From Allomeiothermus silvanus DSM 9946 (GTDB lineage: Bacteria; Deinococcota; Deinococci; Deinococcales; Thermaceae): a stretch of DNA of 64,000 bases. How positions within the stretch are numbered: position 1 is the stretch's first letter; each line of letters starts with the position of its first letter. The translations under genes were made by a program, and so were the position numbers. Under the pieces are notes generated by a model. That model was given only the letters and a program-made list of their open reading frames with translations. It searched no databases and was not told the origin of the DNA. The stretch spans positions 1,880,001 to 1,944,000 of the forward strand of contig NC_014212.1 in assembly GCF_000092125.1 (NCBI RefSeq), given 5' to 3'. This document shows, piece by piece, positions 1 to 64,000 of the stretch.

Positions 1-486
1 GCCCCCCTCGGCCCCTGCCGAGACAATCTTGGGAGTGTAGATCTCGGTGAACCCCTGGGCGTCGAGGTAGTTGCGGAAACCGCGCACCAAGGCCGCCTGC
101 ACCTGGAGGGCAGCCCGGGCTTTCTCCCCCCGCAAGCTTACATAGCGGTACTCGAGCAAGGTTTCTGGGTTGACCCGCCACTCTTCCTTAGGGATTTCGA
201 TAGGGGAAGGCTCGAGGGCCGCCGACACCACCTCGATCCCGTTAGCCAGCACCTCGTAACCGCCGGGGGCTTTGGCGTTTTCCACTACCTTACCCGTTAC
301 CCGGATGCTCGACTCGGCCAGGGGGAGGTCTACCCCCTTCTCCACCACTACTTGCACGATCCCGCTGCGGTCACGCACCAGGGCGAACTGGATACCACCT
401 AGGTCGCGCTTCCAATGCAAAAAGCCCAGCAGGCTGACCTGCTCTCCGACGTGATGAGGTATTTCGCTTGCCAGTACTCGCGCCAT
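1..486 (-). CDS. aspS: Aspartyl-tRNA synthetase, archaeal/AspRS2 type (N-terminal part)
   Basis: The minus-strand frame is open from the ATG at 486 to the window edge (162 codons), so the C-terminal catalytic core is missing here. It begins MARVLASEIPHHVGEQVSLL, followed by an OB-fold anticodon-binding domain (GFLHWKRDLGGIQFALVRDR, then a VTGKVVENAKAPGGYE stretch). It enters the class II core with the motif 1 region ending FTEIYTPKIVSAGAEGG. The short N-terminal domain and the TPKIVSAGAEGG string are typical of archaeal-type AspRS, which in Thermus is the non-discriminating enzyme that also makes Asp-tRNA(Asn) for GatCAB. Discrimination cannot be judged from this fragment. An AAGGAG box lies about 8 nt before the ATG. 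Confidence 0.88.
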   Translation of the reverse strand, partial: MARVLASEIPHHVGEQVSLLGFLHWKRDLGGIQFALVRDRSGIVQVVVEKGVDLPLAESSIRVTGKVVENAKAPGGYEVLANGIEVVSAALEPSPIEIPKEEWRVNPETLLEYRYVSLRGEKARAALQVQAALVRGFRNYLDAQGFTEIYTPKIVSAGAEGG

Positions 487-507
487 CGATCCGCTCCTTG
501 GGCTTAC

Positions 508-540
508 AAAAACCCCCCGACCCAAAGGCGAGCCGGGGGG
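508..540 (-). terminator. Rho-independent terminator after tatD
   Basis: Read on the minus strand, a CCCCCCG/CGGGGGG stem (534-540 with 513-519) and a 14-nt loop are followed by five T (512-508). It lies between the end of tatD and the start of aspS, so it probably ends the tatD transcript. It is only about 20 nt upstream of the aspS start, so an attenuator for aspS is an alternative. Confidence 0.75.
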
Positions 541-646
541 CGTTTACCCACTCCCCCTTTAGGAATTGTCGTTCCTAAGACCCAACATCTCCCTAGAGAG
601 TCTACGTGCAGGATTTTCTCTGGTCAAGCGCTGCTCCGGCGTTCGC

Positions 647-1411
647 CTAAAAGCCAAAAAGCCGCTGTGCGTTCTCGTCGGTAGTTTGCTCCAGCATCTT
701 CGCTGGTATGTCTCTAACCGCGGCCAGCCGCTCGAGCGTGTGCCGCACTAGGGCCGGATGGTTGCGCTGGCCCCGGTGGGGCTCGGGGGGGAGAAAGGGG
801 CTGTCGGTCTCCACCAGGAGCCTATCAAGCGGCACTTCCTTGGCAGCAGCCCGCAGGGCATCGTTCCCCTTATAGGTGAGCGGCCCGGCGAAGCTTACAT
901 AACCGCCCAGCTCGAGCCCTACTTCCAAAAGCCGTAGATTCCCCCCGTATGCATGGAGCACGAACCGGGGGGGGCGATGGAGCAGCAACCACTCGGCCAG
1001 CTCGCTCTCGGCAGCATCGCTGCCCTTGGCGCTGCGGACATGGAGGATGAGGGGAAGGCCCTGGCTTTGGGCGAGTTGGGCTTGGAAGTCCAAGGCACGG
1101 TACTGGGCAGACCGGGTTTCGGGCTTCCAGTAAAAATCCAGCCCACTTTCGCCGATAGCCCGCACTTTGGGGTACTGGACGAGTTCGCCCAGGTCGGCCT
1201 CGAGTTCGGGGGAGAGCCTCTCGGCCTCGGTGGGGTGTAGCCCGACGGCGGCCCAGACGTTGGGGTTTTGCTCGGCGATCTCCAGGGCTTTACGGTTTTT
1301 TACCGGGTCGGTGCCGATGGTCAGGATGGCCCGAAAGTCGCGTGCTGCGTAGAGGGCGGCCTCGAGTTCGTCCGTTTCCAGGTAATCCAAGTGGCAGTGA
1401 GTATCGGTCAC
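647..1411 (-). CDS. tatD: TatD family metal-dependent hydrolase
   Basis: 254 aa, the usual length for the family. TatD proteins are TIM-barrel metal-dependent DNases, with 3'-5' exonuclease activity reported for the E. coli member. Visible metal and active-site motifs in order: DTHCHLD near the start, GLHPTEA around residue 58, IGESGLDFYW around 87, LHVRSA (His), VLHAYGG (His) and ETDSPFLPPEPHRG near residue 200. The ORF is complete and starts MTDTHCHLD, so the start is unambiguous. It stands alone on the minus strand with a terminator behind it. The cellular substrate cannot be read from sequence. Confidence 0.93.
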   Translation of the reverse strand: MTDTHCHLDYLETDELEAALYAARDFRAILTIGTDPVKNRKALEIAEQNPNVWAAVGLHPTEAERLSPELEADLGELVQYPKVRAIGESGLDFYWKPETRSAQYRALDFQAQLAQSQGLPLILHVRSAKGSDAAESELAEWLLLHRPPRFVLHAYGGNLRLLEVGLELGGYVSFAGPLTYKGNDALRAAAKEVPLDRLLVETDSPFLPPEPHRGQRNHPALVRHTLERLAAVRDIPAKMLEQTTDENAQRLFGF

Positions 1412-1478
1412 GCGAATTAGGGTATCGGGGGTGGGGGAGGGGGCATTGGAGTGTAAGGAACGTTGCCTAATACGTCCT

Positions 1479-1495
1479 ACGTCCTACGTCGTACG
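1479..1495 (-). repeat. Short dispersed repeat, copy 1
   Basis: On the minus strand this reads CGTACGACGTAGGACGT and lies in a run of ACGTC(C)T steps (1471-1498) between tatD and the lipoprotein gene. A 16/17 identical copy sits at 63256-63272. The rest of 1412-1620 holds a small hairpin (ACGGCG-gta-CGCCGT near 1504) and no gene that I can support. Confidence 0.5.
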
Positions 1496-1620
1496 TCTGG
1501 GTGTACGGCGGTACGCCGTCCCAACAGGGAATCGTCCCCCCGCGTCTTGCGTTTGGCGGGTAGCGTACGACATCCTCCCAACCAACATTCGACTTGGGGT
1601 GTCGCAGATATCGTGGAGGT

Positions 1621-2646
1621 ATGCGCAGCATCCTCCTTTTGGCGTTGTGGCTGGTGGCCTGTGCCCCAAGGCTCTCGCTGGTGGACCCGGGCCGTCCCCC
1701 TTCCCCCGACACCTGGGGGCCACAGGCGGCCCCGCTCGAGTGGTGGTATGTTTCGGCCTACCTGCCGGAGGAGGGGTGGGCTTTTCACTGGGCTTTCTTC
1801 AAGGCCTATACCCAGCTCCGTCCGGAAATTGCCAATACCCTCCTAGGAGCCGTGAACCCCGGCCCTTTCCACGTTGCCCACATCGCGGTGACCGATCTGC
1901 GCTCGAACCAGAAAGTGTTTGTTGAGCGCTCAGACGTACCGCAGGGAGGTGCTACCGTACGCTACCCGCCGCTATACCTCGAGATGCCTTCCGAAAAGGG
2001 GGCTTCCGATGGCTGGAAGCTTTGGCAAGAGGGCGAGGCTTTTCGGCTGGTGGGTGCGGGGTTGGATCTTCGGCTCACTCCGCTTAAACCCCCGGTGGCC
2101 CACCCTCCGGGCTACTCCGGCACCGAGGAGACCGGGCGGATGTACTACGTCTCCTATACCCGCCTGGCCTTAGAGGGTACCTATCAGGGCCGGGCCTTGC
2201 GTGGTGAGGCTTGGATGGACCACCAGTGGGGCGACCAGCTCGCGGGCCGCTCGGCTACTTGGGACTGGTTTGGTCTACAGCTTTCTAATGATCGAGAGGT
2301 AATGCTCTACCGGGTGAAGAACGCCTCCGGTGAGGTAGTGCAGCTCGCGGGAAGCTGGATTGGCCCAGATGGGCGGGTGGGCGAACTCAAAAACCTGCGC
2401 ATGACCCCTCGCGAAGCCTGGACCTCGCCCAGTGGGCGGAGCTACACCCTTTCGTGGGGCGTCGAAGGGGAGGGCTTCAGCCTGAGCCTGAACCCGCTGC
2501 GCGAAGACCAAGAGCTTCTGGCGGCCTCGAGCCAGGTGGCCTACTGGGAAGGCCCGGTCTCCGGAGCCGGGACCTGGCAAGGCCAGGCGGTGACGGCGAA
2601 AGGTATGGGTGAGTTCGTGGCAGGGCCTTACCTTCCCGGGCCATAG
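1621..2646 (+). CDS. Secreted lipoprotein with AttH/CrtC-like lipocalin domain
   Basis: 341 aa from the ATG at 1621. The N-terminus MRSILLLALWLVACAP is a signal peptide ending in a lipobox (LVAC, Cys14), so the protein is predicted to be lipid-anchored outside the cytoplasmic membrane. The body matches the two-lobed lipocalin-like fold shared by AttH and hydroxyneurosporene synthase/CrtC proteins: LEWWYVSAYLP near the start, FHVAHIAVTD, and the hallmark MDHQWGDQ followed by WDWFGLQLSNDREVMLY in the second half. A function in carotenoid hydration is not supported, because many such proteins have unknown substrates. GGAGG lies only one base before this ATG, so an upstream TTG at 1594 (nine more residues) remains possible. 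Confidence 0.8.
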   Translation: MRSILLLALWLVACAPRLSLVDPGRPPSPDTWGPQAAPLEWWYVSAYLPEEGWAFHWAFFKAYTQLRPEIANTLLGAVNPGPFHVAHIAVTDLRSNQKVFVERSDVPQGGATVRYPPLYLEMPSEKGASDGWKLWQEGEAFRLVGAGLDLRLTPLKPPVAHPPGYSGTEETGRMYYVSYTRLALEGTYQGRALRGEAWMDHQWGDQLAGRSATWDWFGLQLSNDREVMLYRVKNASGEVVQLAGSWIGPDGRVGELKNLRMTPREAWTSPSGRSYTLSWGVEGEGFSLSLNPLREDQELLAASSQVAYWEGPVSGAGTWQGQAVTAKGMGEFVAGPYLPGP

Positions 2647-3233
2647 GTTTCCGGGTGGTCGCTCTGAGACGCTTCTTTCGCCGCCGATAGGCGGGGCGAC
2701 GCCTCTTTCGTCGCCGAGTGGGGTAAAGCCGCCTCGCGCAAGGCCCGCTCCTCTGCGGGGATACGAATCCCCAGCAAAAGCCCGGCGTTGAGCAGCGTGG
2801 CCACGAGAGCGGTCACCCAGGCTCCGAAGCCAAGCGGTAGAGCGAGCAGCTCGAGCCCTACCGCCAGGTAGTTGGGGTGCCGGAGAAAGCGGTAGGGACC
2901 GGTTCTAACCCGCTTTGCCCCGGGAATCACCAGGATGCGGGTGTTCCAATAGGGCCCCAGGCTGGTGATGGCCCAGTAGCGCAGGAACTGGGCTAGGATG
3001 AAGACTGCCAGCCAGAACCCCCAGGCCGGGGCGAGACCCCCCCGCGCTAACCCCTCGAAAAACCACCCCAGCATCCAGCCAATGTGCAGCAGGAAGAAAA
3101 GCGGATAATGCTCCCGCCCGTACTCCCGGGCCCCCCGCTGGAGCGCCCAGGCCAGGTTTCGCCGAGCTAGCCGGAGTTCCAAGAGCCGCTGGAGGGTTAC
3201 CCATAGGAGGGCGAGGTAGATGGGCCAGTCCAC
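2628..3233 (-). CDS. ICMT-like membrane methyltransferase, partner of type III PKS
   Basis: 201 aa membrane protein of the isoprenylcysteine carboxyl methyltransferase family. Four to five hydrophobic helices are visible, and the conserved C-terminal SAM-binding region appears as GPYRFLRHPNYLAVGLELLALPL with a final IPAEERALRE. In Bacillus the same pair (BpsA-BpsB) makes alkylpyrones and methylates them, so the likely role is O-methylation of the pyrone or resorcinol made by the next gene. It starts 3 nt after the polyketide synthase stop and is probably translated from the same mRNA. The last 30 residues are a low-complexity tail (SATKEASPRL, SAAKEASQS) coded by two imperfect DNA repeats, absent from what I know of the family. 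Confidence 0.85.
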   Translation of the reverse strand: MDWPIYLALLWVTLQRLLELRLARRNLAWALQRGAREYGREHYPLFFLLHIGWMLGWFFEGLARGGLAPAWGFWLAVFILAQFLRYWAITSLGPYWNTRILVIPGAKRVRTGPYRFLRHPNYLAVGLELLALPLGFGAWVTALVATLLNAGLLLGIRIPAEERALREAALPHSATKEASPRLSAAKEASQSDHPETYGPGR

Positions 3234-3236
3234 AGT

Positions 3237-4349
3237 TCACCAGCGCAGGAGGACCCCCTCGAGGGCGAACCCCGGCCCCAGGGCCAGCAGCAGGCCCATT
3301 TCGCCGGCTTTCCGAGGGCCACGCATGAGGCGCTCGAGCACGAACAGCACCGTGGGGCTGGACATATTGCCGTACTCCCGCAGCACCTCCCAGGCCGCGG
3401 CTAAGCTTTCCGGGCTCGAGCCCAGAGCTTCCTGGTAGGCAGCCAGCACCTTGGCCCCGCCCGGGTGGAGGACGTGCAGGTCGATCTCCTCGGGGAAGAG
3501 CCCATGCTCTTCAAGCCCCTGTACGACCAGTGCAGGCAACTGCTGCTGGACCAGGGTAGGGATGCTCTGGGCGAAGCGCACCTGGAGCCCCTGGGGATGA
3601 AGATCCCAGCCCATGATTTCGTAACTCTTGGGCAAGAGCCGGGTGAAACCACCCAGGACGCTGGGAAAGCGCGTACTTGAAGCAGCGGGGTCATCGGCTA
3701 CCCCCTCTGCCCCCAGTACCACCGCCGCTGCCCCATCCGCGAACAGGCTGCTGGCGACGACATTGCTTTTGCTGCGGTCGCCGGGGATAAAAGTCAGGCT
3801 GCATAGCTCCACTGCGACCAGTAAAATTACCCGCCCTGGGTGGAGCCGGGCTAGATCGGCAGAACGGGCCAGGCCTGCCGCACCCCCTGCGCAGCCCAGC
3901 CCCCATAGCGGAAGACGTATCGCCGAAGGGGGGATGCCGAGTTCCTGGGCAAGGTAAGCCTCTGGGCTGGGGGTGGCGATCCCGGTGGTGCTCACGAATA
4001 CCACCCCGGCTACGTCCTGGGGCGTTCTCCCGGCGGCTAGAAGCGCCTTGCGGCTGGCATTAAGGGAGAGTTCCAGGGCGGCTTCGAACCAGGCTCGGTT
4101 TTTCTCCGGGAAGGAGTGCTCGTGGGTGTACCACTCGGGGGGGCGGGCCAGGTAACGCTTGGCGATCCCGGTGTTTTCGAAGACCCCGATGAGCCGGTTC
4201 ACCTGGGGCAGATCGCGGAAAAGCCCTCGCGCCAGCTCCCGTGCTTGGGCCTGGCCGAGGGCATAAGGGGGCAATGCGGTTCCCACCCCGAGGATTCGGG
4301 CTTGTGAACAGGATTCACCTGCTGGGAGGGTTTGGAGCTTCTCAATCAT
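3237..4349 (-). CDS. Type III polyketide synthase (chalcone/stilbene synthase family)
   Basis: 370 aa, normal for a type III PKS. The catalytic triad is visible: Cys153 in [11 protein letters not shown], His295 in VLHPGGAK and Asn328 in [14 protein letters not shown]. The C-terminal signature [12 protein letters not shown] is present. Such enzymes extend a fatty acyl-CoA with malonyl-CoA to give alkylpyrones or alkylresorcinols. The start overlaps the 3' end of the nitroreductase frame by 8 nt and the ICMT gene follows after 3 nt, so the three genes form one unit. Its upstream gene has been cut by the prophage, so transcription from the original promoter is probably lost. Confidence 0.92.
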
Positions 4350-5100
4350 CGCGCTCGGGGGTCCGGCAAGAGTCGCGGAACACGTACTGCGAAATGCGCT
4401 TGCGGTGATCCGATCTCCAGTCGATGCGGGGCCGGGGTTTCTCCGGGGGGACGTACCCCAGACGGTATACGGCCATCAGCTCGAGTTCGTCAGGCACCTC
4501 GAGGATGCGTTTTATCTCCTCCCAAGCCTCGGGGATTTCCATGGGGGTGCTTACGAACTGGATGCCCATTCCAAGCTCGACGGTAGTGAGCCAGATGTTC
4601 TCTATGGCCATGCCCAGCCCCAGGATGCTGTAGAAGCCAGAAAGCTCCCCAGGGCGGTACTCGGTTTTATCCAAAAGGGCCGCCAAAAGCAACGGAGAGC
4701 CTGCTATTAGCTTGCGGTTATCCTCGCCCAGCACCTTAGGTACGCCCAGGGCGCGCAGCAAACCCAACGCGCCAGGGCTCGTGATCTGCCGGGTGAACGG
4801 GCGCAACGGCCCGGGCAACTGATCGATGAGGATGCCGTCGCGCCGCTCCTGCATCTCTTGTTCAGAGAAACGGAAGTAGGGTCGGTAGCGCTCGAAGAAC
4901 TTCCCCTCCGCGATCAGGCGCTCCATACTGCTCCCGCCCAGCTCGGCGATGCGCTCGCGCTTGGCTTTGTCCTCGATCAGGACGAAACGCCACGGCTGCG
5001 AGTTGAAGTGGCTGGGTGCGCGCGAGGCGGCTTCCATCAAGAGGTGCTGGTGCTCCCTCGAGACCGGCTTATCCAGGAAGGGGCCGTTGGTGGTCTTGCG
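4342..5100 (-). pseudogene. Nitroreductase family protein, 3' part, cut by prophage
   Basis: From 5100 downwards the frame reads [20 protein letters not shown] and continues through [22 protein letters not shown], the FMN-binding start of a nitroreductase-fold oxidoreductase, to a stop at 4342. The normal start codon is missing: upstream of 5100 lies the left end of the Mu-like prophage. The missing codons are at 36821-36852, on the far side of the prophage, and joining the two at the shared TTGCG restores the frame. As it stands, translation could only start at the internal TTG/ATG near 5040, losing about 30 residues including conserved ones. It overlaps the PKS start, so in the intact operon the two were probably coupled. 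Confidence 0.93.
5096..5100. repeat. Target-site duplication TTGCG, left copy
   Basis: The five bases TTGCG directly before the prophage end TGT (5101) are repeated directly after its other end ACA (36821-36825). Five-base duplications are the rule for Mu-type transposition. Confidence 0.93.
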
Positions 5101-5107
5101 TGTAATG

Positions 5108-5278
5108 CTACGAGATAATGGTGAAATTGAAGTTTGCTACCCGAAACATGCGGAAGGGTGCGAGAAAAGACGATAAGCACGGGAAAATAAAAGGTTGTGA
5201 GGCGATAAAGACTGGGAAAAAACGAGAGCAAGCGTGCGACGAGATAAAGGTGAAATTCGACGACTTAAAGGTGAAATT
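5108..5278 (+). repeat. Left-end transposase binding sites L1-L3
   Basis: Three 21-bp sites share the core CGAgnTAAaGGTGAAATT: L1 at 5108-5128, L2 at 5237-5257 and L3 at 5258-5278, the last two exactly adjacent. L1 begins 7 nt inside the prophage end, the same distance as R1 at the other end. The number and placement (one site near the terminus and two inside) resemble the attL arrangement of Mu. The stretch between L1 and L2 holds weaker, A-rich partial matches (for example around 5170 and 5202) and no gene. Confidence 0.88.
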
Positions 5279-5334
5279 GAGCAAATAATGAGAGTTTCTG
5301 GCAACCGAAAGAGCAGCCTCAGCTAGCGTAAAAA

Positions 5335-6729
5335 GGAGATACCATCAAGGGGTGTGGAAATACGCTGAGGGCGGTGTATCCTTCCTCCTGGCAAAAAAGT
5401 GAGGGCTTGAAGCCCGAGGGAGGAGGCACACCGCCATGGGGAAGCGTACCAAAGTGGCTGCTTCGCCGATAGGCGAACACCTTGAGGCCCGTTCGTCATC
5501 TCCCACCTGGGAGACGTTGCGGGATTGGCTGAGGGGGAAGATCCGGGAGTTGATGCAGGGGCTGCTGGAGGAGGAAGTGACGGAATTTCTGGGCCGTGCC
5601 CGGTATGAGAGGCGGGCGGCCGTCGATGCGTGCGGTTACCGCAACGGCTACGGCAAGCCGCGGAAGCTGACGACCTCCATGGGCACCATCGAGGTGCGGC
5701 GGCCCCGGGTCCGGGGGGTGGAGGAGCGGTTCGAGAGCCGGATTCTCCCCCTGTTCGCCCGGCGCACGAGGGAGGTCTCGGAGCTGTTGCCCGAGCTGTA
5801 CCTGCACGGGCTGGCCGAGGGCGACTTCGACCTGGCCCTGCGGGGGCTGCTCGGAGAGGAGGCGGCGCTTTCGGCCCGGACGGTAGCCCGCCTGAAGGAG
5901 CGGTGGCAGGCGGAGTGGGAGGCCTGGCGCACGCAGCGGCTGGACGACCGGGCGGTGGTCTACCTGTGGGTGGACGGGGTGTACGTGAAGGCGGGCTTGG
6001 AGCGCGAGCGGGCGGCGCTCTTGGTGGCCATCGCCGCCTTGTCGGATGGCCGCAAGGTGGTGGTGGCGGTCGTACCCGGGTACCGGGAGTCGGTGGAGAG
6101 CTGGTCGGAAGTGCTGCGGGACCTGCGGGAGCGGGGGATGAACGCGCCGCGGCTGGTGATCGGGGACGGGCACCTGGGGATCTGGGGGGCACTGCGCAAC
6201 GTGTGGCCGGAGGCCGACGAGCAGCGGTGCTGGAACCACAAGGTGCTCAATGTGCTGGAGCAGTTGCCGCGCCACCAGCAGGCCGTGGCCAAGCCCATGC
6301 TGGGGGCCATCGCCTACGCGCCGACCCGGGCGGAGGCGGAACGGAAGGGCAAGGAGTTCGAGGCCTGGTGTCACCGGCACGGCTACGGCAAGGCGGCGCA
6401 GACGCTGGGGCGGGACTGGGAGCGGATGGTGACCTTCTACCGGTACCCCAAGGAGCACTGGCGCCACCTGCGGACCACGAACGTGATCGAATCGCCCTTC
6501 GCCGCACTGCGGCTGCGGACGGATGCGGCCAAGCGGTTCAAGAAGGTGGAACGGGCCACGGCAGTGATCTGGAAGATGCTGATGGTGGCCCAAAAGAGGT
6601 TCCGGCGGTTGAATGCCCCGGAGTTGCTGGCCAAGGTCCACGCCGGGGTGCGCTACGAGGACGGCATCGAGGTCACCCAGGAGGAGGTCGCTGCCTGAGC
6701 AGGTTTACACACCTATTGACGGAACCTCC
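5335..6729 (+). mobile_element. IS256-family insertion sequence
   Basis: About 1395 bp. The imperfect inverted repeats are GGAGATACCATCAAGGGG at the left and its counterpart GGAGGTTCCGTCAATAGG read inward from the right, with roughly 22 of 31 positions matching. Both ends are flanked by the direct repeat GTAAAAA (5328-5334 and 6730-6736). It was inserted into the left end of the prophage, between the transposase sites and the repressor. Codon use differs from the surroundings, and I see no CTCGAG inside it. Confidence 0.92.
5436..6698 (+). CDS. IS256-family transposase
   Basis: 420 aa, full length for the family. The DDE residues are visible: Asp180 in YLWVDGVYVK, Asp244 in VIGDGHLGIWGAL and Glu352 in RTTNVIESPFAALRLR. 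The N-terminal half carries CGYRNGYGKPRK and IEVRRPRVRG, typical of mutator-type transposases. The frame is intact, so the element could be active. The ATG at 5436 lies about 100 bp inside the left inverted repeat; GGGAGGAGG is 15 nt upstream. Confidence 0.95.
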   Translation: MGKRTKVAASPIGEHLEARSSSPTWETLRDWLRGKIRELMQGLLEEEVTEFLGRARYERRAAVDACGYRNGYGKPRKLTTSMGTIEVRRPRVRGVEERFESRILPLFARRTREVSELLPELYLHGLAEGDFDLALRGLLGEEAALSARTVARLKERWQAEWEAWRTQRLDDRAVVYLWVDGVYVKAGLERERAALLVAIAALSDGRKVVVAVVPGYRESVESWSEVLRDLRERGMNAPRLVIGDGHLGIWGALRNVWPEADEQRCWNHKVLNVLEQLPRHQQAVAKPMLGAIAYAPTRAEAERKGKEFEAWCHRHGYGKAAQTLGRDWERMVTFYRYPKEHWRHLRTTNVIESPFAALRLRTDAAKRFKKVERATAVIWKMLMVAQKRFRRLNAPELLAKVHAGVRYEDGIEVTQEEVAA

Positions 6730-6816
6730 GTAAAAAGTAATGACAGAGGGTTTTTGCCTCCGTTTTAGGTCAGGAGCTGGGTGTGCCTTACTTACTCAGT
6801 TCTTAATGTTATTTTG

Positions 6817-6941
6817 GGGTATCGGCAATTGGGCAGGGGGGTATCGGCAATCGGGATTAAGGCGATGGCTAACGCAATCTTGCTCTATAACCTGCAAAAT
6901 TGCTTACGATGGGTATCGGCAATCAATCGGGTATCGGCAAT
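6817..6941 (+). repeat. Four direct copies of GGGTATCGGCAAT
   Basis: Identical 13-mers start at 6817, 6839, 6911 and 6929, in two pairs with spacings of 22 and 18 bp, separated by 72 bp. They lie in the otherwise gene-free stretch 6737-7136, between the IS256 copy and the decayed transposase. Iteron-like protein binding sites or remains of IS ends are both possible. They do not resemble the L/R transposase sites or the repressor operator. Confidence 0.7.
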
Positions 6942-6961
6942 TGATATTTATACAAGCACTG

Positions 6962-7019
6962 TGGCAGCTAGAGCCTGCTTGCCCCTTCGCCCCCAAGGCC
7001 AAGCTCTATCTAGCTGCCA
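6962..7019. repeat. Inverted repeat in gene-free stretch
   Basis: TGGCAGCTAGA (6962-6972) is perfectly complementary to TCTAGCTGCCA (7009-7019), with further partial pairing inside. It sits just before the decayed transposase gene and may be an end of that element. Confidence 0.5.
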
Positions 7020-7136
7020 GTCGATCTACCTTCAAGAAACTACGGCAGATCGTTGATACTGACCGCCTGAGGTGAGGCATTAACCTAATTAATAGGGACT
7101 TGACAGGCGGAGAAGCATGAAGGAGGGATAGACACA

Positions 7137-7800
7137 TGCTCACTGGCCCCTCCCTCAACCAGATCGTAGCAGCCGTGAAGCTGGCCCTCGCAGTCAGTCC
7201 GCGCCTGTGGGGCTGGCGCCACACCCAGGCCATGCTGCACTGGCTCAAAGACCACGGCGACAGCGTACCCGCCCCCGCCACCTTCGCTGAGCGAAAGAAA
7301 GCATCGGCTACTCGGACAGACTGCCCTGGCCGCCTGGGGCCAGCCCCCCGTGCGGTTGCGGCTCGATTCCAAGAAACTCCCAACCGCTGCGCTGGCCCGG
7401 GCTTCCCGGGTGGCCCTGCTGGGCCGAATCGGCCGAGACCACGCGGCGAGGGGGCCTTTCTACGGCCTGCGATTACACGCTGGGGTGGATGAGGCCAACT
7501 GGCTGCGACGGGTGGTGACGGGGGATCGAGGCTACGCAAACCGAAGACGCCGAGTGGCGGCCGCTGCCCAGGGGGTTGGTGACCCCCTGCAAGCGGCCCC
7601 AGCCGCCGGGCGGCTTGCAGGGGCATCGCCTCATCGAGCGTGTCTTTGCCTGCTGGGCGCGACGGGGTTTATCAGGGCCCTACCGCCAGCGCGAAGGCTA
7701 GGTGTGTCCCATCGACGCGGTGCGGCTGGCCTGCGCAAGCGCTTCGAGGCCTATCCCTCACTGCCGCATCTGGGGGTGTACCATCCCCTTTGGCGACGCA
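7137..7800 (+). pseudogene. Decayed DDE transposase (IS982/IS5-like), several frameshifts
   Basis: Pieces of one transposase can be followed through three frames. LTGPSLNQIVAAVKLALAV starts at 7137. From about 7353 comes LDSKKLPTAALARAS, then GPFYGLRLHAGVDEANWLRR and VVTGDRGYANRR. From about 7612 a third frame gives GHRLIERVFACWARRG. The LDSK, FYGLRLHA and GDRGY strings are those of IS982/IS5-type transposases. No intact frame remains, so the element cannot make its own transposase. A GGAGG box precedes the first ATG. Exact ends of the element were not found. Confidence 0.7.
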
Positions 7801-7815
7801 CTGGGCGCTTCCAAA

Positions 7816-8556
7816 CTAGGGTGTATTTTTCAGGTGTTCTTTTCCGAATTGGGGTTCTAAGTCTCTCGGCAGTCGCCTCCGCGCCTCGACCACCGGCCCG
7901 ATGATCCGGTCTACCTCTTCAATCGGAATGGCGGTAGGGCCGTTAGAGGCTAGGGGATTAGCAGAGACCAGATAGCTCCCAGTGCGCTCAACCTTGAGCA
8001 GTTTGCAGATGTACGAGCCGTCTTTGAGTTGGGCAACCACCGGCCAGTTGGGGCGGCCGTTGAAACTCTGATCGACCAGGATGATGTCACCGTGGCAGAT
8101 GGGAAAGCGGCCCGCGCACCCACTGTCGCCGAACACCCGGAAAGCCACGAGGTTGCGGCCCCGGGCTAGTTCAGGCTCGACGTAGATCCCGTTTTCCTCG
8201 GTGAGCTGGCCGGGGCCTGCTCCCACCCATCCCACTAACGGCACCTTAGGGCGAATCAGCTCGTGCTTGTTTTCGCTTTCGTAGTACCGCTCGATCAGAT
8301 CGGTAAGGGGGCGACCCAAGGCCAGCGCGAGGCGCTCCAGAGTTTTTAAATCTGTCTTCATCCAACTGCCCGTGGGGCTCTGCCGGCCCCGGCGCAGGTT
8401 GGATAGGGTGCTCCGGCCGATGCCATGCTTGTCGGCAAACTCGTTGTAGGAGCGAAGCCCCTGCTCCCGGATCGCCTGGTCGATCCAATCATTGAAGGGT
8501 CCATTAAGTTCTGGGTAGAGCCTCGGCCGTCCCCCTTTATTTTTGTTCTCTCCCAC
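7816..8556 (-). CDS. Phage repressor, XRE HTH plus S24 LexA-like domain
   Basis: 246 aa from the GTG at 8556, chosen because GAGGAGG lies 7 nt upstream and the frame further up would run through the divergent promoter. The N-terminal half has a helix-turn-helix (SYNEFADKHGIGRSTLSNLRRG). The C-terminal half matches the LexA/CI S24 fold: FRVFGDSGCAGRFPICHGDIILVD, with the likely nucleophile Ser in GDSG, and a candidate catalytic Lys in GSYICKLLKVE. The usual GDSM is GDSG here. The lysogenic repressor of the prophage is the obvious role, perhaps inducible by RecA-stimulated self-cleavage. It is the only prophage gene on the minus strand apart from IS genes. Confidence 0.88.
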   Translation of the reverse strand: MGENKNKGGRPRLYPELNGPFNDWIDQAIREQGLRSYNEFADKHGIGRSTLSNLRRGRQSPTGSWMKTDLKTLERLALALGRPLTDLIERYYESENKHELIRPKVPLVGWVGAGPGQLTEENGIYVEPELARGRNLVAFRVFGDSGCAGRFPICHGDIILVDQSFNGRPNWPVVAQLKDGSYICKLLKVERTGSYLVSANPLASNGPTAIPIEEVDRIIGPVVEARRRLPRDLEPQFGKEHLKNTP

Positions 8557-8575
8557 AACCCCTCCTCTAAAGTCC

Positions 8576-8625
8576 TTGACAAAGGTATTCACTGTTGAGA
8601 ATACTGGTATTCGCGTATGCGAACA
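8576..8625 (+). promoter_or_regulatory. Phage early promoter with operator half-sites
   Basis: TTGACA at 8576-8581, an 18-bp spacer and AATACT at 8600-8605, followed after 11 nt by the ATG of the Cro-like gene, so the mRNA is nearly leaderless. Repressor-like half-sites overlap it: GTATTC (8585-8590), its inverse GAATAC (8599-8604), GTATTC again (8607-8612) and GCGAAC (8619-8624). The divergent repressor starts at 8556, so one operator region probably controls both directions. Confidence 0.78.
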
Positions 8626-8868
8626 GCCGAACCTACACCGTTTGCCAGGGAGGTTCACTACCTGATGCGTCGGCAAGGACTCAAACCTGCCGAGGTAGCT
8701 CGCAGAGCTGGGCTGGCCCCCTCTTACCTGTCGGAGATCCTTAGCGGGACGAAAGGCAAACGCCCGTCAGGTCGGGTCATTGTCGCTCTGGCTCGGGCGT
8801 TGGGAGTTGAAGGGGAGTGCCTCCTGGATCCCCGGCGCTATCAGCACGTTGCTCACGAAAGGGAATAG
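8617..8868 (+). CDS. Cro/Ner-like helix-turn-helix regulator
   Basis: 83 aa. The HTH reads MRRQGLKPAEVARRAGLAPS followed by YLSEILSGTKG, with the rest of a five-helix XRE domain up to LARALGVEGECLLDP. It is the first gene of the rightward early operon, divergent from the S24 repressor and directly upstream of the transposase, which is the place of ner in Mu and cro in lambda. The start sits 11 nt behind the -10 box, so translation is probably leaderless. Confidence 0.87.
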   Translation: MRTAEPTPFAREVHYLMRRQGLKPAEVARRAGLAPSYLSEILSGTKGKRPSGRVIVALARALGVEGECLLDPRRYQHVAHERE

Positions 8869-8871
8869 GTT

Positions 8872-10983
8872 ATGCCAATCTGGAGTGACACAAGCAAACG
8901 CACTCTTTACTCAACCCGAGAGGTTGCCCAGGCGTGGTGCAGGTCAGAGCGTACGGTTCGCCTCTGGGCATCTAGGCCGGGGGTGTTCACTGAGGTGATC
9001 GCTGAGATTCGGCCTGACGGGGGCAGTGGGAAGGGCGGGCTTTACTTCGATGTAGATACCCTCATTCCGGTCTTTGGTCACCCGGTCAATCCTCTCCCCA
9101 AAACTGAAGCCCCGGCTCCTGTGAGTGCAGCCCCGCTGGTTGCTGTGGCTCCGCCGCTCGAGCCTTACGCTCCCCGTCCCCTCACCCCCATGCCCGACCT
9201 GCGCCAGGCCAACCCCGAGGGGCTGGCCTGGGCCACCCGTGTGGACACCCTGGCCCGCGAGCTGGTCGCGGTGCCGCGTGGAGGGCGGCTTCAGCGGCTC
9301 CAGGCTTTCGCCAAGCAGGAGGGGGTCACGCTTAAAACGGTGTACCAATGGCTTGCCAAGCTGAAGCGGAACGGCGTGCTGGGCCCGGTCAGGCTCAAAC
9401 GGGCTGATGCCGGGAAGAGCCTGATCCCTCCGGAGACGGAGAGCGTACTGATGAGCCTCTGGCTCCATCACCCCAACTTCTCCGCCGGGCGCATCCGCCG
9501 CCTGCTGGAACTCGGGGCGCCCGAACTCCTGACCTACCGCCACGGTAGCAGGTGCCGCACCCTATCCGAGCGTGGTATCCGCGACGTGCGCCGCCGCATG
9601 GAGGCCGACCCGCGGATGCGGGTGGCGCTGATGGATGAAGACCAGCGCCGGGAGTTTTTGCGCACCTGGGCTGGGCGGGTCGTTGCTGAGCATGCAAACG
9701 ATTTGTGGGAGGTGGACTTCACCCGCTGTGACACCTTCGTCTTCGACCCGCAGGAGTACTGGCGCACCGGCAAGCTCACCCCCTATCGCCTGCGCATCCA
9801 CGCCGCCCTCGACGTGGCCAGCGGGTGCGTGCCGGCGATGGTCCACTCGCGGCTGGAGAGCCAGCAGCCCACCAGCCGCATGTTTGCCCTGGCTATGCTG
9901 CCCAAGCCCGAGGTCAACGACTGGCACCTGCGCTGGCCGATCTGGGGCCGGCCACGCCGGGTTTACAGCGACAACGGCAAGGTGTATCTGTCGGAGACTA
10001 CACTGCGGGGGCTGAGTGCCCTGCAGATCGAGCACGTGCGCTCGCGGGCCTGGGTCAGCCACACCCGTGGGGCGATTGAGCGGTTTTTCGAGACCTTCCA
10101 CCGGGGCTTCGAGCGGGCACTGCCCGGCTACGCCGGGGAAGACGCCAGCCGCCGCAGCAGTTGGGAGCTGGAGCGGTTAACGCGGAACACACTTCGCTGG
10201 CTCGAAGCCGGAGCCCCCGCCGACCAGGACCCGGGCCCCGACCGGCTGCTGAGCGAGGCCGAGTATATGCAGCAGGCCCTACTCTGGCTGACGATGGACT
10301 ATCACAAACAGGCCCTTCCCGGTGGCAAGTCCCGGGAGGAGCTGTGGCGGCAGAGCGTGCCCCAGAGCAGCCTTGTGCAATTCAGCTTGATCGATTTATT
10401 CAAGATCTTCAGCACGGCCACCGAGCGCACGGTGGCCGGGAACGGGACGATCCGCTACAACAACATGACCCTGGCCCTCGAGGACGGCTCCCTGATGGCG
10501 TACCAAGGCCAGCGCGTGGTGGTGCTCGAGATCGAAAACCCGCTAACCGGAGAGCCGGCATACTCGCTGCAGCTCCCGCGCCCCGACGGCACTCTGGCCG
10601 AGCTGGGGTGGGCGGTAGAGGTGGACGGTCCCGCGCTGTCGGAGCGTGCCCGCGCCCACCGCCAGGCCACCCGGGCGCAAGCCCGGGCGCTGTTGCGGGA
10701 GGCCGAGGACCTCAGGGCACGCTACCTGGATCCCACCTGGCGGCAGGACACCATCCTCAGCCGCTCGGCCCAGGTGCCCCTCGAGCGCATCTCGCTCCCT
10801 GCCCCAGGCCCTAAGGTGGTGCTGGACCAGGGCGATACCCCGCAGGCCCAGCAGCGGCGCCAGCAGCTCGAGCTAGAGCGGCAGGCCCAAGACGACCCGC
10901 TGCTGCAGAGCATTCTCACCCTCATGAATCCAACAGCACCGTTGTCGGACGGTGCTGAGGAGAAAGAAAGGAGACAACTGTGA
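8872..10983 (+). CDS. MuA-like DDE transposase
   Basis: 703 aa, similar to MuA in size. Near the N-terminus is an HTH-like part (YSTREVAQAWCRSERTVRLW), then a second helical DNA-binding region (EGVTLKTVYQWLAKLKRNG). The integrase core carries Asp282 (LWEVDFTRCD), Asp367 (YSDNGKVYL) and Glu403 (HTRGAIERFFETFHRG), a clean DD(35)E. A Mu-type C-terminal beta-barrel region and a charged tail follow. It cuts and joins the prophage ends and is expected to bind the L and R sites listed here. The start is 3 nt after the HTH gene, and the stop overlaps the MuB-like start. Confidence 0.95.
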   Translation: MPIWSDTSKRTLYSTREVAQAWCRSERTVRLWASRPGVFTEVIAEIRPDGGSGKGGLYFDVDTLIPVFGHPVNPLPKTEAPAPVSAAPLVAVAPPLEPYAPRPLTPMPDLRQANPEGLAWATRVDTLARELVAVPRGGRLQRLQAFAKQEGVTLKTVYQWLAKLKRNGVLGPVRLKRADAGKSLIPPETESVLMSLWLHHPNFSAGRIRRLLELGAPELLTYRHGSRCRTLSERGIRDVRRRMEADPRMRVALMDEDQRREFLRTWAGRVVAEHANDLWEVDFTRCDTFVFDPQEYWRTGKLTPYRLRIHAALDVASGCVPAMVHSRLESQQPTSRMFALAMLPKPEVNDWHLRWPIWGRPRRVYSDNGKVYLSETTLRGLSALQIEHVRSRAWVSHTRGAIERFFETFHRGFERALPGYAGEDASRRSSWELERLTRNTLRWLEAGAPADQDPGPDRLLSEAEYMQQALLWLTMDYHKQALPGGKSREELWRQSVPQSSLVQFSLIDLFKIFSTATERTVAGNGTIRYNNMTLALEDGSLMAYQGQRVVVLEIENPLTGEPAYSLQLPRPDGTLAELGWAVEVDGPALSERARAHRQATRAQARALLREAEDLRARYLDPTWRQDTILSRSAQVPLERISLPAPGPKVVLDQGDTPQAQQRRQQLELERQAQDDPLLQSILTLMNPTAPLSDGAEEKERRQL

Positions 10984-11831
10984 CAGGAAACAGTATATCA
11001 CAGGACTTCGGCGACCCCATGATCGAGGCGATCCAAGCGGCGATGGGCGGGGCGGTTTTCGACGTGGCCCAGCTTGAGCAGCCGGGGTTGATCCCCACCC
11101 GCACCGTGACCAGCATCTGGAGCAAGCTGGCCTTCGCGGTGGCCAACGAGGTGCGCTTCGCCCTGGTGCACGGACCGGCGGGGGTAGGCAAGACCGAGAG
11201 CGTGATGGAGTTCGCCCGCAATCCTGCTGCGGCATTGGCCAAGCTGCGGCAGACTGGAACCCAGGTGGCCTGGAACCAGAATGTCGAGACGATTTACCTG
11301 CAGTGCTTACCCCAGATGGACAACTACCAGATGCTCATTGAGCTAGCCCGTGTGCTGAAGGCGTCGCGGACAATCAACAACCGCTACCTGATCCACGTGG
11401 TGCGGGACGCGCTGGCCCTGCAGCGGCGGATGGTGGTGCTTGACGAGGCCCAGCGCCTGAACCTGCATGGCCTCGATACTGCGAAGTACCTGGCCGATAC
11501 TACCGGCACCACCTTTGTCCTGATCACGATGGATGAGTACGTGCCCAAGATTCGGCAATGGCGCGACATCGAAAGCCGGATCGGGGTGGTGGCGCAGGTA
11601 GGCCCGGTGACCCTAGAGGAGTTGCAGCGCATCTACGAGCCCCAGGGCTGGCGCAGGGACGCCCTGCAGGAGACCCACATGGTTACCGGCGGCATTATGC
11701 GTGATGTGGTGAGGCTGATTCGACTGCTGGAGCGGGCGATTGAGCTCAACGGCAAAACCCCTGGCGATGTGCTGCCGCTGTACGTGCGGGCTGCTGCCAG
11801 CCAGCTTCACATGACAGGGGGGCGGCGGTGA
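10980..11831 (+). CDS. MuB-like AAA+ ATPase, transposition target selector
   Basis: 283 aa. Walker A VHGPAGVGKTES (Lys71) and Walker B MVVLDEAQRL (Asp155) are clear, followed by a sensor-like FVLITMDEY. The family activates MuA and delivers target DNA. The GTG start overlaps the transposase stop (GTGA), so the two are translationally coupled, as expected for an A-B pair. The short C-terminal domain ends LYVRAAASQLHMTGGRR. Confidence 0.92.
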   Translation: MTGNSISQDFGDPMIEAIQAAMGGAVFDVAQLEQPGLIPTRTVTSIWSKLAFAVANEVRFALVHGPAGVGKTESVMEFARNPAAALAKLRQTGTQVAWNQNVETIYLQCLPQMDNYQMLIELARVLKASRTINNRYLIHVVRDALALQRRMVVLDEAQRLNLHGLDTAKYLADTTGTTFVLITMDEYVPKIRQWRDIESRIGVVAQVGPVTLEELQRIYEPQGWRRDALQETHMVTGGIMRDVVRLIRLLERAIELNGKTPGDVLPLYVRAAASQLHMTGGRR

Positions 11832-11926
11832 AGACCCCATCACCAATCCCTGCCGGTGTGGTCGCCCGGCTGGAGCAGTTCGACTCGATAGGAGAGAGGG
11901 AGGTAAGGGATGGCAAGGCGGCCTAG
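11828..11926 (+). CDS. Possible 32-residue peptide overlapping MuB stop
   Basis: A GTG at 11828 overlaps the MuB stop (GTGA) and opens a frame starting MKTPSPIPAGVVARLEQFDS and ending REVRDGKAA. It overlaps the next gene by 17 nt. The position fits a coupled small gene, but no homologue or motif is recognised and it may be chance. Confidence 0.3.
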   Translation: MKTPSPIPAGVVARLEQFDSIGEREVRDGKAA

Positions 11927-12269
11927 CGGCAGGAACAAGACGCAACTCCCAAAGGTTTTGGAGATCGCGGGGCAGCCTATACCCGTGGTCAAAGACGCGG
12001 CCACCGAGATTTACGTGGCGGAGAACGGAGAATGGCCCAAGTGGCCGCTCACCACACTGCTGGTGGACTTCCCTTGGATGGAGGAGGGGGCCAACTTCGA
12101 TCTGTTGAATCTGATTCCTGGTCACGGCATGGGCGCCCGTGTTGAGGCCAGAGTCATCGAGATCAAGGTGGTGGTGGAGGTGCATAAGGGCAAGTACGGG
12201 CAGGTGCGACGCAAGGTGCTGGTGGAGGCCGACAGAGACGCCTCTTTTTTTGCCTTAGGTATTCGCTGA
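11910..12269 (+). CDS. Unrecognised early phage protein, 119 aa
   Basis: Starts MARRPSGRNKTQLPKVLEIA with GGGAGG 9 nt upstream. The N-terminus is basic and Ser/Gly-rich; the rest alternates charged and hydrophobic residues (ARVEARVIEIKVVVEVHKGK), which suggests a small beta-rich fold. It lies in the early operon behind MuA-MuB, where Mu carries genes for replication help and host takeover. I do not recognise the family. Confidence 0.65.
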   Translation: MARRPSGRNKTQLPKVLEIAGQPIPVVKDAATEIYVAENGEWPKWPLTTLLVDFPWMEEGANFDLLNLIPGHGMGARVEARVIEIKVVVEVHKGKYGQVRRKVLVEADRDASFFALGIR

Positions 12270-12277
12270 GGTGAACA

Positions 12278-12715
12278 ATGATCGATCCAGAAACCCTGAA
12301 ACAGATCGAGCGGCTGCTGGCCCTCCCACGCGAGATTGCCCGGGTGGGAAGGCGGCTCACGGCACTTCGGGACGAGAAACGAAAGCTGGAGGAAGACCTC
12401 AAGAAGCGGGCGGTGGTTATTCGCGTGCGCGCACGGAACACTGCAGCCTATGAACAGCTTAAGGGTGCCGACGCCCGCGAGGACTGGTTGCAGCTCCAGG
12501 TGCTGGAGGACACTGACTACGAAGAGGACAGCAAGCGGCTGAAACAGCTGGCCGTGGCTATCGACAAGGCCCAGGTGGAGAAGGACGAACTGCAGGACGA
12601 GCATCAGTCCCTGCGGGCGGCGCTGGAGGGCCGCTACGCCGAACTGCTAGAGCGCGCACTAACCGAGGCCAAAATGGCCCAACACATATCCACTGGGAGG
12701 GTGAATCTTGCGTAA
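12278..12715 (+). CDS. Unrecognised coiled-coil phage protein, 145 aa
   Basis: Starts MIDPETLKQIERLLALPREI. Long heptad-like charged helices run over most of the length (RRLTALRDEKRKLEEDLKKR and IDKAQVEKDELQDEHQSLRA), interrupted by a more structured middle part around residues 50-75. Mu gam, a coiled-coil nuclease inhibitor, sits at a similar place, but I see no shared motif and do not assign it. It starts 8 nt after the previous stop. Confidence 0.65.
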   Translation: MIDPETLKQIERLLALPREIARVGRRLTALRDEKRKLEEDLKKRAVVIRVRARNTAAYEQLKGADAREDWLQLQVLEDTDYEEDSKRLKQLAVAIDKAQVEKDELQDEHQSLRAALEGRYAELLERALTEAKMAQHISTGRVNLA

Positions 12716-12719
12716 ACCG

Positions 12720-12755
12720 CCCACAGCTAAAGCCGGGGCTCACGGGGGTGTTTAT
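12720..12755 (+). repeat. Possible relic of an IS200/IS605 right end
   Basis: CCCACAGCTAAAGC at 12720-12733 matches 13 of 14 bases of CCCACGGCTAAAGC at the right end of the intact IS605-like element (from 21820), and both are followed by a G-rich return arm (CACGGGGG here, CGTGGG there). No tnpA or tnpB remains nearby. The stretch 12716-12884 holds no other feature; the frame upstream of 12885 is open but lacks a convincing start. Confidence 0.45.
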
Positions 12756-12884
12756 GGAGACCTGATCAGCCAGCTATTGCGACTCCGATGCGGCCGCTTT
12801 GCGGCGAGGAAGAGCGGTTCCGCAGCCGAGGTCGCACCGACAAAAGCGCCACCCTCGCCAAAACAGCGGATGTTTGGAGGAACC

Positions 12885-13196
12885 ATGAACAAGCCCATCA
12901 GTTTCGAACAAAGCCAGGACGCCATCGATGCGATTACCAGTGACCTGACCCTTCAACCTGAAAAATACCTGTACTACGCCCTGCACGACCTTGCCAGCGA
13001 CCTGATATACGCCGCCCGGCAGCTCAAGGAGACCGGCGAGCTGGAGCCGGCACAACTGAAATTCGTGGCGCGTCGGGCGCTGGCGGCCTATGTGGCAAGT
13101 GAGCAGATCTTCGACGCAAAGAATCGCGAAACCGACGAGAAAATTCAGGACATCCTGCGGAACCCGCATCGCACAAAAGGAATGGAGATGCCGTGA
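12885..13196 (+). CDS. Unrecognised phage protein, 103 aa
   Basis: The ATG at 12885 is preceded by TTTGGAGG with 4 nt spacing, which decides the start over the open frame further upstream. It begins MNKPISFEQSQDAIDAITSD and is mostly helical, rich in Ala and charged residues, with no Cys motif or membrane segment. The stop overlaps the next start (GTGA). Its function is unknown. Confidence 0.65.
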   Translation: MNKPISFEQSQDAIDAITSDLTLQPEKYLYYALHDLASDLIYAARQLKETGELEPAQLKFVARRALAAYVASEQIFDAKNRETDEKIQDILRNPHRTKGMEMP

Positions 13197-13432
13197 CCAG
13201 CCTTGATCGCATCTATCAACGTAATCTGAGCCCAACCCAGGCCCGCCACTACGCACGGCTGTGCGAGAGGAATCACAACACGTTTGGAGCGCAAATCTAC
13301 CACGATGTGGCGGAAGCACTGGAAGCTGCCGAGCGTATCCGCGCCGCGATGAGGCTGCAAGGCTACCTCTGCCCCACCTGCGGTAACACCGGGAGGCTCG
13401 ATGACATCCCCTGCTTCCACTGTGCTGCTTGA
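13193..13432 (+). CDS. Small zinc-ribbon-like phage protein
   Basis: 79 aa from the GTG at 13193, which overlaps the previous stop. The N-terminal two thirds are helical; the C-terminus reads YLCPTCGNTGRLDDIPCFHC, a CxxC-x10-CxxC zinc ribbon. Such short ribbon proteins in phage early regions often bind nucleic acid or host polymerase, but no specific role can be given. Confidence 0.65.
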   Translation: MTSLDRIYQRNLSPTQARHYARLCERNHNTFGAQIYHDVAEALEAAERIRAAMRLQGYLCPTCGNTGRLDDIPCFHCAA

Positions 13433-13440
13433 GCCAGCCA

Positions 13441-13715
13441 TGATGACCCCGGATCAGATACTGGCCACCATTGAACGGGCGTCTCGGCCTGTACTGCTTT
13501 TTTATACCCACGACACCGCCTTGCGGGTGCGCTTCCTGGGTCGCACCATGCTCCCTGACCTGACGGACCCCAGCGATCTGTGGGGATATCGGCCCGGCGA
13601 GCAAATAGAACTATTTGGCTGTGGAAGAAAAACAATCAATACATCAAGACTTACGACATCGAGCCGCAGCTCGAGGCCACCTACCCCAGCGAAGACACCG
13701 TTTGGCGCTGGCTGA
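13441..13715 (+). CDS. Unrecognised phage protein, first of two overlapping frames
   Basis: Starts MMTPDQILATIERASRPVLL and looks coding to about GYRPGEQIELFG (13610), after which the frame turns Ser/Thr-rich and loses character. The frame at 13580-13810, one base behind, becomes well formed at the same point (LWKKNNQYIKTYDIEPQLEA). A frameshift in or near the A5 run at 13627-13631 would join them into one protein of about 120 aa. A sequencing error, a mutation or a programmed -1 shift are all possible. Confidence 0.5.
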
Positions 13716-13810
13716 AGATGCACCTGGCCGGCCTACCCCTTCGGGGAATCGGTCTGGCTGGCCTCGAGCTGATTGAACGACGTATGGCAAAGGAGAACCC
13801 CCATGCCTAG
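13580..13810 (+). CDS. Unrecognised phage protein, second overlapping frame
   Basis: The GTG at 13580 lacks a good ribosome site, so this is more likely the C-terminal half of the previous gene. The part from 13620 on reads LWKKNNQYIKTYDIEPQLEA, then an HTH-like YPSEDTVWRWLKMHLAGLPL and a charged end ERRMAKENPHA. Its stop overlaps the next start (ATGCCTAG). Confidence 0.5.
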   Translation: MGISARRANRTIWLWKKNNQYIKTYDIEPQLEATYPSEDTVWRWLKMHLAGLPLRGIGLAGLELIERRMAKENPHA

Positions 13811-14078
13811 TGCAAGAGCCCTGGCAATGGCCAAAGCCAGCCCTCAGCAGAACCTGGACGAGCTCTTCGCGGCCCTCCAGGCCGCCCAGGGCCGCCCGCT
13901 GGATCTCCACAGCTCCGGCCTGGAAGTGCGGGCGTGCTTCCTGGGCCTGGAGGACGGTAAACCCCGCTACGGCCTGTACTGCTTGGCCCTGGGCGACTGG
14001 CTGAACGTGGCAGAAACCACGCTGCGCACATACCTGAGCCAGTCCGGGCCCTATACGTGGGAAAAGGAAGATGAATAA
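13803..14078 (+). CDS. Unrecognised phage protein, 91 aa
   Basis: The ATG at 13803 has AAAGGAG 7 nt upstream. It starts MPSARALAMAKASPQQNLDE and is amphipathic throughout, with a middle part GLEVRACFLGLEDGKPRYGL that suggests beta strands. Start and stop overlap both neighbours, typical of a tightly packed phage operon. No family is recognised. Confidence 0.6.
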   Translation: MPSARALAMAKASPQQNLDELFAALQAAQGRPLDLHSSGLEVRACFLGLEDGKPRYGLYCLALGDWLNVAETTLRTYLSQSGPYTWEKEDE

Positions 14079-14289
14079 CCCGATCTACGAAGCTATCCAG
14101 CGAGAGCTGGCCTCCTGCCCGGGGATGAATTTCAGCATCTGGGAACTCCTGGCCGCGTTCGAGCTGGAGGCTACCCGCAACAACTACTACCGCCTCTATT
14201 ACTTTCTGCGCCAGCTTGAACAGAAGGGGCTGGTGGGGCGCTGCCCCGGCTGGGCCCCCGGGGGCGGAAGCCCTATCTGTACGGATTAA
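14071..14289 (+). CDS. Small winged-helix-like phage protein
   Basis: 72 aa, starting MNNPIYEAIQRELASCPGMN. The pattern WELLAAFELEATRNNYYRLY followed by YFLRQLEQKGLVGRCPG fits a winged helix-turn-helix with a recognition helix around residues 34-50. The start overlaps the previous stop. A regulatory role is inference. Confidence 0.6.
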   Translation: MNNPIYEAIQRELASCPGMNFSIWELLAAFELEATRNNYYRLYYFLRQLEQKGLVGRCPGWAPGGGSPICTD

Positions 14290-14298
14290 AGGAGCCAT

Positions 14299-14694
14299 AT
14301 GGACGAGTTTGAACTGGCCCGCCAAGTGTTTCGAGTTCTTTGGGAGGCCGGCCCCCAGGGTCTGGATCGCGACGCCCTGGCCCACGCCCTGGGCGTGCCG
14401 GATCGGGAGATGCGGGAAGCGGTCGAGCTCTGCGCCAAACTGGCGGCAAGGCCCAGCGTGCCAGGGGCCAGGCCGGAGGTAGTGGGATTTGACCCCATGA
14501 CCCGGCGCTACCACATCGCCAACTCGGTGGAGCAGGCCGACCGAATCATCAGCTACGCCCTGAGTTACATCAACAGCGGCCTCGAGCGCGTGCGGGCCTA
14601 CTGCGAGGCCCGCACCTTGCGCTGGGGGGAGATCGAGACGCCCCAGGCTACACAACAGGCCCTGTTCGAGGCCGAGCGGAGGCTAGAGAGGTAA
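14299..14694 (+). CDS. Phage protein with N-terminal winged-helix-like part
   Basis: 131 aa, with AAAGGAG 6 nt before the ATG. The N-terminal 60 residues (ARQVFRVLWEAGPQGLDRDA, LAHALGVPDREMREAVELCA) look like a winged helix. The C-terminal half is helical (SVEQADRIISYALSYINSGL) and ends in a charged helix. It is the last gene before the first of the phage hairpins. Its function is unknown. Confidence 0.6.
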   Translation: MDEFELARQVFRVLWEAGPQGLDRDALAHALGVPDREMREAVELCAKLAARPSVPGARPEVVGFDPMTRRYHIANSVEQADRIISYALSYINSGLERVRAYCEARTLRWGEIETPQATQQALFEAERRLER

Positions 14695-14705
14695 ACCCCC
14701 CACGC

Positions 14706-14724
14706 CCCGCCACGCCGTGGCGGG
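14706..14724. terminator. Phage intergenic hairpin 1
   Basis: CCCGCCAC-gcc-GTGGCGGG forms a perfect 8-bp stem with a 3-nt loop, widened by CCCCCC/GGGGG sequences outside. No T-run follows. The core is the same as the larger hairpin at 24731-24769. It separates two gene blocks, so it may stop or slow transcription. Confidence 0.5.
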
Positions 14725-14779
14725 AAGCCGGGGGCTTTCCGAGGGAGGACGCTCTGCTGGGCAGGAGCAGGAGGTGGAC

Positions 14780-15259
14780 ATGGAACTCACAGAGATCGGA
14801 TGGCTAGGCCTGGTCGCCCTGATCGTGGGCTGGGTGGCTGGTGGGCAGGTGGTTGGAGGCGGTATCAGCGTAAGTGCCAGCGTCCTCCTGACGGCGGCCC
14901 CGGTGCACATCTACGTCACCCCAATCACCGTCTGGAGGCTGACCCACAACCAGCTTGTGGAGCGGTTGTGGGGAACCGGCTTTACCCTGGGCGGCACGGT
15001 GGTTTACGTGGATCCCCGGCCGCCAGCGACCCAGATGCCCGAGCGCGACATCAACAGCCTGCGAACCATGATAGAGCAATACGAGCTGGGGCACATCCTG
15101 GGCTGGAGGCACTACGGGCTAGAATACCTTCACCAGATAGCCCACGAAGCCTGCCGGTACGACCCCAAAGCCCTGTGGGCGGTGCACTGCCGTAACGACC
15201 ACAGACCCCCACAAATCCTGCTGCCGCATACCGGCGCCATCCGGGTGGTGCTGCCATGA
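14780..15259 (+). CDS. Phage membrane protein with metzincin-like motif lacking first His
   Basis: 159 aa; GGAGG sits 7 nt before the ATG. The N-terminus (WLGLVALIVGWVAGGQVVGG, then SVSASVLLTAAP) holds one or two membrane segments. The outer domain contains YELGHILGWRHYG, which fits the zinc motif HExxHxxGxxH of metzincin-type peptidases except that the first His is Tyr. Either this is an inactivated or differently liganded peptidase fold, or the match is chance. The position next to another membrane protein and before the packaging genes would fit a lysis or cell-surface role, but that is inference. Confidence 0.55.
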   Translation: MELTEIGWLGLVALIVGWVAGGQVVGGGISVSASVLLTAAPVHIYVTPITVWRLTHNQLVERLWGTGFTLGGTVVYVDPRPPATQMPERDINSLRTMIEQYELGHILGWRHYGLEYLHQIAHEACRYDPKALWAVHCRNDHRPPQILLPHTGAIRVVLP

Positions 15260-15957
15260 ACGCGCATCTGCGAAACACACTGATTGCGTTGCTGGCGCTC
15301 GCCTACCTGGCGACCCTGGTGATGTCGGCCGGCCACCTGACCAAGTGGTTTGACCTCAGCTTGGGCGAGCTGCCCCGGTTTTTCTCTATTGGCCTGGCGG
15401 TGGGCCTGGAGCTGCTGGCCTTTACCCTTAGCCTGGCCAGCACCCTCGAGCCCCGCCTGCGCTGGAGCCTGGCTGGTGGTCTGTTCTTCTTATTGCTGGT
15501 CTGGCTGGGCAACCTGCTGGCAATGGCCCGCGTGGCCAACGCCCCCGGCTGGGAGGTGTTCGCCCAGAGCCTGTTTGCCCTGGGGCCGCTGGTCGCGGGT
15601 AAAGCCATTGGAGAGCTGCTACGGCTGGAGCGGCCCGGACGGCCACCGTCCGCCGACCTTTCAACAAGCGGACAGAGGGTCCACGTCCAGACCCACGTTC
15701 ACACCACTACGGTCCACCAGGCGCTCCAGGTCACGGACCGGATGAGTTCATCAACCCAGCCCGGAAAACCGGACGAACGGGTGGAACAACTGCTGGCCGT
15801 TCTATCCGGCCAGCCCCTGGGACCTTCCGCCCTGGCCCGGCGGACCGGACTACCCAAGACCACGGTCTACCGGCTGACCGCCCGACTGCTCGAGGCCGGA
15901 CTGATTGCGCAGACCCCGGGCGGATACGTCCGCACAGAGGTGGAGCGTGGCCGGTAA
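15256..15957 (+). CDS. Membrane protein with C-terminal winged HTH domain
   Basis: 233 aa. Four hydrophobic helices (about residues 8-24, 40-60, 68-90 and 98-115) form a membrane part. A His/Thr-rich linker (VHVQTHVHTTTVHQ) follows, then a winged helix at about 172-225 with SALARRTGLPKTTVYRLTAR and LLEAGLIAQTPGGYVR. Membrane-bound HTH proteins can be one-component sensors. In this phage it could read a membrane state or tether DNA. The start overlaps the previous stop, so it is coupled to the metzincin-like gene. Confidence 0.6.
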   Translation: MNAHLRNTLIALLALAYLATLVMSAGHLTKWFDLSLGELPRFFSIGLAVGLELLAFTLSLASTLEPRLRWSLAGGLFFLLLVWLGNLLAMARVANAPGWEVFAQSLFALGPLVAGKAIGELLRLERPGRPPSADLSTSGQRVHVQTHVHTTTVHQALQVTDRMSSSTQPGKPDERVEQLLAVLSGQPLGPSALARRTGLPKTTVYRLTARLLEAGLIAQTPGGYVRTEVERGR

Positions 15958-16387
15958 CCTGGAACGCTGGCGGGCGGAGCACACCGCTAAATACCTCTGG
16001 TGGGTGGCGCATGGCGTGCGGGGCTGGCAGTCCGACCGGATCAGCTACGCCCCAGAAACAGACCGTTTGGCCGCACGACCAAAACAGCCTGGATACCTGG
16101 TCATCCAGGTGATGGCGCTGCCCGAGATCGGTATCGACCGCCATACGCTGCGGCTGTGGCGGTCGGACTACCAGGCCCTGCTGGATCGGACCGATCCGGC
16201 TATCAAAGATGAGTGGGCGGCGTTCCTTCACCGTGCCCGATGGTCTAGCCTGTGGTATTTCGACGCGAGGAACAGGCGGATTCGTCCCGGGAACGAGCAC
16301 CGCGGACTGACCGCCTGGACCCTCGAGCTGGGTCGACTGGCCGAGGTACTGCCCGGCGGAAAACCAGCCACCCAGCAAAATATCTGA
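15947..16387 (+). CDS. Unrecognised phage protein, 146 aa
   Basis: The GTG at 15947 follows AGAGGTGG and overlaps the end of the previous gene. It starts MAGNLERWRAEHTAKYLWWV and is rich in Trp and Arg (LHRARWSSLWYFDARNRRIR). No membrane segment or known motif is seen. A terminator-like hairpin follows it. Confidence 0.55.
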   Translation: MAGNLERWRAEHTAKYLWWVAHGVRGWQSDRISYAPETDRLAARPKQPGYLVIQVMALPEIGIDRHTLRLWRSDYQALLDRTDPAIKDEWAAFLHRARWSSLWYFDARNRRIRPGNEHRGLTAWTLELGRLAEVLPGGKPATQQNI

Positions 16388-16406
16388 TACCATTATTTGT
16401 AACGTA

Positions 16407-16431
16407 ACCCGCCGCGTACTACGCGGCGGGT
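16407..16431 (+). terminator. Hairpin terminator in prophage
   Basis: ACCCGCCGCGT-act-ACGCGGCGGGT is a perfect 11-bp stem with a 3-nt loop, followed by TT. It closes the block ending at 16387 and precedes the block leading into the packaging genes. Confidence 0.65.
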
Positions 16432-16443
16432 TTGGAGTCGCGC

Positions 16444-16692
16444 GTGGACGAAACCGAGAACCACCTCAACCGTTTGTTGGAACACCTGATCCGGGCCATG
16501 CGGGCCAACCGAAAAGCCGAGCGGGAGGCCGAACTGCGGGAGGCCGAGAACATTCTGAATGCCCGCAAGGTGATTCTGCAGATTCCCAAGCCCAAAGCAC
16601 CGGCCTGGTGGCAGAACGAGTGGGTTTTTCGCTTCATAGCCACCCTAGTGGGCGCGACCCTGGCAGCCCTGGGAATCAACTGGAAGTTTTAA
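16444..16692 (+). CDS. Small coiled-coil protein with C-terminal membrane anchor
   Basis: 82 aa from the GTG at 16444 (GGAG 7 nt upstream). Residues 1-50 form a charged coiled coil (ANRKAEREAELREAENILNA). The C-terminus FRFIATLVGATLAALGI is one membrane segment. The layout resembles small phage lysis or anchor proteins (holin- or spanin-like), without any recognised signature. Confidence 0.55.
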   Translation: MDETENHLNRLLEHLIRAMRANRKAEREAELREAENILNARKVILQIPKPKAPAWWQNEWVFRFIATLVGATLAALGINWKF

Positions 16693-16701
16693 AGGAGGCC
16701 T

Positions 16702-17043
16702 ATGATCTTTGACAAGAAAAACCCGCGCCGGGCCGCTTTGATCCGGGGGCGGATCCTGGAAGTGATCTATTTCGCGGCGATGGGAGACGCGCTAAATCCT
16801 GACGACCCTTACAGTATGAGCCGCGGGGTGCTTCAGGCCGCGCTCGAGCAGCTCAACGAGCTGCCCGCCGAAACCGACCTGCACGCTGCCCTGCGCTACT
16901 GCGCTGAGAAGGGGTATCTGGAGGTGGCCTGGCGAAAAGACGGCTCGGGGAGCTTCGACAGCGTGCGCCTGACCACGGCTGGCATCGACCTGTACGAAGG
17001 AAGCATCCACGACAAGGCCGTGTATTTTCACTCGAGGCGCTGA
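16702..17043 (+). CDS. Unrecognised phage protein, winged-helix-like, 113 aa
   Basis: AAAGGAGG lies 5 nt before the ATG. It starts MIFDKKNPRRAALIRGRILE and ends with a wing-like CAEKGYLEVAWRKDGSGSFD and VRLTTAGIDLYEGS, the typical end of a winged-helix domain. Mu-like phages carry a small protein of this type before the terminase genes. Its function is unknown. Confidence 0.6.
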   Translation: MIFDKKNPRRAALIRGRILEVIYFAAMGDALNPDDPYSMSRGVLQAALEQLNELPAETDLHAALRYCAEKGYLEVAWRKDGSGSFDSVRLTTAGIDLYEGSIHDKAVYFHSRR

Positions 17044-17044
17044 G

Positions 17045-17365
17045 ATGGAGCGTCTGGATCGTATAGAGGCGCAGATAGGCGATCTGCGGGAGGAATTGCG
17101 TGGGCTGCGGTTGGCCCAGACACTCACCAATCGGGAGCTGCACGAAACCTTGGGTGTGTTGCGAACCGTGCTGGAGCAGGTCAGTCGACAATCCCGCCCA
17201 CCCCGCCTGCAGATCTGGGCGACCATTGCCATCGGCCTGGCGAGCTTTGGGCTGGGTTTTACCGCCCACTGGCGCATCTCAGAGATCGAGGAGGTGAGGC
17301 ATGTCCAGTTTGTTCTACCCCCGCGAGCCCCGGTGCAAAATTTGCAACAGTCCGATTCGCGATGA
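17045..17365 (+). CDS. Small phage membrane protein with N-terminal coiled coil
   Basis: 106 aa. Residues 1-50 are a coiled coil (RIEAQIGDLREELRGLRLAQ), then one membrane segment WATIAIGLASFGLGFTAHW at about 58-76 and a short tail. The start is 2 nt after the previous stop, and its end overlaps the next gene by 65 nt in another frame. A lysis accessory role is possible but only inference. Confidence 0.55.
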   Translation: MERLDRIEAQIGDLREELRGLRLAQTLTNRELHETLGVLRTVLEQVSRQSRPPRLQIWATIAIGLASFGLGFTAHWRISEIEEVRHVQFVLPPRAPVQNLQQSDSR

Positions 17366-17837
17366 GATTGACCAGATGCTGCTGGGCAATCAACTGACCG
17401 AGCATGGCGAGCGCTGGTGCCTGGAGGCGATTGTGGAGTGGGCTCGGGAGAGAGGGTTGAACACCAGCATGGCGGCCCTTTCGCGGCATAAGAACAACCA
17501 CCTCAATCCGGCCGTTCAGGCCGCCCTGGAGACCGAGCGGATGGTGGAGGCCATCAGCGCGGCCACCGGCCGTAAGCTCAGCGTGGCCAGGGCCTATGCC
17601 AACGCGGTGCTCGCCAAGACCCTGCGGATTCTCGACGACCTGGAGTGGGACAGGCTGGACACCGACCAGAAGTTACGCGCTGTAACACACGGCCTGCGGG
17701 CCGGCGAGGTTTTGTCCAGACTGGAGCGAGCCGACGTGCGGCAGGAGGTGGCGACCAAGGTCGAGAAAACTCTGTCGGAAGCTGGCATCAGCCAGGATCT
17801 GCTGCAAAAGGTGCGGGAGATTTATGGACTGGCCTAA
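17301..17837 (+). CDS. Small terminase-like protein (Mu gp27 type)
   Basis: 178 aa. It starts MSSLFYPREPRCKICNSPIR with a CxxC pair, then a helical region with an HTH-like MAALSRHKNNHLNPAVQAAL and a coiled C-terminal half (ADVRQEVATKVEKTLSEAGI). The call rests on position: it sits directly before the large terminase and overlaps its start by 14 nt. A GAGGTGAGGC ribosome site precedes the ATG. Sequence alone would not identify it. Confidence 0.65.
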   Translation: MSSLFYPREPRCKICNSPIRDEIDQMLLGNQLTEHGERWCLEAIVEWARERGLNTSMAALSRHKNNHLNPAVQAALETERMVEAISAATGRKLSVARAYANAVLAKTLRILDDLEWDRLDTDQKLRAVTHGLRAGEVLSRLERADVRQEVATKVEKTLSEAGISQDLLQKVREIYGLA

Positions 17838-19107
17838 TACTGGCTTGTTGCTGCCGTATCAACGGGCCTGGATCGAGGACCAGAGCCGCTTCAAAATCGG
17901 GCTGTGGTCGCGGCAGGTTGGTAAGAGCTTTGCAGCCTCCCTGGAGGCCGTGCTGGACTGTGTGGCGCACCCGCGCAGCCTGTGGGTTTTTCTCTCGCGG
18001 GGGGAACGCCAGAGTAAAGAGCTGGCCGAGAAGGCCCAGAGGCACCTGGAGGCCATCCAGGTGGTGGCTGAGATGTACGACGAGCCCTTCGACGCCGAGT
18101 CCACCCAGACGGTGATCCGGCTGCCCAACGGTTCTCGCATCATCAGCCTACCAGCTAACCCAGACACCGCCAGGGGCTACTCAGGCAACGTGCTTTTGGA
18201 TGAATTTGCCCTGCACAAGGACTCCCGCGAGATCTGGGGAGCCCTCTACCCCACCATCACCCGCTCCAAACGGTACCGGCTGCGGGTGCTCTCCACTCCC
18301 AAGGGCCAGCAAGGCAAATTTTACGAGATCTGGCAGCCCGAGCCCGGCGGAGATCTGTGGAGCCGCCACCGGGTGGACATCTACGACGCGGTGCAGCAGG
18401 GCCTGGAGGTGGATCCGGAGGAACTGCGCAAGGGCCTCAAGGACCCGGTTCTGTGGCAGCAGGAGTACCTACTCGAGTTCGTGGACGAGGCCTCTGCCTG
18501 GCTGCCCTACGAACTAATTACAAGCTGCGAGAGCTCGCAGGCCCGTACCGATGGAGCACTGGAAGGAGATCTGTACCTGGGCATGGACATCGGCCGCCAC
18601 CGCGACCTCAGCGTGATCTGGGTGGCTGAACGCGTGGGGGACGTGCTCTGGACACGCCGGGTGATCTGGCTCGAGCGCACCCCCTTTGCCACCCAGCGAG
18701 AGGTTTTATACAGCCTCTTGCCACAGGTGCGCCGAGCCTGCATCGACGCCTCCGGCCTGGGCATGCAGCTGGCCGAGGAGGCGCAAAGCCGCTTTGGCAG
18801 CAGGGTGGAGCCGGTGATGTTTACCCGCGCGGTCAAAGAGGATCTGGCCGTTACGCTGCGACGGAAATTTGAGGATCGCCTGATCCGCATACCCCCCGAC
18901 GACCGCATCCGTGAGAGCCTGCACGCCGTGCGACGCATCACCACCAGCGCAGGCCACATCCGCTTCGATGCCGATCGCGATGATGCAGGCCACGCCGACG
19001 AGTTCTGGGCCGCAGCTTTGATGGCCCACGCGGCGGCCAGCCCCAGCGGGCCCATCACCTTCGAGCGGGTCGGCTGGGGCCGTATGAGCCAAAAAGGAGC
19101 CTGGTAA
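17824..19107 (+). CDS. Large terminase subunit (Mu gp28-like)
   Basis: 427 aa. The ATPase part has Walker A WSRQVGKSFAAS near residue 36 and Walker B NVLLDEFAL near 125. The RNase H-like nuclease part starts YLGMDIGRHRDLSVIWV (Asp near residue 255), with a second acidic site at CIDASGLGMQLAEE and a third near DADRDDAGHADEF. It packages DNA into a prohead. The gene is intact although no capsid gene was found in this prophage. Confidence 0.92.
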   Translation: MDWPNTGLLLPYQRAWIEDQSRFKIGLWSRQVGKSFAASLEAVLDCVAHPRSLWVFLSRGERQSKELAEKAQRHLEAIQVVAEMYDEPFDAESTQTVIRLPNGSRIISLPANPDTARGYSGNVLLDEFALHKDSREIWGALYPTITRSKRYRLRVLSTPKGQQGKFYEIWQPEPGGDLWSRHRVDIYDAVQQGLEVDPEELRKGLKDPVLWQQEYLLEFVDEASAWLPYELITSCESSQARTDGALEGDLYLGMDIGRHRDLSVIWVAERVGDVLWTRRVIWLERTPFATQREVLYSLLPQVRRACIDASGLGMQLAEEAQSRFGSRVEPVMFTRAVKEDLAVTLRRKFEDRLIRIPPDDRIRESLHAVRRITTSAGHIRFDADRDDAGHADEFWAAALMAHAAASPSGPITFERVGWGRMSQKGAW

Positions 19108-20642
19108 TGTGGCTGACAGAGCAAATTGCTAAACTGCTGGGCCGCAAACCCCCTGTTGCGCCGCTGCCACACCCTGTCAGCGGGCGCGTCATCAGCGGGA
19201 CTTCGCGGGGCCTGGAGCCGGAGGGCCTGGCTGCTATCCTGCGGCAGGCCGAACAGGGCGATCTGACCCGGCAGATGGAACTTTTTGAGGAGATCGAGGA
19301 GAAAGATGCGTATTTGGCGAGCCTTTTGCAAACGCGCAAGCAGGCGGTGCTGGCCCTGGACTACGCGGTGCTACCCGCCGACGATTCGCCGGCGGCGAGG
19401 CAAATCTCGGACGAGGTGAGCGCGCTATTGCAGCATATCAACTTGCAGGACCTGCTGCTGGATCTGCTGGACGCGATTGCTAAAGGTCTGAGCGTGATTA
19501 CCATGCGCTGGGAGTACGATCGGGACAGCCGGCGCCAGCTGCCCACCGAATTCACCTGGATTCATCCGCGAGACCTGCTCTATGATCCGCAAACCGGCGA
19601 ACTGCGTCTGCGCACCCAGGATGGCCCGCAGAGCATTCCCTACGGCGCGGCCCTGGTGCATCACTACAAGGCCAAGTCGGGCGCGCCGTCCCGCGCCGGG
19701 CTGCTGCGCAGCCTGGCCTGGCTGTACCTGTTCAAGAACTACAGCATCAAGGACTGGATTACCTTCCTGGAACAATACGGCCAGCCCCTGGTGCTGGGCA
19801 AGTACGATCCCACCGCCAGTAAGGACGAGCTCAACGCCCTCAAAGAGGCGGTGGCGGCCATCGGGCCGGAGGGCCGCGGGGTCATCTCCAAAGCCACCGA
19901 GATCGAATTCAAGGAATCGCAACGCTACGGCACTGCCGACGCTTACAGCCGCTTCATCGAGCTAATGGAGCGGGAGATGGCGGTAGCCATCACCGGCTCT
20001 CCGCTCTCGAGCTTCGATGGCAGCGGCGGCTCCAATGCGATGGCGCTTACCCTGGATAAGATCTCCCAGCGGCTGACGCGTTCGGATGCCAAAGCGGTCT
20101 ACAGCACCTTGCGCCGCGACCTGGTGGTGCCCTTCTGCCATTACAACTTTGACCGGGCCGACCTGGCCCCCCGCCTCGAGCCCATCCTGCGTGAGCCGGA
20201 GGACCTGAAGGTGGCTGCCGAGACCATCAAAACCCTGGTGGATGCTGGCGCGCCCATACCGTTGCGCTACATCCACGACCGCTTTCAGATCCCGGTGCCG
20301 CAAGCAGACGAGCCGGTTCTGGCCCCCTCCAGGGCGGGGGTGACCGGGCGGGGCGTCAGGCTGGCATCGGGGGATGCCCGCGGGGCGCGGGGATTTATCA
20401 ACGGGCAGCTGTACGTGGACGGGCTGGACGAGGTGGCCCGGGCCGAGGCGGCGCCGATTCTGAATGACCTCATCGAGCGCATCGCAGCTATGGCAAACCG
20501 GCACCACAGCTATTCGGATTTGCGGGAGGCGCTGGTACGGGAGTACCCCAGCCTGGCCAAGCCGGTGCTGGCCGAGCTGATCGAGGGCAGCCTGGTGCTG
20601 GCCGAGCTGGCCGGGCGCGCTGCAGTAGACGAGGACATCTGA
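19107..20642 (+). CDS. Portal protein, DUF935 family (Mu gp29-like)
   Basis: 511 aa, the usual size. The region LFEEIEEKDAYLASLLQTRK then QAVLALDYAVLPADDS is the typical start of DUF935 portals. A FTWIHPRDLLYDPQTGELRL segment and SGAPSRAGLLRSLAWLYLFK stretch follow in family order, then ERLMEREMAVAITGSPL-like core residues. The ATG overlaps the terminase stop by one base. Portals form the dodecameric ring for DNA passage. Confidence 0.92.
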   Translation: MWLTEQIAKLLGRKPPVAPLPHPVSGRVISGTSRGLEPEGLAAILRQAEQGDLTRQMELFEEIEEKDAYLASLLQTRKQAVLALDYAVLPADDSPAARQISDEVSALLQHINLQDLLLDLLDAIAKGLSVITMRWEYDRDSRRQLPTEFTWIHPRDLLYDPQTGELRLRTQDGPQSIPYGAALVHHYKAKSGAPSRAGLLRSLAWLYLFKNYSIKDWITFLEQYGQPLVLGKYDPTASKDELNALKEAVAAIGPEGRGVISKATEIEFKESQRYGTADAYSRFIELMEREMAVAITGSPLSSFDGSGGSNAMALTLDKISQRLTRSDAKAVYSTLRRDLVVPFCHYNFDRADLAPRLEPILREPEDLKVAAETIKTLVDAGAPIPLRYIHDRFQIPVPQADEPVLAPSRAGVTGRGVRLASGDARGARGFINGQLYVDGLDEVARAEAAPILNDLIERIAAMANRHHSYSDLREALVREYPSLAKPVLAELIEGSLVLAELAGRAAVDEDI

Positions 20643-20643
20643 T

Positions 20644-21816
20644 ATGGCCTGGAATGTTGATGCTGATCCGCTCCAGCCAGCCGAGGCCACCGACTGGTTC
20701 CGGCGCAAGCTCAATCTACGCAAGGACGAATACAGACAACTGACCGACCGCGCCCGACGGCGAGCCTTCACGGTGGCTGGCGTGGCCTCCCTGGACCTTC
20801 TGGCCGAGGTACACCGCAGCCTGCTGGAAGCCCTTGTGCAGGGAACCCCCTACCAGGCCTGGGCCCAGAACCTGGGGCCGACGCTGGCGGCAGCCTGGGG
20901 GACGACCAACGGCTACCGGCTCAAACTGGTCTTCCAGCAGAACATCCTCTCGGCCTATGCGGCCGGTCGTTACGCCCAGCTCACCGACCCGGAGGTGCTG
21001 CGGGCCCGGCCATACTGGATGTTCGACGCGGTGCTGGATAGTGCGACCACCGAGACCTGCCGGCAGCTCAACGGGGTCGTCCTGCCCCACGATCACCCGC
21101 TCTGGGCAAAAAACTACCCCCCGCGCCACTTCGCTTGCAGGAGCGGGATACGCAGTCTAACCGTCCGGGAAGCCCAGGAAAGGGGGATAACGGAGAACCC
21201 GCCGGAGGTCCAGGCCGAGGCAGGATTTGGATTGCGTTCCGACCCGTCGGAGTGGGGGCGCGACTGGGCCCGGGGGGTGGCCACCAGCGCCAGCAGCGCA
21301 CGCTGGCAACCGGCGTTTGCCGGCACACCGCCAGACTGGCGCACATACGGCCGGCCCGAGGCCATTCCACGGGATCGGTTGCCCCCAGACCTCCTGGTAC
21401 CCTCCATCAGCGAGGTGGGTGAAGCCGGCTTCCGCCGTGCGCTGGCGCGGGCCTGGGGCGGCCTGGAGGTGGTGGTGGCCGATCCCACCGGGGCGGGAAC
21501 CATTCTCAACGCCCGGGTGCTGCTGGAGCACCTTAGCCGCGAACCGCCGGATGACCGGGAGCGCTACTACGGCCTCTTGCCGGATGTGGTGGCAAACCCC
21601 TACGAGATCTGGTTGGTACCGCTACAGTCGGATCGTGGGGCGGTAGCCTTTCGCAAGTATTACCTCAAGCTCTATGGAGACAAAGAGCGGGCCTTCCTTC
21701 TGGTGGTGGAGCAGCAGCGGGGAAGCACCTGGACCGCGTATACCCACATCTACAGCAGCAAGAAACGGTATATCGCCGACCGGCGGATTGGTTTTCTGCT
21801 GTGGGGGAGGGATTGA
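20644..21816 (+). CDS. MuF head protein fused to PBECR-like nuclease/toxin domain
   Basis: 390 aa. The first 180 residues are the MuF/SPP1 gp7 domain: FRRKLNLRKDEYRQLTDRAR, NILSAYAAGRYAQLTDPEVL, RPYWMFDAVLDSATTETCRQ and HPLWAKNYPPRHFACRSGIR. After a variable linker, the last 120 residues (EVVVADPTGAGTILNARVLL, YEIWLVPLQSDRGAVAFRKY and ERAFLLVVEQQRGSTWTAYT) match the pattern of PBECR (barnase/EndoU/colicin/RelE-like) toxin domains known as MuF tails. Such tails may be injected with DNA. The stop codon TGA (21814-21816) lies inside the terminal TTGA of the IS605-like element, so the last codon or codons were changed by the insertion. No immunity gene follows. Confidence 0.85.
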   Translation: MAWNVDADPLQPAEATDWFRRKLNLRKDEYRQLTDRARRRAFTVAGVASLDLLAEVHRSLLEALVQGTPYQAWAQNLGPTLAAAWGTTNGYRLKLVFQQNILSAYAAGRYAQLTDPEVLRARPYWMFDAVLDSATTETCRQLNGVVLPHDHPLWAKNYPPRHFACRSGIRSLTVREAQERGITENPPEVQAEAGFGLRSDPSEWGRDWARGVATSASSARWQPAFAGTPPDWRTYGRPEAIPRDRLPPDLLVPSISEVGEAGFRRALARAWGGLEVVVADPTGAGTILNARVLLEHLSREPPDDRERYYGLLPDVVANPYEIWLVPLQSDRGAVAFRKYYLKLYGDKERAFLLVVEQQRGSTWTAYTHIYSSKKRYIADRRIGFLLWGRD

Positions 21817-21960
21817 CACTCCCACGGCTAAAGCACGTGGGATTCTTGGTTCGACGAGGACTGCCTACGTTGTGTAGGTCTTACACCCTCTCCCCAAGCG
21901 TTTAGCGTCTCCGGGTGCCCCACGGCGACGGGGATAGCTCGTATCCCTTCGGCCCGGATG
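21813..21960 (-). ncRNA. Predicted omega/reRNA region at the tnpB 3' end
   Basis: In IS605 elements the guide RNA of TnpB covers the tnpB 3' end and the right end, and the guide is the sequence just outside the element. Here that would be the minus-strand sequence running out of 21813 into the MuF gene. The right-end hairpin CCCACGTGCTTTAGCCGTGGG-like structure (21820-21841) is present. The 5' limit is a guess, placed by analogy only. Confidence 0.5.
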
Positions 21961-23027
21961 TTCAGGGCCGCGTTCAGGTCTCGGTCGTGCACCGCCCCGC
22001 ACTCACAGGTCCAAACCCTGTCCGAGAGGGTGAGGGCGGTGTGGATTGTCCCGCACTCCCGACAAAGCTTGCTGCTGGGGAAGTATCGGTCAATCACGAC
22101 GAGATGTTTGCGATACCAGACCGCCTTGTACTCCAACTGCCGCCGAAACTCACCCGGGGCCGCATCTAGAACCGACTTGGACAGCTTGGTTTTCGCCATC
22201 CCTTTCAGGTTCAGGTCCTCGATGCACAGCCCGTCGTACTTCTGGACGAGTCCGGTGGTCAGCTTGTGCAGCCAGTCCTGCCGCTGGTTGCGAACCTTGG
22301 CGTGGACCCTGTTCAGCCGATGCCTGGCCTTTTCCCGGTTCTTGCTACCCTTCTGCTTGCGGGAAAGCTCCCTTTGCGCCCTGCGAAGCTTGCGCTCTGC
22401 TTTGCGGTAGAACTTGGGTGGAGCTATTCTTGTACCGTCGGAAAGCACTGCGAAGTCTTTCAAGCCGAGGTCAATCCCCACCACATGCTCAGGGTTTACG
22501 GGGGGCAGGGGTACGTCGGGCATCTCGAACTCGGCGGTCAGGGTGACGTGCCAGTGCCCTTCGGTGTCGCGTTTGAATGTTGCGCCTTTGATGACGCAAT
22601 CAATCGGCTGGCTCTGGCGAATCTTCACCCCACCGACCTTGGGGAGGTAAACCTTGCCTTCCTCCACCCGGACGCGCTGGGGAATGCGGAAGCGGGGCGG
22701 GTCCTTCTTTCGGGTCTTGAACCGGGGGAACCCGGCCCGTCGCTCGAAAAACGCCTTGAACGCCCGGTCGAGGTCTTGGAGGGCTTGTTGCAAGAGTTGG
22801 CTATCCGCTTCTCTGAGCCAGGCCATCTCAGGCCGCTTCTTCAGGGCGGTGAGTTCGGTGGCCTGCCCGTTGTAGGTCAACCCCTTCCCGGTGGCGGCAT
22901 ACGCCTCCTTGCGCCGTGCAAGGCCCCAGTTCCACACGAACCGCCGAGCTCCGGCCATACGCAGCAAAGCCTCAGCTTGGGCTTGGGTGGGTTCCATGCG
23001 GAAGCGGTAGACCTTGCGGAGCAGCAT
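21828..23027 (-). CDS. tnpB: TnpB RNA-guided nuclease
   Basis: 399 aa, full length. The RuvC-type residues are in place: Asp186 ([14 protein letters not shown]), Glu270 ([13 protein letters not shown]) and Asp350 ([15 protein letters not shown]). The zinc ribbon has Cys322, Cys325, Cys341 and Cys343 ([20 protein letters not shown]). The N-terminal [20 protein letters not shown] is typical. It starts directly after tnpA. An apparently active nuclease; its guide would match the old insertion site. Confidence 0.95.
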
Positions 23028-23426
23028 TCAGTCCCTCGTCTTCTGGGCGGCGATGTATTGCTCGATGGTTTTGCTACTGACCATGCCAGCCGTGGAAACG
23101 AAATAGCTCCGTGTCCACAGGGCGGGAAGGCGGATGAGTTGGGGAAACTCCCGGCGCAACACGTGCGAGGTGTAGCCCTTCAGGCGGTGGGCGACCTGGT
23201 TAGGGGCCACGTCGGGGTCTACCGAAATGAACAGGTGTACGTGGTCGGGCATGATTTCCAGGGCGATGATTTCCCAGCCTAGTTTAGCGGTCTTCTCCCT
23301 AAGCAGAATATCCAAGCGCTCGGCCAACGGTCCTACCAGAATCTTGCGGCGGCGCTTGGGCACGAAAACGAAGTGGTAACGCAGCAGCGAGACGGAGGTG
23401 TTCTTGTGTTTGTAGGCCGTAGGCAC
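23028..23426 (-). CDS. tnpA: TnpA, HUH/Y1 transposase
   Basis: 132 aa from the GTG at 23426. HUH motif in MPDHVHLFISVD and catalytic Tyr in KTIEQYIAAQ; the first strands read LLRYHFVFVPKRRRKIL. A TATACT box at 23433-23438 ends 6 nt before this GTG, which suggests a leaderless mRNA and decides the start over the GTG at 23432. The stop abuts tnpB. The enzyme moves the element as single-stranded DNA. Confidence 0.9.
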   Translation of the reverse strand: MPTAYKHKNTSVSLLRYHFVFVPKRRRKILVGPLAERLDILLREKTAKLGWEIIALEIMPDHVHLFISVDPDVAPNQVAHRLKGYTSHVLRREFPQLIRLPALWTRSYFVSTAGMVSSKTIEQYIAAQKTRD

Positions 23427-23663
23427 TATCACAGTATAGCACACCTGCCGCCCACCATGCGATGTGCCCCTGCGGGGCACATGGGGGAGTCCATGTATCC
23501 CATCCCTGAAGGGAAGGGTTTTATAGCTCCCCCACACCCCCTCGCTTCTATAAGCCGCTTGCGACCCCCAGCCTAGGGGGAAGTCGAGGAGGCCACTTGG
23601 AAGCCCGTAAAAACGATCGTAGAGGCAAGAAGGAAAATCTATCACAAAAAGAGGAGGTGGGAC

Positions 23664-24203
23664 GTGCACAAGGTGGCACAGATCGCGCTGCTGGCGGTGC
23701 GGCGGGAACTCCCAGGATTCATAAGCAGCCCGGGCTGGTGCGTGGCGTTCGCCTTTGAGTGCATCGCCCGGGCATATGACACCAACCGCTGGCTGCTCTA
23801 CAGCCGGATGCTCGATTCCGTGCAGGCCGACCCCGACCGCAGCCGCTGGGCCCACGACGTGGAGCTGGCCATCGACCGCCTGGACTGGGATGTCACCAAA
23901 GCAGACCGGGACCCGGCCGGGGATGACCGCAAAGGCCTCTTGCGAATAATCAAGCCCGGTGACTTACTATTCAGTAGCCAGCTCCACGATGAGCCACCGA
24001 AATCCCGGCGCACCGCCACCGATCGGGAGGGCCACCTCGCCATCTTCGTCGGTGAGGTGGAGGGTATACCCAGCGTGGCGGAGAACACCCGCGCGGATCG
24101 GGGCAGATGGTTTGGGCGGAGGTCAGCCCTGCGCCTGACCCCACTGGCCCACTGGGATACCGTGACCACGGTGGGGCGGATCCCCAGCGGGTGGCGGCCG
24201 TGA
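23664..24203 (+). CDS. NlpC/CHAP-like cysteine peptidase, phage-encoded
   Basis: 179 aa from a GTG with GAGGAGGTGG 5 nt upstream. A Cys-His-Asn set is visible: Cys26 in SSPGWCVAFAFECIARA, His124 in REGHLAIFVGEV and Asn141 in PSVAENTRA, with the strand IKPGDLLFSS in front as in NlpC/P60 and CHAP folds. The likely activity is cleavage of cell-wall peptide bonds, as lysin or virion-associated enzyme. The start of the preceding 128 nt (from 23536) holds only a CCCCC/GGGGG mini-hairpin. Confidence 0.75.
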   Translation: MHKVAQIALLAVRRELPGFISSPGWCVAFAFECIARAYDTNRWLLYSRMLDSVQADPDRSRWAHDVELAIDRLDWDVTKADRDPAGDDRKGLLRIIKPGDLLFSSQLHDEPPKSRRTATDREGHLAIFVGEVEGIPSVAENTRADRGRWFGRRSALRLTPLAHWDTVTTVGRIPSGWRP

Positions 24204-24703
24204 GCGTCTCGGGCTCGTTTGGTGATCTCGATGGCCTGATCCGCCGGCTGGGCCGAATGGCCCAGCCAGCCTTCGCTGCGGGCCTGGCCAAGAGCCTGGG
24301 GCAGGCCGCCCTGAACCAAATTGACGAATCTTTTGCGGGGCAGCGCGACCCCTGGGATCGGCCCTGGAAACCCTCCATCCGGGCCGAGACCACCGGTGGC
24401 CAGACCCTGCGCCAGAGCGCCCGGCTGCAGCGCAGCATGACCTCGCAGACCGCCCTGACCACCGGCCCTGCCGGATTCGAGGTGGGCACCAACGTCCAGT
24501 ACGCTGCGGCCCACCAGTACGGAGCCACCATCAGACCCCGGAAGGCCAAGGCGCTCAGGTTCAAGCTGGGAAAGCGCTTCGTGCAAACCAACCGGGTGGA
24601 GGTTCCTCCCCGGCCCTTCATTCCGGAGCCTGTGCTATCCCCCCGCTGGGAACGGGCGCTCGAGGCGGCGGCGGGGGCGTACCTCGACCGAGGGTTGGCC
24701 TGA
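24200..24703 (+). CDS. Virion morphogenesis protein, Mu gpG-like
   Basis: 167 aa from the GTG at 24200, which overlaps the previous stop (GTGA). The first part (LDGLIRRLGRMAQPAFAAGL) and the later FEVGTNVQYAAAHQYGATIR with VEVPPRPFIP near the end are the hallmarks of the gpG / phage virion morphogenesis family, which acts at the head-tail joint. In Mu this gene follows MuF and is followed by the protease; here the next gene is already a tail gene. Confidence 0.85.
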   Translation: MSVSGSFGDLDGLIRRLGRMAQPAFAAGLAKSLGQAALNQIDESFAGQRDPWDRPWKPSIRAETTGGQTLRQSARLQRSMTSQTALTTGPAGFEVGTNVQYAAAHQYGATIRPRKAKALRFKLGKRFVQTNRVEVPPRPFIPEPVLSPRWERALEAAAGAYLDRGLA

Positions 24704-24730
24704 TTCGAGCGATCCAGGAAGGGGGTAAAC

Positions 24731-24769
24731 CACCCCACGTCCCGCCACGCTGTGGCGGGACGTGGGGTG
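24731..24769. terminator. Phage intergenic hairpin 2, perfect 18-bp stem
   Basis: CACCCCACGTCCCGCCAC at 24731-24748, loop gct, then its exact complement at 24752-24769. No T-run follows; GGAGG of the next gene begins 2 nt later. The inner part (CCCGCCACG...GTGGCGGG) is shared with the hairpin at 14706-14724. It lies exactly between head-type and tail-type genes. Confidence 0.7.
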
Positions 24770-24783
24770 AGGAGGTGAGGCAA

Positions 24784-25284
24784 TTGACCGAGACCTTGTT
24801 GGAGCGCCTTCGGGCTGAGCTGCCCCGCAGGGTAAAGCTTGAGCTGGGCCCCGATGCGCTCAATCAACACGAGGGGCCGCTCAAACTGGTGCTGGTGCCA
24901 GGGCAGGACACGTTTACACCACCGGATACCCGGGCCATCGCCCCTGAGGCGCTGGCCAGGGAGACCCTCCCGCAGCCCCGACCCCGGCCGCCCTACACCA
25001 GGCTGGCAGGCTATACCCTGCACATCTGGGCGAAGAGCTACCAGGCTGTGGAGGACATCCTCTCCGAGTGCGTGGCGGCCTTGCGGCGCATCTGCGGTAG
25101 CAGCCTCGAGCTGCTCCCGAGCGGCTGGGACGAGGACGAGACCGGCCAGGCGGCGGCGCTACCAGCGGACAAGCGCCGCTATCAGCTGCGGTTCAGGGTA
25201 CTGGTGGAGGTAGGGGCGGCAGAACCGGGCCTGTACGTCCGCCTCGAGCGGGCCCTGCTCGACCAGGCGGAAATTCTTCCCTGA
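24784..25284 (+). CDS. Probable tail terminator/completion protein (Mu gp37 position)
   Basis: 166 aa from a TTG at 24784 with GGAGGTGAGG 6 nt upstream. It starts MTETLLERLRAELPRRVKLE and contains RLAGYTLHIWAKSYQAVEDI, then a beta-rich C-terminus (KRRYQLRFRVLVEVGAAEPG). This alternation and the place before the sheath fit tail terminator proteins of contractile phages. The family assignment is by position. Confidence 0.6.
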   Translation: MTETLLERLRAELPRRVKLELGPDALNQHEGPLKLVLVPGQDTFTPPDTRAIAPEALARETLPQPRPRPPYTRLAGYTLHIWAKSYQAVEDILSECVAALRRICGSSLELLPSGWDEDETGQAAALPADKRRYQLRFRVLVEVGAAEPGLYVRLERALLDQAEILP

Positions 25285-25294
25285 GAGGAGCGTT

Positions 25295-25507
25295 ATGGCA
25301 AAAGCAACCGATAACAACAACGGCGGGCAAGCTGCACCTGCCCGAAAGACCGTCGAGGAGCTGGCTGCGGAGGCCGGTACCCCGGACTGGCTGCTGGCCG
25401 CGGCACGGGCCAAACACCGCTGGGTGATCGGGCAGGAACTGACCAAAGCGGCCTTCGAGCGGGGCATCCAGGAGGCGGCCAACGAACCCATAGGAGGTGA
25501 GGTATGA
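25295..25507 (+). CDS. Small phage protein before the sheath (Mu gp38 position)
   Basis: 70 aa, with GAGAGGAG 5 nt before the ATG. It starts MAKATDNNNGGQAAPARKTV and has a helical core EELAAEAGTPDWLLAAARAK. Many contractile phages carry a similar small protein before the sheath gene; its role is not known. The stop overlaps the sheath start. Confidence 0.65.
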   Translation: MAKATDNNNGGQAAPARKTVEELAAEAGTPDWLLAAARAKHRWVIGQELTKAAFERGIQEAANEPIGGEV

Positions 25508-26925
25508 CCGGCCTGCCGCGCGTGGAGGTGAGCCCCCAGGACTTCGGCATCGGCGCGGTGCCGGGCAACGGTGAGGGGGTGCACGTCAAAATTGGCATCG
25601 CCTCCATCCTGCCAGCAGGCGAGATCATAACCGTAACCAGCCCGCAGGGGGCCCGGGAGCGGGTCGGCGGCAAGCTAGGCGAGGCCGCCGCCCTGGCCTT
25701 TGGCGAGGGAACCCGGGCGGTGATCTGCCTGGCCGCCAACCCCAGCGTGCCCGGGACAGCGGGCGCTGTGACGCACACCGGCAGCGGCACGGCGGTACTG
25801 TCTCTGACCGGAACCCCCCGGGATGACTACCGCCTGCGCCTCAGAATCACCCGCGCGGCCCCGAACCTGGCTGCGGCCACGGCGGCGTTTCAATACTCGC
25901 TGGACAACGGTAACACCTTCAGCGCCGAAATCGCCGTGCCGACCACCGGCCTGTACACCCTGCCCGATACCGGCCTGACCCTCAACTGGGCCGACGGCTC
26001 CTTTGTGGTCGGTGATGTGTACACCGCGGACTGCGTTGCGCCGAGCTACACCACCACCGATCTGGTCACCGCGCTCAACATTTTGTTTGCCCGCACCGAG
26101 CTATCCTACCGCTTCATTCACGTGGTGGGGGCGGGCAGCCCGACCACCGCTGCTACGCTGAACACCCTGCTGGAGGCCCGCGCCGCCGACCCGAACAACC
26201 CCCGCTTCATCCACGCCCTGATGGACACGGCGGACCAGGCCGACGCTGCCCTGATCGCCGCGTATGCCGGCACCACCAGCGTGCGAGTGGGTGCAGGAGC
26301 CCGCTATGCCGATGTGGTGAGCCCGATCACCGGCCTGGTGATGAAGCGGCCGGCCGCATGGGTGGTCGCTGGGCGGTACAGCGGCCGCCCGGTCGAGGAA
26401 CACCCCGGCCGCTACGCCAGCGGAGCGCTGCGCACGGTTGTGAAACTCCACGGCGATGAGTCCATCACCCCCGGGCTGGACGCCGCCCGGTTCACCACGC
26501 TGCGCACCATCAGCGGGGGATTTTACATCACCCGGGGCCGCCTGTTTGCCCCGCCCGGTTCGGACTATGAACAGGTGCAGAACCGCGAGGTGATGGATGT
26601 GGCCTGTGAGGTTGCCTACCGGGCCTGGCTGCGCTGGCTAAATGAGCAGATCCAGGTCTCCGCGCAGACCGGGCGCATCCTGGAGCGGGAGGCCCTGCGG
26701 ATTGAGGCCTATGTGGAGGGGTTGGTGCGCACCGCGCTGCGGGGCAAAATTTCCATTGACGAGGTCATCGACCAGCCCGCTGCCTACGTCCGCATTGACC
26801 GCACCGAGAATATCCTGTCCACCAGGACCATCCCCTACGACATCAGTCTGGTGCCACTGGGCTATGCTGAGCGGATCACCGGCAAGGTGCGCTTCTTCAA
26901 CCCACAGCTCCAGCCAGTGGCCTAG
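25504..26925 (+). CDS. Contractile tail sheath protein (DUF2586-like)
   Basis: 473 aa. N-terminal MTGLPRVEVSPQDFGIGAVP and VTSPQGARERVGGKLGEAAA are typical sheath starts. The middle has a long Ala/Gly/Thr-rich domain with FQYSLDNGNTFSAEI. The conserved end contains EQVQNREVMDVACEVAYRAW, ILSTRTIPYDISLVPLGYAE and a final GKVRFFNP. It forms the outer contractile cylinder of the tail. Confidence 0.88.
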   Translation: MTGLPRVEVSPQDFGIGAVPGNGEGVHVKIGIASILPAGEIITVTSPQGARERVGGKLGEAAALAFGEGTRAVICLAANPSVPGTAGAVTHTGSGTAVLSLTGTPRDDYRLRLRITRAAPNLAAATAAFQYSLDNGNTFSAEIAVPTTGLYTLPDTGLTLNWADGSFVVGDVYTADCVAPSYTTTDLVTALNILFARTELSYRFIHVVGAGSPTTAATLNTLLEARAADPNNPRFIHALMDTADQADAALIAAYAGTTSVRVGAGARYADVVSPITGLVMKRPAAWVVAGRYSGRPVEEHPGRYASGALRTVVKLHGDESITPGLDAARFTTLRTISGGFYITRGRLFAPPGSDYEQVQNREVMDVACEVAYRAWLRWLNEQIQVSAQTGRILEREALRIEAYVEGLVRTALRGKISIDEVIDQPAAYVRIDRTENILSTRTIPYDISLVPLGYAERITGKVRFFNPQLQPVA

Positions 26926-26935
26926 GAGGTAGACC

Positions 26936-27367
26936 ATGAGCGTGACCGTGCGAAATGGCAAGGTGTACGACAACTCGAGCATCCAGCTTGACCTGGATGG
27001 CGAACGGATTCCGGTCAACGTCGAGTTGGAGTACAACACCGGCGAGGTGTCGGAAGAGTATATCTACGCCGGGGGCAAGCCGGTGGGGCGCACCCCCGGA
27101 CAAATGGCCCCCGCCGATGTGACCATCCGGATGCCGCTGGACCAGTGGCAGCAGTTTCGCAGCAAACTGGGGGCTAAATACAAGCGCAAGGAGTTCAATG
27201 CCGTTGTGACGTTTGTGGACGCCGACGATAACGTGGTCAGTGACAAGCTGAATAGGTTGCGCATCCTCAACGACGCGCTCTCGGCCTCGCCAGGCGCCGA
27301 GGCGCTTATGCAGGAGCTAACCTGTAAGGCGCTGGATGTGGTGCCTGGCGATCAAGCCACTTTCTGA
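26936..27367 (+). CDS. Tail tube protein
   Basis: 143 aa, starting MSVTVRNGKVYDNSSIQLDL, with AGGAGG 7 nt upstream. It is beta-rich with charged turns (GGKPVGRTPGQMAPADVTIR, KEFNAVVTFVDADDNVVSDK). It directly follows the sheath gene, which is the conserved place of the tube gene in contractile phages. Confidence 0.78.
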   Translation: MSVTVRNGKVYDNSSIQLDLDGERIPVNVELEYNTGEVSEEYIYAGGKPVGRTPGQMAPADVTIRMPLDQWQQFRSKLGAKYKRKEFNAVVTFVDADDNVVSDKLNRLRILNDALSASPGAEALMQELTCKALDVVPGDQATF

Positions 27368-27378
27368 TTTCTGAACCT

Positions 27379-27410
27379 GCTAGCCCCACCCCGAACGGGG
27401 TGGGGCTAGC
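27379..27410 (+). terminator. Phage hairpin 3, perfect 14-bp stem
   Basis: GCTAGCCCCACCCC-gaac-GGGGTGGGGCTAGC, followed by TCTTG. It lies between the highly expressed tube gene and the chaperone genes and may lower expression of the latter. Confidence 0.7.
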
Positions 27411-27425
27411 TCTTGAGGCATCAAC

Positions 27426-27800
27426 ATGGGAAAAACCATTCTTAGTGAAGACCTCGAGGGCCAGCTGCCCCCCACCACCCTGACCGCCCTCCGCGCCACA
27501 CATGGCGACCGCTTGTTCGCCCTGGTTCGCCAGGGGCGGGTGCTGGTGTTCCGCCCGCTCACCAAGGCCGAGTACCGCATGATGCGGGCGGATCTAGACA
27601 AGGCGTCTGCCAGCCCGAAGCTGGCACTGGACACCTACGCCATCGGCGAGAAGTACGCCAAGCTGGCCCTGTGCTACCCCGACCGGTCCGAGTTCGAGGC
27701 CATCCTGGACGACTACCCAGGCCTGGCCGATGTGGTCAGCCAGGACTTAGCGGCAATTGCCCAGATGGCCGAAACGGAGTTTCTTCAACAAATCGATTGA
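27426..27800 (+). CDS. Tail assembly chaperone, short form
   Basis: 124 aa, starting MGKTILSEDLEGQLPPTTLT. It lies between tube and tape measure genes, where contractile and Siphovirus-type phages place a chaperone pair linked by a programmed frameshift. Its last 15 codons overlap the next frame. The codon pair GAG TTT with C following (27778-27784) would allow a +1 slip from TTT to TTC at the point where the second frame becomes well formed; a -2 slip, as reported for Mu, gives the same frame. Confidence 0.7.
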   Translation: MGKTILSEDLEGQLPPTTLTALRATHGDRLFALVRQGRVLVFRPLTKAEYRMMRADLDKASASPKLALDTYAIGEKYAKLALCYPDRSEFEAILDDYPGLADVVSQDLAAIAQMAETEFLQQID

Positions 27801-27954
27801 ACTGCTAAACGACGCCCTGCGGCACCGCGAACAACCCTTGGTAGCGGCCCGACTCCTGCTGGCCTACCGCCGAGGTGAGGATTCCCCCGAGGCGCTGGCC
27901 GGTGCGGCGTTGGAGGCCGCGGTGCTGCTGGGCCATTTTGGGAGGATCCAATGA
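27757..27954 (+). CDS. Tail assembly chaperone, frameshift extension
   Basis: 65 codons in the +1 (= -2) frame relative to the previous gene. The apparent TTG start has no ribosome site, so it is probably only made as a C-terminal extension. The part after the overlap reads FNKSIELLNDALRHREQPLV and is helical to GHFGRIQ. Its stop overlaps the tape measure start by 3 nt. Confidence 0.65.
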   Translation: MPRWPKRSFFNKSIELLNDALRHREQPLVAARLLLAYRRGEDSPEALAGAALEAAVLLGHFGRIQ

Positions 27955-30032
27955 GGCGGCTGACATGGTTTTTTGGGTTACGCAGCAATTTTGTAACCCA
28001 GTCGCGCGCCATGTCTAGAGGGCTGACGGGGGTTCGGGCAGCCCTCCAAGAAGTGGGCGGTGCGGCCCCGGCGACCGCCCGAGCGGTCGCCCAGAGCCTG
28101 AGGCTGCCCATCGGCGCGGCGCGTCACCTGGTGGGGGCGCTGACCGCTGCGGGGGCTGCGAGCGCGCACCTGGGACGGATCAGTAGCGCGGCAGCCAGGG
28201 CCCATCAATCCCTGCAGGGCCTGGTCGGCCGGCTGACCAGCCTGCCTGGCCTACTGGCCGCTGGGGCGGTTGGCATGGCCACCAAAAGCATATTTGACGC
28301 CATCGGCTTCAAAGAACAGCAGTTGATCAGCCTGCGGGTGATGCTACGGCCGCAGGTGGGGCTTGACGCCGGTCGGATGGCCCAGCAAACCTACGCCATG
28401 CTCGCCCGCTTCGCCGCCGAGACGCCCTTCGAGACCCAGGAGGTGATCGCCGGCGGCAAACAGCTGCTAGCCGCGGGTGTGGCGGTGAAAAACCTCCAGG
28501 GGCTATTGAAGGATGCCGGCGACCTGGCGGCAGGGATGGGAGTGCGCCTCGAGGAGGCCATCGCCCCCATCACCCGGCTGCGTGCCGGCAATTTCGGCGA
28601 GGCCTTTGAGCGGCTTCGCGACTTCGGTATCAGCCGGGAGGCCCTGGAGGCCAGGGGCCTGAAGTTCGATAAAAGCGGCAGCTATGTGGGCTCGGTCAAC
28701 AAGGCCATGCTGGCGGTGCGCCAGGCCATCAAGGAGCGCTTTGGCGGCCTGATGGCCGAGCAGAGCCAGAGCATCTTCGGCCTGATCTCGACCCTGAAGA
28801 GCCGACCCTTTGAGCTATTCAGCCAGATGAGCGTGGACCCCCAGGGACCCCTCAAGCCCTTCAAGCAAGTGCTGGCCAACCTGGCGGTCCTCACCGACTT
28901 CAGCCGGGGGCCGGGGGCGGCCCTCTCCAAGCGCTTCCAGGCCAGCCTGGCCGGACTGATAAAAGCGGCCTTCGGCCCGCTGGCGGCTGCCAGCGAGCCC
29001 AAACAAGCCGGGCAGGCGATCCTGGCGTTCCTCGACCGGAGCACCGCGCTGGTTCGGCGGGCCCGGCAGATCTTCCCGACGGCCCTGGGCTATGCCCGGC
29101 AGTTCTGGACCGGGATCCAGGCGGGCTTGGCGATTCTGCAAGGGGTCTGGCGCACCCTCGAGCCCGCCGCCAGCCTGCTGGGCCGGCTGGCCCAGGGGCT
29201 TAGCGCCAGCCAGGCGGGCATGGGCGCTGCCAGCGGTAGCGGCCTGGCCCTGGCCGGCACCCTGGTGCTGCTGGCGACCGGCCTAAGGCTGCTCAATGCC
29301 CTTACCTTCGGACTGGTCGGAACCGTGGCGCGGCTGGGACTGGTCTGGCTGGCCACCGGCCTCAAAATGTCTGCAGGCTGGCTGGTTGCCCTGGGGCCGG
29401 TGGGCCTCCTGATCGGCCTGATCGGCGGGGTGGTTGCGGCGGTGGGGCTGGCCTACCAACGGCTGGACTGGTTCCGCAACGGTGTCAACGGTGTCTGGAA
29501 AGCGGTCGTGGCTGGCGGCAGCGCATTCATCGCCTGGATCAGAGCGCTGCCCCAGACCATCGGCGAGACCCTGGCTGGCCTACCGGCGCTGATGCACGAG
29601 ACCGGCGCCCGGGCAGTACAGGGGCTCTGGAACGGGCTGAGAGCCGCCCCTGGCAGAGTCTGGGAGGCGGCCAAAAACCTGGCTCGGCAGGCGGTGGGTG
29701 GAAGCCGTGAAGCGTTGCAGGTGCGCAGCCCATCCCGGGTGTTTGCCTCGCTGGGCGAGCAGAGCGGGCTGGGTTTGCGGCAGGGCCTGTTGGCCATGCG
29801 CGGCGCGGTGGCGGGCGCTGGACTGGCCCTGGCCGCAGCAGCCATCCCGGCCACGCTGCAGATCCCGGCCCCGGCCGCAGCCCTGGGGGCGGCGAGCCCC
29901 CACCGCGAGGTGCATATCCACATTGGCCAGATCGTGCTCGGTCAGGCGCAGACCCCCAGCGAGGCCAAAACCCTGGTGGTAGAGGCCATCCTGGAGGCGT
30001 TGGAACGGGCCCAGATGGAGGAGGGGGCCTGA
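27951..30032 (+). CDS. Tape measure protein
   Basis: 693 aa, the longest tail gene. Conserved start of the family at about 120-250: YAMLARFAAETPFETQEVIA, GGKQLLAAGVAVKNLQGLLK, GDLAAGMGVRLEEAIAPITR and LRAGNFGEAFERLRDFGISR. Several hydrophobic segments lie between 430 and 500 (LIGLIGGVVAAVGLAYQ). The last part has LQVRSPSRVFASLGEQSGLG, typical of tape measure C-termini. It sets tail length; about 690 residues would mean a tail near 100 nm, using the general 1.5 angstrom per residue rule. Confidence 0.9.
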   Translation: MRRLTWFFGLRSNFVTQSRAMSRGLTGVRAALQEVGGAAPATARAVAQSLRLPIGAARHLVGALTAAGAASAHLGRISSAAARAHQSLQGLVGRLTSLPGLLAAGAVGMATKSIFDAIGFKEQQLISLRVMLRPQVGLDAGRMAQQTYAMLARFAAETPFETQEVIAGGKQLLAAGVAVKNLQGLLKDAGDLAAGMGVRLEEAIAPITRLRAGNFGEAFERLRDFGISREALEARGLKFDKSGSYVGSVNKAMLAVRQAIKERFGGLMAEQSQSIFGLISTLKSRPFELFSQMSVDPQGPLKPFKQVLANLAVLTDFSRGPGAALSKRFQASLAGLIKAAFGPLAAASEPKQAGQAILAFLDRSTALVRRARQIFPTALGYARQFWTGIQAGLAILQGVWRTLEPAASLLGRLAQGLSASQAGMGAASGSGLALAGTLVLLATGLRLLNALTFGLVGTVARLGLVWLATGLKMSAGWLVALGPVGLLIGLIGGVVAAVGLAYQRLDWFRNGVNGVWKAVVAGGSAFIAWIRALPQTIGETLAGLPALMHETGARAVQGLWNGLRAAPGRVWEAAKNLARQAVGGSREALQVRSPSRVFASLGEQSGLGLRQGLLAMRGAVAGAGLALAAAAIPATLQIPAPAAALGAASPHREVHIHIGQIVLGQAQTPSEAKTLVVEAILEALERAQMEEGA

Positions 30033-30610
30033 TGGAACGTGACCAGATCGTATTCGTGGGCACCAGTGGGCAGCGCTTTGCCATCAAGCCCCAGCCCAAG
30101 GGGCCGAACGAAATCCAGGGGGTTGTGGCGGTATCGGTGCGCCGGGCTCTGAAGGAGCAGAGCGCCGAGATTCCCCAGAGGGGCATTGAGTACACCTACC
30201 TCGGCTACGACTACGCGGAGGTCACGGTGGAGGTGCGGGTCTGGCGGGAAAGTGAATATGACAAACTACAGCGTCTGATCCAGTTATTCCGCCCCAAAGG
30301 AAAGGACCAACGGGCCCCCGAGGTTTATCAACCGGTTCACCCAATCCTGCGCCGGCACGGCATCACCCACCTCTACATGTTTGCTGTGGAGGAGCCGCCC
30401 TACGACCCGGTAAAAGGCTGGATGGCCACGCTGAGCCTGCGGGAGTGGAAGCCGGCGTACAAGCGGGTGCAGACCAATGGCACGCGCATCGGAGGCGGCA
30501 GTGCCAGCAGCGCGGATACCGGAGGCGCCGACGCCGACCGCGACGGCGTGCTTACCTCCCAGCAGCGTGCCCAGGCCAGCCCGCCCAGCAGCAGGGGGGT
30601 GCGGCCGTGA
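30032..30610 (+). CDS. Baseplate-associated phage protein
   Basis: 192 aa, starting MERDQIVFVGTSGQRFAIKP. Beta-rich core (YAEVTVEVRVWRESEYDKLQ) with GKDQRAPEVYQPVHPILRRH and WMATLSLREWKPAYKR near residue 130, and a Ser/Gly/Asp-rich tail. The position after the tape measure and the shape suggest a baseplate hub connector of the LysM/gp53-like class. The family is not certain. Confidence 0.65.
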   Translation: MERDQIVFVGTSGQRFAIKPQPKGPNEIQGVVAVSVRRALKEQSAEIPQRGIEYTYLGYDYAEVTVEVRVWRESEYDKLQRLIQLFRPKGKDQRAPEVYQPVHPILRRHGITHLYMFAVEEPPYDPVKGWMATLSLREWKPAYKRVQTNGTRIGGGSASSADTGGADADRDGVLTSQQRAQASPPSSRGVRP

Positions 30611-31272
30611 GCTTTGCCACAGTCGACGAGCTTCCGATTAGCAGCGGTACGCTCACCGTGCCCCGGATAGGTCGCCCCATCGCGGAGCTCCAGCTGGCCG
30701 CGAACCGCCTGCTGCTGGCGGGTGAATCCGTGCAGATGCGGTTCGCCGATGGCACCACCTACCGGATGGTGGTACGCCGCAGTGGCGTGCGCGGGGGCCT
30801 GGTGGAGGCGCTGCTGGTGGGCGGCGCGGATCGGCTGAACGCCTGGCTGCCCAGCCGCGATTACCAGGGCGTGCCGGCCGCACTGGTGGTGCAGGATCTG
30901 CTGCGGGAGGCCGGTGAGGCCGCTGGCCTCCTCGAGCTACCCACCGTGTTCACCCGCTGGGTGCGCCGCGCCGGCCCCGCTCATGAGGCGCTACTCCATG
31001 TCATGGCCCGGCTACCCGACCGGGCCTGGCGCATCCGGGCCGACGGCCGGGTCTGGGCTGGGCTCGAAGCCTGGCCGGCTGGACCGGAAGGGGTGGTGGT
31101 TGAGGCTGCTCCGGCCCGGGGCTGGTACGACCTGCTGCCGCTGCCCAGCCTGGAGCCCGGGGTGCTGCTGACGGCCCAGCTAAACGGTGAACAGCGGCTG
31201 CTGGGGAGGGTTGAGCGCGTCGTTCACCAGATTGGCCCCCGGCTGCGCACGGCCGTGTACACAGGAGGGTGA
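30607..31272 (+). CDS. Probable baseplate hub protein (Mu gp44 position)
   Basis: 221 aa from the GTG at 30607 overlapping the previous stop. It starts MSFATVDELPISSGTLTVPR. Beta-rich, with VEALLVGGADRLNAWLPSRD and ARLPDRAWRIRADGRVWAGL, and ending GRVERVVHQIGPRLRTAVYT, a pattern seen in gpD/gp27-type hub proteins. It is shorter than Mu gp44, so it could be a reduced hub. Confidence 0.6.
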   Translation: MSFATVDELPISSGTLTVPRIGRPIAELQLAANRLLLAGESVQMRFADGTTYRMVVRRSGVRGGLVEALLVGGADRLNAWLPSRDYQGVPAALVVQDLLREAGEAAGLLELPTVFTRWVRRAGPAHEALLHVMARLPDRAWRIRADGRVWAGLEAWPAGPEGVVVEAAPARGWYDLLPLPSLEPGVLLTAQLNGEQRLLGRVERVVHQIGPRLRTAVYTGG

Positions 31273-31273
31273 C

Positions 31274-31750
31274 GTGCAGGAGCGACTCAAAAAAGCCATT
31301 CAGGGCCTGGCCCGGCCACCGCACCTGGACTTTCTAGCCCTGTACCCAGCCACGGTGCTTAAGGACCATGAGGACATGCACCTGGACTTGCAGGCCGACG
31401 ACGAGCGCCTGGGTACCCTGACCCGGGTGCCCATCTGGTTGGGCCTGCCGGGGGTTACGGTGCGGGTGGCGGCAGGGGCCCGGGTTCTGCTCGGATTCCA
31501 TCAGGGCGATCCGGAGCGGCGCTACTGTGACCTCTGGGGGGGTGGGGGGCTGCGTGAAATCATCCTCACGGCCAGCGTGAAGGTGGTGGTGGACGCCCCC
31601 CTTGTCGAGCTGGGCGGGAGCGCGGGGGCCAGCGTGCTGCTACAGGGGCAGCCGCTCACGTTCGTGTTCAATACCACGCCGGTCGCAATGGTGCCGACCG
31701 TTGGCACCGTGCAGGCCGGGGGATCCACACGGGTAAAAGGGGTGCAGTAG
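31274..31750 (+). CDS. Baseplate spike protein (gpV/Mu gp45-like)
   Basis: 158 aa from a GTG with ACAGGAGGG 5 nt upstream. An OB-fold part contains RLGTLTRVPIWLGLPGVTVR and a GFHQGDPERRYCDLWGGGG stretch, then a repetitive beta helix-like end (ILTASVKVVVDAPLVELGGS). This is the usual layout of the membrane-piercing spike of short baseplates. Confidence 0.75.
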   Translation: MQERLKKAIQGLARPPHLDFLALYPATVLKDHEDMHLDLQADDERLGTLTRVPIWLGLPGVTVRVAAGARVLLGFHQGDPERRYCDLWGGGGLREIILTASVKVVVDAPLVELGGSAGASVLLQGQPLTFVFNTTPVAMVPTVGTVQAGGSTRVKGVQ

Positions 31751-32124
31751 TGGACGACTTTGGTACCGACCTGTCGGTTTTCCCGGACCTTTCCTGGACG
31801 CTCAAAAGCGGCTACGACAATCTGGCCGAAGCCGCCGTGCGCTGCCTTATGACCGCCCCCGGAGCGCTCTTTTATGCCCCCGAGTACCGCCTGGATCTCA
31901 GGCGGTTCCTCAATGAGGCCATCACGCCGGAGGCGCTGCTCGAGGTGGAGACGCTGGCGACGAACGCGCTCGAGGCCGATCCCCGTATTGTGTCGGCCGA
32001 GGTGCGGGCCAGCTGCCCCGGCCCGGGGGTGCTGAACCTCGAGCTGCTGCTAACGACCGAACGCGGCCCGTTTGCACTGGTGCTGCGCATTGATCAGGTG
32101 ACCGTGGAGGTGTTGCGTGCCTAA
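31750..32124 (+). CDS. Baseplate wedge protein (gpW/gp25-like, Mu gp46 position)
   Basis: 124 aa from a GTG one base into the previous stop. Contains GYDNLAEAAVRCLMTAPGAL, FYAPEYRLDLRRFLNEAITP and ETLATNALEADPRIVSAEVR, the conserved scheme of the gp25 lysozyme-like wedge family. It overlaps baseplate J by 8 nt. Confidence 0.8.
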   Translation: MDDFGTDLSVFPDLSWTLKSGYDNLAEAAVRCLMTAPGALFYAPEYRLDLRRFLNEAITPEALLEVETLATNALEADPRIVSAEVRASCPGPGVLNLELLLTTERGPFALVLRIDQVTVEVLRA

Positions 32125-33199
32125 CCTCAGCCAGCTGTTGCAGCCACGGAGCCGTGACGCAGTCCTGGCCGACCTGATCAGCATTTTGCAGACCAGGGGC
32201 TACCCTCCCACCGACTGGGTTGAGGGCAGTGTGCAGCGCACCCTGATCGAACTGGTTGCGGCAGGCTTGGCCGACCTGGAGGCTTTGCGATTGGAGATTG
32301 CCAAGGGCGGGTTTCTGGATCTAGCCAGCGGGGACTACCTCGACCTACTGGCCCGGAGCGCCTACGCCCTCGAGCGCAAGCAGGCCACCTTTGCCCGCCA
32401 GACCTTCCGCCTCACCGCCGCGCCAGGCTTTGGGCCCTACAGCATCCAGCCAGCCCAGCTTTGGGCGGGAAATGCCGCCGGCCTGCGCTTCAATAACACA
32501 GCCGGTGGTACGCTCCCGCTGGGGGGCACCCTCGACCTGGAGTTCAAGGCCGAGAGCCCGGGGGCGGCCTACAACCTGCCACTGAACACCGGCACGCTGC
32601 TGTTCACGCCCTTACCGGGGGTCACGGTCAGCAACATCGGCGTTGTGGAAGCGGCCATCGATCGGGAAACCGACGCGGCCTTCCGGACCCGCTGCCGGCT
32701 GCGCTGGGCCGAGATCGGCCTAGGGGCAACCCGGGCCGCCTACGAAAGCTGGGCGCTGGCCAGCACCCCCAGCATTACCAAGGTGCGCATTCTAGATAAC
32801 AACCCCCGCGGACAGGGAACGGTGGATGTGGTGGTCTGGGGGGAAGGGGGCCTTGGGGCGGGCGCGGTGGCGCAAGTCAACAGCTATATCCAGCAACGCA
32901 AACCCCTGACCAGCAACGTCGAGGTGTATGCCGCCACCCAGGTCAGTATCGGGGTGACGGCCACCATTCGTCTGCGAGCCGGATTCCTGGCGGCCGTGCA
33001 GGCTGCGGTTGCCAGCCGCCTGGCGGACTTCCAGCGCGGCCTGGCGATCGGGGCCACGGTGTACCGGTCGGCGCTGATTGAAGCTTTGTTTGTTCCAAAC
33101 GTCGTCGATGTGGCCCTGTCGGCTCCGGCTGCGGATACCAGCCTGGGTCCCACGCAGGTGGCCACCTTTACCCTGACCCCGACCTGGCTGGAGGTGTAG
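32117..33199 (+). CDS. Baseplate J-like protein (Mu gp47)
   Basis: 360 aa. Family features: start SAGYPPTDW-like (TRGYPPTDWVEGSVQRTLIE), GGFLDLASGDYLDLLARSAY, DRETDAAFRTRCRLRWAEIG and YESWALASTPSITKVRILDN. A repeated beta domain follows to the end. It links the wedge to the tail fibres. Confidence 0.92.
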   Translation: MPNLSQLLQPRSRDAVLADLISILQTRGYPPTDWVEGSVQRTLIELVAAGLADLEALRLEIAKGGFLDLASGDYLDLLARSAYALERKQATFARQTFRLTAAPGFGPYSIQPAQLWAGNAAGLRFNNTAGGTLPLGGTLDLEFKAESPGAAYNLPLNTGTLLFTPLPGVTVSNIGVVEAAIDRETDAAFRTRCRLRWAEIGLGATRAAYESWALASTPSITKVRILDNNPRGQGTVDVVVWGEGGLGAGAVAQVNSYIQQRKPLTSNVEVYAATQVSIGVTATIRLRAGFLAAVQAAVASRLADFQRGLAIGATVYRSALIEALFVPNVVDVALSAPAADTSLGPTQVATFTLTPTWLEV

Positions 33200-33811
33200 A
33201 TGGCAGGAGAGGAGATTCCACTGGTGCCGGTCGCCCTGTACCAGGCCTGGCTGCCGGAGCTGGCCCCACCCTGGTTGCAGGGGCCTCGCGGGCATGCCCT
33301 ACTGGCTGGCTGGGGCCAGGCGCTCGACCAGCACGCATCCCTGCTAACGACCGCGATACTGGCCCGCTTTGTCCAGCAGGCCCCCGAGGATGCCCTCAAC
33401 CTGCTGGGGGCCGAACGCGGCCTGGGGCGGTATCCGGAAGAGGCCCTGGGCACCTGGCGGGATCGGGTGCTGGGGGCTTGGGAATTCTGGCGCTGGTCGG
33501 GGACTGAGTTCGGGATGCGCACCGCGCTCGCCCAGCTGGGCTACGACGCGGCGGTGGTGCCGGTGTGGACCTACGACGCGACCCGCTGGAGCGAATTCGA
33601 CGTGTACATATACCCCATGACCCGTAGCTACGACGGCTCAACCGCAGAGCGAAACCGAATCCTGGGCGTGATCAACCAGGTCAAAGCGGCCCACACGCGG
33701 TTGGCAAAACTCACCTATGTGAGCTTCGGTCCACTGACCTGGGATCCTCCAGGCCTCACCTGGGATGCCCCCGCAGTATGGGGCGATACCCCGGTGCAAC
33801 TGTTTCCGTAG
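33200..33811 (+). CDS. Tail protein I / Mu gp48-like baseplate protein
   Basis: 203 aa. Early part PEDALNLLGAERGLGRYPEE, then TWRDRVLGAWEFWRWSGTEF and MRTALAQLGYDAAVVPVWTY, typical of gpI-type proteins that follow baseplate J. The end (FGPLTWDPPGLTWDAPAVWG) is repetitive and Trp-rich. It is directly adjacent to the J gene. Confidence 0.8.
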   Translation: MAGEEIPLVPVALYQAWLPELAPPWLQGPRGHALLAGWGQALDQHASLLTTAILARFVQQAPEDALNLLGAERGLGRYPEEALGTWRDRVLGAWEFWRWSGTEFGMRTALAQLGYDAAVVPVWTYDATRWSEFDVYIYPMTRSYDGSTAERNRILGVINQVKAAHTRLAKLTYVSFGPLTWDPPGLTWDAPAVWGDTPVQLFP

Positions 33812-33818
33812 GAGGCGT

Positions 33819-34973
33819 ATGCCAAAAACACTGAACCCGATTAGCGTCTTTCCGAGCAGCATTGTCAACTTCCCGCAGGCCGGAAACAACGAGCCGGTGG
33901 CCATCGGACCTTTAGAGGCGGCCATTCAGGCGGTGCTGAACCGCACCGAGCACCTCCATCAGAGCCGCCTGGAGGTGGAAGGCCCCGGCGTCAAACGCCT
34001 CCGGCGGGTGGCCACCCTGGCGGCGCTGCAAAACCTGACCGGCATGGCCGATCTGGACGTGGTTGCTGTGGACGGCTACGGCCTCTACCGCCTCTTCGAC
34101 CCCAGCGCCCTCACCGCCGACGGGCTGTGGGTGTTGAGCGCGGCTGGCGGTGGCCGCTGGGTGCACAGCAGCTACCTGATGCGCGGCATCAACAACGGCT
34201 GGGCCATGCTGGACAGCAGCGGTCGGCTGGCCCAGGACGTGCGCGATGGCTCCATCCTCACGCAACACATCGGCAACGGCCAAGTAACGGGGCCGAAGCT
34301 GGCCACGGGGGCCGCCGTTGCAAATCTCGGCTATACCCCGGTGAACAAAAATGGGGACACCATGACGGGGGCGCTGACGGTGACCGCCAACGTTGGCGAG
34401 GCGCTCAGCCTCAAGGGCGGGAGCAGCAACCACGTATACCTCGGGTTTTACGCCCGCAGCGCTAACCAGAGCGAGCGTTCTGGTTTCATCGGGTACGGCA
34501 GCTTCGGGAGCAACAGCCTCGACATCGTCAATGAGATTGGTGGGCATGTGTACATAGCTTCTGCTCAGATGGTTGTGAACAGCAACCTGAGTGTTTTTGG
34601 GCAGATCAACGGACGTTACAACCACGCCGAGCGGTTTTCCGTGTGCGCTAACGCGGGCAGCGACATGGTCTTGTCCCCAAGCGTTAGTGGGATTATTGCC
34701 GAGCTCAACTTAACCTTACCGGCAGGCCGAAAGTTGTACTTGCGGCGGCTGCGCCATGCTGGCAACAACAACTTTCGCGCGCATATCTTCACGACCGGGC
34801 CGGGCAGCAACCCCTACCTAGCCCCAAACACCTCGGAAGAGCTGAGTTTAGATTATGAACTGAAGAATGTAGCAGAAACGTTTACGCTTATGCTAGCGGT
34901 ATTCAATGCATCTACTAGCAATCAAACAGTTAGCCGAACCTGGTCTGTCTGGGCCGAGCTGGAGATCCGTTAA
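33819..34973 (+). CDS. Tail fibre protein
   Basis: 384 aa from the ATG at 33819, with GTAGGAGG 5 nt upstream. N-terminal attachment part MPKTLNPISVFPSSIVNFPQ, then GRWVHSSYLMRGINNGWAML and the fibre repeat region with LGYTPVNKNGDTMTGALTVT (the short phage fibre repeat). The C-terminal receptor-binding part is Asn/Ser-rich and less GC-rich than the rest, a common sign of exchange in fibre genes. Confidence 0.88.
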   Translation: MPKTLNPISVFPSSIVNFPQAGNNEPVAIGPLEAAIQAVLNRTEHLHQSRLEVEGPGVKRLRRVATLAALQNLTGMADLDVVAVDGYGLYRLFDPSALTADGLWVLSAAGGGRWVHSSYLMRGINNGWAMLDSSGRLAQDVRDGSILTQHIGNGQVTGPKLATGAAVANLGYTPVNKNGDTMTGALTVTANVGEALSLKGGSSNHVYLGFYARSANQSERSGFIGYGSFGSNSLDIVNEIGGHVYIASAQMVVNSNLSVFGQINGRYNHAERFSVCANAGSDMVLSPSVSGIIAELNLTLPAGRKLYLRRLRHAGNNNFRAHIFTTGPGSNPYLAPNTSEELSLDYELKNVAETFTLMLAVFNASTSNQTVSRTWSVWAELEIR

Positions 34974-34987
34974 CTGGAGGCCCATTG

Positions 34988-35164
34988 ATGGAAATCAACG
35001 AGCGCATCATCCAAGTGTTGGCGCAGCGGCTTGCTCAAGCGGAAGCCAACCTCGCCCAGGCCATTGCGCTGCTGGAAGCAGCCCAAGAGCGCGAGCGGGT
35101 TTTGCAAAAGCGGCTTGACGAGCTCACCAAGGAGGGAGCATGCCCACCGACCGAGGCAGGTTGA
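34988..35164 (+). CDS. Small coiled-coil protein next to the tail fibre
   Basis: 58 aa from the ATG at 34988 with ACTGGAGG 8 nt upstream. It starts MEINERIIQVLAQRLAQAEA and is one long amphipathic helix to LQKRLDELTKEG. It overlaps the next start. Small helical proteins behind fibre genes are often fibre chaperones or part of the fibre shaft. Confidence 0.7.
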   Translation: MEINERIIQVLAQRLAQAEANLAQAIALLEAAQERERVLQKRLDELTKEGACPPTEAG

Positions 35165-35640
35165 CCGCCTTCCCGACCATACACCGTGGTGTGTCGGGCT
35201 ACGCCTACCGGGTGGTCTTCAGCCGGTATTACCGTGCCCCCAGCGGGGAGCGGGTTCCAGCCAACTTCAACGGCCTGGCCCCCCAGCTGTCCGTTGGTCA
35301 ACCTGGACAGTCGGAGCGGTTTATGGCCGCAAGCGAAAACGACCCCACTTTTATTGCGCAGTACGAAGTCTACCCGGCGGCCGAACTGGCCGCTGGCGAG
35401 CCGATATACCTATACATCACCCCCGGATCGGGCAGCACAATGAGCAGCATTGCCTTGACCCCAACCACAGCTGCAACGCTTAGCCACCCTGCACCAGCAA
35501 CCACAAACCTATCCAGGTTCGTAATGGTTCGACGGCAGCCGCAGACAACCTCGAGCTGGTGCGTTGGTACAGTGAGTCTGACTTCTAACCACAAGTCGAA
35601 CAAGAAGGCTTCAAAGCCTAACTGCATAAAAAGTATATAA
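35140..35640 (+). CDS. Unrecognised late phage protein, fibre-associated
   Basis: 166 aa, with AAGGAGGG 4 nt before the ATG. It starts MPTDRGRLTAFPTIHRGVSG and is beta-rich (YAYRVVFSRYYRAPSGERVP, EPIYLYITPGSGSTMSSIAL). The end is Lys/Asn/Ser-rich and AT-rich, unlike the neighbours. It is the last phage gene before the right end. A role in fibre assembly or adhesion is inference. Confidence 0.6.
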   Translation: MPTDRGRLTAFPTIHRGVSGYAYRVVFSRYYRAPSGERVPANFNGLAPQLSVGQPGQSERFMAASENDPTFIAQYEVYPAAELAAGEPIYLYITPGSGSTMSSIALTPTTAATLSHPAPATTNLSRFVMVRRQPQTTSSWCVGTVSLTSNHKSNKKASKPNCIKSI

Positions 35641-35671
35641 ACTCTACCATTAGCGTATATATATACATCAA

Positions 35672-35683
35672 AATTTCACATTT
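35672..35683 (-). repeat. Right-end site R2, half left of the IS
   Basis: AATTTCACATTT, on the minus strand AAATGTGAAATT, is one half of a 21-bp transposase site. The other half is at 36776-36790 behind the IS element. Between 35641 and 35671 the sequence is AT-rich with TATATATATA and holds no gene. Confidence 0.8.
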
Positions 35684-36775
35684 TAGGACTTACGCAGTTG
35701 GCTGAAGGATGTGGAGGGGATGGGCGAGATAACTTCGTATTGCCTCGCGAACAATGGACGCCTTGGCCTCGTACCAGCTCACCCCCCTGCGCAGCCGGTA
35801 GACCTCCAGCCGGAGGAAGGCCCGCAAAGCCAGGAGGAGGTGCCGCAGGATGGAGACCGCCTTCCTCACCTGGGCCCGCTCCACCCCACAGCACTGCTTG
35901 AGCCCCCGATGGTACACTTCGATCCCCCATCCTTGCCGCTCTAACTCCGCCCGCTTCTCTTCGCTCATCCCCAGATGGTTCGTGGCCCAGTACTCCGCCT
36001 CCCCGTCCTTGGAGAGCGTTCGGAACACCCTCACGAACCCAAAACCCCGAAGATGAACCACCCTCCCCTCCCCAGGGATTTCCACCTCACGGATGGGTAC
36101 ATTTCCCTTCCCCTCCGGGTTGACCAGGCGGTTGCCCTTCAGCCGCGTCAGAAACCGCCAGCCAAAGCTGACTATGGCCTTGAGGTTCTCCAAGCTGGCA
36201 TACCAGCTGTCCATCAGGACATATTCCGGCTGAAACCCCCGCTCCTTCGCTTTCTGGAGCATGGTCTGAAAGTGGTCGTTTTTGCTCTTCCCATCCTGGG
36301 GCTTGTCGTAGACCCGAAAGTCGCAGGGGATCAGGGCCTGCCCCTCCGTCCACAGCAGGGTCATGAGGGCGATGCCCCTAACCACCCTTTGGTGTTTGCC
36401 GCTCCAGTGGTAACTCACCAGATCCATGTCCCGAGCGTAGGGCTTATCCAGGGTGGTGTCGTCCAGGATCAGCAGCCCCTCCCTGAGCTTCACGAAGGCC
36501 TTGGCCTCCTGCCACAGCGCCGCCGTGTCGGGCGGCTGTCTTTGCAGCAGGCGGGTAAAGGCATCATGGGCGGGAGGGCTCTTCTCCTTTGGACTACAGC
36601 GAGCGGCCTCGGTACAGGTGAAGACCCGCTGAGCGGCGATGAGAAAGTGGATGTAGTCCAGGTCATCGCACTTCGGTGGGTTCATGGGCATCACCCCCTT
36701 TGGAGAAGCTTGGCTAAGCACTCTCCTCCTAGCACACAGAAGAATGTCCAGTCAACTGCAACTGCGTAACTCCTA
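35684..36775 (-). mobile_element. IS4/IS701-like insertion sequence in prophage right end
   Basis: 1092 bp with inverted repeats TAGGACTTACGCAGTTG and TAGGAGTTACGCAGTTG (16 of 17 identical), flanked by the direct repeat ACATTT (35678-35683 and 36776-36781). It landed inside transposase site R2 of the prophage. Confidence 0.9.
35690..36685 (-). CDS. DDE transposase, IS4/IS701-like
   Basis: 331 aa from the ATG at 36685, chosen because AAGGGGGTG lies at good distance; ATG 36691 is possible. DDE residues are likely in LLILDDTTLDKPYARD, YVLMDSWYASLENLKA and WGIEVYHRGLKQCCGVER (Glu, with the Y-x2-R-x3-K pattern of the IS4 group). The frame is intact, so the element may be active. The family name is by motif only. 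Confidence 0.88.
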   Translation of the reverse strand: MNPPKCDDLDYIHFLIAAQRVFTCTEAARCSPKEKSPPAHDAFTRLLQRQPPDTAALWQEAKAFVKLREGLLILDDTTLDKPYARDMDLVSYHWSGKHQRVVRGIALMTLLWTEGQALIPCDFRVYDKPQDGKSKNDHFQTMLQKAKERGFQPEYVLMDSWYASLENLKAIVSFGWRFLTRLKGNRLVNPEGKGNVPIREVEIPGEGRVVHLRGFGFVRVFRTLSKDGEAEYWATNHLGMSEEKRAELERQGWGIEVYHRGLKQCCGVERAQVRKAVSILRHLLLALRAFLRLEVYRLRRGVSWYEAKASIVREAIRSYLAHPLHILQPTA

Positions 36776-36813
36776 ACATTTATGTCGTTTCTAATTTTAC
36801 ATTTACGTCGTCG
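36776..36813 (-). repeat. Right-end transposase sites R1 and half of R2
   Basis: R1 (36793-36813) reads on the minus strand CGACGACGTAAATGTAAAATT minus none; its core is GACGTAAATGTAAAATT and it ends 7 nt from the prophage terminus. The R2 half at 36776-36790 (minus: AAACGACATAAATGT) completes with 35672-35677 when the IS is removed. Both match the left sites in inverted orientation. Confidence 0.87.
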
Positions 36814-36820
36814 CGTGACA

Positions 36821-36825
36821 TTGCG
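36821..36825. repeat. Target-site duplication TTGCG, right copy
   Basis: Directly follows the prophage end ACA (36818-36820) and equals 5096-5100. Confidence 0.93.
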
Positions 36826-36852
36826 TTTGCGGATGACCTCGAGGAACTCCAT
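36821..36852 (-). pseudogene. Nitroreductase, first 10 codons, cut off by prophage
   Basis: The ATG at 36852 opens MEFLEVIRKR and then runs into the prophage end. Joined at the shared TTGCG to 5100 downward it gives [17 protein letters not shown], a normal nitroreductase N-terminus. AGGTG lies 6 nt upstream, and the previous gene on this strand ends 19 nt before the start. Confidence 0.92.
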
Positions 36853-36871
36853 CGCTTCACCTACCCCTAAG

Positions 36872-37153
36872 TTAGGGCTTGAGACTGAGTAAGTATCCCA
36901 CGAGCCCCAGTACCCCCAATGTGGGGTGTATCCAGGTGCGGGGCCGGGCCCGGGGGAAGGCCGACAAACAGACTACGGTGAGGATCAGCCCTGTCTCACG
37001 GGTAAAAAATAGGGCCGCCGCCGTGCTCGCGAAGACCGCGAAATAGAGCAAGTGGTGCCAGACCCCGAACCGCGCCAGCCGCAGCTGCGCCGCCAGGCCT
37101 ACCCCCAGGTTGAGCAGGTAAAGTCCGAACCCTACGGCGAAGACCGGCGACAT
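36872..37153 (-). CDS. Small membrane protein, unrecognised
   Basis: 93 aa, starting MSPVFAVGFGLYLLNLGVGL. Four hydrophobic segments fill nearly the whole chain (FAVGFGLYLLNLGVGLA, HHLLYFAVFASTAAALFF, GLILTVVCLSAF and LGVLGLVGYLLSLK). It lies 14 nt after phosphoglucomutase and 19 nt before the nitroreductase start, so it is the second gene of the broken operon. Its function is unknown. Confidence 0.75.
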   Translation of the reverse strand: MSPVFAVGFGLYLLNLGVGLAAQLRLARFGVWHHLLYFAVFASTAAALFFTRETGLILTVVCLSAFPRARPRTWIHPTLGVLGLVGYLLSLKP

Positions 37154-37167
37154 GGGTTAGATCGGCC

Positions 37168-38559
37168 TTATTCCACCAGCTTTTTGGCTTGTGCCAAGAC
37201 GGATTGGACCAGTTCCGGTGAGGGCATCTCGCAGTAGATGCGCAGCACCGGCTCGGTTCCCGAGGCCCGGAATAGAAGCCAGCCGCCACCCGCGAAGTTC
37301 CACTTCACCCCGTCCAGGGTCTCGAGGTCAGTTACCTGCTGGTTAGCGATAGAAGGGGGATTTTTTACCGTCTCCATCACCCTCCGGATGTGTTCTACCG
37401 AGGGCAGATGCAGGTCCAGCCGGTCGTAGTAGTGCTTAAAGCCCACCTCGGCCTCGATTTCGGCGAACTGCTGGCCCAGGCTCTTGCCGGTTTTCACTAT
37501 TGACTCGAGCAAGAGCAGGGCATTATAAATGGCGTCCCGTTCGGGGATGTGCCCGCTCACCCCGATTCCCCCGGACTCCTCCCCGCCCACCAGCACACCC
37601 CCCTTGAGCATCTCGTCGGTGATGTACTTGAAACCGATGGGGGTGGTAACTACCTCGAGTCCCAGCTTTTTCGCCAGCCGTTCTACCACCCGGCTCACTG
37701 AGAAGGTCTTGACGACCCGCCCCTTCAATCCCTTGCTTACAAGATGTTTGATGAGCACGGCGAGGATCTGGTGCGAGTTGAAGTGCTCTCCCCCCGCCAA
37801 CACCGCCCCGATTCGATCCGCGTCCCCGTCGGTCACCGCAGCGAAGGTGAGTCCTTCCTCGGCCCGCAGCACGGTCATCACTACCTGCTGGTTGGCGGGA
37901 ATCGGCTCGGGGTTAACCCCGTAGAAGAGGGGGTGGGGAACCCCGTGGATCTCCCGCAGCTCGAGCTTTAGCTTAGCGTGTTTAGCAAAGCCTGAAAGCC
38001 ACCCGGCCCCCGCTCCACCCATGCTGTCGTGGTAGAGCACCCCCTCATAGGAGCGCAGGGCCTCTACCTCGAGCAAGCCCATCAGGTGGTCGTAGTAGGG
38101 TTTACGGATGTCGAAGGTGTGCAGTTTGTGCCGGGTCGAGTCGAAGAGCTTGGGCTCGGTTCCTAGCTTTTTCTCTACCTCGGCCACCAGGGCCGGGGTG
38201 GCGCTTCCCCCATAAGCTCCCTTGATCTTGAAGCCTTGGTACTCCGGGGGGTTGTGGCTGGCGGTGAGCATCACCCCGCCGTCGGCTTCCAGGTGCTTGA
38301 CGGCATAGGAAAGAGCTGGGGTGGGCAGATAGCTCTTGGATAGGTGAACCTCGAGCCCGTTCGCAGCCAGCACCTCTGCAGCCTTGCGGGCGAACTTCTC
38401 AGCCATGAAGCGAGTGTCATAGCCCACTACCACCTTTTTCCCGCTCTGCTCGAGCAGATAGCTTGCATACGCCTGGGCCACCTTCGCTACATTCTCGAAG
38501 GTGAAGTTGTCGGCGATCACGTCGCGCCAGCCGTCGGTGCCGAAGCGGATAGTTGCCAT
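37168..38559 (-). CDS. Phosphoglucomutase/phosphomannomutase family enzyme
   Basis: 463 aa. Ser101 in MLTASHNPPEYQGFK is the phosphorylated active-site residue. The Mg loop is TDGDADRIG (Asp244, 246, 248), and the sugar-binding GEESGGIGVSGHIPERDAIY is present, as is the phosphate-binding end FRASGTEPVLRIY. It interconverts hexose 1- and 6-phosphates; glucose or mannose specificity cannot be told. It starts ATGGCAACT with the promoter presumably in the divergent gap to pcrA, and it heads the operon interrupted by the prophage. Confidence 0.92.
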   Translation of the reverse strand: MATIRFGTDGWRDVIADNFTFENVAKVAQAYASYLLEQSGKKVVVGYDTRFMAEKFARKAAEVLAANGLEVHLSKSYLPTPALSYAVKHLEADGGVMLTASHNPPEYQGFKIKGAYGGSATPALVAEVEKKLGTEPKLFDSTRHKLHTFDIRKPYYDHLMGLLEVEALRSYEGVLYHDSMGGAGAGWLSGFAKHAKLKLELREIHGVPHPLFYGVNPEPIPANQQVVMTVLRAEEGLTFAAVTDGDADRIGAVLAGGEHFNSHQILAVLIKHLVSKGLKGRVVKTFSVSRVVERLAKKLGLEVVTTPIGFKYITDEMLKGGVLVGGEESGGIGVSGHIPERDAIYNALLLLESIVKTGKSLGQQFAEIEAEVGFKHYYDRLDLHLPSVEHIRRVMETVKNPPSIANQQVTDLETLDGVKWNFAGGGWLLFRASGTEPVLRIYCEMPSPELVQSVLAQAKKLVE

Positions 38560-38770
38560 ACTCGTAATAGTTTAGCCGAACCGGCAAAGGTGGACCAAAA
38601 CATTAGCGCTGCTGTTTTGGGCGCTAGCGGCTCCTGCAACAAGCTCCGTCGGCTCGCTCTAAACGGGCAGTTGGGTCTGCTTTTGCGTACTCCTGGGGCC
38701 ATGGGTGAGGGTTATATAAACCCCGCCCGCGGCGTATGTTTGCGGCGATAGCCGGGTAGCGCTGTCCAGG

Positions 38771-38823
38771 GAAGCACGCTCAACAGATAGGCTTTGGCTC
38801 ACCCTGGGGGGAACGCTTCGGGC
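38771..38823 (-). repeat. CCCGAAGC palindromic repeat, copy 1 (degenerate)
   Basis: On the minus strand GCCCGAAGCGTTCC (38823-38810) is followed about 35 nt later by AGCGTGCTTC (38780-38771), the remains of the second arm. It lies in the 355-nt divergent gap between phosphoglucomutase and pcrA. The rest of the gap (38560-38914) has a TTATATAAA stretch near 38711 that could be a -10 region, and nothing else I can support. Confidence 0.6.
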
Positions 38824-38914
38824 GGGGGCCCCAACACGAAGAATGGAGCAAAGGGATTTCTTATTGCATGGTTACGTTCCAAACCGATCCGAGATGGTAG
38901 ACTTCGAAAGTTCT

Positions 38915-41074
38915 ATGTCGGATCTCCTTTCCTCTTTGAACGAAGCCCAGCAAGCCGCAGTCAAGCACTTTGAAGGCCCGGCCCTGGTGGTGGCGGGGGC
39001 TGGGTCGGGTAAGACCCGCACTGTGGTTCATCGCATCGCCTACCTTTTACGTGAGCACCGGGTCTACGCTGGGGAGATCTTGGCCGTGACTTTCACCAAT
39101 AAAGCCGCCGGGGAGATGAAAGAGCGCCTCGGCAAGATGGTGGGTAGAGCGGCCCATGATCTGTGGGTTTCGACCTTCCACTCGGCGGCCTTGCGCATCT
39201 TGCGGGTGTACGGGGAATGGGTCGGGCTAAAGCCGGGGTTTGTGGTGTACGACGACGACGACCAGAATACCTTGCTCAAGGAGATCCTTAAGGATCTGGG
39301 GCTCGAGGCTAAACCTGGTGCGGTGCGAGCGGTACTGGACCGGATCAAAAACCGGCTGGGTGGAATCTCCGAGTTCTTGCGCGATGCCCCCGACTACGTG
39401 GCCGGAATCCTGCGCGAGGACGCTGCGCTGGTTTACCAGCGCTACCAGCAAAGCCTGCGGGCACAGGGGGCGGTAGACTTTAACGACCTCCTTTTGTTGG
39501 CTATTGAACTATTTGAGAACCATCCCGAAATATTGCACAAGGTGCAGCAGCGGGCGCGCTTTATCCACGTGGACGAGTACCAGGACACCAACCCCGTGCA
39601 GTACAGGCTCACCCGGCTTCTGGCCGGGGAAAACCCTAACTTGATGGTCGTTGGGGATCCCGACCAAAGCATCTACGGCTTTCGCAATGCCGATATCAAC
39701 AACATCCTGGACTTCACCAAGGACTACCCTGGGGCCAAGGTCTACCGCCTCGAGGAGAACTACCGCTCCACCAGCGCTATTCTTAGCTTGGCCAATGCGG
39801 TGATTGCCAAGAACGCACTGCGGCTTGAGAAGACCCTGCGCCCGGTGAAAGGCGGGGGAGACCCGGTGTGCCTTTTTCGGGCTCCTAACGCTCGTGAGGA
39901 GGCAGCCTTTGTAGCGCGGGAGATCGCCCGGTTAGGTAACTTCGGACAAATCGCCATCCTCTACCGCACCAACGCCCAGTCGCGGCTTTTGGAAGAGCAC
40001 CTGCGACGCGCCCAGATCCCGGCCCGGTTGGTAGGGGCGGTGGGCTTCTTCGAGCGGCGGGAGGTCAAGGACATCCTGGCTTACGCCCGGCTAGCAGTAA
40101 ACCCTCTGGACTCGATCAGCCTACGCCGGATTGTCAACGTGCCCACTAGGGGGATTGGGGCCAGCACGGTGGCGAAACTGCTCGAGCACGCCCAGCAGCA
40201 CGGCATACCCGCTCTGGAGGCTTTCCGTCAGGCCGAGGCCATCCTTTCCAGGCCACAGCAGGTGGGGGCTTTCGTCGAGCTGGTGGACGAACTGGCCGAG
40301 GCTGCTTTCGAGACTGGCCCGGCAGAGTTCCTCGAGCGGGTGCTGGACGCCACCGACTACAAAACCTTCATCAAGGACGAGCCCGATGCCGAAGACCGCC
40401 TGGCCAACCTCGAAGAGCTGTTGCGGGCAGCCCGCGACTGGGAGGCCGAATTCGGCGGAACCCTGGCCGAATTCCTCGACACCATCGCCCTTACAGCCTC
40501 TATCGAGGAACCAGCCAAGCGCGTGCAGGATGGCAAGCTCGAGGCTCCACGGGAAAAGGCCGAGGAAGTCACCCTGATGACCCTGCATAACGCTAAGGGG
40601 CTCGAGTTTCCCATCGTCTTCCTGGTCGGGGTGGAGGAAAATCTCCTGCCTCACCGCAACAGCCTGAACCGGCTGGAGGACTTAGAAGAGGAGCGCCGCT
40701 TGTTCTACGTGGGCATTACCCGTGCCCAGGAGCGGCTGTACCTCTCCTACGCTGAGGAGCGCGAGATCTACGGCAAGCGTGAGTCTACCCGCCCCAGCCG
40801 CTTCCTCGAGGACATCCCGGAGGGGATGCTCACCGAGGTCAACCCCTTCGGGGAGTTCGGGCGCGGGGTCAGGCCGGTCACGGTGGGCTGGGCAGCTGCG
40901 CCCTCCCGCCCTAAGCTCGCGGAGAACTTCAAAGGCGGCGAGAAGGTCAAGCACCCCCGTTTCGGCAACGGGACGGTGGTAGCGGCCTTGGGAGGCGAGG
41001 TGACGGTGCACTTCCCCGGCGTGGGACTCAAAAAGTTGGCGGTGAAGTTTGCCGGGCTCGAGCTTCTCGAGTGA
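38915..41074 (+). CDS. pcrA: UvrD/PcrA-type superfamily I DNA helicase
   Basis: 719 aa from the ATG at 38915 (MSDLLSSLNEAQQAAVKHFE), the usual start of the family; ATGs at 38843 and 38894 are open upstream. Helicase motifs in order: GAGSGKTRTV (I), TFTNKAAGEMKER (Ia), FIHVDEYQDTNPVQY (II), VVGDPDQSIYGFR (III), LEENYRST (IV), VTLMTLHNAKGLEFPIVFLVG (V) and RRLFYVGITRA (VI). The C-terminus KVKHPRFGNGTVVAALGGEV is the UvrD C-terminal Tudor-like RNA polymerase-binding domain. It works in repair and replication restart. TAGACT at 38898-38903 may be a -10 for a leaderless mRNA. Confidence 0.94.
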   Translation: MSDLLSSLNEAQQAAVKHFEGPALVVAGAGSGKTRTVVHRIAYLLREHRVYAGEILAVTFTNKAAGEMKERLGKMVGRAAHDLWVSTFHSAALRILRVYGEWVGLKPGFVVYDDDDQNTLLKEILKDLGLEAKPGAVRAVLDRIKNRLGGISEFLRDAPDYVAGILREDAALVYQRYQQSLRAQGAVDFNDLLLLAIELFENHPEILHKVQQRARFIHVDEYQDTNPVQYRLTRLLAGENPNLMVVGDPDQSIYGFRNADINNILDFTKDYPGAKVYRLEENYRSTSAILSLANAVIAKNALRLEKTLRPVKGGGDPVCLFRAPNAREEAAFVAREIARLGNFGQIAILYRTNAQSRLLEEHLRRAQIPARLVGAVGFFERREVKDILAYARLAVNPLDSISLRRIVNVPTRGIGASTVAKLLEHAQQHGIPALEAFRQAEAILSRPQQVGAFVELVDELAEAAFETGPAEFLERVLDATDYKTFIKDEPDAEDRLANLEELLRAARDWEAEFGGTLAEFLDTIALTASIEEPAKRVQDGKLEAPREKAEEVTLMTLHNAKGLEFPIVFLVGVEENLLPHRNSLNRLEDLEEERRLFYVGITRAQERLYLSYAEEREIYGKRESTRPSRFLEDIPEGMLTEVNPFGEFGRGVRPVTVGWAAAPSRPKLAENFKGGEKVKHPRFGNGTVVAALGGEVTVHFPGVGLKKLAVKFAGLELLE

Positions 41075-41138
41075 GCACCCTTGAGGATTGGCCCCGCGAC
41101 GGTCTTTGCTAAACCACGTCGTAACCGCAGGATTCTGG

Positions 41139-41180
41139 GCTCGAGTCCTGGTTTTTCGCTCGAGCTGGGGAATTCTTTTT
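41139..41180 (+). terminator. Possible terminator after pcrA
   Basis: GCTCGAG (41139-41145) and CTCGAGC (41159-41165) can pair around a T-rich loop, with TTTTT at 41176-41180. The T-run is 10 nt off the stem, so the call is weak. Confidence 0.35.
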
Positions 41181-41190
41181 CGCCCTGCCC

Positions 41191-41215
41191 GTGCGAGTTT
41201 ATACTGGCATCGCAC
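41191..41215 (+). promoter_or_regulatory. -10 box within an inverted repeat
   Basis: TATACT at 41200-41205 lies between the arms GTGCGA (41191-41196) and TCGCAC (41210-41215). A repressor binding the palindrome would cover the -10. No clear -35 is visible. The next gene starts 120 nt later and has its own -10-like TAGACT, so the target of this promoter is not clear. Confidence 0.5.
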
Positions 41216-41335
41216 GAATAATCTTCAAAACCACCCGCACTGCATCTTTGTGAAGCCCAGTGGACTTTCCTCAGTCGGGGTATTCGAGGGAAGCGCTCTC
41301 AGCAACCGGGCCGCTTCGGCGCGTAGACTCGCCTC

Positions 41336-41779
41336 ATGAAGCGACTCGCGGCGGTATTCGTTGTGGTTTGCGGCTTTGTCTTCGCGGGCGGATTAGATTT
41401 TGGGGTCTCGGTGCGCAACGGCCCTGGCGGCAACTTCATGGGACACTTGGGCTTCTACCTCGACGCTTTTCCCATCGACGTAAGGACGAACCTGCTCATC
41501 GGAGCCCCCCAGGGGCTGGTGCTCAGCGGGGAGATTCTCTACACATTTCCCAGCCTGGTCTTAATCCACCCGTACGTGGGGGCCGGGCTCGGCCTGGGCC
41601 TAACCGTGTTCACTAACCCGGGCGAACTCACCTTCCGTTTCGCAGACCGCATCTATGCCTTGCTCACGGCTGGGATTCAGTTCCCCAGCCGGGGCTACCG
41701 GCCTTACGTGGAGGTGACCCAGTATTTGGGCTCAGATACTTTTACCCGTTTCACCGTGGGGTTCATCAGCGAGATCTAG
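41336..41779 (+). CDS. Exported beta-strand-rich protein, probably outer membrane
   Basis: 147 aa. MKRLAAVFVVVCGFVFAG is a signal peptide. The mature part alternates Gly/aromatic beta strands (FMGHLGFYLDAFPIDVRTNL, YVGAGLGLGLTVFTNPGELT) and ends FTRFTVGFISEI, a terminal strand pattern of small barrels. TAGACT at 41324-41329 ends 6 nt before the ATG, so the mRNA is probably leaderless. No named family is recognised. Confidence 0.7.
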   Translation: MKRLAAVFVVVCGFVFAGGLDFGVSVRNGPGGNFMGHLGFYLDAFPIDVRTNLLIGAPQGLVLSGEILYTFPSLVLIHPYVGAGLGLGLTVFTNPGELTFRFADRIYALLTAGIQFPSRGYRPYVEVTQYLGSDTFTRFTVGFISEI

Positions 41780-41847
41780 AAAACGCCCTTTTTCCCCTGG
41801 ATCCCACTCCCCACGCCCTCCCATCGGCTGGTAAGCTGGGCTCGTCC

Positions 41848-42570
41848 ATGAGTCTGCTCGCCGTCTTGCATCAAGGAGACAGCCGCTATTATTCGCTGTT
41901 GGTCGGGGCTACAGTTTCCCACCGCTTGCCGCTGCACATACACGCTGCTCAGCCGGGGGTGCTATTTCCAGCTGCGCTGGCTGGGCTCGTTCCCCTAGGG
42001 TTTAAGGCGGCCTTACTCGAGGCCTCCGAATTCCAAACCCAGGCTCCCGGATTGCTAGAGGTCCTCGAGCCCGAGGCCAAGGCCGCCAGACGGGTAGACC
42101 TGGTGGTTCCGGAGCGGGCTGGGCTACGCGGTTACTACCTCGAGCCCATCGCTTTGGGAAACCTCCTCATGCACTACGCCATGGGTTCCACCCTGCTGTG
42201 GATGGGAAAGCTGCGGCCCGAGCTGATTGGGGGGTTACGGGGGATTAAGCAGGTCTCGGTGATGAGCCCAAGCTTTGCCGAGGGGGATAGTTTTTTGGGT
42301 AAACTCCCTAGCTCGCAGCGCGGCCATACTACCGTGCCCGAGCGGGCTGAGGCGCTGGCCCGCCATGTGGACGTGATCCTTTATAGTGGGGGGAAGCTAC
42401 CCCTTGCAGCCCTTCAGCCCTACCACACTCTCCTGGCCTTAGCTGATCCGCCTAAGGAAGCGCTCAAACATGTGGGGCAATACCTGGGACCGGACGAACT
42501 GCCCCGTTTCTTCCTATCGGGGGTGCTGGACGTGCTGGGGCATGCCCTACCCCCAAGCGCGTTTGCGTGA
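41848..42570 (+). CDS. Unrecognised conserved-looking protein, 240 aa
   Basis: Starts MSLLAVLHQGDSRYYSLLVG. It is Leu/Ala/Gly-rich without membrane segments, and it looks like an alpha/beta enzyme domain: LFPAALAGLVPLGFKAALLE, VDVILYSGGKLPLAALQPYH. The segment IKQVSVMSPSFAEGDSFLGK recalls the substrate loop of shikimate dehydrogenases, but the expected NVT and NTDG motifs are absent, so I do not assign that function. Confidence 0.6.
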   Translation: MSLLAVLHQGDSRYYSLLVGATVSHRLPLHIHAAQPGVLFPAALAGLVPLGFKAALLEASEFQTQAPGLLEVLEPEAKAARRVDLVVPERAGLRGYYLEPIALGNLLMHYAMGSTLLWMGKLRPELIGGLRGIKQVSVMSPSFAEGDSFLGKLPSSQRGHTTVPERAEALARHVDVILYSGGKLPLAALQPYHTLLALADPPKEALKHVGQYLGPDELPRFFLSGVLDVLGHALPPSAFA

Positions 42571-42601
42571 AGGTTCTGGAGAAGGGGCGGACGGATCAAA
42601 C

Positions 42602-42629
42602 AAAAATCCCCCTCGGTTCGGAGGGGGAT
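42602..42629 (-). terminator. Terminator after rpsI
   Basis: On the minus strand ATCCCCCTC and GAGGGGGAT form a 9-bp stem with a 6-nt loop, followed by TTTTT at 42606-42602. Confidence 0.85.
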
Positions 42630-42644
42630 AAGCCGGTGGAGGGA

Positions 42645-43034
42645 TTAGCGCTTGCTGAACTGGGGAGCACGGCGGGCTTTGTGCTTGCCGTACTTCTTAC
42701 GCTCGACCTCGCGGGCGTCGCGGGTGAGGAAGCCCAGTGGTTTAAGCTTGGCACGCAGGTCGCTGTTGTAGCGCACCAGCGCGCGGGCTAAGCCCAACTT
42801 GATGGCATCCACTTGACCCGCTTTGCCGCCACCCTCGACGGTGATGGTAGCGTCGAAGCGGTTCAGGGCGTCCACCGTACGCAAGGGCTCGAGGGCTGCC
42901 ACAGCCTTCACCAGGCCGCCAAAGTAGTCTTGGAACTCAATCCCGTTGACGGTAACCTTGCCGTTACCGGGGCGCAGGAAAACCCGAGCCACGCTGGTCT
43001 TGCGCCTCCCGGTTCCGTAGAATTGCTCGGCCAT
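42645..43034 (-). CDS. rpsI: 30S ribosomal protein S9
   Basis: 129 aa. Starts [20 protein letters not shown] and ends [16 protein letters not shown], the basic tail that reaches the P-site t[23 protein letters not shown] and [20 protein letters not shown] are the family core. Its start overlaps the rplM stop by one base, the usual L13-S9 operon. Confidence 0.97.
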
Positions 43035-43462
43035 TACTTAACCTCCAGCTTCTCAGGGTTTTGGGCCTGGTGTGGGTGGGTAGGCCCGGCATAAACCTTC
43101 AGGCGCGAGAAGATCTTGTAACCCAGGGGGCCTTTGGGGAGCATCCCCTTGACCGCGTGCTCGATCACCCGCTCGGGGTGCTTGGCCAGCATCTCGCCCG
43201 CCGGGATTTCCTTGAGCCCACCTTGGTACCCGGTATAGCGGGTATAGATCTTGGTCTGGGGCTTGCCTCCGGTGAAGCGAGCCTTGGAGGCGTTGATGAC
43301 AACTACAAAGTCCCCGGTCGCCATGTTGGGCGTCCAGTTTGGCTTGTGCTTACCCCGCAGGATTCGGGCGATCTGGGTAGCGAGGCGGCCTACGGTCTGC
43401 CCTTCCGCGTCTACCAGTACCCACTTAGGCTCCACCTGTTTCGGTACAAAGGTCTTAAACAC
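43034..43462 (-). CDS. rplM: 50S ribosomal protein L13
   Basis: 142 aa from a GTG with CGGAGG 8 nt upstream. [40 protein letters not shown] and [20 protein letters not shown] are diagnostic. It is the first gene of the rplM-rpsI operon; the 90-nt leader (43463-43552) may carry autoregulation but no known element is seen. Confidence 0.97.
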
Positions 43463-43558
43463 ACTTTCCTCCGAGCGCCCCTGCCTACCATCAGGAGCGT
43501 TCCAGATTTGCTTTTGCCGGAGGGATCGGGGGTCACCCCGTCAAAAGCGCCATCGCGG

Positions 43559-43588
43559 AGTATAGCACAATGTCTGGCCCAGAGCCAA
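43559..43588 (-). promoter_or_regulatory. rplM-rpsI promoter
   Basis: On the minus strand TTGGCT (43588-43583), an 18-bp spacer and TATACT (43564-43559). Transcription would start near 43552. Confidence 0.72.
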
Positions 43589-43648
43589 CTAGACTGGGTA
43601 AGGCCGTACCCTCAAGGGTGGCCGGAAAACCCTGAAGGAGAGTTCGTC

Positions 43649-43945
43649 ATGAGCGCACTCACCCAAGCGCAGATTCAGCAGGCCCTCTCGGCTCTGCCCG
43701 GTTGGGCGTTGGTAGAGGGGCGTATCGAGAAGACTTATTCCTTTGCTTCGTACGCGGATGGGGCGGCGTTCGCTTTTCGGGTCACCTTCCTGGCCGAGAA
43801 GACCGATCACCATCCGGATGCCCTGACCATTGCTTGGAAGGAGGTTCGGGTGGCCTACGTGACCCACTCTCAAGGTGGGGTGACCCCCAAAGACCTCGAG
43901 GCGGCCAAAGCGCTAGACGAACTGTACACCCCGTTTAAGACCTAG
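43649..43945 (+). CDS. phhB: Pterin-4a-carbinolamine dehydratase
   Basis: 98 aa from the ATG at 43649 with GAAGGAGAG 8 nt upstream. LPGWALVEGRIEKTYSFASY, the active-site string EKTDHHPDALTIAWKEVRVA and THSQGGVTPKDLEAAKALDE make the family clear. It dehydrates 4a-hydroxytetrahydropterin and so recycles the cofactor of aromatic amino acid hydroxylases. No hydroxylase gene is in this window. Confidence 0.93.
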   Translation: MSALTQAQIQQALSALPGWALVEGRIEKTYSFASYADGAAFAFRVTFLAEKTDHHPDALTIAWKEVRVAYVTHSQGGVTPKDLEAAKALDELYTPFKT

Positions 43946-44002
43946 GTGCTCAGATTTCGTACACCACCCCAGGCTTTTTCAGGGTAAGCTAACTAAAAGG
44001 AT

Positions 44003-46762
44003 ATGGAGCACGCCGTGGATAGTGGAAGTCTGGCCTTTCTGGAGGCCCTCTACCAGCAGTATCAACACAACCCTTCGTCGGTGCCGCAGGAGTGGCAGAG
44101 CTATTTCTCTGAACTCGTCCTGGCGGAACCCCAAGTCAGCCAAGCTATAGCAGCCCCCCCTTCGGCCAGCATCTTACCCACGGAGCTGGCCGAGTTCGTG
44201 CTGCGGGTTGAGCGCTTGGTGAACGCCTACCGCAAGCGGGGTCACCTGGCTGCCCAGATTGACCCCTTGGGTCGCCCCCGTCCGGCCCCGGCGGATCTCG
44301 AGCCCAGCTACTATGGGCTGAGCGAGGCGGACCTGGACCGCCCCCTCCCTCCGGGCCTCTTTCCCGCCCCAACCGCACGGGAGGTGCTCGCCAAGCTCCG
44401 GGCTGCCTATTGTGGCAGCGTGGGTACCGAAACCGCCCACATCGAAAGCTCTGAGATCCGCCGCTGGCTCGAGGCCAAAATCGAAGCTGGGCTCCCCCAA
44501 CCTGACACCGCCACCCGCAAACGCATCCTTGAGCGCTTGATGCAAGCCTCCTTGTGGGAGGAGTTCTTGGCCAAAAAGTATTTGGGGGCCAAAACCTTCT
44601 CGCTCGAGGGCAACGAGGCCCTGATCCCCCTTCTCGACACTGCCATCGAGGAAGGGGCCCGACACGGGGTCAGCGAAGCGGTGATGGCTATGGCCCATCG
44701 GGGGCGCCTCAACGTGCTGGTCAACGTGACCAAGAAGCCTGTAGGAGACGTGTTTCTCGAGTTTGAGGAGGTCTTCCCTGAGGGCTACGCCGGGGATGTG
44801 AAGTACCACCTGGGCTACTCCAGCGACGTGGAAACCGCTTACGGTAAGGTTCACCTCTCGCTCAACTTCAACCCCTCGCACCTCGAATTCGTGACCCCGG
44901 TGGCGATGGGCCGCCTGCGGGCCAAGCAGGATCGCTTCGGTGACCGCGAGCGCAAGAAGGGCCTGCTCATCGCCCTGCACGGTGACGCTGCTTTTATCGG
45001 GGAGGGGATCGTTCAGGAGAGCCTCAACATCTCCGGCATCCCGGCTTACAGCGTGGGTGGGGCTTTGCACGTGATCGTCAACAACCAACTGGGCTTTACT
45101 ACCGAGCCCAGCGAATACACCGCCGGGCGCTACTCCACCGAAGTGGCCAAGATGGTAGAATCCCCCATTTTCCACGTCAACGCCGAAGATCCCGACGCCG
45201 TATACGGGGTGGTGGTGCTGGCCATGGAGTTCCGCGCGACTTTTGGGCGGGACGTGTTCGTGGACCTGGTGGGGTACCGCCGCAAGGGACACAACGAAAC
45301 CGATGAACCAGCGTTTACCCAGCCGGGGATGTATGCCATCATCGCCAAGAAGCCTCAGGCTTACAAGACCTACTTCAAGATGCTCGAGGCGGCCGGGGTA
45401 GTCACCCAGGCCGAACTCGACCAGATGGCCAAGGCGTACAACAGCATGCTCGAGGCCGCTTTCGACCAGGTAAAACGCGAACCCCGCCCAGTACGGCCCC
45501 ATGCGGGGGGCGGAATTTGGCAAGGGTATGTGGGCGGCGCGGACAGCGACGTGCCCGAGGTGGATACCGGGGTTCCCATAGAGCGCCTGCAAAGCTTGAT
45601 GACGGCGCTTACCCGGCTGCCCGAGGGGTTCCATCTTCACCCCAAACTCTCCCGCTTTCTCGAGGCGCGTAAGGAGATGGCGGAGCTTAAACGCCCCCTG
45701 GACTGGGCTGCTGCTGAGGCTTTGGCCTTTGGCTCGTTGGCGGCAGAGGGCCACCGTATTCGTATGAGCGGCCAGGACGTGGTGCGCGGAACCTTCACCC
45801 AGCGCCACGCCGGATTCACCGACACCGAGACCGCTGCCCGCTATCTGGCGCTCAACCATCTGGTGGAAGGGCAGGCCCCGGTCGAACTTTACAACTCGGC
45901 GCTTTCTGAGGCGGGGGTGCTGGGCTTTGAGTACGGTTACAGCCTCGATTACCCCGAGGCCTTGGTATTGTGGGAAGCCCAGTATGGCGACTTCGTCAAT
46001 ACCGCTCAGGTGATTATTGATCAATTCATCGCCAGCGCCGAGGCCAAGTGGGGCCGTCTTTCTGGGTTGGTAATGCTGCTGCCGCACGGCCTCGAGGGAG
46101 GTGGTCCCGAGCACTCCTCGGCACGCCTCGAGCGTTTCCTCCAGCTTTGCGCCACCGACAATATGCAGGTGACCTACCCCAGCACCCCGGCCCAGTACTT
46201 CCACCTCTTGCGCCGTCAGGTTAAGCGTCCCTGGCGCAAACCCCTGATCGTGATGACCCCCAAGAGCCTATTACGTAACCCCGATGCGGTCTCGCCCATG
46301 AGCGAGTTGGCCGAAGGGCGCTTCCGGCGGGTCATCCCGGACAAGTCGGTGAAGCCTAAAAAGGTGAGCCGGATCGTGTTGTGCTCGGGCAAGGTCTACT
46401 ATGACTTGGCGGCGGCCCGCAAGGCTGCCGGGCGCGAAGACGTGGCCATAGTGCGCCTCGAGCAGTTCTATCCTCTTCCCGAGGCCGAGCTACAAGCGGC
46501 GCTCGAGGTCTACCCCAAGGACATCCCGGTCTATTGGGTGCAAGAGGAAGCCGCCAACCAAGGAGCCTGGTGGTTCTTGCGGGCCCGCTTCGGGGTGAGC
46601 ATTTACGGCCATCCCTTCTACGGCATTGCTCGCGATGAGTCCTCGAGCCCGGCGGTTGGTTCTTCCAAAGTGCACAAGCGCGAGCAAGAGGCCCTGGTGC
46701 GCGAGGCGTTGGCCTTGGCGGAAGAAGTTTCGCAGGGCGCGGACAGTGCTGCCAGGGGGTAG
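44003..46762 (+). CDS. sucA: 2-Oxoglutarate dehydrogenase E1 component
   Basis: 919 aa. Starts MEHAVDSGSLAFLEALYQQY. The E1o N-terminal stretch YQHNPSSVPQEWQSYFSELV is present, then MAHRGRLNVLVNVTKKPVGD, HLEFVTPVAMGR, the ThDP-binding HGDAAFIGEGIVQESLN and YRRKGHNETDEPAFTQPGMY, RHAGFTDTET-like and LLPHGLEGGGPEHSSARLER. It decarboxylates 2-oxoglutarate and hands the succinyl group to SucB. AAAGGAT lies just before the ATG. It is the first gene of sucA-sucB-lpd. Confidence 0.97.
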   Translation: MEHAVDSGSLAFLEALYQQYQHNPSSVPQEWQSYFSELVLAEPQVSQAIAAPPSASILPTELAEFVLRVERLVNAYRKRGHLAAQIDPLGRPRPAPADLEPSYYGLSEADLDRPLPPGLFPAPTAREVLAKLRAAYCGSVGTETAHIESSEIRRWLEAKIEAGLPQPDTATRKRILERLMQASLWEEFLAKKYLGAKTFSLEGNEALIPLLDTAIEEGARHGVSEAVMAMAHRGRLNVLVNVTKKPVGDVFLEFEEVFPEGYAGDVKYHLGYSSDVETAYGKVHLSLNFNPSHLEFVTPVAMGRLRAKQDRFGDRERKKGLLIALHGDAAFIGEGIVQESLNISGIPAYSVGGALHVIVNNQLGFTTEPSEYTAGRYSTEVAKMVESPIFHVNAEDPDAVYGVVVLAMEFRATFGRDVFVDLVGYRRKGHNETDEPAFTQPGMYAIIAKKPQAYKTYFKMLEAAGVVTQAELDQMAKAYNSMLEAAFDQVKREPRPVRPHAGGGIWQGYVGGADSDVPEVDTGVPIERLQSLMTALTRLPEGFHLHPKLSRFLEARKEMAELKRPLDWAAAEALAFGSLAAEGHRIRMSGQDVVRGTFTQRHAGFTDTETAARYLALNHLVEGQAPVELYNSALSEAGVLGFEYGYSLDYPEALVLWEAQYGDFVNTAQVIIDQFIASAEAKWGRLSGLVMLLPHGLEGGGPEHSSARLERFLQLCATDNMQVTYPSTPAQYFHLLRRQVKRPWRKPLIVMTPKSLLRNPDAVSPMSELAEGRFRRVIPDKSVKPKKVSRIVLCSGKVYYDLAAARKAAGREDVAIVRLEQFYPLPEAELQAALEVYPKDIPVYWVQEEAANQGAWWFLRARFGVSIYGHPFYGIARDESSSPAVGSSKVHKREQEALVREALALAEEVSQGADSAARG

Positions 46763-46960
46763 GCGCTTAGCTTTGGGTAGGGTTCACGCCCCCCGCTCAA
46801 AATCGAGAGACAAGAGATAGCTGGAATAGGGCTTGGTTTGGATTGGGGGTGAGTGCGGATTGAGCCCTGAGTTGGGTGAGAAAGGACAAATTTACGGTAA
46901 AGTTTAGGAAGTTTATGGGGGCCGCTGGCCCCCAGTTTCGAGTGAGTAAGGGAGGATAGC

Positions 46961-48229
46961 ATGGCGACTGAACTCAAGGTTCCCGCGGTGGGTGAATCCA
47001 TCGTGGAGGTGGAGATTGGCCAGTGGCTGAAGAAAGAGGGTGACCCTATCAAACGGGATGAGGCCCTGGTGGAGTTGGTTACGGACAAGGCGACCTTAGA
47101 ACTGCCCAGTCCGGTAGACGGAGTATTGGGTAAGATCCTCAAAAAAGCTGGGGAAATCGCTGCGGTAGGAGAGACGGTGGCAATGCTCGAGACGGTGGTT
47201 GGTAAGGGAGAGGCTCCTGCCAGTGCCGAATCTTCTTCCCAAGCTACGGCGACCCAGCCCCCCGCTCCCCAGGCGTCCAGTGGGGCTGAACCCGGCAGCC
47301 AGGTCAAGGCCCCTGCCGCCGGGAAGGTGGTTGCGGAGCCTCGTACCATGCCCGCTGCTGAGCGGGTGATGGCTCAGACCGGCCTTACCCCGGCGCAAGT
47401 CGAGCCTTCTGGCCCCGGCGGGAGAATCCTCAAGGAAGACGTCCAGCGGGCTGCACAAGCCGCTCCCGCCCCGGCTCCCCAACCGGTTCACTCTACCCCG
47501 GCCCCGGCCATCTCCCAACCGACCGGTGAACGCCGCGACGACGTGGTGCCCATGACTCCTATCCGCCGCCGCATCGCCGAGCGGTTGTTGGCTGCGAAGC
47601 AAAACACCGCCATGCTCACCACCTTCAACGAGGCCGACATGGGAGCGGTGATGGAGCTGCGCAAGGAGTATGGCGAGGCTTTCCAGAAGAAATACGGCGT
47701 CAAGCTCGGCTTCATGAGCTTTTTCGTCAAGGCGGCGGTGCAGGCTTTACAGGAGATCCCCCAGCTCAACGCCGAGATCCAGGGTACCAACATTGTTTAC
47801 CACCGCTACTACGACATCGGCATTGCAGTAGGTGGTGGCGAAGGGTTGGTGGTGGTGATCGTGCGCGACGCCGACAAGAAGAGCATGGCCCAGATTGAGG
47901 CCGAGATCGCCGACATGGCCGAGCGGGTCAAAACCAAGCGGATCAAGCCAGAGGAGCTGATGGGCGGAACCTTCACCATCACCAACGGTGGAATCTACGG
48001 CTCCTTGAACTCGACCCCCATCCTCAATTCCCCGCAGGTCGGGATCCTGGGGATGCATGCCATTGTGGAACGGCCGGTGGTACGCGGCGGCCAGATTGTG
48101 ATCCGCCCGATGATGAACCTGGCGATGAGCTATGACCACCGTATTGTGGACGGGCGCGAGGCCGTTACCTTCCTCAAGCGGATCAAGGAATTGATCGAGA
48201 ATCCGGTGAGGTTGGCGCTAGAAGTGTAG
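46961..48229 (+). CDS. sucB: Dihydrolipoamide succinyltransferase (E2)
   Basis: 422 aa. Lipoyl domain with Lys43 in [17 protein letters not shown], an Ala/Pro/Gln-rich linker, an E3-binding domain at about 122-160 ([20 protein letters not shown]), a second linker, and the catalytic domain with [18 protein letters not shown] and the active His in [24 protein letters not shown] precedes the ATG. The 198 nt after sucA contain only a short GGGGCC-gct-GGCCCC hairpin at 46918-46932 and an AT-rich stretch near 46895 that could be a promoter. Confidence 0.97.
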
Positions 48230-48288
48230 CCGTACTTCTTACGCTAACGATTTTAGCGTATCGGGTGTGACGTTCGCGGAGCGAAAAT

Positions 48289-49668
48289 ATGCCAGCACAT
48301 CAGGTTGTGGTGATTGGGGCGGGGCCGGGCGGGTATGTGGCTGCGATCCGGGCGGCCCAGCTGGGATTAGACGTAGCTTGTGTGGAGAAGGAGCGGGCTT
48401 TGGGGGGAACCTGCTTGCGGGTGGGGTGCATTCCCAGCAAGGCGCTCTTGGAGGCCTCGGAGAGGTTCTATGCCGCTAAGGAGGGCAAGCTTGTCGGGGT
48501 CAAGCTGGGCGAGGTGCAGCTCGACCTAGCAGCGATGATGGCCCATAAGGATAAGGTAGTTAAGGCCAGCACCGATGGAATAGACTTCTTGTTCAAAAAG
48601 AACAAGGTCACCCGGTACCTAGGCCACGGGCGGATTGTCGGGCCCAACCGGGTGGTGGTGGAGGGGCCGGAGGGAACGACCGAACTCGAGACTACCTATA
48701 TCATCGTCGCCACGGGTTCCAAAGTCGCCATGCTGCCGGGTGTGGAGGTGGACTACCAGACCATCGTGACCTCCGATCAGGCCATCGCTTTTGACCGGGT
48801 TCCGCAGAGTTTGCTGGTGATCGGGGGCGGGGTGATCGGCCTCGAGCTGGGCTCGGTGTGGCATCGGCTGGGCGCTAAGGTGACGGTGCTCGAGTACCTC
48901 CCGCGCATCTTGGGGGGGATGGACGGTGAACTCTCCAAAACTGCCGAGCGCATCTTCAAGAAGCAAGGCCTCGATATCCGCACCGGCATGAAGGTGACCC
49001 GAGGCTACGTCAAAGACGGCAAGGGCGTGGTCGAGGTGGAGACTGGTGAGACCTTCGTGGCCGAAAAGGTGCTGCTCGCTGCGAGCCGGATTCCCAACAC
49101 CGATGGCCTAGGGCTGGAAAGCGTAGGGATCTCCCTCGAGCAGGGCCGCATCCCCATCAACGCCCACTGGCAGACCCAAGTTCCTAACATCTACGCCATC
49201 GGGGACGTGGTATTGGGGCCGATGCTGGCCCACAAGGCCGAGGAGGAGGGTGTAGCGGTAGCCGAGTATATCGCCACCGGGTATGGGCACGTGGACTATG
49301 GGTCCATTCCCAACGTGGTCTATACCCATCCCGAGATCGCCTCGGTAGGAAAAAGCGAAGAGGAACTCAAAGCCGAGGGGGTGCCTTACAAAAAAGGCAG
49401 CTTTCCCTTTTCTGCGAACGGGCGGGCTCGAGCTATCAACGACACCGAAGGTTTCGTCAAGGTACTGGCCCACGCCGAAACCGACCGGGTGTTAGGGGTA
49501 CACATCATCGGGCCGCACGCCGGTGACCTGATCGCCGAGGCTGCGGTGGCGATGGCCTTCAAGGCTTCCGCCGAAGATATTGGCCGGGCCTCGCACGCTC
49601 ACCCAACGTTGGCCGAGGCCGTGAAGGAAGCCGCTCTGGCCGCATGGGATCGGCCGTTGCATATCTGA
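48289..49668 (+). CDS. lpdA: Dihydrolipoamide dehydrogenase (E3)
   Basis: 459 aa. FAD-binding GAGPGGYVAAIRAAQLG, redox Cys42/Cys47 in GGTCLRVGCIPSK, NAD-binding IGGGVIGLELGSVWHRLG and the dimer-face His in SHAHPTLAEAVKEAAL. It reoxidises the lipoyl groups of the E2. The start lies 59 nt after sucB. The adjacent CIPSKALLEASERF is standard. Confidence 0.97.
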   Translation: MPAHQVVVIGAGPGGYVAAIRAAQLGLDVACVEKERALGGTCLRVGCIPSKALLEASERFYAAKEGKLVGVKLGEVQLDLAAMMAHKDKVVKASTDGIDFLFKKNKVTRYLGHGRIVGPNRVVVEGPEGTTELETTYIIVATGSKVAMLPGVEVDYQTIVTSDQAIAFDRVPQSLLVIGGGVIGLELGSVWHRLGAKVTVLEYLPRILGGMDGELSKTAERIFKKQGLDIRTGMKVTRGYVKDGKGVVEVETGETFVAEKVLLAASRIPNTDGLGLESVGISLEQGRIPINAHWQTQVPNIYAIGDVVLGPMLAHKAEEEGVAVAEYIATGYGHVDYGSIPNVVYTHPEIASVGKSEEELKAEGVPYKKGSFPFSANGRARAINDTEGFVKVLAHAETDRVLGVHIIGPHAGDLIAEAAVAMAFKASAEDIGRASHAHPTLAEAVKEAALAAWDRPLHI

Positions 49669-49685
49669 CAAGAAGTTTTTAGGGT

Positions 49686-49750
49686 CCCCACCCGAAGCGT
49701 TCCGCTAGGGCCGGGCTAAAGCTCATGCGCTTTGGATGCTTCGGGTGGGG
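49686..49750. repeat. CCCGAAGC palindromic repeat, copy 2
   Basis: CCCCACCCGAAGC (49686-49698) and its exact complement GCTTCGGGTGGGG (49738-49750) surround a 39-nt centre beginning GTTCCGCTAGGGC. It lies between the convergent lpd and pncB genes and could act as a terminator for both. Confidence 0.75.
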
Positions 49751-49791
49751 TCATGGGATTCCTGTAGGCACCTTTGTGGGATGCCCGTGGC

Positions 49792-51342
49792 TCAGAGGCG
49801 GTTTGGGTTTAGCCCTTCTACCATCTGGGTTTTGAGGGTCCAAAGCCTTGGGGAAAGTGAGACATGGTATTCGTGGGGGTTGACCAAGCGGCGGACACCC
49901 GGGTCAAGGCGCTCTACATCGGCTTTGCGGCGTTGGCGTAAAACCTCCAGCGGCACAGGGTCGAAAAGCCGTTTTCCTCGGAATACCTCTTCGTGAAGGA
50001 GTTCGAAGGTGCATTGGTTTTGCTTTAAGCGCCGTTGTTTGCCGGGATCGGTGGGGTGACGGAGGATGATCGTCGGCTCGGTGCGGGGGTCTTCCTCGGC
50101 TAGGGTTAGGTAGTCGGCGCTGGCTAGCCCGCGGTCGTCATAGATGCGCCAGGCCCGTTTCTGGCCGGGGTTGAGGATCTTTTCAATGGACTCCGAGACT
50201 TTAATGGCGGGTTTCCAGCTTCCCCCATCGTACACGGCGACTAGCTTGTAGACCCCGCCCAAGGCGGGCTGACCCCAGCTGGTGACCATCCGGGTTCCCA
50301 CCCCGAAGACCAGCCGGTTGATGAGGCTATCCGCGTCTACACCGTAGCGTGGGGCCTCCTGGCGGATCTGGGTATGGATCTGCCAGATTACTAGCTCGTC
50401 GAGTTCGGAGGAGAGCACGATGGCGGTCTCGGGAAAACCGGCCTTGTCGAGCATCTGGGCGGCGCGGATGGAGAGGTAGGCCAGATCGCCTGAGTCGAGC
50501 CGGATCCCTACCGGCTGGTGCCCTTTGCGCTTTAGCTCCTCGAAGACCTGGATGGCGTTGGGAATCCCTGACTCGAGCACGTCCACGGTGTCTACCAGCA
50601 GCACCGTGTCGTCGGGGTAGACCTCGGCGAAAGCCCGGAAGGCTTCCAGCTCGCTCATCCCCAGGGCCATAAAGGCCTGCACCAGACTGTGGGCGTGGGT
50701 CCCGGCGGCCTGAAGGCCTAGGACGTGAGACATGCCCACGTTGGAGCTGCGGTCTGCACCCCCTATCAGGCAGGCCCGGGTTGCGGCATTTCCCGCTTCT
50801 CCCGCAGCCCGGCGGATCCCAAAATCCAGTACCGTGCTCTTGCCCGCTGCCTCGCGCACCCGGCTGGCTTTGGTGGCGATCAGGGTCTCGAAGTTGAGCC
50901 GGTTGAGCAGGATGGTCTCGAGCAGTTGGGCTTGCAAGAGTGGCCCCTCGATCATCGCTAAGGGAACGTAGGGGTGAACCACCCGACCCTCGGCGATCGC
51001 CTTGAGCGAGAGCCCTTCGAAAGAGCCGTGGCGCCTCAGGTACTCGAGGAAATCCCGGTCGAAGAGCGGCTTTCCCGAGCGGCTCTTCTGGCTACGGAGG
51101 GCCTCGAGTTCGTCCTCGTCGAGGCGCTCCTCCTGCATCCAGGAAAGCAGGGGATCTAATCCGGCAAAGATGCAGTAACCCGCTTGATGTTGGCCGTAAT
51201 CGGGGTTATGGCGGTAGAAGTGCTCAAACAAAGCGGGCTTTTCCGCCAGCCCCAGCCGGTAGTAGACCTGGGCCATGGTCAGCTGGTACTCGTCGGTGAA
51301 GAGGATCCCCCGGGTGAGGTCGCTACGCTTGGCGTCGGACAT
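49792..51342 (-). CDS. pncB: Nicotinate phosphoribosyltransferase
   Basis: 516 aa. [20 protein letters not shown] is the family start. The core has [20 protein letters not shown], the catalytic-His region [35 protein letters not shown] and [20 protein letters not shown]. It makes nicotinate mononucleotide for NAD salvage. The start is MSDAKRSDL at 51342, divergent from metH with 93 nt between. Confidence 0.95.
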
Positions 51343-51422
51343 GCCCTAACGATAACAGAGCTTGTCCTTGGGCTGGCTTCCAGAACGTGGAGATGCTCTT
51401 CCCAATTTGCGCCCCGGCTCTC

Positions 51423-51428
51423 TACACT
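51423..51428 (+). promoter_or_regulatory. -10 box for leaderless metH mRNA
   Basis: TACACT ends 7 nt before the metH ATG at 51436, the spacing of leaderless promoters in this group. The -35 region is not clear. There is no room for a cobalamin riboswitch in this gap. Confidence 0.5.
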
Positions 51429-51435
51429 GGGGGGT

Positions 51436-54400
51436 ATGCCTTCCACCTCTGCCGATCATATATGCGGCCCGGGCTGCCATCACCCTCAAGGCCAGGGCTG
51501 GGGGGTCGAACCCTTGACCCATCTGGGCTACCAGCGGGAGGCCAGGGCTGAAGCCTTCCCTTATTTACGGGCCCTCTCCGAGCGGGTCTTGATCTACGAC
51601 GGAGCTATGGGTACCGAGATCTTCAAATATGACCTCAGCGCGGCTGATTATGGCGCTGAGCAATACAACGGCTGCCCGGAAATGCTGAACCGTACCCGCC
51701 CGGACGTGATCGAGGCCATCCACAAAAGCTACCTCGAGGCCGGGGCCGACGTTATCGAAACCAACACCTTTGGGGCCTTCCCCCACGTGTTGGTGGAGTA
51801 TGGCCTCGAGGCTGAGGCCTATGAGCTGGCCTTTGCCGGGGCCCACCTGGCCCGAAGGGTCGCCGATGAGCATAGCACCCCCGACCAGCCGCGCTTTGTG
51901 GCAGGTTCCATGGGCCCGGGAACCAAGCTAATTTCCCTGGGGCAGATCAGCTGGGAGGGGTTGTTCGAGTCCTACCGGGTCTGTGCCCAGGGCCTCCTCG
52001 ATGGCGGCGTGGACCTGATCCTGATCGAGACCTGCCAAGACATCTTGCAAGTGCGCTGCGCGGTGTTGGCGGCCCGCAGGGCGATGAAAGATGTAGGCCG
52101 CGAAGTTCCTATCCAAGTCCAAGTCACGATGGAGACCACCGGGACCATGCTAGTCGGCACCGATGACGCGGCGGCCCTGACCGTGCTGGAGGCGTTGCCC
52201 ATTGACGTGGTGGGGTTCAACTGCGCTACCGGCCCTGACCTGATGGACACCCACGTCCGTTTTTTCTGCGAGAATGCCACCCGCTGGGTCTCCTGCCTGC
52301 CCAACGCGGGCCTACCCCGTAACGAAGGGGGCCGGGTGGTCTATGACCTCACCCCCGCAGAACTCGCGCGCTGGCAGCAGAAATTCGTGAATGAATATGG
52401 CCTGAACGTGGTGGGGGGGTGCTGCGGCACCGGCCCCGAGCACATTCGCGCCCTGGCTCAAGCTTTGCGCCGCCAACCGCAGAAGGCCAACCGCCAAGGG
52501 CAATTTCCCGCTCAGGTTGCCAGTCTGTACCAAGCCATCCCGCTCAAGCAGGACACCGGTATTCTCATCGTGGGGGAGCGCACCAACGCTACGGGGAGCA
52601 AGAAGTTCCGCGAGCTCTTGTTCGCTGAGGACTGGGAGGGGATGCTCGAGCTGGCCCAAGAGCAGGTGGCCGAAGGAGCCCACGTTCTCGACGTCTCCGT
52701 GGCCTGGACGGGCCGCGACGAAGTGCGCGACATGCGCGAGGTCGTGAAGCGCTTTGCTACCAGCGTGCAGATCCCCATCATGATCGACTCTACCCAGACT
52801 GACGTGATGCAAGCGGCGCTGGAGCACCTGGGGGGTCGGGCCATCCTCAACTCGGTCAACCTCGAGGATGGCCTGGAGAAGTTCGACCGGGTAGCCTCCC
52901 TCGCCCGCCAGCACGGAGCGGCCCTGGTCGCCCTCACCATCGACGAGGACAAAGAAGCGGGCATGGCCAAGACCCCTGAGCGCAAGGTGGAGATCGCCCT
53001 CAGGATGTACGAGCGCCTGACCCAAGTCCACGGCATTCCGGGTAGCTCCATCCTCTTCGACCTGCTCACCTTCCCCATCACCCAGGGCGACGAGGACACC
53101 CGCAAGCTCGCAATGTGGACCATCGAGGGTATCCGCCGGGTGCGCGAACTCTTGCCTGAGGTGGGCTTCATCCTGGGTATTTCCAACGTCTCCTTCGGGC
53201 TTTCGCCCCAGGCCCGGGTGGTCTTGAACTCGGTCTTCCTCGACGAGTGCATCAAGGCCGGGCTCACCGCAGCGATCTTAAATGCGGGAAAGATTCGCCC
53301 TATCAACCAGATCCCTGAGGAGCAATACCAACTCGCCCTCGACCTCATCTACGACCGCCGCACCTTTAACCCTGACGGCTCCGTAGCCCACGACCCCCTC
53401 TTCGCCTTCGTAGACTACTTCGCCAAGAACAAGGTGGAGCGCTCGTCCGCTGCGGATCCCTTCACCGGGCTAAGCGTAGAGGAGCGCCTGAAAAAGCGCA
53501 TCATCGAGGGGCGCAAGGTAGGCCTCGAGGCCGACCTCGAATCCGCCCTGCAAGCAGGTTATACCCCGGTCTCCCTGATCAACGAGGTACTGCTGGAGGG
53601 CATGAAGGTGGTGGGCGACCTCTTCGGTGCGGGCAAGATGCAGCTCCCCTTCGTGCTGCAGGCCGCTGAGACCATGAAGGCGGCGGTGCGCTACCTGGAG
53701 CCCAAGATGGACCGGCTCGAGGGGGTGCACAAGGGCACCATGGTCCTCGCTACCGTCAAGGGCGACGTGCACGACATCGGCAAGAACCTGGTGGACATCA
53801 TCCTCTCCAACAACGGTTACAAGGTGGTGAACCTGGGCATCAAGAAGCCCATCGAAGAGATTTTGGCCGCTGTGGAGGAGCACCGGCCCCAGGCGGTGGG
53901 CATGAGCGGCCTCTTGGTCAAGAGCACGGTGGTGATGAAGGAGAACCTCGAGTACATGCGCGAGCGGGGTTACCGCATCCCGGTGATTCTCGGCGGTGCG
54001 GCGCTCAACCGCCACTACGTGGAAAACGACCTGCGCCAGACCTACACCACGGGGACGGTCTACTACGCCTCCGACGCCTTCGACGGGCTGCAACTGATGG
54101 ACGAACTCTGCGGTCACGCCCCGCCCAAGCTCACCAGCCGCTTTCAGAGCGGCCACAAGTACAAGACCGCCTACGAGATCCTGATGGAGAAGCTCGAGGC
54201 CGGCTCGGAGTACGTTCCCTCGAACATCCCGCCCGCGGCTCGCATCCCCCGCCCGCCCTTCTGGGGGCGCCAGGTGGTGCGCTCCGGGGTAGGGAAGACG
54301 CTGCCCCAGCGTGCGGGCAGGCTCGAGACCCAGGGCAGATTCCCTTCGGGACGGCGAAGCCGTACGCCAGGAGGCGAGCTCGACCTCGGCGTGATCGCCC

Positions 54401-55185
54401 AGTACGTCAACAAGAACGCCCTCTTCCGCGGCCAGTGGGGCTTCCGCCGGGGGGAGATGGACAAGGCGGAGTACGCCCACAAGCTCGAGCGCGAGGCTGA
54501 GCCGATCTTTCGCGAGCTTCTGGACCAGGCGATGCGGGAAGGAACCCTGGAGCCCGCCGTGGCCTACGGCTTCTGGCCGGTGGCCTCGGATAAGAACAAG
54601 CTCGTCGTCTTCGACCCCGAGAGCGGTGCCGAACTCTTCGCCTTCGACTTTCCTCGCCAGATGGGCCAGAATAGTCGCCACCTCTGCATCGCCGACTTCT
54701 TCCGCCCCCGCTACGCCGACGCGGTGGGCGATGAGGAGAGCTGGATACCGCGGGCCGCTTGGGAGAACGGCGCGCGCGACGTGCTGGGCTGCCAGGTGGT
54801 GACCATGGGCCGCACCGCTTCTGAGTACGCGGCGAAGCTCTTCAGCTCCGACCGCTACCAGGACTACCTTTACTGGCACGGCTTCTCGGTGGAGATGGCC
54901 GAAGCCTTGGCCGAGTACTGGCACAAGCGCGTGCGCCAGCAGCTCGGCATCGCCCAAGACGACGCCACCGACCTGCAAGCCTTGTTCCAGCAGGGCTACC
55001 AGGGCAGCCGCTACAGCTTCGGCTACCCGGCCTGCCCCAGGCTGGAAGACCAACGATACCTGCAAGACCTCTTGCAGTGGCAGGAGATCGGGGTGGAGCT
55101 TTCCGAGGAGTTTCAGCTTCACCCCGAGCAGTCCACCAGCGCGATCGTGGTGCACCACCCGTCGGCGAAGTACTTCAACCTGTAG
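51436..55185 (+). CDS. metH: Cobalamin-dependent methionine synthase
   Basis: 1249 aa from the ATG at 51436. Homocysteine domain with zinc ligands in VVGFNCATGP and VVGGCCGTGPEH; folate domain with IVGERTNATGSKKFRELL and IPIMIDSTQTDVMQAAL; cap and B12 domain with VKGDVHDIGKNLVDIIL (the lower-ligand His); and C-terminal SAM reactivation domain with VAYGFWPVASDKNKL. Two oddities: about 35 N-terminal residues with CGPGCHHPQG before the barrel, and an insert of about 30 residues near 950-981 (GVGKTLPQRAGRLETQGRFP...) between the B12 and activation domains, coded by GC-rich palindrome-like DNA. Confidence 0.96.
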   Translation: MPSTSADHICGPGCHHPQGQGWGVEPLTHLGYQREARAEAFPYLRALSERVLIYDGAMGTEIFKYDLSAADYGAEQYNGCPEMLNRTRPDVIEAIHKSYLEAGADVIETNTFGAFPHVLVEYGLEAEAYELAFAGAHLARRVADEHSTPDQPRFVAGSMGPGTKLISLGQISWEGLFESYRVCAQGLLDGGVDLILIETCQDILQVRCAVLAARRAMKDVGREVPIQVQVTMETTGTMLVGTDDAAALTVLEALPIDVVGFNCATGPDLMDTHVRFFCENATRWVSCLPNAGLPRNEGGRVVYDLTPAELARWQQKFVNEYGLNVVGGCCGTGPEHIRALAQALRRQPQKANRQGQFPAQVASLYQAIPLKQDTGILIVGERTNATGSKKFRELLFAEDWEGMLELAQEQVAEGAHVLDVSVAWTGRDEVRDMREVVKRFATSVQIPIMIDSTQTDVMQAALEHLGGRAILNSVNLEDGLEKFDRVASLARQHGAALVALTIDEDKEAGMAKTPERKVEIALRMYERLTQVHGIPGSSILFDLLTFPITQGDEDTRKLAMWTIEGIRRVRELLPEVGFILGISNVSFGLSPQARVVLNSVFLDECIKAGLTAAILNAGKIRPINQIPEEQYQLALDLIYDRRTFNPDGSVAHDPLFAFVDYFAKNKVERSSAADPFTGLSVEERLKKRIIEGRKVGLEADLESALQAGYTPVSLINEVLLEGMKVVGDLFGAGKMQLPFVLQAAETMKAAVRYLEPKMDRLEGVHKGTMVLATVKGDVHDIGKNLVDIILSNNGYKVVNLGIKKPIEEILAAVEEHRPQAVGMSGLLVKSTVVMKENLEYMRERGYRIPVILGGAALNRHYVENDLRQTYTTGTVYYASDAFDGLQLMDELCGHAPPKLTSRFQSGHKYKTAYEILMEKLEAGSEYVPSNIPPAARIPRPPFWGRQVVRSGVGKTLPQRAGRLETQGRFPSGRRSRTPGGELDLGVIAQYVNKNALFRGQWGFRRGEMDKAEYAHKLEREAEPIFRELLDQAMREGTLEPAVAYGFWPVASDKNKLVVFDPESGAELFAFDFPRQMGQNSRHLCIADFFRPRYADAVGDEESWIPRAAWENGARDVLGCQVVTMGRTASEYAAKLFSSDRYQDYLYWHGFSVEMAEALAEYWHKRVRQQLGIAQDDATDLQALFQQGYQGSRYSFGYPACPRLEDQRYLQDLLQWQEIGVELSEEFQLHPEQSTSAIVVHHPSAKYFNL

Positions 55186-55250
55186 GCTTCCTACCTTCTT
55201 ATCGCGCCAGCCACATCTACGCTACCCGGGGTGCAGTGTATATGGACCTC

Positions 55251-55311
55251 GCCCGAAGCATTCCGTTTTAGCTTTGGCCATATCCCATGGGCTACTACGG
55301 GTGCTTCGGGC
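55251..55311. repeat. CCCGAAGC palindromic repeat, copy 3
   Basis: GCCCGAAGCA (55251-55260) and TGCTTCGGGC (55302-55311) flank a centre starting TTCCGTTTTAGC. It lies between the convergent metH and polX genes. Nothing else is seen in 55186-55376. Confidence 0.72.
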
Positions 55312-55376
55312 AGGAACCCCAAAAGCCGAAATGAACCCAGCGGACTTGTGACTAAGACAAGGCGGCAGGAGCCACT

Positions 55377-57107
55377 CTAGCTTTCCCGAACCCCCTCGAG
55401 CCACCCCAGCAACTCCTCAAGTGATTTCGTGTTGAGGATCTGGAGCGGCCCCAACCAGGCCCGTTGAGCCGTGCCCACGGCTAGGTCCATGAAGCGCAGA
55501 TGGTCAATCTGGTGGGCATCGCTACCCAGTGAGATCATCACCCCCATTTCTCCTGCTTGTCGGGCTCGCACGTCGGGCAGATCCAGGCGGTCGTAGTGAC
55601 CATCGATCTCTACGGCTTTGCCCAGCGATTTGGCCCGGGAGAAGACCTTCTGCCAGTCCGCTTCGATCCCCTTGCGCTGGCCAATAAGGCGACAGGTGGG
55701 ATGGGAGAGGATGTGCACGTAAGGGTTCTCCAGGGCCTTGAGTATGCGCCGGGTCTCGGTCTTTTCGTCCTGGCCGAAGTGAGAGTGGATGGCCACGAGA
55801 ACGATCTCGAGCTCTTTGAGCACCTCGTCGGGGTAGTCCAGCGAGCCGTCCTCGAGGATTTCCACCTCGGCCCCAGCCAGCAGATAGGGCTTTGCGCCCG
55901 TCCTTTCGTTGATTTCGCGGATCTCCCGGATGCGCTGTTTCATCTGTTGGACACGAACCCCGTGGGCGATGCGCAGGCTTTGGGAGTGATCGGTGACGGC
56001 GAGGTATGCGTAGCCCAGCGCTTTAGCGGCCTGGGCCAGCTCGAGCAGGGTGTTTTTCCCGTCGGACCAGGTGGAATGAACCTGTAAATCCCCCCGGATG
56101 TCCTTCAGCTCGACCAGCTTGGGCAGCCTGCCAGCCTGCGCGGCCTCGATCTCCCCCCAGTCCTCGCGCAAAGGGGGCGGGATGAAGGGTAGGCCGAGGG
56201 CCGCGTATACGCTTTCCTCATCCCGACCCGCGATCCGTTTTTCCCCCTTCCAGACGCCGTACTCGTTGAGCTTTAAGCCTTGCTCGAGGGCTAGCTTGCG
56301 CAGCCGGATGCTGTGGGCTTTAGAGCCGGTGAGGTATTGTAGGCCGCTCCCCCAAGACTCGGGCGGCACGATTTTCAGGTCCACCTGCAAGCCATCCTCC
56401 AAAAACACCGTGGCCCGGTTTTCTCCTACGGCTTCGACATCGGCGATACCCGGCAGCTGGGTGAACCTAGCCAGCACTTGTTCTCCTTGCCGCGTGGCGA
56501 CCAGGAAATCCAGGTCGCCCACGGTTTCCTTGTAACGGCGCACCGAGCCGCAGCACTCGGCCTGCTCCACCTGGGGGAGGCCGCGAATCGCCGCCAGCAG
56601 CTCCCGCACCCGCCACAACACGCTACCCAGGGGCCGCCGCTGGGTGGCGGACTGCGCCAGAGCCAGGTTTTCCAGCAGGCGCAGCCGTTTTTTTTCGCCA
56701 AAGCGGGGCAGCTCGAGCACCCTCTTCGATTCCAGGGCCGCCCTCAGCTTGGCCAACGAATCCACTCCGAGCCTACTCCATAGCAACTGGGCGGTCTTGG
56801 GCCCCACACCGGGAATCCGCATCACCTCGAGTACCCCGGCAGGTACTTTCCTGGCGAGTTCTTCATGGGCTGCGATCTTACCGCTTTGTAGATACTCCTG
56901 GATCTTGGCGGCCAGATCGGGACCGATACCGGGAATTCCCTCTAAGGTATTTGGCCCCTGCCGGGCCAGGTCTTCGATGGGGGTCTCCAGGTCGGCCAGC
57001 ACCCGTGCGGCTTGCCGGTAGGCCCTGATGCGAAAAGGGTTATCTCCCAGGAACTCGAGCATATCAGCCATTTCCTGGAACAAGCGGGATATCTCGGCAT
57101 TTTTCAT
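55377..57107 (-). CDS. polX: Family X DNA polymerase with PHP domain
   Basis: 576 aa. Helix-hairpin-helix motifs LEGIPGIGPDLAAKIQEYLQ and MRIPGVGPKTAQLLW; polymerase palm ECCGSVRRYKETVGDLDFLV (DxD) and LEDGLQVDLKIV; fingers/thumb with LNEYGVW; and a C-terminal PHP domain with metal residues in LQVHSTWSDGKNTL, VTDHSQSLRIAHG, AGAEVEI, AIHSHFGQ, ILSHPTCR and SLGSDAHQ. The complete metal set suggests an active 3'-5' exonuclease. It acts in short-gap and base excision repair. Confidence 0.96.
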   Translation of the reverse strand: MKNAEISRLFQEMADMLEFLGDNPFRIRAYRQAARVLADLETPIEDLARQGPNTLEGIPGIGPDLAAKIQEYLQSGKIAAHEELARKVPAGVLEVMRIPGVGPKTAQLLWSRLGVDSLAKLRAALESKRVLELPRFGEKKRLRLLENLALAQSATQRRPLGSVLWRVRELLAAIRGLPQVEQAECCGSVRRYKETVGDLDFLVATRQGEQVLARFTQLPGIADVEAVGENRATVFLEDGLQVDLKIVPPESWGSGLQYLTGSKAHSIRLRKLALEQGLKLNEYGVWKGEKRIAGRDEESVYAALGLPFIPPPLREDWGEIEAAQAGRLPKLVELKDIRGDLQVHSTWSDGKNTLLELAQAAKALGYAYLAVTDHSQSLRIAHGVRVQQMKQRIREIREINERTGAKPYLLAGAEVEILEDGSLDYPDEVLKELEIVLVAIHSHFGQDEKTETRRILKALENPYVHILSHPTCRLIGQRKGIEADWQKVFSRAKSLGKAVEIDGHYDRLDLPDVRARQAGEMGVMISLGSDAHQIDHLRFMDLAVGTAQRAWLGPLQILNTKSLEELLGWLEGVRES

Positions 57108-57170
57108 CTGCGCTGAGCTTAGGGGAATCTGCCTTTATGTAGCCCTCCATTGCTTTGGCAGCAGGTGTCC

Positions 57171-58184
57171 TTAGCGAACTCGAGCGACTACCCCGTTATG
57201 GGCTTTGATATAGCCACAGCGCAGGATCTCTAGCCCGTTCTCGTGGGCGTACTTGCCGAGCTGCCGCGCATCCATCAGTTCGCGGTAGCCATAGTTCATC
57301 AACCGGCCCATTATCCGGTAAAAAAGCTTGGACTTGAGCTGACGGCGGGGGGTGGTGAGGATCACGTACCCACCCGGCTTCACAAACTTACGGTGCCATT
57401 CCACCACCATCGGCTTTAGCGAATCCGGGAAATGCTCCAAGAGGCCCACCGAGAGCACAATGTCGAACTCAGGGCCGTAGTTCAGGTTGCGGATGTCCTC
57501 TACCACAAAATCCACCCGGAAGTCCTCGCGGTGGTAGGTTTTCCAACTGCCCGTAGCGGGGTTATAGCCCAGAAAGGGATAGGCTTCAGGGAACTTTCCG
57601 AAGCGCTCGTCGCGGCAGAACGCGTCGTAGTCCACCAGCACGATCTCGCCACCGGGATACATGGCCGAAAGCTGCATGGCTTCGTAGCCCTCGGCGGCCC
57701 CTAAAAACAGAATGCTAGGGCGTCTGACCTCGAGCCCCTCGAACAAAGCCCGCTTTCCGCGCGGGTCCCACACCGCGTCCTCGACCCGGTGAGCCTTGTT
57801 CCAGACGCGCACTTGCAGCCAGTCCTCGAAGGCCTCCCCAATCTCGGAGAGCTTGAACCCGGCGAAAGCCGCACGGAGTTCCTGACGGGTTTGCTCGAGC
57901 CTAAGGGGCAGGTCGCTGGCGAAGAGGCTGTGAAAGGCTCGGTTGAAGTGCTGCCACTGCACCAACACCGGCATTTCCCGGCCGTGCTCAGCCTCCCAGG
58001 CCTTGCGCTCCACCGAGTAGTTCTCTACCCGATAAGGGCGGCCCAGTTCCTTCCAGGAGAGCTGGGCAAAGTCCAGCCGGGTCTCGTCTACGAACACGTC
58101 CGGCGGGCTAGTTCGCAGATCGGCGCGATAGTTAGGCTCGAGCCAAGTTTTCTCCAAGATTTCCAACCAGGGGGCCACGGCCAT
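57171..58184 (-). CDS. Class I SAM-dependent methyltransferase
   Basis: 337 aa from the ATG at 58184, which has TGGAGGTG 4 nt upstream. SAM-binding motif I is SILFLGAAEGYEAMQLSAMY, followed by EIVLVDYDAF, DFVVEDIRNLNYGPEFDIVL and LLEHFPDSLKPMVVEWHRKF with FVKPGGYVILTTP. The N-terminal 150 residues (PNYRADLRTSPPDVFVDETR and onward) belong to no domain I know. The substrate is unknown. Confidence 0.85.
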   Translation of the reverse strand: MAVAPWLEILEKTWLEPNYRADLRTSPPDVFVDETRLDFAQLSWKELGRPYRVENYSVERKAWEAEHGREMPVLVQWQHFNRAFHSLFASDLPLRLEQTRQELRAAFAGFKLSEIGEAFEDWLQVRVWNKAHRVEDAVWDPRGKRALFEGLEVRRPSILFLGAAEGYEAMQLSAMYPGGEIVLVDYDAFCRDERFGKFPEAYPFLGYNPATGSWKTYHREDFRVDFVVEDIRNLNYGPEFDIVLSVGLLEHFPDSLKPMVVEWHRKFVKPGGYVILTTPRRQLKSKLFYRIMGRLMNYGYRELMDARQLGKYAHENGLEILRCGYIKAHNGVVARVR

Positions 58185-58213
58185 AGACACCTCCAGAATC
58201 GGGTATTGTCTTG

Positions 58214-58219
58214 AGTATA
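58214..58219 (-). promoter_or_regulatory. -10 box upstream of the methyltransferase
   Basis: TATACT on the minus strand, ending 29 nt before the ATG, which leaves room for the TGGAGGTG ribosome site. No clear -35. Confidence 0.5.
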
Positions 58220-58369
58220 GCCCCCGTCTGTATGCTGGGCTCCGTTGAAAGGGTGAGACGGGTAAGCTATCCCCCAATTGCCTGGGGTAGCCTCAGAAGC
58301 TGCGCAAGGGGGCTTGGGGATTTGGCTGAGCAAAACCACCCGCCCCTGACAAAATATCAACGGCAGCCA

Positions 58370-58993
58370 TCATGCGCGCTCAGGGTTGCGCCACTCGAGC
58401 AGCAACGCACAGTTCCCCGACTCCTGGTCTGGGAGGTAATCCCGCACCACCCGAAGCGGTTTGAGCCCGGCTTTGAGCTGCGGGGTGATCACCGGGTCAA
58501 GGATACGGCCGGAAATCACCTCTTGGGCGTACTGCTCGGGGGTCAGGCGGTTTTGATAGCGATGATAGCCAGGCATCCTGCCTCCGGCCAAGAACCGCTC
58601 CAGTCCCAGCCGTCGCACCAACTCGTAGCGAGCTTGGTAAAGTGCTCGAGCGATACCTCGGCCCCGATAGGCAGGCCGAACCGCTATGTCCACCCCGTAC
58701 AGGGTGTTGCCTCTGGGGTTATGGGTGCGGATAAAGCCCCAGTCAGTAGCCTCGCCCCAGGAGTGGGCTGCTTCGCCAGGGTTCCACTGGATAATGAGGG
58801 AGGTGCAAGAACCCACCAGCTTCCCCTCGAGCACCGCGCACAAAGCGCCCTCCGGGAAATGCTCCACGTGTGAGCGGATCTGCTCGAGGCTCCATAGTTG
58901 CTCCTCGGGGTAGGGGGGTGGGAAGCATTCGCGCTGGATTTGCAGGAGCGCGGGGTAATCGGCCTCGGTGTAGGGACGGATAACCAAGCTCAT
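58370..58993 (-). CDS. GNAT family N-acetyltransferase
   Basis: 207 aa from the ATG at 58993 (MSLVIRPYTEADYPALLQIQ), the typical start of the fold. Acetyl-CoA site in DIAVRPAYRGRGIARALYQA, with EGKLVGSCTSLII before it. The C-terminus (LKAGLKPLRVVRDYLPDQES) is longer than in simple GNATs. The frame stays open far upstream, but that part is antisense to the transporter and is not real. Substrate unknown. Confidence 0.85.
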   Translation of the reverse strand: MSLVIRPYTEADYPALLQIQRECFPPPYPEEQLWSLEQIRSHVEHFPEGALCAVLEGKLVGSCTSLIIQWNPGEAAHSWGEATDWGFIRTHNPRGNTLYGVDIAVRPAYRGRGIARALYQARYELVRRLGLERFLAGGRMPGYHRYQNRLTPEQYAQEVISGRILDPVITPQLKAGLKPLRVVRDYLPDQESGNCALLLEWRNPERA

Positions 58994-59073
58994 CGTTTTT
59001 AGGATAAAAGCCGGAGCTTCCTGCAGTAGTGGCTTTCGGGCAAATTCGGCGTTACTCGGTCGCAGCAACGCGC

Positions 59074-59079
59074 TATACT
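59074..59079 (+). promoter_or_regulatory. -10 box for the transporter leader
   Basis: TATACT ends 6 nt before the ATG at 59086 of the leader peptide; leaderless layout. Confidence 0.6.
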
Positions 59080-59085
59080 TGCGAG

Positions 59086-59154
59086 ATGATTTGTGGCTCG
59101 AGCGGGGCGGAGGAGCTTCTTTCGCCGCGCAGCGGGGAGGTCCGTACGTGCTAA
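59086..59154 (+). CDS. 22-residue leader peptide upstream of Na/Pi-type transporter
   Basis: MICGSSGAEELLSPRSGE... ending RTC, with TAA at 59152-59154. The ATG is at leaderless distance from a TATACT box, and the stop overlaps the GTG start of the transporter (GTGCTAA). Translation of the transporter would be coupled to the peptide, which contains two Cys. No homologue is known to me. Confidence 0.5.
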   Translation: MICGSSGAEELLSPRSGEVRTC

Positions 59155-60758
59155 TCGCTCTCGGTGGTCTGGCTATCTTGATTTTGGGTCTCAAGCTCCT
59201 CTCCGAAGCGCTGTCGGCGCTTTTGGGGGGATCGGCCCGGCGTATTCTTACCGCCGCTACCGCCAACCCGCTGCGGGCCTGGCTGGCCGGGGTCGTAGTA
59301 GGGGCGCTTTCGCTCAACAGCTCGGCCCTCTCCCTTACTGCTATCGGTCTGGCCGAAGCCGGGATCACCCCCTTCGCTACCGCGCTGGTGCTAGGTTTGG
59401 CAGCCAAGGCCGGAGCCACGGTGGCCCTGCAACTTGCTGCTACCCCCTTGAGCGCGGTGGCCTTGCCCATCGTGGGGGTGGGGTACCTGCTGAGCCTGTG
59501 GAGCAAGGCCAAGAGCTGGGGTGAGATGCTGATTGGGTTGGGGCTATTGCTGCTAGGGATCAACCTGATGGTGCAAAACCTGCTCCCGGCAATGGGCAGC
59601 GAACTCTTCCGGCTGGTGCGGCAGAGCCTCGAGGCCAACCCCCTTGGGCTATGGGTGCTGGGCTTCGCCCTGGCCGCCTTGCTGGGCTCAGCCAATGCGG
59701 TGGCGGCCCTGGCGTTGGCGTTGGTTGGGGCTAAGGCCCTGACTTTAGCGGGGGCTTTGGCGCTGATGCTAGGCGGGGGGGCGGGCTCGGGCTTCTTGCT
59801 GGTGCTCACCCGCCCTAGCGGGGCCCCGCTGGGGCGGCGGATCGCCTGGGCGCACGTAGGTTGGAAGACCTTGCTCTCGGGGATCTTCTTACTGCTGATG
59901 GGGCCCTTCGCTTCTGTCAGCCAGGGTATGGCTGGGGCTTTGGGGCTGGGGGTTGGGGGCGCGGTGGTCCAGGCCCATACCCTTTACCATCTGCTGGCCT
60001 CGCTGCTAGTGTTGCCGCTACTGCGCCCCCTTGAAGCACTGATGCACCGCTTGATCCCCGATACCGCGCAAACCGTCTCGCCTAAGTACCTCTCCACCGA
60101 GGCCCTGACCTCGCGGGAACTGGCCTCGAGCCTGGCTTTGCGGGAGGTAAGTCGGGTGGGGGACCAACTGGCACAAATGTTGGCCGAGACGGTGCGGATC
60201 CTATCGGACGGCCACGGGAACGCTGCCGAGGTAGCCCGCCGCGAGGAGAAGGTGGACCAACTGACCCGGGCGGTGGTGCTTTACCTGAGCGAACTCTCCT
60301 CGCGCCATCCGGGAGAAGCTCCGCTGATGCTGATGATCGCTGCCAGCGAGATCGAGCACATGGGCGACCAGGTGCGGCGCATTTTGCGGATGCAGAACAA
60401 GCTCTACCAGCAGCACCTGGAGTTTTCCAGTGAGGGCCGCGCTGAGCTGGCGGCCGCTGCCGAACGCACCTACCAGCGTTTGCGGCTAGCCCTGGCCGCG
60501 TTAGCGACCCGCAACACGGCCCTGGCGGATCAGGTATTGGCTGAGCGGCAGGAGATGGAGCGCTACCTGCTTGATCTGCGCCGTTCCCATTTGTTACGCC
60601 TCGAGCGCGGTCGTGTCGAGTCCAAAGCCACCACCTTGGCCCACCTCGATTTGCTGATCGTGCTGGAGGAACTTGACCAAAGCTTAACCCGCCTTGCTGC
60701 CCTAGCCCGCGATCTCGACACCCCGGCTCTGGGTGGACATTCTCCTGCTCCGGGTTAG
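59148..60758 (+). CDS. Na/phosphate cotransporter-like protein with PhoU-like domain
   Basis: 536 aa from the GTG at 59148, with GGGGAGG 7 nt upstream. The first 310 residues hold the duplicated NptA/PNaS membrane domain (VLIALGGLAILILGLKLLSE, LMIGLGLLLLGINLMVQ and LLSGIFLLLMGPFASVSQG). The last 200 residues are a helical PhoU-like domain (SSLALREVSRVGDQLAQMLA, AASEIEHMGDQVRRILRMQN). The usual QSSSA substrate motif is LNSSALSLTAIG here, and the second repeat has GSANAVAAL, so the substrate may not be phosphate. Confidence 0.82.
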   Translation: MLIALGGLAILILGLKLLSEALSALLGGSARRILTAATANPLRAWLAGVVVGALSLNSSALSLTAIGLAEAGITPFATALVLGLAAKAGATVALQLAATPLSAVALPIVGVGYLLSLWSKAKSWGEMLIGLGLLLLGINLMVQNLLPAMGSELFRLVRQSLEANPLGLWVLGFALAALLGSANAVAALALALVGAKALTLAGALALMLGGGAGSGFLLVLTRPSGAPLGRRIAWAHVGWKTLLSGIFLLLMGPFASVSQGMAGALGLGVGGAVVQAHTLYHLLASLLVLPLLRPLEALMHRLIPDTAQTVSPKYLSTEALTSRELASSLALREVSRVGDQLAQMLAETVRILSDGHGNAAEVARREEKVDQLTRAVVLYLSELSSRHPGEAPLMLMIAASEIEHMGDQVRRILRMQNKLYQQHLEFSSEGRAELAAAAERTYQRLRLALAALATRNTALADQVLAERQEMERYLLDLRRSHLLRLERGRVESKATTLAHLDLLIVLEELDQSLTRLAALARDLDTPALGGHSPAPG

Positions 60759-60857
60759 CTACCGCTGAAGGCATATCGGTCGCTTCTGGAAGCCTCCTAG
60801 CAAGACCCAGGGAAGCCATTTGACAAGCCCGCCGTGAGGTGGCTTAGCCTATAGGAC

Positions 60858-61994
60858 ATGGGGGAAAGCGCTGTGTATACGGCCGATGTTTTGCTCATCG
60901 GCGCGGGAATTATCGGAGCGGCTTGCGCATACCGCTTGGGCGAACGTGGGCTTAAAGTACGCATCCTAGAGGCGGCCTCTGCTCCTGCGATGGGTTCTAC
61001 TGGCAAGAGTGCAGCAGGGGTACGGGTGCAGTTTTCCGAGCCCACCAATATTCTGCTCTCTTGGGAGAGCATCCAGGAGTATCGCCAGATGCCGGAGGCG
61101 GCTTACCGGCCCATCGGTTATTTGTTCTTGGTGCCTGAATCGGAATGGCCCCAGCACCACAAAGCGGTAGAGCTGCAGCGCTCACTCGGGGTTGCGGTGG
61201 AGGAGCTATGCCTCGAGGATGCACAGCATATCGTAGAGTTCAACCCTAAAGGGCTCGCCGGGGCTACCTACGGCCCGGCAGACGGGGTGGTGGATCCCCA
61301 CGGCATCACGATGGAATACCTGCGCCGCTCACGTACTTTAGGGGTGGAGCTGCACCTCGAGGCCGAGCTTCTCCGGGCATTCCGGCAAGGGGGGGTGTGG
61401 AGGGTAGAAACCCGCCGCGCTACGTTTGAAGCTCCATACATCCTCAACGCTGCCGGGGCTTGGGCGGGCGAGGTGGGGAAGCGGGCCCGGCTGGAGATTC
61501 CTGTACAGCCTGCCCGCCGCCTGGTGTTTGCTACTGCCCCTACCGGCTGGAAGCATAACTACCCGCTCACCATCGACCTCGCTAGCGGTTTCTGGTTCCG
61601 TTCGGAGGGGGAGCGGGTCATCTTCGGCAAGAGCAACTTAGCCGAGGTGGGCTTCTCTACGGGAATGGACTGGGCCTGGCTCGAGCCCACCCTCGAGGCC
61701 GGCCTTGACCGCTTTCCCTGGCTGGCCAAAACCGCTCTGGATCGCAAAGCTTCGTGGTGGGGGTATTACGAGGTCACCCCCGACCATAACCCCATCCTGG
61801 GCCGGATGCCGGGGGTGGAGGGCTGGGTCAATGCGTGTGGCTTTAGTGGGCATGGGGTCCAGCAAGCTGCCGCCGTGGGCCGCCTGATGGCCGAGGAAAT
61901 TGCCGAGGGCCGCGCCGCTACCCTCAATATAGATCCGCTTCGCTATGAGCGGTTCTCGAGTCGGGCTCGAGTCGCTGAGCGGAATATCGTTTAA
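60858..61994 (+). CDS. FAD-dependent oxidoreductase, DadA/sarcosine oxidase-like
   Basis: 378 aa. N-terminal Rossmann VLLIGAGIIGAACAYRLGE with KVRILEA; substrate half with GSTGKSAAGVRVQF; second FAD contact ILNAAGAWAGEVGKRA; and the end TPDHNPILGRMPGVEGWVNA with CGFSGHGVQQAAAVGRLMAE. These are the marks of glycine/D-amino-acid oxidase and sarcosine dehydrogenase relatives. The natural amine is unknown. Confidence 0.88.
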   Translation: MGESAVYTADVLLIGAGIIGAACAYRLGERGLKVRILEAASAPAMGSTGKSAAGVRVQFSEPTNILLSWESIQEYRQMPEAAYRPIGYLFLVPESEWPQHHKAVELQRSLGVAVEELCLEDAQHIVEFNPKGLAGATYGPADGVVDPHGITMEYLRRSRTLGVELHLEAELLRAFRQGGVWRVETRRATFEAPYILNAAGAWAGEVGKRARLEIPVQPARRLVFATAPTGWKHNYPLTIDLASGFWFRSEGERVIFGKSNLAEVGFSTGMDWAWLEPTLEAGLDRFPWLAKTALDRKASWWGYYEVTPDHNPILGRMPGVEGWVNACGFSGHGVQQAAAVGRLMAEEIAEGRAATLNIDPLRYERFSSRARVAERNIV

Positions 61995-62119
61995 TCCTCA
62001 CTGGAGGAGATCTTTGTTCACCGACCAAAGACCAAGGGACTCTCGGGTTAAGGGTGGAAGCGCCGTCCTGGCCGACTTCTTGCTCTAATCAAGGCTTGGC
62101 TTAATGATTAATAAATAGT

Positions 62120-62149
62120 TTGACTAAAGTGAATAAATTACGCTAGAAT
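62120..62149 (+). promoter_or_regulatory. Promoter in the gap before the ABC exporter operon
   Basis: TTGACT (62120-62125), 18-bp spacer, TAGAAT (62144-62149), within a strongly AT-rich stretch of an otherwise GC-rich gap. Start would be near 62156, giving a leader of about 245 nt before the ATPase gene. The gap 61995-62402 holds no convincing gene; two tiny frames (62175, 21 codons; 62242, 12 codons) are probably chance. Confidence 0.72.
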
Positions 62150-62313
62150 CATATTCGTATAAAGCCTCTGACCTATGCCCTGCCACAAGCCTGTCTTGCA
62201 AAAAGGCCGACCAGCGGCTACACTGCGGAGCGGTAGGTGAAATGATGGGCAGCATCCTCATGATTAGAGCGCGCTTCTAGGCGCTCACCCTGACCCGAAC
62301 TCCGCAACTATCG

Positions 62314-62357
62314 GGACAAAGTATTGTCCTGTGAGAGCTGGTGGCCTTCGGGCCGCC
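62314..62357 (+). promoter_or_regulatory. Two hairpins in the ABC operon leader
   Basis: GGACAA-agta-TTGTCC (62314-62329), and directly after it GGTGGCC-ttcg-GGCCGCC (62340-62357). The second is followed, 30 nt on, by TTTTTTT (62386-62392). Together they could be an operator plus an attenuator. Nothing known is recognised. Confidence 0.4.
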
Positions 62358-62402
62358 GGTTCTGTTTGGATGGCTTGAGAAGCTTTTTTTGCTGGGGGAG
62401 CT

Positions 62403-63221
62403 ATGACGCTGCAGACACCTGTAGAGACCAAGACTGCCATTGAAGTACGGGATCTGAAGAAAGTATTTCGTAAGCGCGAGGGAATGTTTCGCAGTGTAGT
62501 GAAGGAAGAATGGGCGCTCAAGGGGGTGAGCTTCCACGTTTACGAGGGGGAAACCTATGGCCTGTTGGGCCCGAATGGCTCGGGGAAGTCTACCCTCATT
62601 CGCATCCTCTCCACCTTGCTTACCGCCGATGGCGGTACGGTGCGAATGCTAGGGCACAAGCTACCCGAGGGCGAGCGCGAGCTGCGCCGGAAGATGGGCC
62701 GGGTGAGCGTGGACGCAGCCTTCTACAAGAAGCTCTCACCGCGCGAAAACCTGCTCTACGCCGCGCAGCTCTATGGCCTCGAGCCCAAAAAGGCCGAGAA
62801 ACGGGCGATGGAGATCTTAGAACGCCTGGGGATCGAGTCTCGCCGCTTCACCGACCCCATCGAGGAGATGAGCCGGGGAATGCAGCAGAAGATCGCCATC
62901 ACCCGCGCGCTACTCATCAACCCGCCGTTACTGTTGCTGGACGAGCCCACCACCGGTTTAGACCCCAAGAGCCGTCGTGATGTACAGACATTTCTGGAGG
63001 ATTTACGCCGTGAAGAGGGAACTACCATTCTCCTCACCACCCACGACATGGCCGAGGCCGAGAGGCTTTCCGACCGCATCGGTTTCCTGGCCCATGGTCG
63101 TCTGGTGGCGGAAGGGAGCGCAGCGGATCTCAAAGCGCAAGCTGGAACCGATGATCTCGAAGAGGCTTTCATTGTCCTAACCGGCGAGGAGATCAAAAAG
63201 GACGAAGAAGAGAGCGTCTAA
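62403..63221 (+). CDS. ABC transporter ATP-binding protein
   Basis: 272 aa. Walker A LLGPNGSGKSTLIR, signature MSRGMQQKIAITRAL (in place of LSGGQ), Walker B LLLLDEPTTGLDPKSRRDV and His switch LLTTHDMAEAERLSDR. The DrrA-like C-terminal piece and MSRGMQQ signature point to an ABC-2 exporter ATPase. GGGGGAG lies just before the ATG. The permease follows. Confidence 0.93.
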   Translation: MTLQTPVETKTAIEVRDLKKVFRKREGMFRSVVKEEWALKGVSFHVYEGETYGLLGPNGSGKSTLIRILSTLLTADGGTVRMLGHKLPEGERELRRKMGRVSVDAAFYKKLSPRENLLYAAQLYGLEPKKAEKRAMEILERLGIESRRFTDPIEEMSRGMQQKIAITRALLINPPLLLLDEPTTGLDPKSRRDVQTFLEDLRREEGTTILLTTHDMAEAERLSDRIGFLAHGRLVAEGSAADLKAQAGTDDLEEAFIVLTGEEIKKDEEESV

Positions 63222-63255
63222 TGTCATATCTTCGATGCGGATCATTGACGTAAGG

Positions 63256-63272
63256 CGTACGACGTATGACGT
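63256..63272 (+). repeat. Short dispersed repeat, copy 2
   Basis: CGTACGACGTATGACGT, 16 of 17 bases equal to the minus-strand copy at 1479-1495. It lies in the 67-nt gap between the ATPase and permease genes. Confidence 0.5.
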
Positions 63273-63288
63273 GACCGAAAGGAGCTTT

Positions 63289-64000
63289 ATGCTTGAACGA
63301 TACTGGCGGCCCATGTGGGCCTTCGTGTTCCGTGACTGGCACCTAACCCGGCGCTACATGAGCTGGGTGGTGGTGTTTGTCTTTTACGCTATCGTCAACT
63401 CGGCGACCATCGCCCTCATCGGCAAGTCGCAGGACGACTTTAGGCTAACCCTCACCCTCTTGCTGGGGGTGCTGTTGTGGTCGTTCTTGTCAGCCATGTA
63501 CAACGAGATCGCCAACTCCATCAGCTACGAGCGCTGGGAGGGAACTTTGGAGTACACCTTCATGGCCCCGGTCTCGAGGCTCATTCACCTCACCGGGGTC
63601 TCGCTCTTCGCGATTATCTACAGCGTCCTCAGGACGGTGGTGATCTTAGTAGGGCTGGTGCTCTTCATCCAGGTCTCGGTTTCAGGGGCGAACCTGCTGG
63701 GGGTCTTGGTGGTTTTGCTCGTGGCGAGCCTGGCCTTCATGGGCTTGGGGCTGATGGCCGCGATCCTTCCGGTGATGAGCCCGGAGAACGGGGCGCAGGC
63801 CACCAATATCTTCCAGGGCGTGCTGCTCTTGGTCTCGGGCATCTACTACCCGGTGAACGTGCTGCCCGCCTGGGTGCAGCCCTTGGCCTACTTGAGCCCG
63901 GCCACCTATGCCCTGGAGGCTTCCCGCAAGCTCATGGGCATCAACAACCCCGAATCCACGCCGACCCACCTGGTGGGGGCTCCCATCTCCTCGGTGCTAC
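63289..64000 (+). CDS. ABC-2 type permease (N-terminal part)
   Basis: 237 codons to the window edge, starting MLERYWRPMWAFVFRDWHLT with AAAGGAG 5 nt upstream. At least five membrane segments are seen (WVVVFVFYAIVNSATIALI, LLLGVLLWSFLSAMYN, VSLFAIIYSVLRTVVILVG, LGVLVVLLVASLAFMGLGLM and GVLLLVSGIYYPVNVLPAWV). SPATYALEASRKLMG near the end is the usual ABC-2 loop. Works with the ATPase before it; the substrate is unknown. Confidence 0.9.
   Translation, partial: MLERYWRPMWAFVFRDWHLTRRYMSWVVVFVFYAIVNSATIALIGKSQDDFRLTLTLLLGVLLWSFLSAMYNEIANSISYERWEGTLEYTFMAPVSRLIHLTGVSLFAIIYSVLRTVVILVGLVLFIQVSVSGANLLGVLVVLLVASLAFMGLGLMAAILPVMSPENGAQATNIFQGVLLLVSGIYYPVNVLPAWVQPLAYLSPATYALEASRKLMGINNPESTPTHLVGAPISSVL

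Follow-up and report, generated by a model that had tools for sequence, protein, structure and literature searches.

The gene at positions 15256-15957 of the window (the whole stretch of 64,000 nucleotides from Allomeiothermus silvanus DSM 9946; the source assembly has 3.72 Mb in 3 contigs) lies within a Mu-like prophage, 1.3 kb ahead of gp27 and the terminase. It encodes a membrane protein that ends in a winged helix, and the question is what DNA such a protein would bind and for what purpose. The preliminary description suggested a one-component membrane sensor controlling late genes or lysis timing. The type-specific array of short sites found within this gene in related phages points instead to a tether of element DNA or an autoregulator. 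The reading that we favour, and to which we give an even chance, is that of a membrane-anchored DNA-binder whose winged helix is bound to the array in its own gene, tethering phage DNA to the membrane. The protein is composed as follows.

15256-15957, plus strand: membrane protein with a C-terminal winged helix (ORF of 233 aa with an ATG start; relatives; models)
15256-15627, plus strand: membrane domain of four helices (AlphaFold domain model; invariant columns in the alignment)
15628-15768, plus strand: disordered His/Thr-rich linker, residues 125-171, the fast-changing part of the swapped cassette (pLDDT below 50; identity comparison)
15772-15954, plus strand: IclR-like winged helix, residues 173-233, with the recognition helix within GLPKTTVYRLTARL (Pfam; fold matches)

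The membrane domain folded alone forms a four-helix bundle (AlphaFold, mean pLDDT 91.8, pTM 0.81) with membrane-length helices at residues 3-36, 41-64, 69-93 and 98-123; only helices 1-3 pass the Kyte-Doolittle threshold of 1.6. Residues invariant in 18 aligned domains include S24, H27, G37, P40, E52, N86, K116, G119 and E120. The linker, which contains VHVQTHVHTTTVH, has pLDDT below 50 at residues 124-171 of the full model. The winged helix is modelled mostly at pLDDT 75-90, with helices at residues 174-183, 190-197 and 201-213 and strands at 217-220 and 223-226. Pfam HTH_IclR matches residues 184-221 (E=2.8e-9, above the curated cut-off). Foldseek finds IclR and CggR DNA-binding domains for the C-terminus at probability 1.00, yet none with E below 0.001; MarR and ArsR types also come up with VIA-align (Z about 9). 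Models and Pfam thus agree with the architecture initially described from the letters, that is, four membrane helices, a His/Thr-rich linker and a C-terminal winged HTH in one phage gene; the structure predictions (AlphaFold, Foldseek) do contain the winged helix, and the same fusion recurs in other phages. The mean pairwise identity in 21 aligned sequences is 64% for the membrane domain, 36% for the winged helix and 19% for the linker. An HTH-like C-terminus is present in 18 aligned relatives.

The prophage can be assigned to Mu-like phages, as the transposase, MuB-like ATPase, gp27, terminase, Mu portal and F protein occur in Mu order.

7816-8676, minus strand: LexA/CI-type phage repressor (Peptidase_S24 1.1e-10, HTH_3 4e-6)
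8872-11831, plus strand: MuA-like transposase and MuB/TniB-like ATPase (rve 1.9e-5, below the curated cut-off; AAA_22 3.3e-12 and TniB 4.2e-5, above theirs)
14717-15259, plus strand: upstream gene, overlapping the membrane protein gene by 4 bases (ORF with a hydrophobic stretch and a ELGHILGWRHYG stretch)
15905-16387, plus strand: downstream partner gene, start TTG at 15905 or GTG at 15947
17301-17837, plus strand: Mu gp27-like terminase small subunit (Pfam PF11985, 1.9e-10)
17824-19107, plus strand: terminase large subunit (Pfam PF03237, 1.4e-25)
19107-20642, plus strand: Mu-type portal (Pfam PF06074, 7.8e-90)

The downstream gene, g16702, gp27 and gp28 are each present in all 24 Mu-like loci examined. 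Profile searches gave no significant family match for the downstream gene, nor for the upstream one (Pfam and PHROG-type searches). The upstream product has a hydrophobic stretch at its residues 24-63, followed by the ELGHILGWRHYG stretch, which we take to resemble a metalloprotease-like motif. This gene was initially considered to be a second membrane protein coupled to the first one. The overlap and the hydrophobic stretch agree with that; however, of the 28 other loci compared, no more than four have a homologue (L002, L034, L035, L036; L003 is the window's own copy), and thus the coupling of the two genes is not a conserved feature. Elsewhere in the window, the Mu F-like protein at 20644-21816 is fused to a PBECR2 nuclease domain (4.3e-24) and is possibly an injected nuclease. 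A transposase-like ORF at 5436-6698, presumably an IS256-type element, lies immediately to the left of the prophage.

Among 111 genomes of the phylum, 32 have a match to the protein at E<=0.001. The match reaches the membrane domain in 20 of them and is essentially limited to the HTH part in 12. Named sources of relatives include Meiothermus taiwanensis, M. hypogaeus, Calidithermus, Thermus scotoductus and T. brockianus. The 29 relative loci compared consist of 18 Mu-like ones, counting the window's own copy and duplicates between collections, and 11 others. In locus L037 the gene stands among conjugation genes, including those of a TraG/VirB4-type ATPase and a type IV coupling protein, directly preceded by an SLT transglycosylase and directly followed by a VirB11/SpoIIIAA-like ATPase. 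Among the matches listed, the coupling protein, the SLT protein and the VirB11-like ATPase have homologues in 10 of the 11 non-Mu loci, the exception being L031. The non-Mu loci are mostly type IV secretion (T4SS) clusters. These clusters are not evidently ICETh1 of T. thermophilus, since the latter is TdtA-based and the terms 'VirB' and transglycosylase are absent from the available excerpts of its two papers. No match to the window protein came up in a tblastn search of 50,697 phage records, and in plasmids the matches were confined to the HTH part. A role in defence was considered and rejected, as the PADLOC matches fall on the HTH part, the longest extending back to residue 137.

Four relatives from the T4SS clusters (L045:14275-15003, L046:9253-10059, L048:9342-10148, L050:9499-10170) have the fourth helix first in the membrane domain. 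With helix 4 moved to the end the profile matches in one piece, whereas the native order gives two (for L048, 8.8e-19 against 3.9e-14 and 0.014). Judged by sequence, the membrane domain of these copies is a circular permutation, which would flip the topology unless helix 4 does not cross the membrane. A relative in Thermus sp. 2.9 contig10 (L049/L066) is split over two reading frames and is either a broken copy or an assembly error. Relatives on metagenome-assembled contigs labelled Anaerolineae and Hydrogenophilus (L053, L065) are close to Meiothermus and Thermus copies, and perhaps these labels are binning errors.

Comparison of phage copies indicates that the linker and the winged helix are replaced together, as a cassette, while the membrane domain in front of them hardly changes. 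In L060 and L051 the membrane domains are 100% identical over 121 residues and the winged helices only 39%; in the Thermus phages L074 and L083 the values are 98% and 32%. The DNA of L074 and L075 is 99% identical at 7341-8360 and 98% identical beyond position 9273, and the stretch separating these two parts does not align. In L074/L075 the change of the winged helix is accompanied by a change of the downstream gene (47% identity), whereas in L060/L051 the downstream gene is 97% identical. The repressor and the transposase do not track the winged-helix type.

The 3' parts of these genes contain arrays of short motifs. A first repeat search in three loci revealed repeated GGTACC in L060 and CCGAACG in L075. 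Counts of GGTACC are 9 in L060, 13 in L063, 14 in L034, 5 in L041 and 3 in L042; of TGGCCA, 13 in L074, 15 in L078 and 9 in L081; of CTGAAC, 8 in L062 and 9 in L051; of CCGAAC, 21 in L083, 18 in L075 and 20 in L072. For these four motifs the motif-by-gene table of 33 genes is nearly diagonal. Thus, GGTACC has 3-14 copies in six genes, whose recognition helix is in every case GWPK[T/S]TVRRW, whereas the other 27 genes contain 0-1 copies; TGGCCA has 9-15 copies in three genes and 0-2 in the other 30. The remaining pairs of recognition helix and motif are GWPRTT[V/L]RRY with TGGCCA, GIPKSTLAGK with CTGAAC and GMSKSTLHVR with CCGAAC. Both L060 and L063 carry GGTACC although their linkers are 32% and their winged helices 63% identical, and related winged helices (62-63% identical) carry motifs one base apart, CTGAAC and CCGAAC. 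In the phage copies compared, the array motif goes with the recognition helix. However, the linker and the winged helix are physically linked, and thus the swap alone is no proof that the winged helix reads the array.

Motif counts in L060, L034, L074, L051 and L083 are higher than in any of 2000 codon-permuted or 2000 usage-resampled genes, and the copies in these arrays fall in two or three reading frames. The codon-permuted maximum (n=2000) is exceeded in 10 of the 13 genes of the four motif types, the exceptions being L041, L042 and L081. Among seven further gene-motif pairs it is exceeded in L071 and L046 and not in L067, L055, L069, L047 and the window gene (CGGACC). Helical phasing at a period of 10.5 bp has p<0.05 in 10 of 13 arrays under a simple placement null, where the phasing of L041 rests on one pair and the best period of L083 and L075 is 6.9; it is not significant in L047, L046 and L055.

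With all 6-mers tested against codon-permuted versions, 10 family genes out of 33 have p=0 of 400; when the permutation of codons is confined to the 3' part, p<0.01 for 6-mers persists in 7 genes out of 26 (L067, L071, L063, L060, L074, L083, L046) and does not in L041, L042, L062, L051, L081 and L047. Codon-permutation p-values are liberal: among 70 control genes from these phages, 17 have p<0.05 and 5 have p<0.01. On the other hand, z>5 is seen for this gene in 6 of 10 loci and for none of the 70 control genes. When every k-mer is scanned over whole loci, this gene contains the start of the top cluster in 17 of the 21 phage loci for K=5 and in 16 for K=6, with about 1 expected, the 21 loci being related rather than independent. 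If one locus per type is retained, the numbers are 9 of 12 (K=5, P=2.5e-10 for random placement) and 8 of 12 (K=6, P=1.2e-8). In L076 the top cluster begins at the 3' edge of the gene. Arrays in L042, L055, L069 and L053 are weak, and no significant array was found in P74p12, phiC31 gp25 and L093. In the non-Mu loci the top cluster lies in this gene in only one case of nine and elsewhere in eight. Most non-Mu copies are devoid of a standout array, and if the tether idea is right, their sites would be elsewhere or lost. Strong k-mer clusters outside the gene, possibly iterons or other repeats, were observed in the non-Mu loci L045:19504-19900, L048:14346-14490, L044:2098-2400 and L043:2292. A cluster of CGATAG repeats at L057:19368-19700 is perhaps CRISPR-like.

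The gene of the window contains a weaker cluster.

15636-15932, both strands, all three frames: candidate array of nine CGGAC/GTCCG sites (k-mer scan)

The candidate sites are at 15636, 15648, 15669, 15734, 15770, 15841, 15846, 15897 and 15928. CGGAC forms the strongest 5-mer cluster in the 32.2 kb prophage (log10p -9.9, next best -6.6); the top 6-mer cluster of the prophage lies outside this gene. Against codon permutation, CGGAC alone has p=0.021, the motif having been picked after inspection, and all k-mers together are not significant (p=0.75 for the whole gene, 0.35 and 0.09 for the 3' part). A search for direct repeats in the window found none, and the recognition-helix class of the window protein (PKTTVYRL) has no single motif so clearly common to it. 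The CGGAC cluster may be an array of the same kind as in the phage relatives. The core of this candidate array recurs at L055:1621-1920, where six copies of CGGACA beside the repressor gene form the strongest 6-mer cluster of that phage locus.

The winged helix probably binds the arrays, and tethering may be the purpose of the protein. Under this proposal, the gene of a Mu-like phage would produce a membrane-anchored protein in which a long flexible linker joins a four-helix domain to an interchangeable winged helix. The DNA encoding the linker and the winged helix would carry an array of short sites, in most arrays whole helical turns apart, matching the specificity of the protein's own winged helix. 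Once inserted into the membrane, the protein would bind the array of the gene that encodes it as well as the arrays of further copies of the element, and many bound molecules would hold the phage DNA against the membrane, so that the gene would be both the anchor and the anchoring site. In Mu-like phages the protein would keep phage copies at the membrane, possibly for packaging, as the gene lies near the terminase genes. In conjugative relatives it would present the element DNA to the transfer machinery. If the arrays are indeed the protein's own sites, one gene holds both anchor and site, and therefore they move and diverge as a unit.

Sites inside the gene of their own binder have a precedent in lambda O, whose gene contains the binding-site repeats (excerpts of PMC4488673). 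Clustered repeats of this type are present in the phage relatives and weaker in the window copy, binding here being predicted. On the other hand, the sites of O are a replication origin, whereas the window phage is Mu-like, and O is not known to be a membrane protein. Another parallel is p16.7 of phi29, also a phage membrane protein, for which we know of no in-gene site array; it is proposed to recruit phage DNA to the membrane (excerpts of PMC4974454). In the partial collection of literature searched, no paper was recognised that describes a membrane protein whose binding sites lie within the gene encoding it.

The tether is the simplest account, and its main rival is membrane autoregulation, a rather unlikely but substantial alternative. 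Here the membrane domain would sense a state of the membrane or envelope, the winged helix would control transcription, and the array would be an autoregulatory operator or a roadblock for the gene itself and the packaging genes downstream. Indeed, the winged helix belongs to a regulator class (IclR/MarR) and the array is upstream of the packaging genes. A recognised group of transmembrane transcription regulators, which includes BcrR, likewise combines a DNA-binding domain and membrane helices in one chain, and the word 'phage' does not occur in the text of the paper on them (PMC10269533). However, the family considered here differs from the BcrR type in the dense in-gene array of its phage members and in the linker, which is long, disordered and unconserved. 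Moreover, an operator usually needs fewer sites than the 9-21 seen here. Finally, apart from the right arm, no promoter site that follows the type was found outside the gene in the stretches compared. On the L060 side, the gene's own 3' part is the only type-specific segment in 20.8 kb. When three GGTACC-type phages were compared, one 59-bp left-arm segment and several right-arm segments were type-specific, all overlapping ORFs.

Several operator candidates were rejected. A segment beside the repressor gene co-varied with the type in L074/L075, yet is absent from L081, which has the same winged-helix type, and thus was dropped. The segment L062:302-383 and other left-arm segments, seen in the comparison of the three GGTACC-type phages, merely reflect where the compared pieces end, the DNA there being 96-100% alike in all.

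One could also think that a different protein reads a genuine array, such as the downstream product, a host factor or a TraB/clt-like translocase, while the winged helix has other targets; we regard this as improbable. It would fit the joint change of the downstream gene and the cassette in L074/L075, and TraB does read repeats in Streptomyces plasmids (excerpts of PMC3583192). However, the nearly identical downstream genes of L060 and L051 accompany different motifs, and the motif tracks the recognition helix across phages with unlike linkers. The array bound by the protein's own winged helix remains the preferred interpretation.

It is very unlikely that the repeats are a by-product of a repetitive linker protein (slippage or amino-acid repeats) with no meaning at the DNA level. 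Such an origin fits L071, where the spacing is regular and 12 of 12 copies are in one frame, and a part of L083. In L060 and L063, however, the copies are irregularly spaced and occupy all three frames, and for L060, L063 and L034 this explanation is already contradicted. In addition, the copies extend into the winged-helix part, are type-specific and are in excess over codon permutation.

A lysis or superinfection-exclusion protein with an incidental winged helix is hardly credible: the gene does lie between the early regulators and gp27, where Mu keeps its lysis genes, but relatives stand in conjugation clusters, the HTH-like C-terminus is shared by the aligned relatives, and holins appear in the BFVD fold search only at probability 0.12-0.20, so that a holin reading found support neither in fold nor in context. 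Thus, of the role initially suggested, the one-component membrane regulator survives as the rival discussed above, whereas control of late genes or lysis timing found no support: no operator following the type was seen outside the gene in the compared stretches, the right arm apart, holins come up only at low probability, and relatives stand in conjugation clusters.

More distant kin of the membrane domain were found in other mobile elements. The family profile identified gp12 of Thermus phage P74-26 (domain E 2.5e-11 among 304 ORFs). Three relatives (5e-6 to 5e-5) and the family profile match phrog_26929, the family of gp12, but the window protein on its own does not. In the fold search with the membrane domain alone (BFVD, Foldseek), A7XXH4 of P74-26, taken as gp12 from its length of 200 aa, ranks first (TM 0.81, rmsd 2.1). 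The next ranks (TM 0.62-0.74) include two DUF2637 proteins, an HTH protein of mycobacteriophage MalagasyRose, phiC31 gp25 and a 'putative excisionase' of Rhodococcus phage RGL3; the E-values of these membrane-domain matches are only 0.0014-0.19. DUF2637 A0A6J7WR29 (TM 0.65), Jace (0.65) and phiC31 gp25 (0.62) have probability 0.99-1.00 and E 0.007-0.19. A search of PDB gave no clear match to the membrane domain (best Z 7.4). The gp12 proteins of P74-26 and P23-45 have the same membrane domain and a C-terminal DNA-binding domain. However, in P74-26 the tail is of the HTH_17/excisionase type rather than IclR-like, the gene sits between those of DNA polymerase and ribonucleotide reductase, and it has no significant in-gene array.

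The relation to DUF2637 is one of fold. The window protein has no match to PF10935 (DUF2637) at E<=1, and none was found in its genome, but this profile is insensitive, since only L092 of seven DUF2637-like proteins scanned passes its cut-off. Alignment of the membrane domain with DUF2637 by hhalign gave a probability of 0.07% (E 0.7, 9 columns) from shallow alignments (Neff about 2.5). As the profile-profile comparison provided no link, we speak of a shared fold and not of family membership: according to the models, the membrane domain resembles DUF2637/SpdB2-type proteins in fold. They share with it the four-helix membrane domain, a linker and the setting in mobile elements, and several DUF2637-like proteins of Streptomyces plasmids and phiC31 gp25 end, by eye, in an HTH-like segment (L088 has a weak Pfam HTH_23 match, E 0.02). 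On the other hand, their tail is not IclR-like but of another family, and the window copy has a phage terminase in its vicinity rather than a TraB-like translocase. The stretch covered around phiC31 gp25 contains no annotated packaging or transfer gene, and SpdB of pIJ101 has no Pfam match, DUF2637 included. SpdB2 of pSVH1 is reported to be an integral membrane protein that oligomerises, interacts with TraB and binds DNA, the binding being non-specific (excerpts of PMC4170104).

In-gene arrays were found in Streptomyces plasmids as well. Eight genes were considered, five annotated as DUF2637 (L088, L091-L094) and three L088-like ones (L095, pSN22, pJV1); from gene order, we take this set to be spdB2. 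Six of them carry arrays at p=0 of 300: GCTCAC/CGCTCA in L088, L091, pSN22 and pJV1, and GTGAAC/TGAACA in L092 and L094, whose C-terminal segment differs. The other two have p 0.023 (L095) and 0.26 (L093), and three phiC31-type genes have p 0.017, 0.16 and 0.22. The plasmid arrays differ from the clt repeats of pJV1, given as CCGCACA[C/G][C/G] in the excerpts of PMC3583192. A CGCACA cluster just after traB in pSN22 is in keeping with the clt motif so given.

Somewhat tentatively, we suggest that these proteins may form an unnamed class of self-targeting membrane DNA anchors, common to Mu-like Thermaceae phages and Streptomyces conjugative plasmids. Its members would combine a conserved four-helix membrane domain and an exchangeable DNA-binding tail with a cognate in-gene array, often helically phased, giving an anchor plus centromere in one gene that evolves by cassette swapping. 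The new point is the DNA-level array in the gene, beyond the protein architecture. If true, a mobile element would be held at the membrane by a cis-acting mechanism, and there would be a working idea for the little-studied DUF2637/SpdB2-type proteins. The phage copies would also provide matched winged-helix types and candidate sites (GGTACC, TGGCCA, CTGAAC, CCGAAC) on nearly identical membrane domains. In the Streptomyces plasmids L088 and L110, a gene annotated as 'Pycsar system effector family protein' directly or shortly follows the DUF2637-like gene.
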